Positions 1 through 35,518 of a stretch of 35,518 bases of DNA are shown in pieces. A program made the translations under genes and the position numbers. Position 1 is the first letter of the stretch. Each line of letters starts with the position of its first letter. The notes beneath the pieces were generated by a model that was not told the origin of the DNA, did no database searches, and saw nothing but the letters and a program-made list of their open reading frames with translations. This DNA comes from a virus: the IMG/VR virus record IMGVR_UViG_3300042991_000671, positions 1 to 35,518 of that record; one strand, written 5' to 3'.

Positions 1-20
1 CAGTTTTAAGGATTTATACT

Positions 21-884
21 ATGTTTACATTGATAAAGTGTGATAATGAAAGTCCATTAAATGTCTTGATTGATAAAGAAGAAAATACTAGTCATAATTA
101 TATTAGCTATAATCACGAGGTAACTAATGAAGTCTTTACAGATATTGAAAATTTAGAACAAAAAGACTGTGATATAAACCAAGAAGCTATTGAAATTTTT
201 AGACACTCCGCTTCTATAGAAAAATTGGAATTTTTAGCAAAAAAGCATCCTCGCATTGAAGAATATAGGATTGCTTTATATTCTAGTATTGAAGCAAGTA
301 TAAAGATAGATCGTAGAATTAAAGATTTAAAGAAAATAAAAGCTGAATTTAATAAACTTTTTACTACAAAATCAAAAAGAACTGCCAATTATACTACTCC
401 TTATCCTTCTATAAAAGCTAATGGATTTGCTATATATTCAGAGGTCATTGGAGAAATACAAATTTTAAGGAAACGATATAATGACCTTTGTTTTGGTAAG
501 GAATATTATAATTTATATATAAAGAAAAATGAGATTAAAGAAGCTATTGAACCTAAAGCTACTATTATGAGTCAACAAGCCACTTTTAATCAAGAGGCAT
601 TTATATTTAGTCATAAAAATGAGCCTTGTATATCCGTTTTGGAACAAGAATATCGGGATCAATTGGCAATTAGATTTATTTTTTCACATAGTGCCAAAAT
701 TGCCGAAATTATAGCTAACATTAAGAGTATTAAACAAATAGGCTTAAAATGGAAACAACAAGATATATTACGGGATATTAAAACAGGCCTTATTGATTAT
801 AATAGCTTGAATTTATTAGGTAGCGAGGCTTTTAATATCTATATTGAAGTATTAAAAATTTTGGATCATTATATTAAATTTTGA
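21..884 (+). CDS. hypothetical protein, first gene of replication module
   Basis: A 287-residue protein that I do not recognise. It is rich in Lys, Ile, Glu and Asn with predicted helical stretches (residues about 60-125 are strongly charged and helical), and has no signal peptide, membrane segment or clear catalytic motif. The ATG has an AAGGA site 8 nt upstream. The reading frame stays open back to the left edge of the window, so the true start could lie outside. The helicase gene follows after 12 nt, so the two are probably co-transcribed, which suggests a role in replication or its control; that is inference from position only. Confidence 0.75.
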   Translation: MFTLIKCDNESPLNVLIDKEENTSHNYISYNHEVTNEVFTDIENLEQKDCDINQEAIEIFRHSASIEKLEFLAKKHPRIEEYRIALYSSIEASIKIDRRIKDLKKIKAEFNKLFTTKSKRTANYTTPYPSIKANGFAIYSEVIGEIQILRKRYNDLCFGKEYYNLYIKKNEIKEAIEPKATIMSQQATFNQEAFIFSHKNEPCISVLEQEYRDQLAIRFIFSHSAKIAEIIANIKSIKQIGLKWKQQDILRDIKTGLIDYNSLNLLGSEAFNIYIEVLKILDHYIKF

Positions 885-896
885 AAGGCTTAATTT

Positions 897-2531
897 ATGA
901 AACCAATTTTAGTTGCAAAGGATTTTGAGTATCAGCTTTATGGCACACAAAACCATTTAATGGCAGGAGAATATATTATTTATAGTAATTCTAAAGTAGA
1001 TAATGATGATAAATTAAAATTCAAGGATATTGTGCATCAGCATGGAAAAGGTTTTATACACGCAAAAAGAAACAATATTTATTATGTTTTATTGCCAAAT
1101 TATGAGTATTTATATCGTTATTTCAATGGTTATGAATATCGCTTACAAGAAGAAATTGATAATAGTTATAATCCGGAGGTTATAAAAAGATTATGTAACC
1201 AGTATTCATTAAAAGAATGGCAAAAAAACACTTTGATGGATATATATTCCAATTTATCTAAAAACTTAAAATATAAAAAGGGTCTTAATGTTCCTGTTGG
1301 TGCTGGAAAAACCTTAATCGCTTTAATATTGTCCGAATATGCCAGGTTAGAAAATAAAACTTGTTTAATGCTGACAGAAAAACATTTAATCACAACTGTA
1401 GAATATGAAGCTAAACAATGGAAATTATCAAGTCCAACAACTTTAATAAATTATGCTAATTTGGGAGTAAAAAAATCAAACATACAAGAAAAATATGATA
1501 TAGTGATTGTTGATGAATGTCTAAAATTTAAGTCAGGCAATACTAAAGATTTTATGAAATTAAGGAAATTATGTGATATGGCAGATATTGTTATATGTTG
1601 CACGGGTACTATAACATCCGGCCGTGATATAGCAGATTTGTCTTGGCTAAACCTTTTGGGGGATATAGTGCCAAATATACAAGATACCTGGATGTTTCTA
1701 TATGGGTTAAATGTTGATATTGTTAAATTTTCCGTTCGTGTTAATGCTACAGATCATATGGGTAATAGGTATTTAAAAGATTGTTTAGTAACCAAGGTTA
1801 CATGCGAGACTTGGAATTTTGATACTATTTTTCAATTGATTTCTCCTTATTTAATCAGTCCTATTATACAAGATATTAAACTCCCAAATTTACAAGAAGA
1901 AACTATTTATTTTAATAAACCTTCTTATTATGGAACTGTTAAGGCCGGATTATATGGATGTCCTCCAGGTTCTAATTTTTATCAGTTAGTAGAAGCAACA
2001 GCAGGTTTTGTAACAAATGCAAAAGGCGAAACTATTGCATTAGAAAAAAATCAAACTATGAAAATGACATGGATATTAAATTGGTTACAGGATAATCCAA
2101 ATAAGCAATTATTAGTATTTTCATTTTATGTATATGAACAGGAGCTATTTAGTGAGTTTTTAAAGAAAAATAATATTACATATTGCTTTAATACTGGAAA
2201 AAAGAAAACAATAGATAAATTTATATCAAAAAAAGCTAGAGTTTTAATATGCTCCTCTCAAATGACCGAGGGTATGAATTTACAATATAATGTTGATACT
2301 TGTATATTTTTAAGTTTTTCTTGGCATCCTGTAAAATTGGTTCAAGGTATAGGCCGGGTATGTAGACAAGGTCAACCAAGTCCGTATGTTAAAGTATATT
2401 ATTTGTTATGCCAAGATACTTTAGACACCAAAGTTTTAAATAGATTAGGTGAACATATAAAAATATTAAAGACTTTAAATACAGATATACAAGACAATAA
2501 GGCCGCCAAAGGGTTTTTAAACGCGATTTAA
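897..2531 (+). CDS. SNF2-like superfamily 2 DNA helicase/translocase
   Basis: A 544-residue ATP-driven DNA translocase or helicase, probably acting in phage replication. Motif I (Walker A) is VPVGAGKTL near residue 132. Motif II is VDEC near 206, in place of DEAH/DEAD. Motif III is TGT near 240. The second RecA-like domain has LVFSFYVYEQE near 405, SSQMTEGMNLQ near 458 and motif VI QGIGRVCRQGQ near 483, the Q-x-x-GR-x-x-R pattern of SNF2 and related SF2 enzymes. The first 110 residues precede the helicase core and may be an accessory domain. AAAGG precedes the ATG. The gene lies between an unknown gene and a DNA polymerase, consistent with a replisome job. Whether it unwinds DNA or only translocates is not shown by the sequence. 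Confidence 0.92.
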   Translation: MKPILVAKDFEYQLYGTQNHLMAGEYIIYSNSKVDNDDKLKFKDIVHQHGKGFIHAKRNNIYYVLLPNYEYLYRYFNGYEYRLQEEIDNSYNPEVIKRLCNQYSLKEWQKNTLMDIYSNLSKNLKYKKGLNVPVGAGKTLIALILSEYARLENKTCLMLTEKHLITTVEYEAKQWKLSSPTTLINYANLGVKKSNIQEKYDIVIVDECLKFKSGNTKDFMKLRKLCDMADIVICCTGTITSGRDIADLSWLNLLGDIVPNIQDTWMFLYGLNVDIVKFSVRVNATDHMGNRYLKDCLVTKVTCETWNFDTIFQLISPYLISPIIQDIKLPNLQEETIYFNKPSYYGTVKAGLYGCPPGSNFYQLVEATAGFVTNAKGETIALEKNQTMKMTWILNWLQDNPNKQLLVFSFYVYEQELFSEFLKKNNITYCFNTGKKKTIDKFISKKARVLICSSQMTEGMNLQYNVDTCIFLSFSWHPVKLVQGIGRVCRQGQPSPYVKVYYLLCQDTLDTKVLNRLGEHIKILKTLNTDIQDNKAAKGFLNAI

Positions 2532-2587
2532 GGAACTTTGTTATTTTTTTAGTCTAATACATCATTTTTATAAATCGGAGGCCGCAT

Positions 2588-4834
2588 TTGCGGGTTTATA
2601 TGAATTTACAAAATAGAAAATGTGTTGTTATGTTAGATATTGAGAGCGTGGGTTTAAAAGGTGATATAGTATCTATTCAAGTTTCTTATGCTTATATGAA
2701 ACTTGAATACATTTTTATTCCAAGTTTAATTAAAGACAATATAAATAAGGAATATGAACAATTCAAACAAGATTTAAATAATCCGGATTATTGTTTTATT
2801 GGTTTTAATATTGCCTTTGACCTTTGGAAACTTTATACATTATTTAAGCCAAATTCACCATTTAAAGCCACTTTTTTAGACTTATCTTTTCATTTATTAG
2901 ATAGTGATTTATTAAATAGTATTTTATCATCTGGAAAAACCTTATTATATTTTAAAGCAATTCCAAAAGAAATTAGCCCTTATTTTGATACTTGTTTGCG
3001 TGAAATATTAAAAGATATTTTCCCATCTAAAGTGGAATTAAAAAAGAAAGAGACAACATACTCCAATATAAATAAAGGTAATTTAAAAAAATCAGAGAAA
3101 ACCAAAGATTTTACAGATTTAAGTTATAGATCAAAACTAAATAGAAAATTAAAAACCATATGTTCACTATTATTTAGAAAAAATAAAATTTATAATGGAA
3201 CTGATGCTTTGTATTTAAAAGAATTAAACGAAAATAAAACAACTTTTTTTGTAGCTAATGAAGAGGTAGAAAAATATAATCTGATTAAAAATAAACTTAT
3301 CTCGGCTTTGATAGATAAAAATAGCCATACTTATAAATATTCTTTAGATGATATAAGATTATTATGGGAATTAAAATTATGGATTGAAATTGAAACAGGG
3401 TATATTTTAAAAATGAATATAAATGATTGTTGTAGCAATATTATTGCTTATACTAAATATATAGGATTTAAAATTGATATGGAGAAAGCCAATTCTTTAT
3501 TAACTAAACTTAACAATAGAATGCTAGAGATTAAAAAGACTATACCATTAGTAAATATTAACAGCTTTCAACAAAGATTAAATTTATTAAAAACACATAC
3601 AAAAAATAACTCCTTATATTCGAATGCTATTGTAAGCATAAATAAAAATAGTATTCAAGAATATATAGATGCTGATATATTAAATGAACAAGGCCTAATA
3701 TATGCAAAAATGTTTATTGAACGAGGACAATTAGCACAAAGAATTAAGCAACTTGATAGCTTAATCACAAAGTACGACGGAAAGCGTATTTATCCAGATT
3801 TAAGAATTGACGGAGCAGTAACAAATAGAATGTCTGGACAAGGAGGCTTAAATTTTCAAGGTATACCAAGAGATGGGGAAATAAGAGAGTTAATTCAAAC
3901 AAGTTTTGGTGGGGATTTTGCGAGTTTAGAAATAACCTTGGCTAATGGTGCAATTGGAGTATTCAAAGAACAATTAGAAAATTTTGAAAAAGGTACAGCT
4001 CTTGATTTGCACACATTCACAGCCATGAATGTTTTTACTGAAGAATGGGAGGAAATATTTGGAACTGAACAAAACATGCAAATCATTATAAAATCCGTTA
4101 AGGTAATAAAAGAAGATAAGAAAAATAAATATTATTATAAATTTAAAGAATTACGAAATAAAGGCAAACAAGCTAATTTTACAATGTTATATGGCGGTAC
4201 AACAAGATTGGGAATAAAAGAAGCTGAAAAATTCTATAGTACATACCCAGAGATTAAAGAATTTCACAAAAAAGTTAATAAATCTTTTTTAACTTTATGT
4301 CCTGAAAATGAAGTTCCTAATTGGTCAATAGAAGCTATAAATTATATGAAGGAAGGAATTCAAAATATTTTTGGGTATAAAAGATATATAAAATTTGAAA
4401 AAACAATTTGTAAATCTATTTTTTCAAAAATGGATTTATTCATAAATAATCTTGTGAATATTCTACCTACTGATTTACTATCAAAAGAATATACAAGAAA
4501 CAAAAATAAAACGCAAAAAATAGATAGTTTAAGCAAAAGCATATTATGTGGAAGTCTTGTTAATTTACAAAATATATTAAGCAGACAAATAAAAAATTTT
4601 CCTATTCAATCATCGGGATCAGAGGTTTGTAAATATTTAATGGTATATTTATTTTCAAAATGTAATATACCCATGCTAAATATACATGATGAAATCATTG
4701 TCCCAACTGAATATTTGGGACAATACGATAATGCAAAAAAATATCTAAAACTATTTTTATTACATCATAAAAAACATACTCCATTTTTAGATATGGAATT
4801 GGATTTAATGAAGAATTGGTCTGATAAAAAATAA
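2588..4834 (+). CDS. family A DNA polymerase with 3'-5' exonuclease domain
   Basis: Replicative DNA polymerase of 748 residues. The N-terminal DnaQ-like proofreading domain is intact: Exo I DIES (D17, E19), Exo II N-I-A-F-D (N74 to D78) and an Exo III-like YSLDD near residue 255. The polymerase domain has motif A GGDFASLE near 441-448, the O-helix motif B with R523, K527, F531 and Y535 in RNKGKQANFTMLYGG, and motif C HDE at 700-702. No 5'-3' exonuclease domain is present, as in T7-type phage enzymes. The TTG at 2588 lies 6 nt after GGAGG (2577-2581); an in-frame ATG at 2600 is 18 nt away, but a CCGC/GCGG mini-hairpin between could shorten that distance. Start choice is therefore uncertain by 4 residues. 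Confidence 0.95.
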   Translation: MRVYMNLQNRKCVVMLDIESVGLKGDIVSIQVSYAYMKLEYIFIPSLIKDNINKEYEQFKQDLNNPDYCFIGFNIAFDLWKLYTLFKPNSPFKATFLDLSFHLLDSDLLNSILSSGKTLLYFKAIPKEISPYFDTCLREILKDIFPSKVELKKKETTYSNINKGNLKKSEKTKDFTDLSYRSKLNRKLKTICSLLFRKNKIYNGTDALYLKELNENKTTFFVANEEVEKYNLIKNKLISALIDKNSHTYKYSLDDIRLLWELKLWIEIETGYILKMNINDCCSNIIAYTKYIGFKIDMEKANSLLTKLNNRMLEIKKTIPLVNINSFQQRLNLLKTHTKNNSLYSNAIVSINKNSIQEYIDADILNEQGLIYAKMFIERGQLAQRIKQLDSLITKYDGKRIYPDLRIDGAVTNRMSGQGGLNFQGIPRDGEIRELIQTSFGGDFASLEITLANGAIGVFKEQLENFEKGTALDLHTFTAMNVFTEEWEEIFGTEQNMQIIIKSVKVIKEDKKNKYYYKFKELRNKGKQANFTMLYGGTTRLGIKEAEKFYSTYPEIKEFHKKVNKSFLTLCPENEVPNWSIEAINYMKEGIQNIFGYKRYIKFEKTICKSIFSKMDLFINNLVNILPTDLLSKEYTRNKNKTQKIDSLSKSILCGSLVNLQNILSRQIKNFPIQSSGSEVCKYLMVYLFSKCNIPMLNIHDEIIVPTEYLGQYDNAKKYLKLFLLHHKKHTPFLDMELDLMKNWSDKK

Positions 4835-4850
4835 AACCTAGGAGAAAAAT

Positions 4851-5357
4851 ATGAAATTAGTTGATACTCAAATTTTAGAATTAGGCATTGTACAGAATGT
4901 TATTGATCATAAAGTTGAGGATTGTCTATATTCTTATGGTATTGAACCTTGTGGTTATACAGCTAGATTAAATGATAAATACCTATTTGATGGAATAGAA
5001 GGAGAGGTGCAGATTGATAAGAATGGAACATCATATATTCTAATTTATCCTGGGATACCTTATGTATTAGCAACAATAGAGACTTTTACATTTCCTAATA
5101 ATATAACTGGAATGATATTCTGTAAGAGTAGTTTGATAAGGCAAGGAATGGCTGGTTTCTTTGGTGCAATAGAACCTGGTTATAATGGCAACATTAGTTC
5201 TTTATTTTATAATTTTAGTACTAAAGCTATCCTTTTGAAACCTGGTCAAGGTTTTATCCAAATTCAGTTTGAAAAGTTGTATAAAAAACCAAAGTCAATT
5301 TATACTGGACGCTACCAAAATTCTAAAGGAATAACAGGATATAAAGAAGTGGAATAA
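4851..5357 (+). CDS. dCTP deaminase/dUTPase-fold protein (Dcd-like)
   Basis: A 168-residue member of the trimeric dUTPase/dCTP deaminase superfamily, normally supplying dUMP for dTTP synthesis or removing dUTP. Landmarks follow the family order: PGIPYVLATIETFTFP (67-82), CKSSLIRQGM (91-100; S93 and R97 match Ser111 and Arg115 of E. coli Dcd), IEPGYNGNISS (107-117), LKPGQGFIQIQF (129-140) and a C-terminal RYQ-x-x-x-G. The position ten residues after the acidic residue of EPG, which is catalytic Glu138 in E. coli Dcd, is Leu118 here, so standard deamination is doubtful; dUTP hydrolysis, dUTP binding or a regulatory role remain possible. The gene follows the polymerase by 16 nt with an AGGAG site. 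Confidence 0.85.
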   Translation: MKLVDTQILELGIVQNVIDHKVEDCLYSYGIEPCGYTARLNDKYLFDGIEGEVQIDKNGTSYILIYPGIPYVLATIETFTFPNNITGMIFCKSSLIRQGMAGFFGAIEPGYNGNISSLFYNFSTKAILLKPGQGFIQIQFEKLYKKPKSIYTGRYQNSKGITGYKEVE

Positions 5358-5380
5358 CAGATAAAAGGAAAAATAGCTTA

Positions 5381-5565
5381 CAAGCTCTATTAGCCCCACT
5401 TGATGCTTGTAAGCCCCCTCCCAAGCTCTATTAGCTCCACTTGATGCTGTAGCCCCCTCCCAAGCTCTATTAGCTCCACTTGATGCTGTAAACCCCCTCC
5501 CAAGCTCTATTAGCTCCACTTGATGCTGTAAACCCCCTCCCAAGTTCTATTAGCTCTATTAGCTT
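5381..5565 (+). repeat. 40-bp tandem repeat, about 4.6 copies
   Basis: Direct repeats begin 23 bp after the Dcd-like stop codon at 5381 (41 bp), 5422 (39 bp), 5461 (40 bp) and 5501 (40 bp), with a partial copy at 5541-5565. Each unit starts CAAGCTCTATTAGCTCC and ends in a C-rich CCCCCTCC. The copies at 5461 and 5501 are identical. Because unit lengths vary between 39 and 41, reading frames are not kept and the array is most likely noncoding. The C-rich blocks stand out from the AT-rich surroundings. Function unknown; array position downstream of an early gene and upstream of a box array suggests a replication or control role. Confidence 0.9.
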
Positions 5566-5577
5566 CATATGATTATT

Positions 5578-5900
5578 AAAATATTTGTCAATTCTAAACT
5601 TCTTTTAAATTTCAAAACTTTAGGTTCTATGAGCGGCAAATTGGATGCCAAAAAAAATTTTCAGGTAAGAACGGGGAAAAAGAAGGTTACTGAAAATTTT
5701 TTTTGGCATCCAATTTGCGAGGCAACAACGAAACTATACTTGTGTCAGTGGAGAAGTTTAGTGTTGACAAATATTTGAATAATCATTGACAATATTTGTC
5801 AACACTATGACAATATTCGTCGCCTTGTAACCCTCATAGCAGTAGTCTTACAAAGGAGACTGACAATATTTGGCACTTGTATCATCAATATTTGTCAGTA
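5578..5900. promoter_or_regulatory. array of TGACAATATTTGTCA-like palindromic boxes
   Basis: Six related boxes occur in about 320 bp: AAATATTTGTCAA (5578-5590), TTGACAAATATTTG (5764-5777), the best one TTGACAATATTTGTCAA (5786-5802; 7-bp arms around TAT), TGACAATATTCGTC (5808-5821), TGACAATATTTGGC (5861-5874) and TCAATATTTGTCAG (5884-5897). The full-length copy is a dyad, the form expected of a binding site for a dimeric repressor or an initiator protein. The array ends about 40 bp before a promoter candidate for the gene at 6002. Operators or origin iterons are both possible; the sequence alone does not decide. Confidence 0.65.
5636..5718. repeat. perfect 29-bp inverted repeat, 25-nt loop
   Basis: The arms at 5636-5664 and 5690-5718 are exact reverse complements (29 of 29). 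Each contains GCAAATTGGATGCC followed by an A8/T4 block. The loop, 5665-5689, is purine-rich. The structure lies in the gene-free control region after the tandem repeats and between boxes of the TGACAATATTTGTCA array. As RNA it would form a very stable hairpin on either strand, and the T8 runs sit inside the stem, so it is not a canonical terminator. It could be a cruciform, a protein-binding site or the remains of a small mobile element. Confidence 0.85.
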
Positions 5901-5936
5901 CATACCCTAGAAGTCTTATAAATCAAGGATATTATA

Positions 5937-5964
5937 TTGGCACGCTTATTGCTATATATACTAT
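5937..5964 (+). promoter_or_regulatory. sigma70-type promoter candidate for the gene at 6002
   Basis: TTGGCA (5937-5942), a 16-bp spacer and TACTAT (5959-5964) match 5/6 and 4/6 of the sigma70 hexamers. A start near 5971 would leave a leader of about 30 nt before the ATG at 6002. The upstream TGACAATATTTGTCA-like boxes end at about -75 relative to this start, a position suited to regulation. The region is very AT-rich, so chance matches are likely. Confidence 0.4.
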
Positions 5965-6001
5965 ATACTTTATTAGTTTAAAAGATTTTTGGAGACTTTA
6001 T

Positions 6002-6532
6002 ATGAATATTATTATAGGGGATGGCGCTATATATAAATATAATGTAGCGTGTGTTTTAAAGGGCCTTAATATACCTTTAGATATACAAATATACTTAATT
6101 AAAAAAACAAATATAGATAATGAAAATATTGGATTATTAACGCATTGTCTATGCTACCGTATTTTTGGACTTTTAAGTCCAATTGACTATAAAAACTTAC
6201 ATACTATGGCTTATTGTTTTTTAAACCTTTTTGAATATCATGTAAATAATTTAAACGATTTTTTTGAAACAATACGAGAGCGTAAGGAGTGTAGTTTATT
6301 TGCTGATTGTTATGATGATGACGAAACTGTTTTATACGAAGAGAATATTATATATATTAGTGAAGAAGAAGAAGAAGAAGAATATAAAAAGAAACTTTAT
6401 ATCAATGAATATTATAAAGATTTATTTTATAATCGTTTTTATAATGCTTGTTTATATTTTAAAAATTATTCTTTTGTTTCAAATGAAAAAGAATTAGAAA
6501 TTATAAATATTCTTATGGAGGTATTAGATTAG
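6002..6532 (+). CDS. hypothetical acidic protein
   Basis: A 176-residue protein that I do not recognise. The ATG at 6002 is preceded by GGAG at 5991-5994; an alternative TTG at 5870 would run through the box array and has no ribosome binding site. Residues about 107-140 are strongly acidic, with a DDDE cluster and a run of seven Glu from a GAAGAA repeat, and the rest is rich in Tyr, Phe and Asn. It is the last gene of the + strand module and is followed within 5 bp by an intrinsic terminator. The box array upstream suggests it is separately regulated. An acidic surface could mimic DNA or bind a basic protein, but that is speculation. Confidence 0.75.
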   Translation: MNIIIGDGAIYKYNVACVLKGLNIPLDIQIYLIKKTNIDNENIGLLTHCLCYRIFGLLSPIDYKNLHTMAYCFLNLFEYHVNNLNDFFETIRERKECSLFADCYDDDETVLYEENIIYISEEEEEEEYKKKLYINEYYKDLFYNRFYNACLYFKNYSFVSNEKELEIINILMEVLD

Positions 6533-6536
6533 ATTG

Positions 6537-6567
6537 AAACCGCACTTTATAAAGTGCGGTTTTTTTA
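6537..6567 (+). terminator. intrinsic terminator of the + strand module
   Basis: A perfect 13-bp dyad AAACCGCACTTTA / TAAAGTGCGGTTT at 6537-6562 is followed by a run of T residues through 6566. It begins 4 bp after the stop codon of the gene at 6002. This is a textbook rho-independent terminator for + strand transcription; the flanking A residues make it usable from the other strand too. Confidence 0.92.
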
Positions 6568-6653
6568 TTATCTTTATTTTCTTGGAATGGTTTTTGCTCC
6601 GACCATGCCTGCGGCGCGGGATAAAAGGTGCGGCCTTATTGCGGCCGTGTTTT

Positions 6654-6738
6654 GCAAAAATTGTACCAATAAAATTGATACAATTTTTGCGTTAGGATAT
6701 TGCAAAAATCGTGCCAATAAATTGGCACGATTTCTTGC
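6654..6738. terminator. two tandem hairpins in the convergent intergenic region
   Basis: Hairpin one pairs 6654-6669 (GCAAAAATTGTACCAA) with 6675-6690 with one mismatch and a 5-nt loop. Hairpin two pairs 6702-6717 (GCAAAAATCGTGCCAA) with 6722-6738 with a 1-nt bulge and a 4-nt loop. The two are clearly related in sequence (GCAAAAAT, CCAA), so one may have arisen by duplication. They lie between convergent genes and likely block read-through in both directions. Confidence 0.7.
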
Positions 6739-6747
6739 CTTGTCGCC

Positions 6748-6815
6748 GGCATAGTAGAGATAAATCGAGCCATTTTCCCCGAGCCCCTTTTGGCTCGATT
6801 TATCTCTACTATGCC
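6748..6815. terminator. perfect 25-bp hairpin between convergent modules
   Basis: Arms 6748-6772 and 6791-6815 are exact reverse complements, including the core GATAAATCGAGCCA, around an 18-nt C-rich loop. There is no long T run after either arm, so if it stops transcription it would do so as a very strong stem or by stabilising transcript ends. It could also bind protein as a DNA cruciform. Confidence 0.75.
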
Positions 6816-6819
6816 GTCT

Positions 6820-6960
6820 CCGCTTATGCGGCCTGTGGCCGCTGGGTATGTCGGCCTCCTACGGAGGCCTCCGCTTATGCGGCCTGTGGCCGCTGGGTAT
6901 GTCGGCCTCCTACGGAGGCCTCCGCTTATGCGGCCTGTGGCCGCTGGGTATGTCGGCCTC
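6820..6960. repeat. GC-rich 51-bp tandem repeat, 2.8 copies
   Basis: Two complete 51-bp units (6820-6870, 6871-6921) and a 39-bp partial unit (6922-6960) end exactly at the stop codon of the RNR gene. The full units look identical. Each contains three small dyads: CCGC-TTAT-GCGG, GCGGCC-TGT-GGCCGC and GGCCTCC-TAC-GGAGGCC. The block is far more GC-rich than anything else in the window. Because 51 is a multiple of three, several frames stay open on both strands, but no ribosome binding site supports translation. Best read as a structured 3' end of the late transcript or a recently acquired repeat. Confidence 0.9.
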
Positions 6961-8733
6961 TTATGCTTCACATTTTCCACTGGTGCATGAATATTCTTGT
7001 ACCCTTATATTAGAAGAGGATAGCACTGTTTTTGAAAGTTTCTTATAATCTTTGGCCATCAAATCGTATTCTTTTTTTGTGATTTCTTGATAAGGCATTT
7101 GTGGGTAAAAAGTTGTATCATTAAGTAAGAAGGTTATGCCTATTAAGGAGTTTCTATTTAGTGCTAAAAATTTGCTAATCTTGTTAATATCATTGCTATC
7201 TTTGTTTATTGTAATGGTACAAGATATATTGTTATCAGTATAATTATAGAATAAATGAGTATAAAGCTGTAAGAAGTGCTCAAAGTCAAAAGGTTTAAAA
7301 TTATCACATTTGATGGGAAAATAAAGAACATTGCCATTACCATTATGCTGTTTCTCGCTTTTCAAGCCTAACTTTATGAGATTATTAGCATTAGTATCGT
7401 ATTCATCGCATATAACTGCTCTTTTATAGTATCTAGCAAATCTAGGATGTATCCCAGAAGACGAATTAACTAGTTGACTTACTGTCCCTGAAGGTTTAAT
7501 ACAGGTATATCTATCAGCTGATTTTATGCTTAATATTTGAGATACATCAATATTAGTGTTTCTTATTATAGCCTTCATATATTTAACTACATTAGAACAC
7601 TCATATATAATCGGGCAGTCATATATACCCGTTAAAGATACTCCTAATGAGATACTTTTTTCTTTATTCCATCCACGAGAAACATAAGGAAAGAATGTAT
7701 AAGAAGATTGATAAGTAGCTATGATAGAGGCTACAAAAGCCTTATGTAAAAGAGTTTCTAAAGTATCATTAGGACGGCAGATAACCTCTGTAAGGTTACA
7801 AAAAGAGGCATCTTCTAATAGGATTTCTCCACAAGGATTAAGGCCTCTACAACCATCAAACCGTTTTTTAGCATTGTATCTACTGAAGAATCCTGGTTCT
7901 CCTGAAGGATTAAGAGCATTATTGCACATTCTTTCAATATCGTATCTATCAAAAGGATTATTATAAACTTCGGACACATTAGCATAGTATCTATGAGGTT
8001 TATCTGGACTTTTAAAGTTGTTAAAAAGAGGATCTGCAAGGTCTATTAAGACTAATAAAGCACTTCTTCTAACTCCTCCGCATTGTATAATACTAGCCAT
8101 ATTAGTGATGATGTCATAGCAGTTAATAGAATTAAGTTTCTTTTGTTTATGATTTATGGAATCTTTAAAGACGCTTATTATAAAGTCAAAAGTTGACTTT
8201 ATAGCCTCAAAGCCGACTGCAAAGCCTCCCGTAGTCATAAGAGGACTACCTTTTGGTCTCAATAGGCTATAATCAAATATTGGTTCTATTCCTTGGTATA
8301 AGAAGATTAAAAGTTTCTCTATATTATCGCAGATGCTTTCCGTAGTATCGCCGATTACTATTGGGTTTCCGCTAAATTTAACTATAAGATTAGGTAGATT
8401 AGGGAGCTTATTTATAACATTATATTCAACTGAAGAACCACAACCGACGCCTCTAAAAAGAAGATACATAATATCACAAAACGATTTGATGGAAGATAAT
8501 TCTTTGTAAGCACAATTATACATGCAACTATTGTCTCTTTTAATAGCCTCTCCGGACATCTTTAAGGCTCTCATAGACGGCATAACATCCATATTAACAA
8601 TAGCCTGTTTTATTATGTCTTTATGATAAGGAAGAAACTTCATAAACTCAATATACCTATCAACGCAGTTCTCCCAAGTTTCATTATTTTTAGAATATTT
8701 AGAATGAAAAATAAAATCTTGATACAAATTCAT
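6961..8733 (-). CDS. nrdJ: adenosylcobalamin-dependent (class II) ribonucleoside-triphosphate reductase
   Basis: Reduces ribonucleoside triphosphates to deoxyribonucleotides with a radical made from coenzyme B12. The 590-residue protein keeps the L. leichmannii-type signature: N298-P-C300-G-E302 with C311 eleven residues on (equivalent to Asn406, Cys408, Glu410 and Cys419), YNCAY around C74 as the probable partner of the active-site disulfide, SIKSFCDIMYLLFRGVGCGS, CGGVRRSALLVL and RPKGSPLMTTGGFAVGF. The C-terminal C583-x4-C588 pair matches the shuttle cysteines. It is shorter than the 739-residue L. leichmannii enzyme. AAGGA precedes the ATG. It is the last gene of the late operon and ends against the GC-rich repeat, so it is placed with virion genes rather than with the polymerase. 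Confidence 0.95.
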   Translation of the reverse strand: MNLYQDFIFHSKYSKNNETWENCVDRYIEFMKFLPYHKDIIKQAIVNMDVMPSMRALKMSGEAIKRDNSCMYNCAYKELSSIKSFCDIMYLLFRGVGCGSSVEYNVINKLPNLPNLIVKFSGNPIVIGDTTESICDNIEKLLIFLYQGIEPIFDYSLLRPKGSPLMTTGGFAVGFEAIKSTFDFIISVFKDSINHKQKKLNSINCYDIITNMASIIQCGGVRRSALLVLIDLADPLFNNFKSPDKPHRYYANVSEVYNNPFDRYDIERMCNNALNPSGEPGFFSRYNAKKRFDGCRGLNPCGEILLEDASFCNLTEVICRPNDTLETLLHKAFVASIIATYQSSYTFFPYVSRGWNKEKSISLGVSLTGIYDCPIIYECSNVVKYMKAIIRNTNIDVSQILSIKSADRYTCIKPSGTVSQLVNSSSGIHPRFARYYKRAVICDEYDTNANNLIKLGLKSEKQHNGNGNVLYFPIKCDNFKPFDFEHFLQLYTHLFYNYTDNNISCTITINKDSNDINKISKFLALNRNSLIGITFLLNDTTFYPQMPYQEITKKEYDLMAKDYKKLSKTVLSSSNIRVQEYSCTSGKCEA

Positions 8734-8749
8734 ATAATTTCCTTAAAAG

Positions 8750-8777
8750 TACCACCAAATTAAAACCTTTGGTGGTA
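8750..8777 (-). promoter_or_regulatory. CCACCAAA hairpin upstream of the RNR gene
   Basis: A perfect 10-bp dyad TACCACCAAA / TTTGGTGGTA with an 8-nt loop lies 17 bp upstream of the RNR start codon, just before its AAGGA site. On the - strand it is followed by CTTTTAAGG, a weak U tract. The arm repeats the CCACCAAAG element found four times in the gene-free right end of the window. It may be an attenuator, an RNA processing site or an operator; a terminator here would separate RNR from upstream genes. Confidence 0.6.
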
Positions 8778-8789
8778 TATAATATATTA

Positions 8790-9125
8790 CTAGTTTATAC
8801 TTGGAAGTTTAGCTTGTCTTCTACCAAGTATAAACTCTAATAAATAATCAGCTTTATCTTCATCAGATTGAAAAGATATTTTTGCTAGCCAGCTGTAACA
8901 AGTGAATAATAAAGACGCACTTGTTGAAGTCCCCAATAGAGCAAATATTTGGATTAGTCCGTCAAATGTGATGTATTCTTTGTCTGAAATTGTAATAATA
9001 TTATCATCTGATATTTTAGGCATAGAAATCCCGGATGCTGTTAAGGCTTCATCTAAACCAATAAGTATATAATAATCAACAATTAAAACGGGGATATTTA
9101 TACTGTTATATATGATATTTGGCAT
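8790..9125 (-). CDS. hypothetical protein, late operon
   Basis: A 111-residue protein of unknown function. It starts with an ATG preceded by AAAGGAA, has a hydrophobic centre and a charged tail ending EFILGRRQAKLPSIN. No motif is recognised. It lies 27 bp after the tail-type gene at 9153 and 56 bp before RNR, separated from the latter by a hairpin, so it may be the last purely structural gene of the operon. A small virion or chaperone-like protein is possible but unsupported. Confidence 0.7.
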   Translation of the reverse strand: MPNIIYNSINIPVLIVDYYILIGLDEALTASGISMPKISDDNIITISDKEYITFDGLIQIFALLGTSTSASLLFTCYSWLAKISFQSDEDKADYLLEFILGRRQAKLPSIN

Positions 9126-9152
9126 AATTATTCCTTTCTATATGAAATATTA

Positions 9153-10010
9153 TTAAATATAAGGATTAACCTGTGGATATATTGTTAAATGACTTAATTT
9201 TGTATTATAAGCGGATGAAGCGGCATTCTTTCCAGATACACCTATTATTATAATTCTTTCACCTGTATAGTCTAATGTCAATAAACCACCTACAGCTTCA
9301 GTTTTTAACTCTTTAGTTACCCAATTAGTACTTGAAGCATGATAAAAATCTCCCCAACCTGTATTTTGATTTACTGTTGTATAATTAACTTTAGCTATAA
9401 TTCTGCCTTTATTAGTTCCTAATTGTCCTGTAATATATATCTTATAAGCTATATTAGACGAGAAAAAGAAAGGATATCTTATTTCTAAAATGTTTCCAGT
9501 AGTCTCTATATTACAATTAACCTTTGATATTCCTACCATATCTTCATATATTGAAGTTACCGTAGTTCCTGCGATACCTGTATGATTCCAAGTTTCATTA
9601 AATGGTATTACTACTTTTTGTAACCTTAAATTAGTATTATTAAACTCAATAACTCTCCAGTTTATAGTTGTTTCTTGCATCAATAAAACACTTTCTCCTG
9701 GATATAAACATATATGGTTATCTTGTCTATTATATGAGTTAAAACCACTTTTTACATTAGCATATATATATAATACTTTATATAAAGATAACGAAGTCAA
9801 CTGATTATAATGAATTAGGCATACAGAGCCGATCTTATTATTAGATGAATTGAGAAGCCTTAAATATCCTGTATAAAATGATGTATTAAGATTACAAGAA
9901 ATATAATTACCATTTACAACATCAATATTTGTTACTGTTGATGTTAGATTATTCACTATCTGCTGTTTAAATTTTATACTAGATGAGTTTATACCACATT
10001 GATATGTCAT
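9153..10010 (-). CDS. tail spike/receptor-binding-like protein, copy 2
   Basis: A 285-residue protein paralogous to the product of the neighbouring gene at 10021. Shared segments include the N terminus (M-x-x-Q-x-G-I/F-N ... KF), CLIHYNQLT, LYPGES versus LLPGES, AGTTVTSIYEDM, SSNIAYKIYITGQLGT and a C-terminal AASSAYNTKLSHL ... PQVN. The protein is rich in Thr, Asn, Ile and Tyr, as is usual for beta-structured tail fibres. No catalytic motif is visible. The start has a GGAG site 8 nt away. A pair of duplicated, diverged genes near the end of a late operon is typical of host-recognition proteins, so receptor binding is the likeliest job, though this is inference. Confidence 0.7.
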   Translation of the reverse strand: MTYQCGINSSSIKFKQQIVNNLTSTVTNIDVVNGNYISCNLNTSFYTGYLRLLNSSNNKIGSVCLIHYNQLTSLSLYKVLYIYANVKSGFNSYNRQDNHICLYPGESVLLMQETTINWRVIEFNNTNLRLQKVVIPFNETWNHTGIAGTTVTSIYEDMVGISKVNCNIETTGNILEIRYPFFFSSNIAYKIYITGQLGTNKGRIIAKVNYTTVNQNTGWGDFYHASSTNWVTKELKTEAVGGLLTLDYTGERIIIIGVSGKNAASSAYNTKLSHLTIYPQVNPYI

Positions 10011-10020
10011 TATAAGCTCC

Positions 10021-10878
10021 TTAAGTATAGATATTTACTTGTGGTAATATTTTAATATGTGCTAATTTAGTTTTATAGTCAGATGATGCCGCGTTTTTAT
10101 CAGTAACTTTAATTCTTATAATATGATTACCACAGTATAAAGGAGTATAATTGCCTGTTGAAGTTGCTTCTATAGTAGAATATGAAGTTGAAACGGCATC
10201 ATAAAAATCAACATTAGAAGCTATATTTATTGCATTTTCGCCTTCATAGATGACAACTTGCCCTTTGTCGGTTCCCAATTGTCCAATCAAGTACACTTTA
10301 TAAGCAACATTACTAGACATATAAATAGGATACCAAATTTCGGTATTTTGACCAGTAGTTTCACTATTTACATTATAAGGAGATATAGTTGTCATATCTT
10401 CATATACAGTAGTTACTGTAGTGCCTGCCGTTCCTATATTAAACCAACAGTCATCAATAGGAATATTAAAATATGAAGCAATTATATTATTTATTCCAAG
10501 ACCAACTAAAGACCAATAAGGTATTGTATCATTATTTGTTTTTTGTACTAATAAGATACTCTCTCCTGGTAATAAACCTATTCTTTTAGTCTGATAAGTG
10601 AAAGTATTATATCCACTAGTTATTCTAGCGTTGATAATCAAAGGTTTATAGGTGCTTAATTCTGTCAATTGGTTATAATGAATAATGCATAATTGGCCTA
10701 CTCTAATATTAGTTGGATTAAGAAGGTTTATTAAGCCATAAGAACCCGTGGTATCTATTGAGCATCTTATATAATCTCCATTATTAAGACTAATATCAGT
10801 TCCAGCAACTCCTATATTAGAAACATCTTGATAATTAAATTTTAATCCTGCAATATTAAAACCCATTTGATGGCTCAT
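10021..10878 (-). CDS. tail spike/receptor-binding-like protein, copy 1
   Basis: A 285-residue protein from the ATG at 10878, chosen because GGAGGG lies just upstream, because the ATG overlaps the previous stop as TAATG, and because this N terminus (MSHQMGFNIAG) aligns with that of the paralogue at 9153. A longer start 11 codons earlier has no such support. Diagnostic shared segments are CIIHYNQLT, LLPGES, AGTTVTTVYEDM, SSNVAYKVYLIGQLGT and SSDYKTKLAHIKILPQVN. It is likely beta-rich with no enzyme motif. Translation is coupled to the gene at 10878-11288. The likely role is a tail tip or fibre protein; confidence in function is modest. Confidence 0.72.
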   Translation of the reverse strand: MSHQMGFNIAGLKFNYQDVSNIGVAGTDISLNNGDYIRCSIDTTGSYGLINLLNPTNIRVGQLCIIHYNQLTELSTYKPLIINARITSGYNTFTYQTKRIGLLPGESILLVQKTNNDTIPYWSLVGLGINNIIASYFNIPIDDCWFNIGTAGTTVTTVYEDMTTISPYNVNSETTGQNTEIWYPIYMSSNVAYKVYLIGQLGTDKGQVVIYEGENAINIASNVDFYDAVSTSYSTIEATSTGNYTPLYCGNHIIRIKVTDKNAASSDYKTKLAHIKILPQVNIYT

Positions 10879-11288
10879 TACAATTCCCTCCATAGAAGTG
10901 TAACTTCCCAATAATGGTTTTTAGGTGCAGAAGAAGCTGAATATGTTATAGAAACTTTAATACTAGAAGCATCTTTTACTTCAATACTAGGTGTAAATGT
11001 AATAGAATAAGGATTAGCACTAGTATTTAGAACAATTTCAGAACTTGATTGAGTAATTATAGTTCCTGCACTGTTTCTATAAAAACTACGACTTAATTCA
11101 TAAGAATAAGCGCCTTCTACTACATTACTATTATAATTCTTGCCAACAATATAAGCCTTAATAAAGTAACTTTTATTGGCTTTTAAAGGCAAAACAGATG
11201 CTTCGGATATTGTAGAAGTTCCATCAACAACTGGAAACTTCTTTGATGACCATATATTATGTAATATTTTAGCATCAATAATGCTCAT
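10878..11288 (-). CDS. small tail-associated protein
   Basis: A 136-residue protein with alternating polar and hydrophobic residues, many Ser and Thr, and a C-terminal stretch SIEVKDASSIKVSITYSAS followed by HYWEV, suggesting a compact beta-sandwich. A GGAG site precedes the ATG. Its stop codon overlaps the start of the next gene. It lies between the 587-residue tail protein and the duplicated receptor-type pair, so it may be a fibre head or accessory protein. No family was recognised. Confidence 0.65.
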   Translation of the reverse strand: MSIIDAKILHNIWSSKKFPVVDGTSTISEASVLPLKANKSYFIKAYIVGKNYNSNVVEGAYSYELSRSFYRNSAGTIITQSSSEIVLNTSANPYSITFTPSIEVKDASSIKVSITYSASSAPKNHYWEVTLLWREL

Positions 11289-11298
11289 TTTAAGCTCC

Positions 11299-13059
11299 TT
11301 AAAGAAGAGTTTTAGTTATTCCTTGCCACCAAATGTTGTTTTTATAATTCTCTTTGATGGCTAAATTATAAGTGTAATTAGTATAATCTTCTATACCACA
11401 TCTATAAGTAATCCATTTATCGCCGTAAGTAATTCCTGTTATAGTATCACCAGGTACTGCTTGACGCCATAAACCTGTAATTTGATCAACAACTGACCAA
11501 TATTTAGCTTCTAAACTAAATTCTACATACGGTATTACCTCATTTTTAATCTTTAATAGAAGACTTGATGGGTTATTAAAAGAACCATCTGGATTAAATG
11601 TACCATAAACAGCGCCTGCAAGAACACCAGGATAATTAGGTACTTGCTCTTTCTTTGTTGCTAATTGGCTACCTATAAGAACCTTATTTATAGCTGTTTT
11701 ATTAAAGTTACAACCTAATAAGCAATATTTAGTACTGCTTAATGTTTCAACTATATAAGTGTCATTGATGCTTAATTTATAATGCTCATATCTTATCTTA
11801 CCATAAGCAGTGTGCTCATCAGAGCCTAATAAAGACTTTCTCTCTTTATAAATAAAAGTTATATAGTTCTTATAAGTAGTTATTGGTGGTGTAAAATTTA
11901 TAGTATATTCAATATCAGAAGAACCGGGATATTTCTTTCTAGTAGCATTAGTTATAGTATGATAAGACCTTTCCCCTGTTTCATTTACAGCTAGTGCAAG
12001 TGCATTTTTACTATCAACATAAATACATCCTTCGCAATTACCAGATACATTACTATCTTGTATTACGAGTTCGCTACCTGTAAACCAAGATACATAACCA
12101 CCAGTTTCTAACTCTAATTCAGTTCTTACTTGTATATAACCTAGATTATTATATGGTTCTTGAACTCCTGTAAGCTGATTATTAGGAGTTGTATAAGTAT
12201 CTTTGCCATCATAAAGATATGAATTATTAGCCTCATAACAAGATGGTAATGGTATTAAAATTCCATTAACTGCAATTTCTTGTCGGCTAAAAGAGCCATC
12301 ATTTTCTTGTATATGTCCTATACGATTAAAATAATATGCCCTAAATTCATCAGTAAGATTATTATAAGGTTTAATATTATTCTTATAAATAGTAGCATAA
12401 TGATTCATTCTATATGTTGATGGTGTAAAATTACTATATGATGCCATTGGATTTATACCTGTGTTATTCCATTCTTTAATCTGCCATTTTTGCCTTATAT
12501 CTGAATCATACTGGACATATAAAGAACTACAATTTGAACCATAACAATATCTACCATAAGCATTTATTCCCGATTCAAAATTACTAGCCGGATTTATATT
12601 GGCATATCTAGCATAATAATATGTCCAACCATTAGATGATCTTTGATTATACGAAATACCATAAGAATCAGAGCCACCAAATTCGTCTATTAAGAGGTCT
12701 AAATCTCCGTCTAAAGGTTCTACTTTTTTCTTTACAGTAAATACTATCCAACTAGTGTTATTAGTATCTTCAATATGTCTCTCAAAGGATATAGAACCTT
12801 TTGAATTAAAGTCTCCTACTCTATAGAATACTGAATATTCGCCTATGTCAAAATAGTCTTCTAGTGTCTCAATTTCAGTATTATTAGCGTTAAAAATAGG
12901 CTTCGCATAATATAACTTTTCTGTGGTATCCCAAACTTTACAAAAGACAATTTGATGGCCATCAAATGCTTTAATTTTACCTATTACTATATAGTCTTCG
13001 TTAAACGGCTTATAATAAGAAGCATCGTATTTAGTGCCATTAGTAAAGCAGTTTAGCAT
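11299..13059 (-). CDS. large tail/fibre protein with duplicated N-terminal module
   Basis: A 586-residue protein from the ATG at 13059, chosen because GGAG overlaps the stop codon of the preceding gene at the right distance; an upstream TTG-type start is unsupported. Its first 105 residues are a paralogue of the whole preceding protein: both have T-N-G-T-K near the start, NEDY, KVW, FYRVGDFNS and a closing N-x-T-S-W-x-x-F. The remainder is rich in Tyr, Asn and Thr with long beta-prone stretches and many cysteines, including GNCEGCIYVDSKNALAL. No enzymatic motif is clear. It is probably a tail fibre or adsorption protein whose N-terminal module anchors it. Confidence 0.7.
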   Translation of the reverse strand: MLNCFTNGTKYDASYYKPFNEDYIVIGKIKAFDGHQIVFCKVWDTTEKLYYAKPIFNANNTEIETLEDYFDIGEYSVFYRVGDFNSKGSISFERHIEDTNNTSWIVFTVKKKVEPLDGDLDLLIDEFGGSDSYGISYNQRSSNGWTYYYARYANINPASNFESGINAYGRYCYGSNCSSLYVQYDSDIRQKWQIKEWNNTGINPMASYSNFTPSTYRMNHYATIYKNNIKPYNNLTDEFRAYYFNRIGHIQENDGSFSRQEIAVNGILIPLPSCYEANNSYLYDGKDTYTTPNNQLTGVQEPYNNLGYIQVRTELELETGGYVSWFTGSELVIQDSNVSGNCEGCIYVDSKNALALAVNETGERSYHTITNATRKKYPGSSDIEYTINFTPPITTYKNYITFIYKERKSLLGSDEHTAYGKIRYEHYKLSINDTYIVETLSSTKYCLLGCNFNKTAINKVLIGSQLATKKEQVPNYPGVLAGAVYGTFNPDGSFNNPSSLLLKIKNEVIPYVEFSLEAKYWSVVDQITGLWRQAVPGDTITGITYGDKWITYRCGIEDYTNYTYNLAIKENYKNNIWWQGITKTLL

Positions 13060-13061
13060 AG

Positions 13062-13436
13062 TTAAGCTCCTTGATAAGGTATAAAGCATACCCAGCTTGT
13101 CTTGTTAACGTCTTCGTTATGTAATTCAAATCCATTATTACCTTGAGAATTAAAGTCTCCTACCCTATAAAAGACTGTATTAGCATATTGATTTACCTCT
13201 TCTAATAAAGGAGTTCCGGCTCTTCCAAGATACTTTGCTAATGCATAATATACCTTCTTTTCCCCATTTTCCTGCCAAACTTTAGTACCTGATACTATTC
13301 CAGAGATGGAGTAGCTTAAGATACTGACTACTATGGTATAATCCTCGTTCATAGGTATCATTAAGCTACTTCTAGCATAACTCTGGCTATCATTAAAAAT
13401 CTTTGTTCCATTAGTTAATGCATTGTTTAATTCCAT
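13062..13436 (-). CDS. stand-alone copy of the tail-protein N-terminal module
   Basis: A 124-residue protein that is almost entirely the module found at the N terminus of the adjacent 586-residue protein: TNGTK, NEDY, KVW, YYALAKY versus YYAKPIF, FYRVGDFNSQG versus FYRVGDFNSKG, FELHNED versus FERHIED, and NKTSWVCF versus NNTSWIVF. It starts with an ATG 6 nt after AAGGATC and overlaps the end of the HNH gene by 10 bp. A free copy of an anchoring domain beside its multidomain relative suggests either a competing or capping subunit or a recent partial duplication. Confidence 0.75.
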   Translation of the reverse strand: MELNNALTNGTKIFNDSQSYARSSLMIPMNEDYTIVVSILSYSISGIVSGTKVWQENGEKKVYYALAKYLGRAGTPLLEEVNQYANTVFYRVGDFNSQGNNGFELHNEDVNKTSWVCFIPYQGA

Positions 13437-14011
13437 ACTGATCCTTTATATTCTGAATAATACCCGGCGCGACAGTTTTTTTCCCAAATATTAGCACCTT
13501 TTGAAGCATTGCATTCAAAACAAGAACAAACTAAATTAGCTATATTAGATGTCCCACCATGCGCTAATGGTATAAAATGATCTATAACCATTCTTATTTT
13601 TTTGCCTATTTCGTCTCTTTGATTTTGGTATCTACCACAATAACAACACTTAAATTTTGCATCTCTTGCTACCCTAATCCGCCATTCTTTTGGAATAAAT
13701 GTTCTTTGTTCCTTATTAGGGAAATATTGTTTTTTTCTTTCTTGCCGTTTTATATCTTTTTCTTTTTCTTTATTATATTCAAAACATTCTATAAAATCTT
13801 GGTTCAATAAGATTGGACATATTAGATTTTCTTTTCCTATTCGTGGCATATTTTCACAATATACCCCCTTTTTAGGTAACAAGGAGATCGAGCCATATCC
13901 TTCTAGTACTAGATTTAATCGTGTAGGAGGTATATTATAAGGTTTTTTTAAAAAATATTTAGAATATAGTAAACGCCAACATTTTATTTGGTATTCACAC
14001 GAAATTGTCAT
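13427..14011 (-). CDS. HNH endonuclease
   Basis: A 194-residue protein with a C-terminal HNH domain: paired C-x2-C zinc ligands at 122/125 and 164/167, the central D144-H145 followed by PLAHGG with H151, and N156/N159 with N168 in CFECNASKG. This ordering (RVARDAKFKCCYCG ... VIDHFIPLAHGGTSNIANL) is that of bacterial and phage HNH nucleases that cut double-stranded DNA. The first 110 residues are a basic region of unknown role. AGGGG precedes the ATG. It overlaps the kinase gene by 17 bp and the next gene by 10 bp, so it is fully embedded in the operon. It could be a homing-type nuclease or part of DNA processing; it is distant from terminase, unlike packaging-associated HNH genes. Confidence 0.9.
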   Translation of the reverse strand: MTISCEYQIKCWRLLYSKYFLKKPYNIPPTRLNLVLEGYGSISLLPKKGVYCENMPRIGKENLICPILLNQDFIECFEYNKEKEKDIKRQERKKQYFPNKEQRTFIPKEWRIRVARDAKFKCCYCGRYQNQRDEIGKKIRMVIDHFIPLAHGGTSNIANLVCSCFECNASKGANIWEKNCRAGYYSEYKGSVWN

Positions 14012-15179
14012 TTTTTAACCCCTGAATACAGGTAATAAATAAATTACATAATTTATATTTATGACATGTATCTTTTGAATATTCACAAGTATCGCATAAA
14101 TTAAAATTTATTTCTTTATAACTTACTTCAGTATCTACTAATATATTGGGAACAATTGGCTCTGTTTTATTCTCATTTTCCCAGTCTGTTAAAATTGCCG
14201 CCAAATCGTTTATAATTATATCTAAACTATTGTATCGTATTTTTTCATCAGTACAAACCATTTTGTAGAATATATTCCTTATTTTTACTGGTAGATAATC
14301 TGCTAATTCTTTATTATATCTTATTATTGCATTTAGGCTATAAACCTCATTAGGTGCTATAGTCTTTGGTAAATAACGCCATTGTAGGAACTCCCACATA
14401 ATATAACCTAACGAATAGATGTCATCATTAAAATTAGAATGCACGGCATCTTTATTTGCAAGTTGTTTAGGAGAGGCATATATAGGTGTTCCAAGACCTT
14501 CTCCTACCCTAGTTAATTCAAGATTTTCATTAAGGTTCTTTGATAATGTCCAATCTAATATGGCAATTATAGGTTCGGCTTCATATTTACCTGTAACCAT
14601 TAGATTAAGGCTTTTAAGGTCTCTATGAATTATATTATTACCATGAACATATTTATTTATAATGACTAATAATTGAATAAATAATCGTAAAGAATATATT
14701 ATATTTTTTTTACTAGCTAAATAAGGAATTATCAAAGAGCCTTCAATAAATTCTTGTTCTAATACTAAATAAGGCTCTTTCGTCAACTTAAAAACTTTTG
14801 GAACTAATATATTCTTTTCTTTACTAATCATATTACTAATCTCTTTTTGAGTAATAATTGAATTATGAAAACGATCTTTAAAGTAGCATCCGCCAACTGT
14901 AACATTAGGCCGTGTATATATTGGATTTATTAGCTTAATACATATTTTATTATTAGTCATATTATCTTTTATAGCAAGTATAATGCCTTCTCCGCCAGCA
15001 GAAACAAACTCTATTAAGGAATAAGCCTTATTATAATAGTTAAGAAACTGCTTAAGTAGTTCAGTTGGTATCTTAACTATCTTTGTATTATAAGAAAATA
15101 TATTATCTAATAACAAGTTAATCGGGTCTTGTTCCATAATAGAATTTTCTTGGCCTTTTTTTGTGAAACCAAGAACCAT
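13995..15179 (-). CDS. Hanks-type Ser/Thr protein kinase
   Basis: A 394-residue protein with a eukaryotic-like kinase domain at about 54-335. The glycine loop is SAGGEG (60-65), the ATP-binding lysine K82 is in ICIKLI, the catalytic loop H185-R-D187-L-K189-S-L-N192 is complete, and the DFG motif is D209-W-T. GTPIYASPKQ (230-239) corresponds to the activation loop end/APE region, and DDIYSLG (252-258) to subdomain IX. All residues needed for catalysis are present, so an active kinase is expected. The tail has a Cys cluster (C362, C365, C372, C378, C384) that could bind metal. A GGAAG site precedes the ATG. It follows a two-helix membrane protein gene by one base. Target unknown: it may modify virion or host proteins. 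Confidence 0.92.
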   Translation of the reverse strand: MVLGFTKKGQENSIMEQDPINLLLDNIFSYNTKIVKIPTELLKQFLNYYNKAYSLIEFVSAGGEGIILAIKDNMTNNKICIKLINPIYTRPNVTVGGCYFKDRFHNSIITQKEISNMISKEKNILVPKVFKLTKEPYLVLEQEFIEGSLIIPYLASKKNIIYSLRLFIQLLVIINKYVHGNNIIHRDLKSLNLMVTGKYEAEPIIAILDWTLSKNLNENLELTRVGEGLGTPIYASPKQLANKDAVHSNFNDDIYSLGYIMWEFLQWRYLPKTIAPNEVYSLNAIIRYNKELADYLPVKIRNIFYKMVCTDEKIRYNSLDIIINDLAAILTDWENENKTEPIVPNILVDTEVSYKEINFNLCDTCEYSKDTCHKYKLCNLFITCIQGLKNDNFV

Positions 15180-15180
15180 T

Positions 15181-15633
15181 TTATTCTTCCTTTATTTCTA
15201 TAATATCCTCGTCTAAATTCTGTAATGCTAAAGGTTTTTTTTCATTAGTTACAATATTAACATTGCTAATTTTAATTTCACCAACAAATGTGTTGTAATC
15301 ATTGTCTAGTAACTCTTTAGGCTTATTAGCTTTTTCAATAAGGTTATTAGTAATCTCTCCATTAGGCGTATGTAGCTTAAATATCATAGCATAATAATCG
15401 GCTATAATACCAAGTATAAATGCAACAGAACCTGTTATTAGCGAGTAGATATTAGGGTTAGCTTTAATATACCCTATATAAGCCCCAATTTGAAAGCATA
15501 TAATACAGCTTACAAATCCTATTATAAAGGATAATAGCATAACAATTAGTAACATAACAATATCTATATTCTTGTATATCTTTTCAGTCATATTCCTAGT
15601 CTTCCTAAATTTAGAAGTTACTGAACTACTCAT
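15181..15633 (-). CDS. small membrane protein, next to kinase
   Basis: A 150-residue protein with a short basic N terminus, a hydrophobic helix at about 24-48, a second at about 62-85, and a polar C-terminal half ending in an acidic tail (EDIIEIKEE). It has no signal-peptide cleavage site. The two-helix topology would fit a holin-like or antiholin protein, but the long cytoplasmic-type tail is atypical, and its position immediately before the kinase gene suggests the two may work together at the membrane. Its start codon overlaps the stop of the preceding 49-residue gene. No family was recognised. Confidence 0.7.
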   Translation of the reverse strand: MSSSVTSKFRKTRNMTEKIYKNIDIVMLLIVMLLSFIIGFVSCIICFQIGAYIGYIKANPNIYSLITGSVAFILGIIADYYAMIFKLHTPNGEITNNLIEKANKPKELLDNDYNTFVGEIKISNVNIVTNEKKPLALQNLDEDIIEIKEE

Positions 15634-15775
15634 CTTTTATTAACTCCTCTCTTAATTTTATAATCCTTTTATCATTATCTTCTACCTTCTTAAGCATCTT
15701 CTTTACTGATTCAGGTATAGTATCTTCTTTACTTGAAAGATATAGATTATGTATAAACTCTTTTAAATATTTCAT
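15626..15775 (-). CDS. short helical protein of 49 residues
   Basis: A small gene starting MKYLKEFIHNLYL and ending LREELIKDE, about half charged, predicted as two helices with the second a coiled-coil-like segment. AAGGGG lies about 9 nt upstream of the ATG at 15775, overlapping the stop of the preceding gene, and its stop overlaps the start of the membrane-protein gene (ATGAGTAG). This tight coupling supports a real gene. It may be a small partner of the membrane protein. A second ATG at 15779 is in another frame and stops after ten codons. Confidence 0.65.
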   Translation of the reverse strand: MKYLKEFIHNLYLSSKEDTIPESVKKMLKKVEDNDKRIIKLREELIKDE

Positions 15776-15781
15776 TCATAG

Positions 15782-17179
15782 TTACCCCTTTAATAAGTAT
15801 TTAGATATAACATTACCATTACTATCAAAAAGATTAAATACATAATTAGGACTAATAAAATCCTCATAGACTGGATTTATAGGCTTAAACCACATATTAA
15901 GACCTGTTTCTAGTTTCTGTAATACTATATATTTCCAATAAACTTCTGTTGTCTGCTCTATATACCACTCTTTAGGTATATTAACTACCATAATATTATC
16001 CCCATCTACTCCTAGAAGACTAGTCTTTATTCTGCTTTGAGTGTTGTTTACTGGTGCTAAATCAGTTGATAAAAGATAGCCTTTAATTTGATTAAGAAAA
16101 ATATCAGTAGTTAAAGTCTCTAAATTGGTTATCTTATCTCCTTTATCTAATATACATCTAGTAACATAATATAAGTCATATGTTAATGAACCTCTTGTAA
16201 CTGCAGTATTTAATAATCTTACTTCAAAAATGGTACTAGTTCCTGCAGTATAAAACTGTGCTGTAGTACTCTTAATAGTATCTATATGAATAAAAGTACC
16301 AGTAGCTAAAAAAGTATCTGTAGCAGTATCATAATTCATTAACTCACCGAGGCTATTATCCAAATTTGTAATATAGTTATAATCATAATTCCATCGTATT
16401 TTAGCATAATAAGTTTGATTAGCAGTTGCTTCTCCTATACAATAACCTTTCCATTTACTACCATCAAATGCTATATTTACTTTATAGTTAGCCGGAGTTG
16501 TCGGAGTTGTTATCGCTGGATAAGCACTAGTCTGGAACTCTATTTCGCCTTGATTAGTAGTAGACATTTGATGGAAATTAGCTTCAGTATGAATACAGGT
16601 TCTATTAGCATTGTTAAATAAGAAATCTTTTGTAGTTCCTATATTAGTTAAGTCTATTGCTCCTAATGCATCTATATCATATATTTTAGTTGATACATTA
16701 GGAGCAGTTTTATGGTCTACTTTTATCTTATTTTCAGACATAGGAAGGAATATTTGTTCCTCTGACTCTTGATTTAAACAGGTTAAAAGAACACCACAAA
16801 CTCCATCTGCAGTTTCTTCAGCTACCCTAACTTTATTATATTCATCTCCTGCCGTAACCTTTTGATCTTTAGCACCATAATCTGTATCAATTGATAATGT
16901 TTTATCTAATATTGGGACTACACGACTATCAGAATTCCGTAGAATAGCCGGAGTAGCCTGCGACCAGGAACCTAGACCTTGCCGTAAGGCTGTAGTTCTT
17001 GGAGGATGATACCCCCAAGAACATTCATCCCCTGCTTGTGCATATTCATAAATAGCTGTTTCTTCATCCTGGTTTGTTATTTTTACACCTTGTTGTGTAC
17101 ATTTTTTCTCTGGATAAATTCCGCTTGTACTTTCTCTATATGGTTTTATCCCTTGATTGATACTATCCTTTAGTTCCAT
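15782..17179 (-). CDS. putative tail/baseplate structural protein
   Basis: A 465-residue protein that I do not recognise. It is rich in Thr, Asn, Asp and Tyr, without transmembrane helices, and is mostly beta-prone in the C-terminal two thirds (for example TFIHIDTIKS, SLTYDLYYVTR, YWKYIVLQKL). The N-terminal 60 residues are polar, with several Cys and Gly. It lies 1 bp after the 194-residue gene with its ATG following TAAA. In this operon position, after large putative baseplate proteins and before fibres, a fibre-attachment or baseplate-wedge role is plausible but not shown. Confidence 0.65.
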   Translation of the reverse strand: MELKDSINQGIKPYRESTSGIYPEKKCTQQGVKITNQDEETAIYEYAQAGDECSWGYHPPRTTALRQGLGSWSQATPAILRNSDSRVVPILDKTLSIDTDYGAKDQKVTAGDEYNKVRVAEETADGVCGVLLTCLNQESEEQIFLPMSENKIKVDHKTAPNVSTKIYDIDALGAIDLTNIGTTKDFLFNNANRTCIHTEANFHQMSTTNQGEIEFQTSAYPAITTPTTPANYKVNIAFDGSKWKGYCIGEATANQTYYAKIRWNYDYNYITNLDNSLGELMNYDTATDTFLATGTFIHIDTIKSTTAQFYTAGTSTIFEVRLLNTAVTRGSLTYDLYYVTRCILDKGDKITNLETLTTDIFLNQIKGYLLSTDLAPVNNTQSRIKTSLLGVDGDNIMVVNIPKEWYIEQTTEVYWKYIVLQKLETGLNMWFKPINPVYEDFISPNYVFNLFDSNGNVISKYLLKG

Positions 17180-17180
17180 T

Positions 17181-17765
17181 TTATGCCTCTAATAATTCAG
17201 GAAAATCTATATTTTTAAAAACAAAACTGATAAAATAGCCCCAATAGGTACTCAAGGTATGATTTTTACGCTGTTTAATAATATTTCTTAAGACTTCATA
17301 ATTTAACATAACTAATCTAGTTTGTAAAAAATTTTCAGGTAAAGCCTCTTTTGCTTTTTCTATATTACCTTCTTTTATAAGTCCATTAAGATATATAAGA
17401 TAATTAGGTTCAATACCACCTTCAAAATCATATTGCTTAAGTTCACTTTTGAGCAAAGTGTGCATGGTACTCTCACTTTGGGAGACACTACTATCAACAC
17501 TTTGAACAGCATGCCTATAAGTGTCAAATTGAGACCACCAAAATCTTGGCATCCTAATTAGCCAATATGTAAGCATCATTTGTAAAAACTTATTATGCCC
17601 GTTTCCCAAATTATATAATTTTTTCGCCACATGTAAATATTTTTTTACATCAAAATTTTTAAAATAATTTTCTATAGTTTCGTTATTTTTTGCTTTATTA
17701 AAAGAGAGGGATAAACCTAATAATGCAGAATAGCCCCCGTATTCGTCTATTTTTTTCATATCCAT
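17181..17765 (-). CDS. hypothetical helical protein, tail region
   Basis: A 194-residue mostly helical protein with an N-terminal MDMKKIDEYGG and a central RMPRFWWSQFDTYRHAVQS segment. AAGGAT precedes the ATG and the stop of the large gene at 17767 lies one base upstream. Genes of about 190 residues preceding fibre genes are often baseplate proteins of the Mu gp48/P2 gpI type, and the W/R-rich early helical segment would fit, but I do not see a decisive motif. Treat function as unknown. Confidence 0.65.
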   Translation of the reverse strand: MDMKKIDEYGGYSALLGLSLSFNKAKNNETIENYFKNFDVKKYLHVAKKLYNLGNGHNKFLQMMLTYWLIRMPRFWWSQFDTYRHAVQSVDSSVSQSESTMHTLLKSELKQYDFEGGIEPNYLIYLNGLIKEGNIEKAKEALPENFLQTRLVMLNYEVLRNIIKQRKNHTLSTYWGYFISFVFKNIDFPELLEA

Positions 17766-17766
17766 T

Positions 17767-19941
17767 TTAATTATCCTTTAATTGAGTATCTAATAAATGT
17801 TTGTGAATAAAATTTAATGTTTTTTGGTCAATTGTATTATCAATACTATATGGAATATATGGCATTGTTTCATATGTTGTATTAGTACCATTTTTTATTG
17901 AAAATTCATATAATACAGATGTTATATTGCCAAAAAGATTTATATTTACATACCCCGCCAAAATTGTTTTACCTTTTAAATAATCCCTATATTGCTGATT
18001 TATTCTATCATTATAACCTTTTGCTATTGTATCTATAATAACCTTATCTATTAAGGTGTTTTCATCATATTTTATTGATCCATCATCATTAAATTGCTTT
18101 AATGTAATTCTTGCTAAACATGTTGGATCATATTTGGTAATAGGATTTCCCTCCGCTTTTAATTTTTCCTCCTCTTTTTCAATTATATAATATTTTTTTT
18201 CACTATTATAGGAATTTGTGTTATCATTTTCTTCTTTTGCTTTCCAAACAACACCAATTTTAGCAAGCATCTCAAATTTTTCATCAATCACGCATTTATC
18301 TAACATAGCCGGAATAGCTATTGAATTATTTATATTTTCGCCTAATGCTCGAGCTGGCCCCACTTTTAATTTAAAGGGTATAATATCCTGTATTGGTGAG
18401 TATACAGTTGGTTGAGTTTTTATTTGAAATATCCCAAGATTAGAAGATAAGACTGTTAAATATTGTATTGTTTCTTTTGACCTGTATGGATCTTTTTCTT
18501 CAATATTCCAAGAAACTATTGAAGTGTTCCAATTTTCTAGTCTTTTAGCTATTCTTGGATTTCTTAAATGTGGAACAATAGTATAATCAGAATATACTGA
18601 ACTTAATGGCGAATAACCTGTATAATTATCAATAATACTTATTTTTTTTAAATATATTCTATCTATAAAAGTCATAATATAAGGATCAATGATAAAAGTT
18701 TGCAAATAATGCGTTTTAATTATATTTGCAATATAATTTGCTTGAGTATATAAAGTCTCCCTTGTTTGTGAACCAAATTGTTTTATAAATAATAAATATA
18801 ACTTAAAACTTAATCGTTCTGCAAACCAATTTTCTCTAACATCCTTATCTGAAATACCAAGATAATATAAATATTTTTGAAGTGGAAACCATTCCCCTGC
18901 TAAATGTTCTTTACCATCAAAGTTTATTGGTCTTGGTAATGGTAATACATTTTCAACGCCAATTATTCTCATACTTTTGGCGGCTTCTTCAGTCCATAAA
19001 GCCTGTCCATTAACAATTTTAGGCTGTATTATTTCCCTTTGTTCTCGGTCTATTATATTGGCCATTATATCAACTTTGACATCTCCACCAGGAGAATATA
19101 TTTTTTTATTATATACTAAAAAACACTCTTCCAATTTCAAATATTTTATAATTGTTTTTCTTGGCCTAATTCTACTATTATCCGCCCTATATATAATATT
19201 AGATGATATACTTTGTGTCTGTTGCAAAGTTAGAAGCGAAAATAAACCTCTTGGATCTTCTTTATCTAAAGAAAATATATAAGCTATGCCATCGTTATTT
19301 ATACCTAAATTTAATCTGGATGCTTTTAATAAATTGTTAAGTGCAATATAAACATCTTGATTATTAACTTCTATATTTTCAAGTATATAACTATTCTTGT
19401 TATCTATATTATTTATTATTGGCATTCCCAATTTGCTTAATTCATTTTCTAATATTTCCATCATAGTGTATGCATCTTTTTTATCTTTAATTGACCATAA
19501 AGCATATCTACCTTTCTTAAATATATCAAAATCCTGTTTTAAATCTCCAGGTTCTCCCATATTTAAAGGTATATTGCCTACTGCATTCTTTTGCAATGTT
19601 ATATTATAAGCAAAATTAAGAACCTTACCCTTTAAATAATATCTATTATCCGCCAAAGTGTAATTTAAAAGATATGGATTTATTTTTTCTCTTCTTAATA
19701 ACCATAATCTTTCAAAATTTGAGATAACCTCTTTTTCTATTCCATTCTGTATGTTATAAGTAACAATTTTTAAACTAATTTCCCCATTTTGAAGGCTCAT
19801 GGTTTTTATTGTATCATCTATATCATTAGGAACAATTAGGTTAAAAGTATTAAAAAACGCCCCGGCTGTAAATTTTATTTTTACATCTTGTTGTGGTAAA
19901 AAAACACCATTTAAACTTAATTGCGGGACTTTATAAATCAT
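17767..19941 (-). CDS. large structural protein, possible baseplate hub
   Basis: A 724-residue protein, the largest product of the late operon. It begins MIYKVPQLSLNG and is mixed alpha/beta, rich in Ile, Asn and Lys, with no signal peptide or membrane span. A mid region around residues 190-215 (NQDVYIALNNLLKASRLNLG followed by IAYIFSLD) resembles the domain spacing of gpD/gp27-type hubs, where a short helix precedes a beta barrel, but this is a weak impression. It overlaps the preceding gene by ATGA. It does not look like a tape measure: no long helical repeats or transmembrane helices are seen. Confidence 0.65.
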   Translation of the reverse strand: MIYKVPQLSLNGVFLPQQDVKIKFTAGAFFNTFNLIVPNDIDDTIKTMSLQNGEISLKIVTYNIQNGIEKEVISNFERLWLLRREKINPYLLNYTLADNRYYLKGKVLNFAYNITLQKNAVGNIPLNMGEPGDLKQDFDIFKKGRYALWSIKDKKDAYTMMEILENELSKLGMPIINNIDNKNSYILENIEVNNQDVYIALNNLLKASRLNLGINNDGIAYIFSLDKEDPRGLFSLLTLQQTQSISSNIIYRADNSRIRPRKTIIKYLKLEECFLVYNKKIYSPGGDVKVDIMANIIDREQREIIQPKIVNGQALWTEEAAKSMRIIGVENVLPLPRPINFDGKEHLAGEWFPLQKYLYYLGISDKDVRENWFAERLSFKLYLLFIKQFGSQTRETLYTQANYIANIIKTHYLQTFIIDPYIMTFIDRIYLKKISIIDNYTGYSPLSSVYSDYTIVPHLRNPRIAKRLENWNTSIVSWNIEEKDPYRSKETIQYLTVLSSNLGIFQIKTQPTVYSPIQDIIPFKLKVGPARALGENINNSIAIPAMLDKCVIDEKFEMLAKIGVVWKAKEENDNTNSYNSEKKYYIIEKEEEKLKAEGNPITKYDPTCLARITLKQFNDDGSIKYDENTLIDKVIIDTIAKGYNDRINQQYRDYLKGKTILAGYVNINLFGNITSVLYEFSIKNGTNTTYETMPYIPYSIDNTIDQKTLNFIHKHLLDTQLKDN

Positions 19942-20507
19942 CTAAAACCATACCTTTCCCATGAGCTTGAGAAAAAATCTTTTGTTCTTTCCCATTGATT
20001 TGACCAACTTGTAACATCCATATAATTTAATGCATCTTTGTTTATTCTATTTTCTACCCTTGCTATTGACATCAAATTGTCCATTTCACCTGCATCAGGT
20101 GTTACCCCTGCTCTAGCATATAACTGAACATTTTTTGCCGCCAATTCCTTTGTTGATCCTTCAAATATATCTGTAGCTTGTCTGTGTAATATATTTGTAA
20201 AACCTGAAGCATCAATAGCATCTTTTATATAAGGCGTAACAGCAGACATAAGCATGCTACTTGTCATATGTCCTGTATCAATTCCAGATTGATCGCCCCC
20301 TTTTCTATCAGCTCCAGCTTTTGTTGGTTCAATAGTATCTTTAGCCTCGTTTTGTGTAGACGAGGCTGTTGTTTCTACCATTTTATTATCTTCTTTTTCT
20401 TTATTTTGTGTTACAACTTGATTTTGTGCTGTTATAAGTGAAGGAAGCAAGGTTCTAAAGACCTCTGTTAATTGGATTATAGCATTAGATATTTTTTCAT
20501 CATTCAT
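19938..20507 (-). CDS. hypothetical protein with low-complexity linker
   Basis: A 189-residue protein in three parts: an N-terminal helix (ISNAIIQLTEVFRTLLPSL), a polar linker rich in Thr, Ala, Lys and Glu at about 32-80, and a C-terminal helical domain at 85-189 ending in FFSSSWERYGFR. AGGAT precedes the ATG, and the end overlaps the next gene as ATGA. The flexible linker between two ordered parts suggests an assembly or tethering protein. No family was recognised. Confidence 0.65.
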   Translation of the reverse strand: MNDEKISNAIIQLTEVFRTLLPSLITAQNQVVTQNKEKEDNKMVETTASSTQNEAKDTIEPTKAGADRKGGDQSGIDTGHMTSSMLMSAVTPYIKDAIDASGFTNILHRQATDIFEGSTKELAAKNVQLYARAGVTPDAGEMDNLMSIARVENRINKDALNYMDVTSWSNQWERTKDFFSSSWERYGFR

Positions 20508-20515
20508 ATTTTATC

Positions 20516-21853
20516 CTACAATATATAACTTTCCTTAATTTTATTATTATTTATAGCTAAAAGATATACCTCTTTTATTTTCTTTAGATATAAAATATTA
20601 TCAGAAACTACACCGCTCTCTTTTGTTGTTTGGCTTAATCTATTCTTGCTTTGATTTACCTCCCTATTTAATAATAAATAAGTCGTACTTGATAACAAAT
20701 TTGGCTCAATTGGAACTTGATCGAGCATCCCAATTGTTATTATTCTAGTAATTACCGAGGAGCTTCCCGTTGTCCAAACTGAATAAGTATTATCCTGACC
20801 ATCCCACAATTTAATTGTTGTTAATTTTTCATCTTTATTAACACTATAATTTTCTGAAAATAAAATAAATTTAGATTTTGGTGGTATTACAATATCTAAT
20901 TTACCAACAATTAAAGATGTGAAAATATCAACTGCATATTCTTCCCTCTCAAAATATAAATTATTTATATCTAAAGTAGAATATTCATTTATATTTAATA
21001 TATTTAAAATTCTACTTATTATATATGGTCTAATTGTATTATGATAATAACTTGACATTGTTATATCAGTCAATGTCTCTTTATTACAAGGACATAAAAA
21101 ATCTAATTGTATCATTGAACTTGGATGCACTGATGTGCCTGTATCCGCAGATATAGGATAACCTGTTTTTTGTTCTAACCTTATTTTATAAACCAATTTT
21201 ATATCTATTAAATTAACATTATCTTTTGACCCTGCTTTTTGATTTGATATAATCTCTTTATATATAATATTTGCCGTCAGGATTTTTTCCTCTTGTTCTG
21301 AATCTATTTTCTCTTTTATTATTTCAAAAATGCTTCCAAATCTTGCTAAAATACTTTCGCACCAAGTTTTTGCGTATAAATTATAATTTTGATAAGCAGA
21401 GTTAGCACCTCCGGCCGTATAAGTTATATTAAAATTAACCACTCGTATTTTTGTTGGTAAATATTCAATATTAAAAGACGCATTTTGCCTATAATTATAG
21501 CTACTTTGAGAGAATGGTAATTTAATTTTACATATAAAAGAACAATGCCTTGTTGTTTCAGTTGACAACTCACTATCTAACTTTAAAATAGAACCTTCGG
21601 ATAAAAAACCTGTATTTAAATTATGACTAAAATCTAATTCCGCACTTGGAACAATGCCAAAAGATAAAACTAAATCCTTATTTTTTTCTGTTAATTTTTC
21701 TCTAGCATTGTTATATAATGTTATTAAAGCACTTGAACTTTCGGCAATTAAAAGAAAATCAACTATGACTTGAATATTTTGATAATTTTCATTATATTTT
21801 ATTTTACCTATAATATTTGGTATTGAATAACCATTATAAACAAGTGTAGCCAT
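20516..21853 (-). CDS. putative structural protein, tail region
   Basis: A 445-residue protein beginning MATLVYNGYSIP. The first half contains many beta-prone stretches (IQVIVDFLLIAESS, SILKLDSEL, NASFNIEYLPTKIRVVNFNITY), and there is a mid-region helical segment with SEQEEKILTAN. No membrane span or enzyme motif is seen. AGGAG precedes the ATG by 8 nt, and it directly abuts the gene at 21854. The composition suits a tail or baseplate component that repeats beta domains; identity is not established. Confidence 0.65.
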   Translation of the reverse strand: MATLVYNGYSIPNIIGKIKYNENYQNIQVIVDFLLIAESSSALITLYNNAREKLTEKNKDLVLSFGIVPSAELDFSHNLNTGFLSEGSILKLDSELSTETTRHCSFICKIKLPFSQSSYNYRQNASFNIEYLPTKIRVVNFNITYTAGGANSAYQNYNLYAKTWCESILARFGSIFEIIKEKIDSEQEEKILTANIIYKEIISNQKAGSKDNVNLIDIKLVYKIRLEQKTGYPISADTGTSVHPSSMIQLDFLCPCNKETLTDITMSSYYHNTIRPYIISRILNILNINEYSTLDINNLYFEREEYAVDIFTSLIVGKLDIVIPPKSKFILFSENYSVNKDEKLTTIKLWDGQDNTYSVWTTGSSSVITRIITIGMLDQVPIEPNLLSSTTYLLLNREVNQSKNRLSQTTKESGVVSDNILYLKKIKEVYLLAINNNKIKESYIL

Positions 21854-22330
21854 CTAATCTCCTAAATATAAAAAGGCATCAAATGTATTTATTCTATATA
21901 CATTTGGAGCATTTGCCGGAATTTGCGAAGTTTTTATTCCATTTACTTCAAAAATCTGTATTCTATCTGTTAATTTAAAGGTTTTTATAATCTCTTTTTG
22001 GATTTTTCTTTCTAGTTCTAAATAACCAACACCTCTTGAACTATTTATAATATTATTTCCGCCTGTTACAATATTACCACCTTCAAATTTTCCTATATTT
22101 TCAATAAAATATAACAAATTAAAGCGTGCAATAACAATTAAAGGTTCTTCAGTATGATTTGCGAAACCTAATTCTTCTATATAACAAGATGGACTTACCT
22201 GATTAACTAAAACCGAGGGATATAAATAAGATATAATAAAAACATTATTCCCAAAAATCTTATTTCCTCCTGTCCATTCTAAATTTTTAAGCATAGTCTG
22301 CAATCGTGTAAAAAAATTTTTTGAGTTCAT
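21854..22330 (-). CDS. putative tail terminator/completion protein
   Basis: A 158-residue protein from the ATG at 22330, chosen because GGAG lies 8 nt upstream and the ATG overlaps the previous stop as ATGA; a start 12 codons earlier has no support. The layout, an N-terminal helix (FFTRLQTMLKNLEW), a beta stretch NNVFIISYLYPSVLVNQ, then IVIARFNLLYFIENIG and a C-terminal YRINTFDAFLYLGD, is like small tail-terminator proteins, and it sits beside a tail-tube-like gene. This is judged from layout and position, not from a diagnostic motif. Confidence 0.6.
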   Translation of the reverse strand: MNSKNFFTRLQTMLKNLEWTGGNKIFGNNVFIISYLYPSVLVNQVSPSCYIEELGFANHTEEPLIVIARFNLLYFIENIGKFEGGNIVTGGNNIINSSRGVGYLELERKIQKEIIKTFKLTDRIQIFEVNGIKTSQIPANAPNVYRINTFDAFLYLGD

Positions 22331-22869
22331 ACAAGTACTCCATCTTTTAATAAACCATAATACCATATTCCATAAGTTGAACTATCCTTACGAAGCATAT
22401 AACATGATATTGGAAAGCTCATTTTATCCTTATGCGACAACCTTATATTAACCTTATTTATTGGTACTACAAGAGCTTTTTGTATAATTAGACAAGGATT
22501 ATTATCCATATCATCTGGTAAAAATAATAATCTGCAGGTTATATTTGAATCATCGGATATAACCTGGCCACTTTTTAAACTACCCGGAGCCCCTGTTGTT
22601 AAACTTAATGAACTTTTTAAAAACATCAATTTTAAAATTTCAGCATTATAATTCAAAGCTACAAAGGTTAATATAGGCTTCCCTTGAATATATACTATTT
22701 TCCATATCTCTGCACCATCTTCTTCACGACTAACAGGCAAATGAACATAACCAGGCAAAAAATTAACACCAGAGTCAATAAAACAAAGTTCTGTTCCCAA
22801 ATTAGTGGTTAAATTAACAGGATTTAAATAGACTCTCCCTTTATTAAAAATTATTTCAGAAAAATTCAT
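22327..22869 (-). CDS. putative tail tube-like protein
   Basis: A 180-residue protein from the ATG at 22869; AAGGA lies 9 nt upstream, whereas the alternative TTG three codons earlier would be only 1 nt from it. It has the order seen in many phage tube proteins: GRVYLNPVNLTTNLG at the N terminus, PVSREEDGAEIWKIVYIQGKPILTFVAL in the first third, a helix, G-rich GAPGSLKSGQ and then LLFLPDDMDNNP with a final beta stretch. The match is a pattern impression rather than a recognised domain. Confidence 0.6.
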   Translation of the reverse strand: MNFSEIIFNKGRVYLNPVNLTTNLGTELCFIDSGVNFLPGYVHLPVSREEDGAEIWKIVYIQGKPILTFVALNYNAEILKLMFLKSSLSLTTGAPGSLKSGQVISDDSNITCRLLFLPDDMDNNPCLIIQKALVVPINKVNIRLSHKDKMSFPISCYMLRKDSSTYGIWYYGLLKDGVLV

Positions 22870-22874
22870 ATACT

Positions 22875-23165
22875 TCAATCCTTTATAGCATCTTTTATAT
22901 CACTTATAAATTTATCTTTATTTTTAATACACTTTTGTGTTAATTTTAAGGCTAAATATCCCATGACATCAAACATGTCATTAGTTTCAAAGTCAATATT
23001 ATTTTCTACTTGCGTTTTTAATCTATCAATTTTATTTAATACAGCAGTATTTATATAGATTTCTGGTCTATCTATTATTTTATTACCATATTTTTCACCT
23101 TTAACAATCAATATAACTTGTAATATTTTAATCATAAGATTTATAAGATTAGCATGGTTTGGCAT
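22875..23165 (-). CDS. DUF1599/nucleotide-modification-associated-like protein
   Basis: A 96-residue helical protein from the ATG at 23165, supported by GGAG 9 nt upstream; a TTG ten codons earlier lies inside a hairpin stem. The spacing KGEKYGN ... LNKIDRLKTQ ... DMFDVMGYLALKL resembles the DUF1599 (nucleotide modification associated) helical family, in which an early KG-x-x-YG and a late D-x-x-x-D-x-x-x-Y motif are conserved. If right, it may bind a nucleotide or a modified base. It lies between a lipoprotein and the tail-tube-like gene, an unexpected place for nucleotide metabolism, so a virion role is the alternative. Confidence 0.5.
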   Translation of the reverse strand: MPNHANLINLMIKILQVILIVKGEKYGNKIIDRPEIYINTAVLNKIDRLKTQVENNIDFETNDMFDVMGYLALKLTQKCIKNKDKFISDIKDAIKD

Positions 23166-23178
23166 AATATTTACTCCT

Positions 23179-23215
23179 AATAATCTTTCTATCAAAAAAT
23201 GATAGAAAGATTATT
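23179..23215 (-). promoter_or_regulatory. perfect 16-bp intergenic hairpin beside a ribosome binding site
   Basis: Arms 23179-23194 and 23200-23215 are exact complements with a 5-nt loop that reads UUUUU on the - strand. The stem begins 3 nt after the lipoprotein stop codon and ends directly before the AGGAG of the gene at 23165. It has no U tract after the stem, so it is more likely an mRNA stability, processing or translation-coupling element than a terminator. Confidence 0.75.
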
Positions 23216-23218
23216 ATC

Positions 23219-23551
23219 TTATTTACATTTTATTAAAAGCCATTTAAGATAATTTTTATTATCATTACCTTCTTTTATACTAGTATCTGACGATTTTGCA
23301 TTTACATCAGATAATGAGAACTGTATATTATTAAATAGCTTTTCTGCCATTTTCTCACTTATCAAGATAGATGAACCAATTTCTGTATCTATAACTAATT
23401 CTCCTGTTTCTTTGCTCTTCTGTGCATTAACACACATACTAACAGAGCCTTTTTCTATGCTTGCATTCTCTGGGATGTCTAATTTTGCACATAGTTTCAA
23501 GGAGTTACAAGAGCATAGTATAAATAATATATATAATATAATATGTTTCAT
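23219..23551 (-). CDS. putative lipoprotein
   Basis: A 110-residue protein starting MKHIILYILFILCSC. A charged residue, an 11-residue hydrophobic core and the lipobox-like L-C-S-C with Cys15 as the likely modified residue indicate an exported lipoprotein anchored in a membrane. The remaining part is soluble with two more Cys. Phage lipoproteins of this size include outer spanins and superinfection-exclusion proteins; the sequence does not decide between them. A GGAGG site precedes the ATG, and the start overlaps the preceding stop as ATGA. If it is an outer spanin the partner inner spanin is not evident here. Confidence 0.65.
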   Translation of the reverse strand: MKHIILYILFILCSCNSLKLCAKLDIPENASIEKGSVSMCVNAQKSKETGELVIDTEIGSSILISEKMAEKLFNNIQFSLSDVNAKSSDTSIKEGNDNKNYLKWLLIKCK

Positions 23552-24036
23552 ACTTTTTCCTCCGCTAAAGCAGTTACAATTTTTTGAGTAAGTCTTTTTA
23601 AATTAGTATTAACATTTTGAGCCGAAGATAAACCATCATTAGCCTTTTTAGAAGTATCAGCAAGAGCCTTTTCTAAAGCTGATAAATGTTTTATTTTAAA
23701 TTCTTCTAATTTCTTTTCTGCATTATCATTAAATTCTTTAAATTCTTCTTCTAAATCTTTTTTCATTATCGAAACTTCATTTTTTGCAATTTCTACAATT
23801 TTTAAAATTGCATCTTTATCTTTTTTCATACTATCTGCAATTTCTAATTGTTCCCGTTTTGCTTGTTCCATAATTGAATTAACTAAAGATTTAGAAGCCT
23901 CCACTGTCTTCTTAATACTATCCTCGAAGGCTTTTAATTCTCTATTCATGCTTTCTTTTGCATCCGAAATATCTTTTTTTAACTCGTTTCTAATTTCCAC
24001 CAAAATTCCCGACCACATTGTTTCAATATTTGCCAT
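23548..24036 (-). CDS. coiled-coil protein
   Basis: A 162-residue, strongly charged and almost entirely helical protein, with heptad-like spacing from about residue 15 to 140 (for example LKKDISDAKESMNRELKAF and MKKDLEEEFKEFNDNAEKK). There are no cysteines and no membrane span. AAGGG precedes the ATG. The next gene (lipoprotein) overlaps its end. The most likely role is an elongated virion or assembly protein forming a trimeric or dimeric coiled coil; a tail-assembly scaffold would also fit. Function is inferred from composition only. Confidence 0.7.
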   Translation of the reverse strand: MANIETMWSGILVEIRNELKKDISDAKESMNRELKAFEDSIKKTVEASKSLVNSIMEQAKREQLEIADSMKKDKDAILKIVEIAKNEVSIMKKDLEEEFKEFNDNAEKKLEEFKIKHLSALEKALADTSKKANDGLSSAQNVNTNLKRLTQKIVTALAEEKV

Positions 24037-24045
24037 TTTTCACCC

Positions 24046-25329
24046 TTAAATATCTGCATAAGTTGGAACACCACTCGTATGTGGTAAATAAATATTTAAT
24101 AATCTGGATAATCCCGTTTGCGTTGTTCCCGTATTTGCCACTGTATCTGCAAAATTAAAATAATCACTATATAAGAAGTCTGTTTGACCAGGTGTAATAA
24201 GATAATATTTACCATCAAACGTTTGTGGTTGTGCTAATATAATATTATCTATCAATAAACTGCCTGTTGTTCTTGATGCTAAAGTAACCTGTATTCTAAC
24301 ACCTTTTTGGATACTATCTTCTTTAAAAGTACGATACCAGCCCTTATTGTCCCCAGTTCCAAGTATTAAATCAAACCAAGTAGCATCTGTTTTCGTCGTT
24401 AAATCAGCTACTGACACAGTTTGAGAGCCTAATCTTAAGGTTAAATCACCATCGCAACTTGTTTTACGCCTATATCTCAATATTAGAAACACTGGAAGCT
24501 CTAAATTAAATCTACTAGCAGCATCAGTTATATATTGCACTACATTAGCATTATCTGTAAATTCCAGGCTTGTTCCAGTAGAAACTCCATATGGTGCTTT
24601 AAAATAGATACTTGTATTAGTAGCAAATTTGGTGGCGTCTGATAAAGTCCATCCTGTAAATGCTAAAGCAGGAGATGTAGTATAAGTTTCAAAAGACGCA
24701 TTAGTTAATTTCCCACTTTCTGAAGGCATAACTAGAATATTAACCTTGTTATTTAAGGCACTCCCCAACTCTAAAGCATCAGTTGGCGGCGTTCCCGTAT
24801 AATATATATCAAAAGTTTCTGCCCCTGCTACTCCTCCATTATTTTTATCTCTTATTGTCTCTAATTTTATAGTTCCACCGGCCATAATTCCTGTTTCTAT
24901 AATTTGATTATTGTAATCTTTATCTAATCTATAAACCGTGCCAGTTCCTACATTAGAACCTCCTACTGTTACTGTTCCATTAGTCCAAGCCCTGTTTTTG
25001 ATAGTTTCCAATCCTGCTATCATACCATCAAATATGTCTATTATTGCCTGATTATAAGAGGTTGCTTTACTGTTATAACCAATTCTGGCCAATTCTAGGA
25101 TAACAGGAGTTAATATTGAGTTATTTGCCACAATGCTTATTAGACTGCCCCGTATACTATTTAAAGCCGATACCGTGGCCGAAGTATGGTTACCTTTTAA
25201 TAATGTTATTATTGTTTCCTGTAATGTTATAAAATTAGGCGTATTAACTGATGCATAATTATAATTTTCATTGACCAATTTTATAATATTTAATAATTGA
25301 GACCAAAGCTCCGATTTAGATGGAGGCAT
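24046..25329 (-). CDS. structural protein with carbohydrate-binding-like domain
   Basis: A 427-residue protein. The N-terminal part (1-125) is helical; the middle (125-200) is a Gly/Thr-rich beta region; and from about residue 200 to 370 there is a segment N-A-S-F-E ... GWTLS, with conserved-looking spacing to LFLRYRRKT-like and WFDLILGTGDNKGWYRTF segments, then LLIDNIILAQP. That order, an N-x-x-F-E opening, a Trp and a final IDNI, is characteristic of CBM4/9-type jelly-roll carbohydrate-binding modules. A surface-exposed sugar-binding virion or fibre protein is likely. GGAG precedes the ATG. Confidence 0.7.
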   Translation of the reverse strand: MPPSKSELWSQLLNIIKLVNENYNYASVNTPNFITLQETIITLLKGNHTSATVSALNSIRGSLISIVANNSILTPVILELARIGYNSKATSYNQAIIDIFDGMIAGLETIKNRAWTNGTVTVGGSNVGTGTVYRLDKDYNNQIIETGIMAGGTIKLETIRDKNNGGVAGAETFDIYYTGTPPTDALELGSALNNKVNILVMPSESGKLTNASFETYTTSPALAFTGWTLSDATKFATNTSIYFKAPYGVSTGTSLEFTDNANVVQYITDAASRFNLELPVFLILRYRRKTSCDGDLTLRLGSQTVSVADLTTKTDATWFDLILGTGDNKGWYRTFKEDSIQKGVRIQVTLASRTTGSLLIDNIILAQPQTFDGKYYLITPGQTDFLYSDYFNFADTVANTGTTQTGLSRLLNIYLPHTSGVPTYADI

Positions 25330-25342
25330 CCTAATTTCTCCT

Positions 25343-25681
25343 TTATGCTACTATATAACCAAATGTATAAGATAAACCATTTACTTCAACAGCACCAGTT
25401 GACATTACATAAATATCGCCTCCTAATGTTAAAACACTAAATTCATAAGCCCCTGCCTTACTTGAAAATCTTGTTGCCGCATTAGCTAATAAAACAGCCG
25501 CTTGGGTAGCATTTTCAGCCACTACCCAATAAAAATCTCCTTTAGCATCCATAAAAACAGAACCTAGCATCTCATTTGAACAATCTATTTTTGTAGGAAC
25601 ACCTCCCAGTACTGGTAAATCTGTTGTATATTGTTCTGCGGCTCTTAATTGACCTATTATATGCGAACTTGAACGCGTCAT
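25343..25681 (-). CDS. hypothetical small virion protein
   Basis: A 112-residue protein starting MTRSSSHIIGQLRA. It is rich in Ala, Val, Gly and Thr with alternating beta-type segments (GSVFMDAKGDFYWVV, AYEFSVLTLGGDIYVMS) and a helix between. AAGGA precedes the ATG, and the gene upstream ends 3 bp before. Its place directly after the gp36-like connector gene and before a sugar-binding structural gene suggests a head or tail accessory protein, possibly a decoration or stopper. No known family is recognised. Confidence 0.65.
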   Translation of the reverse strand: MTRSSSHIIGQLRAAEQYTTDLPVLGGVPTKIDCSNEMLGSVFMDAKGDFYWVVAENATQAAVLLANAATRFSSKAGAYEFSVLTLGGDIYVMSTGAVEVNGLSYTFGYIVA

Positions 25682-25684
25682 TGT

Positions 25685-26119
25685 TTAATCCTTAATATGC
25701 CAAGAACTATTTTGATTAAAGATCGGATGATTTCTTGGAAAATCCCGAGTTTTATCTTCTTCTATCTCTTTTTTTATATCAATATTACTATTACTTAATG
25801 GTGATGTGTAAAGTCTTTCTCGTAATCCTAAACAATCCTTTATAAATGCTTTTTCTAATGAAACAATTACGCTACTTTCTCTTCCTTTATAATTTTCAAG
25901 ATAATATTGAATTCCTTTAATTAAAATTGCAGTATGCCCATAATTTCCAATTTCTGGCTCCAGCCCTGTAATATATCTAAATATTCCAATTGCATCTGCA
26001 GACGCCGAATCTAATGTATCCTCCTTTATTATTGTAGCAGTTGCGTCAAAATTTGTCAACTGGATTAAACGATCCTGACCAATTCTTTTTTTTATTTCTA
26101 TGTTTAAATATGCAATCAT
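25685..26119 (-). CDS. Mu gp36-like (DUF1320) head-tail connector protein
   Basis: A 144-residue protein whose N-terminal half follows the Mu gp36/DUF1320 pattern: a starting beta/helix (AYLNIEIKKR), then G-x-D-R-L-I-Q-L-T-N (14-23), a hydrophilic turn, and a helical segment with SADAIGIFRYITGLEP. The C terminus is unlike the family. In Mu this gene lies two positions after the major capsid, as it does here (capsid, 163-residue protein, this gene), which supports the call. It probably joins head to tail. The start is preceded by AAAGG, which may be sequestered in an RNA hairpin (see the element at 26119). Confidence 0.75.
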   Translation of the reverse strand: MIAYLNIEIKKRIGQDRLIQLTNFDATATIIKEDTLDSASADAIGIFRYITGLEPEIGNYGHTAILIKGIQYYLENYKGRESSVIVSLEKAFIKDCLGLRERLYTSPLSNSNIDIKKEIEEDKTRDFPRNHPIFNQNSSWHIKD

Positions 26120-26167
26120 AATATACCTTTATAAAAGGGTATATTAGATTTTTCTAATATACCCTTT
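26119..26167 (-). promoter_or_regulatory. three-part hairpin element controlling the gp36-like gene
   Basis: On the - strand transcript, segment 1 (26167-26153) pairs perfectly over 15 bp with segment 2 (26148-26134), leaving a 4-nt loop. Segment 3 (26127-26119), GGTATATTA, includes part of the AAAGG ribosome binding site and the first base of the ATG, and it pairs over 9 bp with the central part of segment 2 (26146-26138). The two hairpins therefore exclude each other: 1:2 leaves the start site free, 2:3 hides it. The 1:2 stem also resembles a weak terminator. Found by reading the sequence; folding energies were not calculated. Confidence 0.6.
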
Positions 26168-26172
26168 ATTTC

Positions 26173-26664
26173 TTATCTCGTTTTTTTCATTTTATCAGAC
26201 TTTTCAATTTCTGCATCTTCTTTTTGTGCTTGCACTTTAGTATCTTTACTTAATTTTTCTAAAATTAAGTAATCACTAACTTTGACTCTCTTACTTGCAC
26301 TAATTTGGTCGCCTTCATATTTAATCGGAATTTCTATCTCTAAATTTTTAGCCCTATTGTTAATTAAATCCACCAATTTTTCAGGTAACTCACGAATAAT
26401 TATTTTTTCTTTTGGTGCTTTGCCTAATGCCTGAACACTTGCATATGAATAATCTGTGGACACAATTCTTTTATCAAAATTAAGCCCTAAAATGGTTATA
26501 GTTTCAAAAGGTGCTTCAGGCTTTAATCCACAAATATAAGAAAAAACAGGATCATTTCCAAAATCTGGAATTATACAAACCTCCCGAATATTTGTCTCGA
26601 ATTTAGAATTTTTATTATAACTACTTGGTACTGTATGAAAAATACTATTTAGATGATCTAACAT
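26173..26664 (-). CDS. hypothetical head protein, Mu gp35 position
   Basis: A 163-residue protein located between the major capsid and the gp36-like gene, the position of gp35 in Mu. It has an N-terminal stretch (1-50) with a C-x-I-I-P-D-F-G-N-D motif, a mid helix (LPEKLVDLINNRAKNLEIE), and a C terminus rich in Lys, Asp and Glu. No diagnostic motif was seen. AGAGG precedes the ATG. Likely a minor head or head-tail component by position only. Confidence 0.65.
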   Translation of the reverse strand: MLDHLNSIFHTVPSSYNKNSKFETNIREVCIIPDFGNDPVFSYICGLKPEAPFETITILGLNFDKRIVSTDYSYASVQALGKAPKEKIIIRELPEKLVDLINNRAKNLEIEIPIKYEGDQISASKRVKVSDYLILEKLSKDTKVQAQKEDAEIEKSDKMKKTR

Positions 26665-26676
26665 ATAAACCTCTTA

Positions 26677-27654
26677 CTAATTATTAACTTTAATTATTGT
26701 TCCTGGAAACATAATACCTAAACGACTTCTTATATCAGTATAGAACATAGCCTCTTTAAATTCACGAGATCGATCTGAATTACTTTGGTCGCCGACAATA
26801 CTTTCAATGCTTTGTGGCTCTCTATAAATAAAAGGCTTCCAATAGGGATGCTGAACCACAACATACCAATCAGAGGTGTCTGTTAAATAGGGATTAAGAT
26901 GATATTGAAAAGTACCTTTTATATAATTGCTTTCTGAAGTATTATTTGTAGTATCTATTTTAATAAATTCAGAATTAGATGCTTTTTGAAATACTTCATT
27001 AGCTTCATTTGGCCCAATAATATGCAAACTTGAAAACTTTACTTCATCTGGACTATAAATTGGTTTTTTAGCAGTGGGATCAAGAAAATCTAAAAATCTT
27101 CTTTGAGCCCGAGCAATATCATGGATAATACCTGCTACTGTTAATCCTGAACCAACTATAATATTTCCACCTGTACTACCAAAACGATCCAAACCATCTC
27201 CATCCACTGTAGAAAATAAATTAACGCCGTCATATGCAAGAGCTAAATCTGGATTTAATGAAGCTACACCGTTAAAATATTCAGATATTAGAACATCAGG
27301 AAGCTGGCCATAACGATTTACAGCCATTTGAACATGTTGTCTTAAATCTCTAATTTGGTCATCCATTTCATCCCAAATTGACCAGTCTATAGTCAATTCA
27401 TAAGGTACAAGATTTAATTGAATAACACGGTCTTGAAAACTACGATGGCTTCTTGGTGTTCCATAATTCCATAATTTAGGAAATGGCAAACTTTCTTTAA
27501 ACGGATAAGAAGCATTACGGATGGTTGTGAAAGGAAGTGTTTTCATTAAAACTTCTTGTTGTTTACGGAATGTTGGGATGCTTTGTTTCCAAAATTCCAT
27601 TAAATCTCGCAAAACTCCAGCTTTTAATGACTGTTGTACATTTACTAAAGGCAT
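26677..27654 (-). CDS. major capsid protein, Mu gpT-like
   Basis: A 325-residue protein, close to the size of Mu gpT (305). It has the Mu T-like layout: an N-terminal helix (LRDLMEFWKQ), a core with DWSIWDEMDDQ, a middle A-x-D-G-V-N-L-F-S-T followed by a Gly-rich turn, and a C-terminal LNPYLTDTSDWYVVVQHPYWKP stretch resembling the family's YLTDT-x-x-WY-like sequence. The upstream site is AAGGGG with 7 nt to the ATG. An intrinsic-terminator-like hairpin sits between this gene and the decoration-like gene before it, which may separate their expression. Assignment rests on pattern and gene order (protease, decoration, capsid). Confidence 0.85.
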   Translation of the reverse strand: MPLVNVQQSLKAGVLRDLMEFWKQSIPTFRKQQEVLMKTLPFTTIRNASYPFKESLPFPKLWNYGTPRSHRSFQDRVIQLNLVPYELTIDWSIWDEMDDQIRDLRQHVQMAVNRYGQLPDVLISEYFNGVASLNPDLALAYDGVNLFSTVDGDGLDRFGSTGGNIIVGSGLTVAGIIHDIARAQRRFLDFLDPTAKKPIYSPDEVKFSSLHIIGPNEANEVFQKASNSEFIKIDTTNNTSESNYIKGTFQYHLNPYLTDTSDWYVVVQHPYWKPFIYREPQSIESIVGDQSNSDRSREFKEAMFYTDIRSRLGIMFPGTIIKVNN

Positions 27655-27687
27655 TTTATACCCCTTATATCGTTGGTAAAAAATAAA

Positions 27688-27726
27688 ATTTGATGGCCTA
27701 TAATATTACTTACTAGGCCATCAAAT
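27688..27726 (-). terminator. intrinsic terminator-like hairpin upstream of the capsid gene
   Basis: A perfect 13-bp stem (27688-27700 with 27714-27726; core TTTGATGGCC/GGCCATCAAA) with a 13-nt loop. On the - strand it is followed by TTTTATTTTTT, matching the hairpin-plus-U-tract form of rho-independent terminators. It is 10 bp after the stop of the decoration-like gene and about 34 bp before the capsid start, so the late transcript would be partly terminated just before the capsid gene. Confidence 0.75.
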
Positions 27727-27735
27727 GGGTTATTA

Positions 27736-28611
27736 CTATGCACCTATAGCAGGCTCAATTATCATAAAAACTTCAAAAGCACCATGTGAATCCGCTGTAA
27801 AACCAGTTCCACCTGCTATCAATTCCAATTGCAATTCATCACTAATATGAACTTCATTAGCACCTGTAATAGCTGTAGCGTCAATAACTGTTCCCATATC
27901 ACCTTCAGCATCAAAAGAAGCAAAGCCTAATGTTAAGACTCCACCTGTAACATTATTACCAGCAATCTCTAAATTCATAGTTTGAGCGCCGGCTACAATA
28001 GCATTGTCATAACCTCTAGGAATAACATGCAAAGAGATAATTTTATAATGCTCTGTTGCTGTTTCTGTATGAAGGTTAATAGCATTAGCACCTTGAATAG
28101 AATTAGTTATAAAAGTACCTAAAGACACTCTTTTTCTACCGGCTTTGCCGCTTGCCGCACCAGATAAGATACTATCTACTAAAGAGAATAAATAGACATC
28201 GCAATAAGTGGTTAATACATAACTCATAATAATACCAATAGGTACTCCAACAGATGGTGCTGTTAATGTCATTGTTTGGCCATCTATAGCATATACATAT
28301 TTTCCAATATCAGTAACTCCAGTAACTCCTGTTACTGTAACATTGTTAAGAACAATTCCGCCCAGTGTTACAACTTTAGAAGTGCCGTCGCCTGTTAATT
28401 TTTCATTAAGACCATTAGCCTCCCCCAAAACCACGCCTAATGGTGCTAAATCTTTAGCATCATCCGCAAATTCTACCTTACCTGTAGACATATCAAGCAT
28501 AGCTAATGCTTGAGTTACTAATGGTTCAGCTGTTTTGATAACATTCATCTGTCTATTAGAATAATAGCTATAGTTATTAAATTCTTTTACATGAGCAGTT
28601 GGATCAGCCAT
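27736..28611 (-). CDS. head decoration/capsid-accessory protein
   Basis: A 291-residue protein. The N-terminal part is helical and polar (YYSNRQMNVIKT), followed by Thr/Val/Gly-rich segments (VTLGGIVLNNVTVTGVTG), a Gly/Ala-rich centre (ILSGAASGKAGRKRV) and a beta-rich C terminus. The small segment GVVLGEANGLNE near residue 60 is of the kind seen in decoration-type proteins that cap phage capsids. GGAGG precedes the ATG. The order scaffold, this gene, capsid is the usual one for decoration genes. The tail resembles beta-sandwich head fibres, so a head fibre is the alternative. Confidence 0.7.
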   Translation of the reverse strand: MADPTAHVKEFNNYSYYSNRQMNVIKTAEPLVTQALAMLDMSTGKVEFADDAKDLAPLGVVLGEANGLNEKLTGDGTSKVVTLGGIVLNNVTVTGVTGVTDIGKYVYAIDGQTMTLTAPSVGVPIGIIMSYVLTTYCDVYLFSLVDSILSGAASGKAGRKRVSLGTFITNSIQGANAINLHTETATEHYKIISLHVIPRGYDNAIVAGAQTMNLEIAGNNVTGGVLTLGFASFDAEGDMGTVIDATAITGANEVHISDELQLELIAGGTGFTADSHGAFEVFMIIEPAIGA

Positions 28612-28623
28612 CTATATCCTCCA

Positions 28624-29115
28624 CTAAACTGTTAAAGTTTTAAGATAGTTGGGTTGTATTTCTTCCATATTTACAACATGCTTTACAAAATCTTCTGGAT
28701 TTTCCCAACCTTGTGATTTAAAATTAGACCTTATCTTTTCATTTGGATGGTTCATAGTATCATTCCAGCATTCTAATGCTTCCCTTGCTACCTTCTTTAA
28801 AATTGGATTATGTTGACTAAATTTATTCAAAATATCCACATGATTAGTACTACCAAATTTTTCCAAGGCCTCTAATGCTGGATGTTGTGTTTTTCCTCCA
28901 AATTTGGTAGAAATACCTTTTATACTACCAAGATATTTTTCTTTATCATCATATTTTGGAATAAGATTTAATATACCTTTATGATATTCAATTTCCGAAG
29001 CATCCGAGAACATTGTATTAAGTTTATTTTCAATCTGTAAGGTACTAACCTGTTCTTTTAAGGAGCTTATCTCATCCTGCATTGTAACAGAACCAGGTTT
29101 TAATCCATTAGTCAT
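28624..29115 (-). CDS. nested scaffold protein from an internal in-frame start
   Basis: An in-frame ATG at 29115 (residue 315 of the protease) is preceded by GGAGG, with a 7-nt spacer, which is stronger than the site of the full-length gene. It would produce a 163-residue protein comprising only the helical C-terminal scaffold domain, starting MTNGLKPGSVTMQDE. Mu gpI/gpZ and lambda gpC/Nu3 make their scaffolds in exactly this way. The full-length protease also carries this domain, so both products would co-assemble. The proposal is inference from the site and from those precedents. Confidence 0.75.
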   Translation of the reverse strand: MTNGLKPGSVTMQDEISSLKEQVSTLQIENKLNTMFSDASEIEYHKGILNLIPKYDDKEKYLGSIKGISTKFGGKTQHPALEALEKFGSTNHVDILNKFSQHNPILKKVAREALECWNDTMNHPNEKIRSNFKSQGWENPEDFVKHVVNMEEIQPNYLKTLTV

Positions 29116-30057
29116 TTTATAACCTCCATTATTTTCTTCTAACATATGCTCTTTTAATTCTATTAAAGTTAATTTATCTAATAGTTGCAAAATCTTATCT
29201 AATTTTACATCCATACAACCGAGTTGGTTTAAATTACCACCTGCCTCTTCTTGGCCTTGTTCTTTGCCTTGTTCTTGATCATTTGCCTCCATTTTATTAC
29301 TAATTGGTTTATTTTCACCTGTTTTGTCTATACGACTTGGATCATCTTCTTTACTTGGTTTTATTTGATTATTATTATCTATAACACCTTTATCTTTTTC
29401 AAAATTTTCCTCTTCTTTGTCCTCTTCTTTGTCCTCTGCATTACCCTCTTCATCATCCTCTTTAGTATCTGCATTTGGATCACTTTCAACATCTTTTTTA
29501 TTTTTAAACTTATCTTTTTCCATAAAAAATTTCCCTATATAAGAAAAAGTTTTACATTGCCCATTTAATAAATCATCAGGTAAATTTACATATGAATTTA
29601 TTTTTTTATTTTTTTCTGAATATTCTGAAATATTTAAAAGAGGAAAAGAAAAATAAGGTGGCTGGCTTTCTAATAAAGCAAGGCCTTTTATTTCCTTTTG
29701 GTCTCCACTTATCTCAACTGATCTATAGGGATATTTTAAATCCTTTATATCTCTATAATTTTCTGCATTTATTCTCTCAATATCTCCATAAATAATATCC
29801 TCCTCTAATATTAAATTATTTAAAAAACCAATACCCTTACGATTTTCAGTTGAAAAAGGATCATGGTGTCCAATAAATACTCTTGGCAACCAATCATTAT
29901 TTTTCTTTTCATTAAAAACCTCAATCATAGATTTTAAATCTTTTTTTGTATATTCCCCTCTTGTTACATCCCCTTTAACTTCTTGAAATATAGGAACTTT
30001 TAGAATATTATAAAATAGTCCTTCCGTAGTTACTTCATATCTTGTTTTTAATTTCAT
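28624..30057 (-). CDS. prohead maturation protease with C-terminal scaffold (Mu I-like)
   Basis: A 477-residue protein in the Mu gpI style. The N-terminal 140 residues match the protease layout: KVPIFQEV, then KKDLKSMIEVFNE, RVFIGHHDPFS with candidate catalytic H63/H64, GIGFLNNLILEEDIIYGDIE, YPYRSVEIS and a loop to the next strand. Residues about 180-300 are a highly acidic, low-complexity Asp/Glu/Lys region, and about 315-477 are a helical scaffold domain. The last part starts at an internal Met with its own strong ribosome binding site (see 28624-29115). The protease normally cleaves the scaffold during head maturation. It is placed directly after the portal gene (10 bp), as in Mu. Confidence 0.85.
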   Translation of the reverse strand: MKLKTRYEVTTEGLFYNILKVPIFQEVKGDVTRGEYTKKDLKSMIEVFNEKKNNDWLPRVFIGHHDPFSTENRKGIGFLNNLILEEDIIYGDIERINAENYRDIKDLKYPYRSVEISGDQKEIKGLALLESQPPYFSFPLLNISEYSEKNKKINSYVNLPDDLLNGQCKTFSYIGKFFMEKDKFKNKKDVESDPNADTKEDDEEGNAEDKEEDKEEENFEKDKGVIDNNNQIKPSKEDDPSRIDKTGENKPISNKMEANDQEQGKEQGQEEAGGNLNQLGCMDVKLDKILQLLDKLTLIELKEHMLEENNGGYKMTNGLKPGSVTMQDEISSLKEQVSTLQIENKLNTMFSDASEIEYHKGILNLIPKYDDKEKYLGSIKGISTKFGGKTQHPALEALEKFGSTNHVDILNKFSQHNPILKKVAREALECWNDTMNHPNEKIRSNFKSQGWENPEDFVKHVVNMEEIQPNYLKTLTV

Positions 30058-30067
30058 ACTTTAAACC

Positions 30068-31243
30068 TTATTCTTGTCTTAAAAATTCTAAATGTACTAA
30101 ATCTAAATCCTCGTCAGTTATACCCAATATTTTAAAATTAAATCTGTTTTTGTCTATAATTTCATATAAAAAATCCCGAGTTAATGCATTAGCTAGCTTT
30201 TTAGCTAAATAATTTATTATTTTATCAGAGTCATTCTCATGGAGCTTACCTAATGCATATGAACCTCCTGAACCTTCATTTTTTTGAACTCCAGAATTTA
30301 ATTTTGAACCTAATAAAATATTTCTAATTTTTTCATCAACATAATTTGCCAAATCATGCATTACATTAACAGATGCACCTGTTGACTCATGAAAATCAAC
30401 TTCATCTCCAGTTTTATCCAAAACCAAAATATGCCTAGCAAAATTCTTTTCAAAATTATCTAATATTGTATTTTTTCTATCCTCTATATTCATGAATCCT
30501 TCGCCTGCCTTGGCATCTAATGCTCCCTTTAGCAAATTAGTTTTAACAATAGTATAAGGTTTACTTCTTGTTTCGCAATAATCACACCAATATTGTATTA
30601 CTTTATCTTTTGTATAAACCAAGGGATATAATGAATCACCAATCCCTCTAAAATATGGATATGTTTCCTCATAACTATGAACTAACCAAATATAATCTTG
30701 AATAGCATAAGAGGCCTTAATATTATAATTTCTATCTTCTAATATAATATATTTGTCATGTACCGGAGACCAAATTGTCCAATAAACATCTGTTTTATTA
30801 TCTTGTGATCTTTCTAGTCTCAATCTTCTTTTATCAACCTCTTTAATCTCCTCTATTATATTCCATTTTATTCTTGGATTATTACAAGCATATATTATTT
30901 TTTGGGAATAAGATTTTTTAGCAAGACCAAGACCATATAACACGCTTTTTTCAATTATTCCCTTTATACCTTCTTGATAATTTATTATATAATTGAATAA
31001 TTCTATTAAAATATTTTCTAATAACTTATTATTTGTTATGAACTTCGGAATTAAGCATGATATATCTGTGGATAATAAATTTAAGCATCTCCGAACCTCA
31101 AGATCATTTTCTAATAAACTATAAAAATTTGGCTTATATAATTCTTCATCGCTAGAAATATAACCAACATAATAACCTGTTTTTTGTCGCAAATCCCCAA
31201 TATAACGATCTATATACTGCATTCTCGCAGGTAATGTACTCAT
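30068..31243 (-). CDS. portal protein, Mu gp29-like (DUF935)
   Basis: A 391-residue portal protein forming the dodecameric ring through which DNA enters. Family-type features: an N-terminal helical region with a D-L-E-V-R-R motif near residue 48, a conserved-looking KSYSQKIIYA, a central beta part with WTIWSP, and a C-terminal stretch VNVMHDLANYVDEKIRNILLG followed by GSGGSYALGKLHENDSDKIINYLAKKLANAL, the usual shape in DUF935 portals. It is slightly shorter than Mu gp29 (about 510), lacking some N-terminal part. GGAG precedes the ATG. The order terminase, portal, protease is as expected. Confidence 0.85.
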   Translation of the reverse strand: MSTLPARMQYIDRYIGDLRQKTGYYVGYISSDEELYKPNFYSLLENDLEVRRCLNLLSTDISCLIPKFITNNKLLENILIELFNYIINYQEGIKGIIEKSVLYGLGLAKKSYSQKIIYACNNPRIKWNIIEEIKEVDKRRLRLERSQDNKTDVYWTIWSPVHDKYIILEDRNYNIKASYAIQDYIWLVHSYEETYPYFRGIGDSLYPLVYTKDKVIQYWCDYCETRSKPYTIVKTNLLKGALDAKAGEGFMNIEDRKNTILDNFEKNFARHILVLDKTGDEVDFHESTGASVNVMHDLANYVDEKIRNILLGSKLNSGVQKNEGSGGSYALGKLHENDSDKIINYLAKKLANALTRDFLYEIIDKNRFNFKILGITDEDLDLVHLEFLRQE

Positions 31244-31246
31244 TCT

Positions 31247-32545
31247 TTAAACTCCATAAATATTTTGTCCATAATTTAAACCAAGAAGGCACAAAGGATG
31301 TGCTAGTGCATTTAAAATATTTATATATTTAGATTTGGGAACTTCTACATCTGGCTTATCTTCTTCGCTATGCTTATTTTCCTCCCATTTTATCCGCTCC
31401 AATGCAGTAATTGTTTCAGTACATTTTTTATAAATCTTTATTTTTGAAGTCTGGTTAATTATTTTTAAATTATTTTGAATTGTCTGAAGCCGTTTTATTT
31501 GTGCCGTCATTTTGCCACATTTTTTCTCTTCTTCATTTATACTAATTGATAATCCCAAATCATTAAAAACCTCTGTAACCGAATAATCCCAATAATTTCC
31601 AACATAACCTATTATATTATTATGCTCCCCGATTTCTTTAATTTTTTTTGCGCAATCAATAAATGGTAATTCTGTTTGATTATATTCTTCAGTTAAATAA
31701 AAAATTTTAGTTTGTGGATCAATATGAAACACAATAGCATGAGTTGGATTTTTATAGCCTCTCTCAATCCCTATTATCGCTGGCCATTCTTGATAATTAT
31801 TAGGTAATATATCAACTAGATTATTAGCATCTACATTAAATATAAAACCTCTTCTTGATATAAATTCACCTTCATATTGTTCTTTAAATATTTTTTCGTC
31901 TATCTCTTTTCTTGCCGTTTCATATTCTTCTTTACTAAAAAAAGGATTATCAATAGTTTTGAACTTAAAACTTGACCAATCTTTTTCCCCTCTTATACCA
32001 TTCTGATATAAGTCATAGAAAAGTCCGCCATCACTATTTGGAGTAGATATTGCAAGAACTTTACCACAGCGACTACCTAACCTCGCACGGAGCATTCTTT
32101 CCCATATTTTTTTTGGCAACTGGGATGCTTCCGATAAAATAAGCATATCTAACTCTTCACCTAATAAGGTTTGCGGCTTTTCCGTTGATTTGGTTTCAAT
32201 AAAACTCCCCCAATTAGAATATATTGACCTCGATCCTTTTTGTGCATTACTAACATCACAACTCTTCAAAATATTAGTACCACCAAAGTTTAATTTACTT
32301 AAAAACTCAATACACCAATTAAATTCCCTTTCAGCAAGCTCGTATTGAGTTCCACAAATCCATATATGTTTATTTGGTTCTAAAAATGTAGCAACAGCCT
32401 CCGCACCTGATAACATTGACTTGCCAAATCTTGCTCCTGCTGCTACAATTCTAAATCTACTTAAATCGTTATGTACTAATAATTGTTTTTCACTTGGCTG
32501 ATAATTCATTTTATTGAATATCTTTATTTTTTGTTTCTGGTTCAC
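31247..32545 (-). CDS. terL: terminase large subunit
   Basis: A 432-residue packaging motor. Walker A is AAGARFGKS (35-43). The Walker B region reads LDMLILSEAS (132-141): the usual acidic pair DE is S-E. The coupling motif STP follows at about 167. The nuclease domain starts with GIERGYKNPTHAIVF, with E for the usual D, then GYVGNYWDYSV. GTG at 32545, with an AGAG site 8 nt upstream, is the chosen start; it overlaps the preceding gene by 35 bp. ATG at 32509 is an alternative without a site. The portal follows after 3 bp. Confidence 0.92.
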   Translation of the reverse strand: MNQKQKIKIFNKMNYQPSEKQLLVHNDLSRFRIVAAGARFGKSMLSGAEAVATFLEPNKHIWICGTQYELAEREFNWCIEFLSKLNFGGTNILKSCDVSNAQKGSRSIYSNWGSFIETKSTEKPQTLLGEELDMLILSEASQLPKKIWERMLRARLGSRCGKVLAISTPNSDGGLFYDLYQNGIRGEKDWSSFKFKTIDNPFFSKEEYETARKEIDEKIFKEQYEGEFISRRGFIFNVDANNLVDILPNNYQEWPAIIGIERGYKNPTHAIVFHIDPQTKIFYLTEEYNQTELPFIDCAKKIKEIGEHNNIIGYVGNYWDYSVTEVFNDLGLSISINEEEKKCGKMTAQIKRLQTIQNNLKIINQTSKIKIYKKCTETITALERIKWEENKHSEEDKPDVEVPKSKYINILNALAHPLCLLGLNYGQNIYGV

Positions 32546-32768
32546 TTATAATCTCTTTCCACATGTTTTCATAATCCTGTGGTAAAATTTGGTCTTTTTT
32601 ATCACGATATGCAGGATGCTTTGCCTTCAAAAAGTCTAATGCAAGTCGTACCCAAGCCGTATTATCCTTTTCTACTGATAAACCATGAGTTAGATTTAAA
32701 ACGGCCTCTTTTTCTAATGCCTCCAAATGGGCTAATAAAAGACCTGTCTCTTTTTTTTTCCGCCCCAT
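32511..32768 (-). CDS. putative small terminase subunit
   Basis: An 85-residue, highly charged helical protein starting MGRKKKETG, with helix-rich segments LLAHLEALEKEAVL and AWVRLALDFLKAKHPAYRDKK. It immediately precedes and overlaps the large terminase gene, the position of small terminase genes. It is short for that family and shows no clear helix-turn-helix, so it may represent a minimal version or a different protein. A GG/AGG site lies 13 nt upstream of the ATG. The upstream gene's stop region is a 14-bp direct repeat. Confidence 0.6.
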   Translation of the reverse strand: MGRKKKETGLLLAHLEALEKEAVLNLTHGLSVEKDNTAWVRLALDFLKAKHPAYRDKKDQILPQDYENMWKEIISEPETKNKDIQ

Positions 32769-32794
32769 ATTTTTAGCAACCTAATTTAACCAAC

Positions 32795-33199
32795 CTAATT
32801 TAACCAACCTTTTTTTTCATCAGTCTTAAAAATTGTTTCTATTAAAGTAGAATTTTTTAACAAATATTTTAAATAAATTCTATTTAATCTTTCCAATACT
32901 TTATATGTTCTTATATCTGGATAATCAAAGAATATATTAAACGCCGCCTCTAATGAAATATAAGCACTATTGATTTTAAATTCTCCTGTCATTGTTTCCG
33001 ATATAATTAAATATTGTTCTTTAGTCAATCTATTAAATAATTTGCATAAATAACTTACATAAGGTACATCCGGATCAATTAGCTTCATTATTTCAGCTAA
33101 TTCAAAATAAATTATGTTTTTAAAACTACAAGTAAAAATACTAAAATCTCCATCCGAATATATATTGTTTTCTATATTTCCGTCATTGCGTATAAACAT
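32795..33199 (-). CDS. hypothetical protein, late-operon start
   Basis: A 134-residue protein with mixed helices, starting MFIRNDGNIENN, and with CSFKNIIYFELAEIMKL and TKEQYLIISETMTGEF segments. Gly-Gly-Ala-Gly (GAGGAG) precedes the ATG. It ends at a TAG inside a 14-bp tandem repeat (GGTTGGTTAAATTA, 32783-32813). Located after two small genes and before terminase in a run starting at the - strand promoter. Function unknown; regulator or packaging helper are possibilities from position only. Confidence 0.65.
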   Translation of the reverse strand: MFIRNDGNIENNIYSDGDFSIFTCSFKNIIYFELAEIMKLIDPDVPYVSYLCKLFNRLTKEQYLIISETMTGEFKINSAYISLEAAFNIFFDYPDIRTYKVLERLNRIYLKYLLKNSTLIETIFKTDEKKGWLN

Positions 33200-33202
33200 T
33201 TC

Positions 33203-33409
33203 TTACTCCTCATAATAAGAGGCTACAAGCCATCTGCATACTTTAGTTAAAATAAAAGTTTCAGTATAAATATTATCACCATTATATTTTGAAGGTTTAT
33301 TATCATAATATAAATTATGTTCTTCTTCCAAACCAACTTCAATATCTTTAATATCTTCTTCGTCCAGGTTAATTTCTAAAATGTTTAATAAATTTCGTAG
33401 TGTATTCAT
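33203..33409 (-). CDS. hypothetical acidic small protein
   Basis: A 68-residue protein with a markedly acidic middle (NLDEEDIKDIEVGLEEEHN) between an N-terminal helix MNTLRNLLNILE and a C-terminal TFILTKVCRWLVASYYEE. AAAGGAA precedes the ATG. It overlaps the first gene of the operon by ATGA. No family was recognised. Confidence 0.6.
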   Translation of the reverse strand: MNTLRNLLNILEINLDEEDIKDIEVGLEEEHNLYYDNKPSKYNGDNIYTETFILTKVCRWLVASYYEE

Positions 33410-33693
33410 ATATTTTTTTCCTTTAAATATGTTAAATTTTCTCTAAAAAAATATAGATTTTCCCCATCTTTTAATATTTTAATTCTTATAATTTCATTAG
33501 AAAATAATTTAAAAACATAATATATATGAGATAAAAAATTTCTTAAATCAATAATACCCGAGATTATTAGGTCTAGTTTATTTTTTGTATAAATAATATT
33601 TATATCTGATTTTTTAAAATCTTGAACTAAAATATTTATTATATTATTCAAATCATTAGTTGATATTTTTTCAAAAATAATATTTATTTCCAT
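33406..33693 (-). CDS. hypothetical small protein, first gene of late operon
   Basis: A 95-residue protein starting MEINIIFEKISTND, with alternating helices and beta-prone Ile-rich segments (INIIYTKNKLDLIISGIIDL). The ribosome binding site is weak (AAAG). It is the most upstream - strand gene, about 65 bp downstream of a promoter candidate. No family was recognised. Confidence 0.6.
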   Translation of the reverse strand: MEINIIFEKISTNDLNNIINILVQDFKKSDINIIYTKNKLDLIISGIIDLRNFLSHIYYVFKLFSNEIIRIKILKDGENLYFFRENLTYLKEKNI

Positions 33694-33756
33694 TTTACTT
33701 TATGAATATTTTTTATTCTTATATCTCCATCATCATTTATTAACATGATCCCCTAT

Positions 33757-33784
33757 ATTATAGTGGTCAATTTTTATGCTTCAA
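33757..33784 (-). promoter_or_regulatory. sigma70-type promoter candidate of the late operon
   Basis: On the - strand TTGAAG (33784-33779), a 16-bp spacer and a perfect TATAAT (33762-33757). Transcription would start about 55-60 bp upstream of the ATG at 33693 and could run through to the RNR gene. The perfect -10 element is the best promoter match found in the right arm; the spacing is 1 bp short of optimal. Confidence 0.55.
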
Positions 33785-34056
33785 AACTCTATAAGCCTTA
33801 TGGCAGTAGGCTTTGATCTGTTTTTAGGAAATATGGCTGAAAAAGATTTAGTAGACTATTTGCATAAGTGTATATATATCAAATATATATAATGCTAAAA
33901 AATATTATATTGGCTTAATGCATCCTCGCAATCCCTTATAAAATTTTTATAAACCTATATTTTAAGCGGATTGTAGGCTATCAGATTTTTCATTTTTTCC
34001 TTGTAACTCAATAAAATAAAGGCTTTATAATATTACAATATGTATTATATACCCAA

Positions 34057-34097
34057 GACGCCTTATTAAGAATAATAACTATTATCATTAAGGCGTC
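34057..34097. repeat. inverted repeat with GACGCCTTA arms
   Basis: Arms GACGCCTTA (34057-34065) and TAAGGCGTC (34089-34097) are perfect 9-bp complements; the inner AT-rich sequence (TTAAGAATAATAACTATTATCATT) pairs further with some mismatches. It lies in the gene-free region upstream of the late promoter. No U tract follows on either side. Possible operator or structured leader. Confidence 0.55.
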
Positions 34098-34193
34098 GTG
34101 GTTATCTACTATACTATAAATTCCTAACAAAATAGCAGAATGACAAAATATACCAATTATCTTATTGATACGCCTTAAAATTGATTTAAACCC

Positions 34194-34373
34194 CTTTGGT
34201 GGCCATAATATCACTTTATTGGCAATCAAAGTTTACATAGACCACACCGTTCCTCCCAAAATAAGATTACATAAGATAAGATAAGATAAGATAAGATTAC
34301 ATAAGATAAGATAAGATAAGATTACATAGGATAAGATAAGATAAGATAAGAATATTCTTAATTGCCACCAAAG
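34194..34373. repeat. (ATAAG)n array bounded by CTTTGGTGGC/GCCACCAAAG
   Basis: Between 34259 and 34350 a pentamer ATAAG is repeated about 15 times, broken by two ATTAC insertions into three blocks (30, 25 and 30 bp) that make a higher-order repeat. The array is enclosed by a 10-bp inverted pair, CTTTGGTGGC at 34194-34203 and GCCACCAAAG at 34364-34373. The repeat is not a multiple of three in context and does not encode a protein. Simple AT-rich repeats like this are common next to replication origins as unwinding regions. Confidence 0.85.
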
Positions 34374-34394
34374 TGTTTTAATTTAACTAATCAG

Positions 34395-35126
34395 GTTTAT
34401 GAGTTTAGAATATTCAATTTCGAAGCCGCGTTTAATCTTAAGCAATACAAGTCAAGGCTACTTTATAAACCTTATAATATAAGGATTATAAATATTCAAT
34501 TTCGAAGCCGCGCTTAATCTTAAGCAATACAAGTTACTAATATTCTATAAGCCTTATAAATCAAGGTTAAAATAGTTGGCTTGTAAGCCTTGATTTATAA
34601 GGGACGGACTTTTTTGTGAATATTTTGAATATTTTAAAAATTAGGATCCTTGTAATATAAGGGTTACAAAGAATATTCAAATATTCAGTCCGTCCGTCCG
34701 TCTCTATAGTATCTTTATAATCTTATATAATATTATAAGATTATAAGATTATAAGACTATAAGATTATAATATTAAAAATGTATAAAGAAAATACTATAG
34801 CATGGACGGACGGACTGAATATTTGAATATTTCTTGTAAGCCTTGTAATATAAGGATCCTAATTTTTAAAATATTCAAAATATTCACAAAAAAGTCCATC
34901 CCTTATAAATCAAGGCTTACAAGTCGCCTATTTTAGTCTTGATTTATAAGGCTTATAGAGTAACCTTGGCTTGTATTGCTTAATATTAAGCACGGCTTCG
35001 AAATTGAATATTTATAATCCCTACAATATATGGCTTATAAAGTAGCCTTGACTTGTATTGCTTAATAGTAAGCACGGCTTCTAAATTGAATATTGTGAAT
35101 ATTCTAAACTCATAAACTCATAAACT
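34395..35126. repeat. imperfect palindrome of about 730 bp with four 43-bp elements
   Basis: Left arm about 34395-34719 and right arm about 34781-35126 are near-complements along their whole length, with scattered mismatches and a roughly 9-bp insertion in the right arm, around an AT-rich centre (34720-34780) made of ATTATAAG-type repeats. Each arm carries two direct copies of a 43-bp element with core GAAGCCG and AAGCAATACAAG: 34409-34451, 34491-34533, and, inverted, 34970-35012, 35052-35094. Next to the centre, repeated CCGTC (GTCCGTCCGTCCGTC at 34689 and its complement near 34804) is also mirrored. The right arm ends in four ATAAACTC copies. No reading frame explains it. Confidence 0.9.
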
Positions 35127-35149
35127 CATAAACTCATAATAATAAAATG

Positions 35150-35258
35150 ATAACCCTTTGGTGGTAATTAGGTTTATTTTGTTAATTTATGATTATAGGC
35201 ATATGTTCTTATTTTCTTATGAGGAGGTGAGGCCTCATTATTGCCACCAAAGGGTTAT
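35150..35258. repeat. 15-bp inverted repeat with CCACCAAAG core
   Basis: ATAACCCTTTGGTGG (35150-35164) and CCACCAAAGGGTTAT (35244-35258) are perfect complements, separated by 79 bp that include TGAGGAGGTGAGGCCTCA, itself a partial palindrome. The arms contain the same CCACCAAAG element as 34194, 34364 and the hairpin at 8750. Confidence 0.8.
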
Positions 35259-35518
35259 ATTGCAAATTTAATGATTAAGAGATACAATGGTATACTTTAT
35301 ATCATAAAATCAATTTGATATGCCTTAAATCGCCCAGGATTGAGTTGGCTATATAATATAAGGAAAATCGGGAATGGTGGTAGCACCACTCCCGATTTAG
35401 AAAGATTCTTGGCTTTTCTAAAAAAAAAATTTTAGACTGACCTTACCGGCATTAGTTTATAAAACTGGATGGCTTGCAGTACAAAGCTTTGAGAAAATGC
35501 ATACATTAGCAAGGAGAG
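35259..35518. other. gene-free right end with a hairpin
   Basis: No gene is seen. A hairpin at 35365-35398 (arms AAATCGGGAATGGTG / CACCACTCCCGATTT with one mismatch and a 4-nt loop) is followed by a normal stretch and then an A9T4 run near 35422. An open frame begins at an ATG near 35497 and runs off the right edge; if the ends of the window join, it continues in frame into the gene at 21. Confidence 0.5.

Follow-up and report, generated by a model that had tools for sequence, protein, structure and literature searches.

A 0.7-kb imperfect palindrome as a candidate replication origin and control region of an uncultured AT-rich phage

An uncultured AT-rich phage, represented by an entire IMG/VR virus record (35,518 bp; hereafter, the window), carries in its longest non-coding stretch a large imperfect palindrome. 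On balance, this dyad is probably an origin from which replication proceeds in both directions and which also serves as the control region between two divergent operons. The GC content along the window is 22%–35% per kilobase, and comparison of the contig ends revealed no end repeat. The phage genes include those for the terminase large subunit (31247–32545), a Mu-type portal, the major head protein, and DNA polymerase, as well as an SNF2-type helicase, dCTP deaminase, and a B12-type ribonucleotide reductase. The main object for comparison was another IMG/VR contig of 51,125 bp (G001), which is syntenic with the window in reverse orientation.

Alignment of positions 34395–35117 with their own reverse complement showed 84.8% identity over 738 alignment columns. 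The imperfect palindrome of ~730 bp described in the first-pass annotation was thereby confirmed, with the symmetry stopping at 35117, not 35126. The strong part of the left arm occupies 34395–34738 (+), with a weaker extension to 34306, and that of the right arm 34765–35117 (−), with a weaker extension to 35220. Without gaps, the arms cover 34404–34699 and 34804–35099; each is 296 nt long, they are 89% complementary, and a spacer of 104 nt separates them. The gapped arms, reaching weakly to 34306–34738 and 34765–35220, have 373 of 423 aligned positions identical, so that the arms are 88%–89% alike and diverge at 12% of aligned positions in the gapped alignment. The four copies of a 43-bp element annotated initially were all recovered at the same positions, namely two direct copies at 34409–34451 (+) and 34491–34533 (+), with a period of 82 bp, and two inverted copies at 34970–35012 (−) and 35052–35094 (−). 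The CCGTC runs noted as mirrored near the centre correspond to GACGGAC runs at 34688–34702 (−), left of the core, and 34805–34815 (+), right of it. Short ATAAG tandem repeats stretch along the left-arm border (34261–34351, +), and a TAAACTCA tandem repeat of 4.4 copies is located at the right border (35105–35139, +). A strong GC-rich hairpin of 15 pairs (35365–35398) was observed past the dyad, on the side of the contig end.

The dyad far exceeds chance for its composition. With each position tested for symmetry within 450 nt on either side, the window peaked at 264 (34750), which is the highest value in the genome. The dyad region itself scored 267.7, and 200 dinucleotide shuffles of it scored 20.9 ± 3.4 (maximum 33.6). 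The peaks in five AT-rich phage sequences were 24.9–39.0; 24 control viral loci, 255 kb in all, did not exceed 24.4, and none of ten Markov genomes scored above 34.8. The single-strand DNA fold of the region had an energy of −270 kcal/mol versus −58.7 ± 3.3 in shuffles. A structured RNA was rejected as an explanation since no Rfam family matched the region and the mismatches between the arms had no consistent strand bias: the ratio of G-T to A-C mismatches was 15:9 for the window dyad, but 9:18 for that of G001.

The structure was found in a single metagenomic contig, and an assembly or amplification artefact in the form of a fold-back chimera should be considered. Such chimeras produce near-identical arms, and the 12% arm divergence, together with a similar dyad at the matching position of the independent contig G001, makes this explanation extremely improbable. 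A long inverted repeat close to a contig end could also be a telomere or resolution site with protelomerase hairpin ends, or the read-through of a hairpin genome end. However, a search for the protelomerase family PF16684 gave no match in the window, G001, or a third genome (G002, described below), which are possibly incomplete records, while a control genome was positive. Read-through of a hairpin would yield identical arms rather than arms differing at 12%. The centre of the dyad is an asymmetric AT-rich spacer of 104 nt lacking a perfect central palindrome, and the dyad symmetry runs on into the flanking sequence on both sides. The telomere-like resolution site suggested initially is therefore very improbable.

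The non-coding hub that holds the dyad (33694–35518) measures at least 1,825 nt and reaches the contig end. The hub is bordered by the first ORF (95 aa) of the leftward late operon (33406–33693, −), and the late genes run leftward from 33693. The rightward early genes, comprising a 287-aa ORF and the SNF2-type helicase, occupy 21–2531 (+) at the opposite contig end. Since the rightward genes lie at the other end, the hub would be between divergent operons in a circularly permuted genome. The first-pass annotation had placed the palindrome between the late operon start and the replication module; the late operon side of this statement stands, while the replication-module side is valid only for a circularly permuted contig. 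In G001, the counterparts of the window genes at 21–2531 are placed downstream of the early-operon block, and about 12 kb of early genes separate the hub from the helicase and polymerase genes. As this block seems to be missing from the window at the junction, the window is probably a fragment; the G001 and G002 contigs may also be fragments.

The cumulative GC skew, one of the checks proposed for locating the replication start, has its minimum in the window at the hub and dyad. The sign change of G001 at 1–3 kb and the minimum of G002 at 24 kb likewise coincide with the strongest dyad of each genome. The skew tracks gene direction in all three genomes and, because all genes of the window and G001 run away from the hub, it is not separable from transcription and is not an independent proof of an origin.

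Several other structures were found away from the hub. Near the operon convergence, positions 5569–5786 form a further, weaker dyad (score 54; 72% over 223 columns), beside a 40-bp tandem repeat of 4.4 copies (5381–5556). A perfect 26-bp palindrome (6537–6562), a 70-bp dyad (6747–6816), and a GC-rich 51-bp tandem repeat of 2.8 copies (6818–6960) occupy the meeting point of the rightward and leftward genes and could represent a two-way terminator. The orientation of the dCTP deaminase gene (4851–5357; L013:15681–16226 in G001) relative to the DNA polymerase gene is opposite in the two genomes, and this flip next to repeats indicates that the operon junction has undergone a local inversion. An ORF at 13995–15179 contains a serine/threonine protein kinase domain (Pfam Pkinase, E 2.4e-16), and a similar ORF is present in G001. 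The latter contig also carries an 80-bp repeat with 96% identity (L012:180–258 and 3417–3496), one copy of which is near the hub; the second copy is within a 331-aa antirepressor-like ORF, apparently in frame, and is reminiscent of rickettsial palindromic elements.

G001 was recovered via a capsid search, while single-sequence searches with the terminase, ribonucleotide reductase, and helicase found no close relatives. The identities between the window and G001 were 87% for the capsid, 73% for ribonucleotide reductase, 71% for terminase, and 56% for the helicase. The first-pass annotation had named the absence of any similar structure in close relatives as grounds for rejecting its reading; such a structure was looked for, and G001 has a comparable dyad of 0.7–1.07 kb between the late-operon start and the contig end, beside the early-operon start. 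Its arms at 1176–1269 and 1823–1916 are 91% alike, a weaker gapped symmetry covers 996–2069, and the score of 85.8 at 1575 makes the hub dyad the strongest one in this genome. It is also located in the longest non-coding stretch, 2,750 nt if the contig ends are joined. Unlike the arms within one genome, the two dyads barely align with each other (alignment score 30.3 against a shuffle maximum of 29.3). In this comparison with one close relative, both dyads have an AT-rich core flanked by CCTTATAAATCAAGG hairpins and RTATTCA repeats, with TTRCCAYCRAA elements facing inward at the borders. A search of related phages for conserved arms had been suggested initially; G001 keeps the layout and the hub position, while the letters have almost fully diverged.

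As the layout has outlasted the turnover of its sequence, the arms seem to be homogenised within each genome by concerted evolution (gene conversion through hairpins or template switching) or to be repeatedly re-formed. Inter-arm concerted evolution and re-formation under selection for symmetry seem to be the parsimonious readings of the likeness of the arms. Alternatively, the dyad could be a functionless by-product, in which small palindromes and repeats in the hub underwent tandem and inverted duplication by template switching. Low-complexity tandem repeats do border the dyad, and other repeats and dyads exist in the window (5569–5786, 6818–6960) and G001 (44342–44394, 180–258/3417–3496). 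However, such a by-product is improbable, given that in all three genomes no dyad is stronger than the one at the hub, that the layout is kept in G001 despite almost complete divergence of the letters, and that long palindromes are generally costly in bacteria (PMC3315005).

The centre of the window dyad is an AT-rich core with 8-bp TATAAGAT repeats (34715–34794), a candidate unwinding element with the lowest predicted duplex stability among all 80-mers of the window. CCTTN(6-8)AAGG hairpin motifs are clustered in both dyads. In the window, these hairpin motifs are CCTTATAATATAAGG at 34470–34484, CCTTATAAATCAAGG, common to the window and G001, at 34552–34566 (+) and inverted at 34588–34602 (−), CCTTGTAATATAAGG at 34648–34662 and 34841–34855, and one more CCTTATAAATCAAGG at 34901–34915 (+), where the 17-mer CCTTATAAATCAAGGCT is identical in G001. 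The RTATTCA sequence occurs in the hub 13 times versus 1.9 expected in the window and 6 times versus 1.6 expected in G001, copies inside a dyad being partly counted twice in both genomes; in G001, the left copies are in the + and the right copies in the − orientation. The TTRCCAYCRAA elements are located outside the arms and point inward in both genomes. In the window, they are represented by TTGCCACCAAAGT at 34362–34374 (+) and TTACCACCAAAGG at 35155–35167 (−), with counterparts at 1074+ and 1979− in G001, and outer copies were found at 34193–34205 (−, TGGCCACCAAAGG) and 35241–35253 (+, TTGCCACCAAAGG).

These features suggest how an origin could operate. A phage or host initiator would bind the repeated candidate sites (RTATTCA, CCTTATAAATCAAGG, TTRCCAYCRAA) in the mirrored arms, and two opposed initiator assemblies would strain the unstable AT-rich centre and cause its melting. 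The phage primase and helicase, found in G001, could be loaded at the melted centre, and the forks would depart both ways, each in the direction of transcription, leftward along the late operon and rightward along the early one. The early operon beside the G001 dyad encodes primase-like, VapE-like helicase, and PD-(D/E)XK proteins, with the SNF2 helicase and DNA polymerase further on. Since primase-like and VapE-like helicase proteins are encoded there, the phage plausibly runs its own initiation. Among the G001 early-operon proteins, no iteron binder could be assigned, and the predicted structure of the primase-like protein had a pLDDT of 36.

The predicted minimum of duplex stability at the window dyad centre and the position of the hub dyad as the strongest in the window, G001, and G002, with controls not exceeding 39, argue for an origin. 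On the contrary, the G001 dyad centre (1506–1585) is only the 8th least stable, the dyad edge being the first, and no DnaA boxes (TTATNCACA) were found in the dyad region of the window, G001, or G002. A DnaA-dependent oriC-type origin was rejected because the region lacks a cluster of such boxes in these three genomes. Overall, the initial proposal of an origin or control site is supported indirectly by the strongest dyad, the longest non-coding stretch, operon divergence, the skew minimum, and the least stable centre, and by the architecture kept at the corresponding place of the syntenic G001.

The same data also fit a purely transcriptional control region, whose arms would be mirrored operators or promoters serving one regulator of both operons, with the origin located elsewhere. 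The dyad is exactly between the divergent operons, its repeats are palindromic, as repressor sites are, and several antirepressor-like genes directly adjoin it in G001. In addition, copies of the flank element with one mismatch occur elsewhere, for example, at 8766–8778 directly upstream of the ribonucleotide reductase gene. However, promoter-like sites are near the shuffled expectation (19 versus 13.9 ± 3.6 in the window and 10 versus 10.9 ± 3.2 in G001), and a dyad of 0.7–1 kb whose least stable DNA lies precisely in the middle exceeds the needs of operators. We consider control of transcription without an origin possible, although unlikely.

The packaging function also suggested initially, taken here as a pac/cos site ahead of the terminase genes, is quite improbable. 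The window dyad precedes terL and the small ORF ahead of it by ~1.6 kb, and the dyad of G002 is upstream of a terL-containing block, but in G001 the dyad is separated from the terminase genes by ~6.6 kb and several antirepressor-type genes. No packaging site is known to require a kilobase-scale dyad.

The genome G002 (32 kb) and its near-copy L047 were found by scanning for the shared motif, and the dyad was not part of the search key. Their proteins have no detectable similarity to those of the window or G001. The strongest dyad of G002 (24768–25041, score 66.0 at 24925) adjoins two motif copies in both the genome and its near-copy, being located between divergent genes at the skew minimum. 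The motif scan yielded 9 singletons in bacterial genomes and 14 viral stretches, mostly chance-like; among its matches, a motif together with a strong dyad was found only in G001 and the G002/L047 pair. Motif matches in Pseudomonas, Paenibacillus, and Methylophilales phages were weak (best E = 0.01). As most other motif matches look like chance, G002 is only suggestive as a third case. A distant search of 50,697 phage records with the dyad DNA returned only low-complexity chance matches of ~37 nt, and the G001 hub part 1000–2500 had no match among plasmids. The genomes G004 and G005 (43% GC) were rejected because no more than one or two genes are shared and a large dyad is lacking. The G002 terminase large subunit (L050:8589–10637) appears from its sequence to contain an intein-like insertion.

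A broader proposal, which we regard as speculative and rather unlikely, is that kilobase-scale dyad origins form a class in which symmetry, not sequence, is kept by inter-arm concerted evolution and may be partly recognised as a cruciform or hairpin. This class would include G002, and CCCTTATARNNYAAGGCTTACAAG would be shared through a common host factor. A dyad of 0.7–1 kb keeping its place and layout in related phages while its letters turn over would be a concrete case of selection on symmetry, and the strongest dyad at the skew minimum would be a simple origin finder for uncultured AT-rich phages.

The first-pass annotation pointed to the instability of palindromes of this length, and bacteria do usually remove or cleave long palindromes. 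In E. coli, SbcCD expression is lethal in a recA strain with a 246-bp interrupted palindrome (PMC3315005). The mismatches and the spacer may soften this instability in the phage dyad. No direct precedent for long palindromes at phage origins was found in the open-licence literature, which is weak evidence of absence, and palindromes near bacterial, plasmid, and viral origins are stated to be short (PMC1762429).

Among known systems, iteron-type origins (lambda ori, R6K, P1) resemble the phage dyad in having repeated short candidate sites beside an AT-rich, easily melted segment and, as in G001, replication genes nearby. Most iteron arrays described so far are short and lie on one side only, whereas here the arrays are mirrored within a dyad of 0.7–1 kb and their sites are only candidates. 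In herpes simplex virus oriS and oriL, opposed initiator sites flank a destabilised AT-rich spacer (PMC12543377), similar to the opposed candidate sites around the AT-rich core, but these origins are much smaller, have few sites, and are not related to the dyad in sequence or proteins. The baculovirus hrs, AT-rich imperfect-palindrome repeats acting as origins and transcription enhancers (PMC6669502), are dispersed palindromes of ~30 bp, while the phage has one large dyad at one hub. Unusually long palindromes are present in the AT-rich, origin-holding control regions of insect and nematode mitochondria (PMC1762429), a different genetic system without sequence relation to the phage dyad. The N15 telRL protelomerase site is likewise an inverted repeat in a phage genome, but the dyad described here is far larger and has neither a protelomerase nor a perfect central palindrome.
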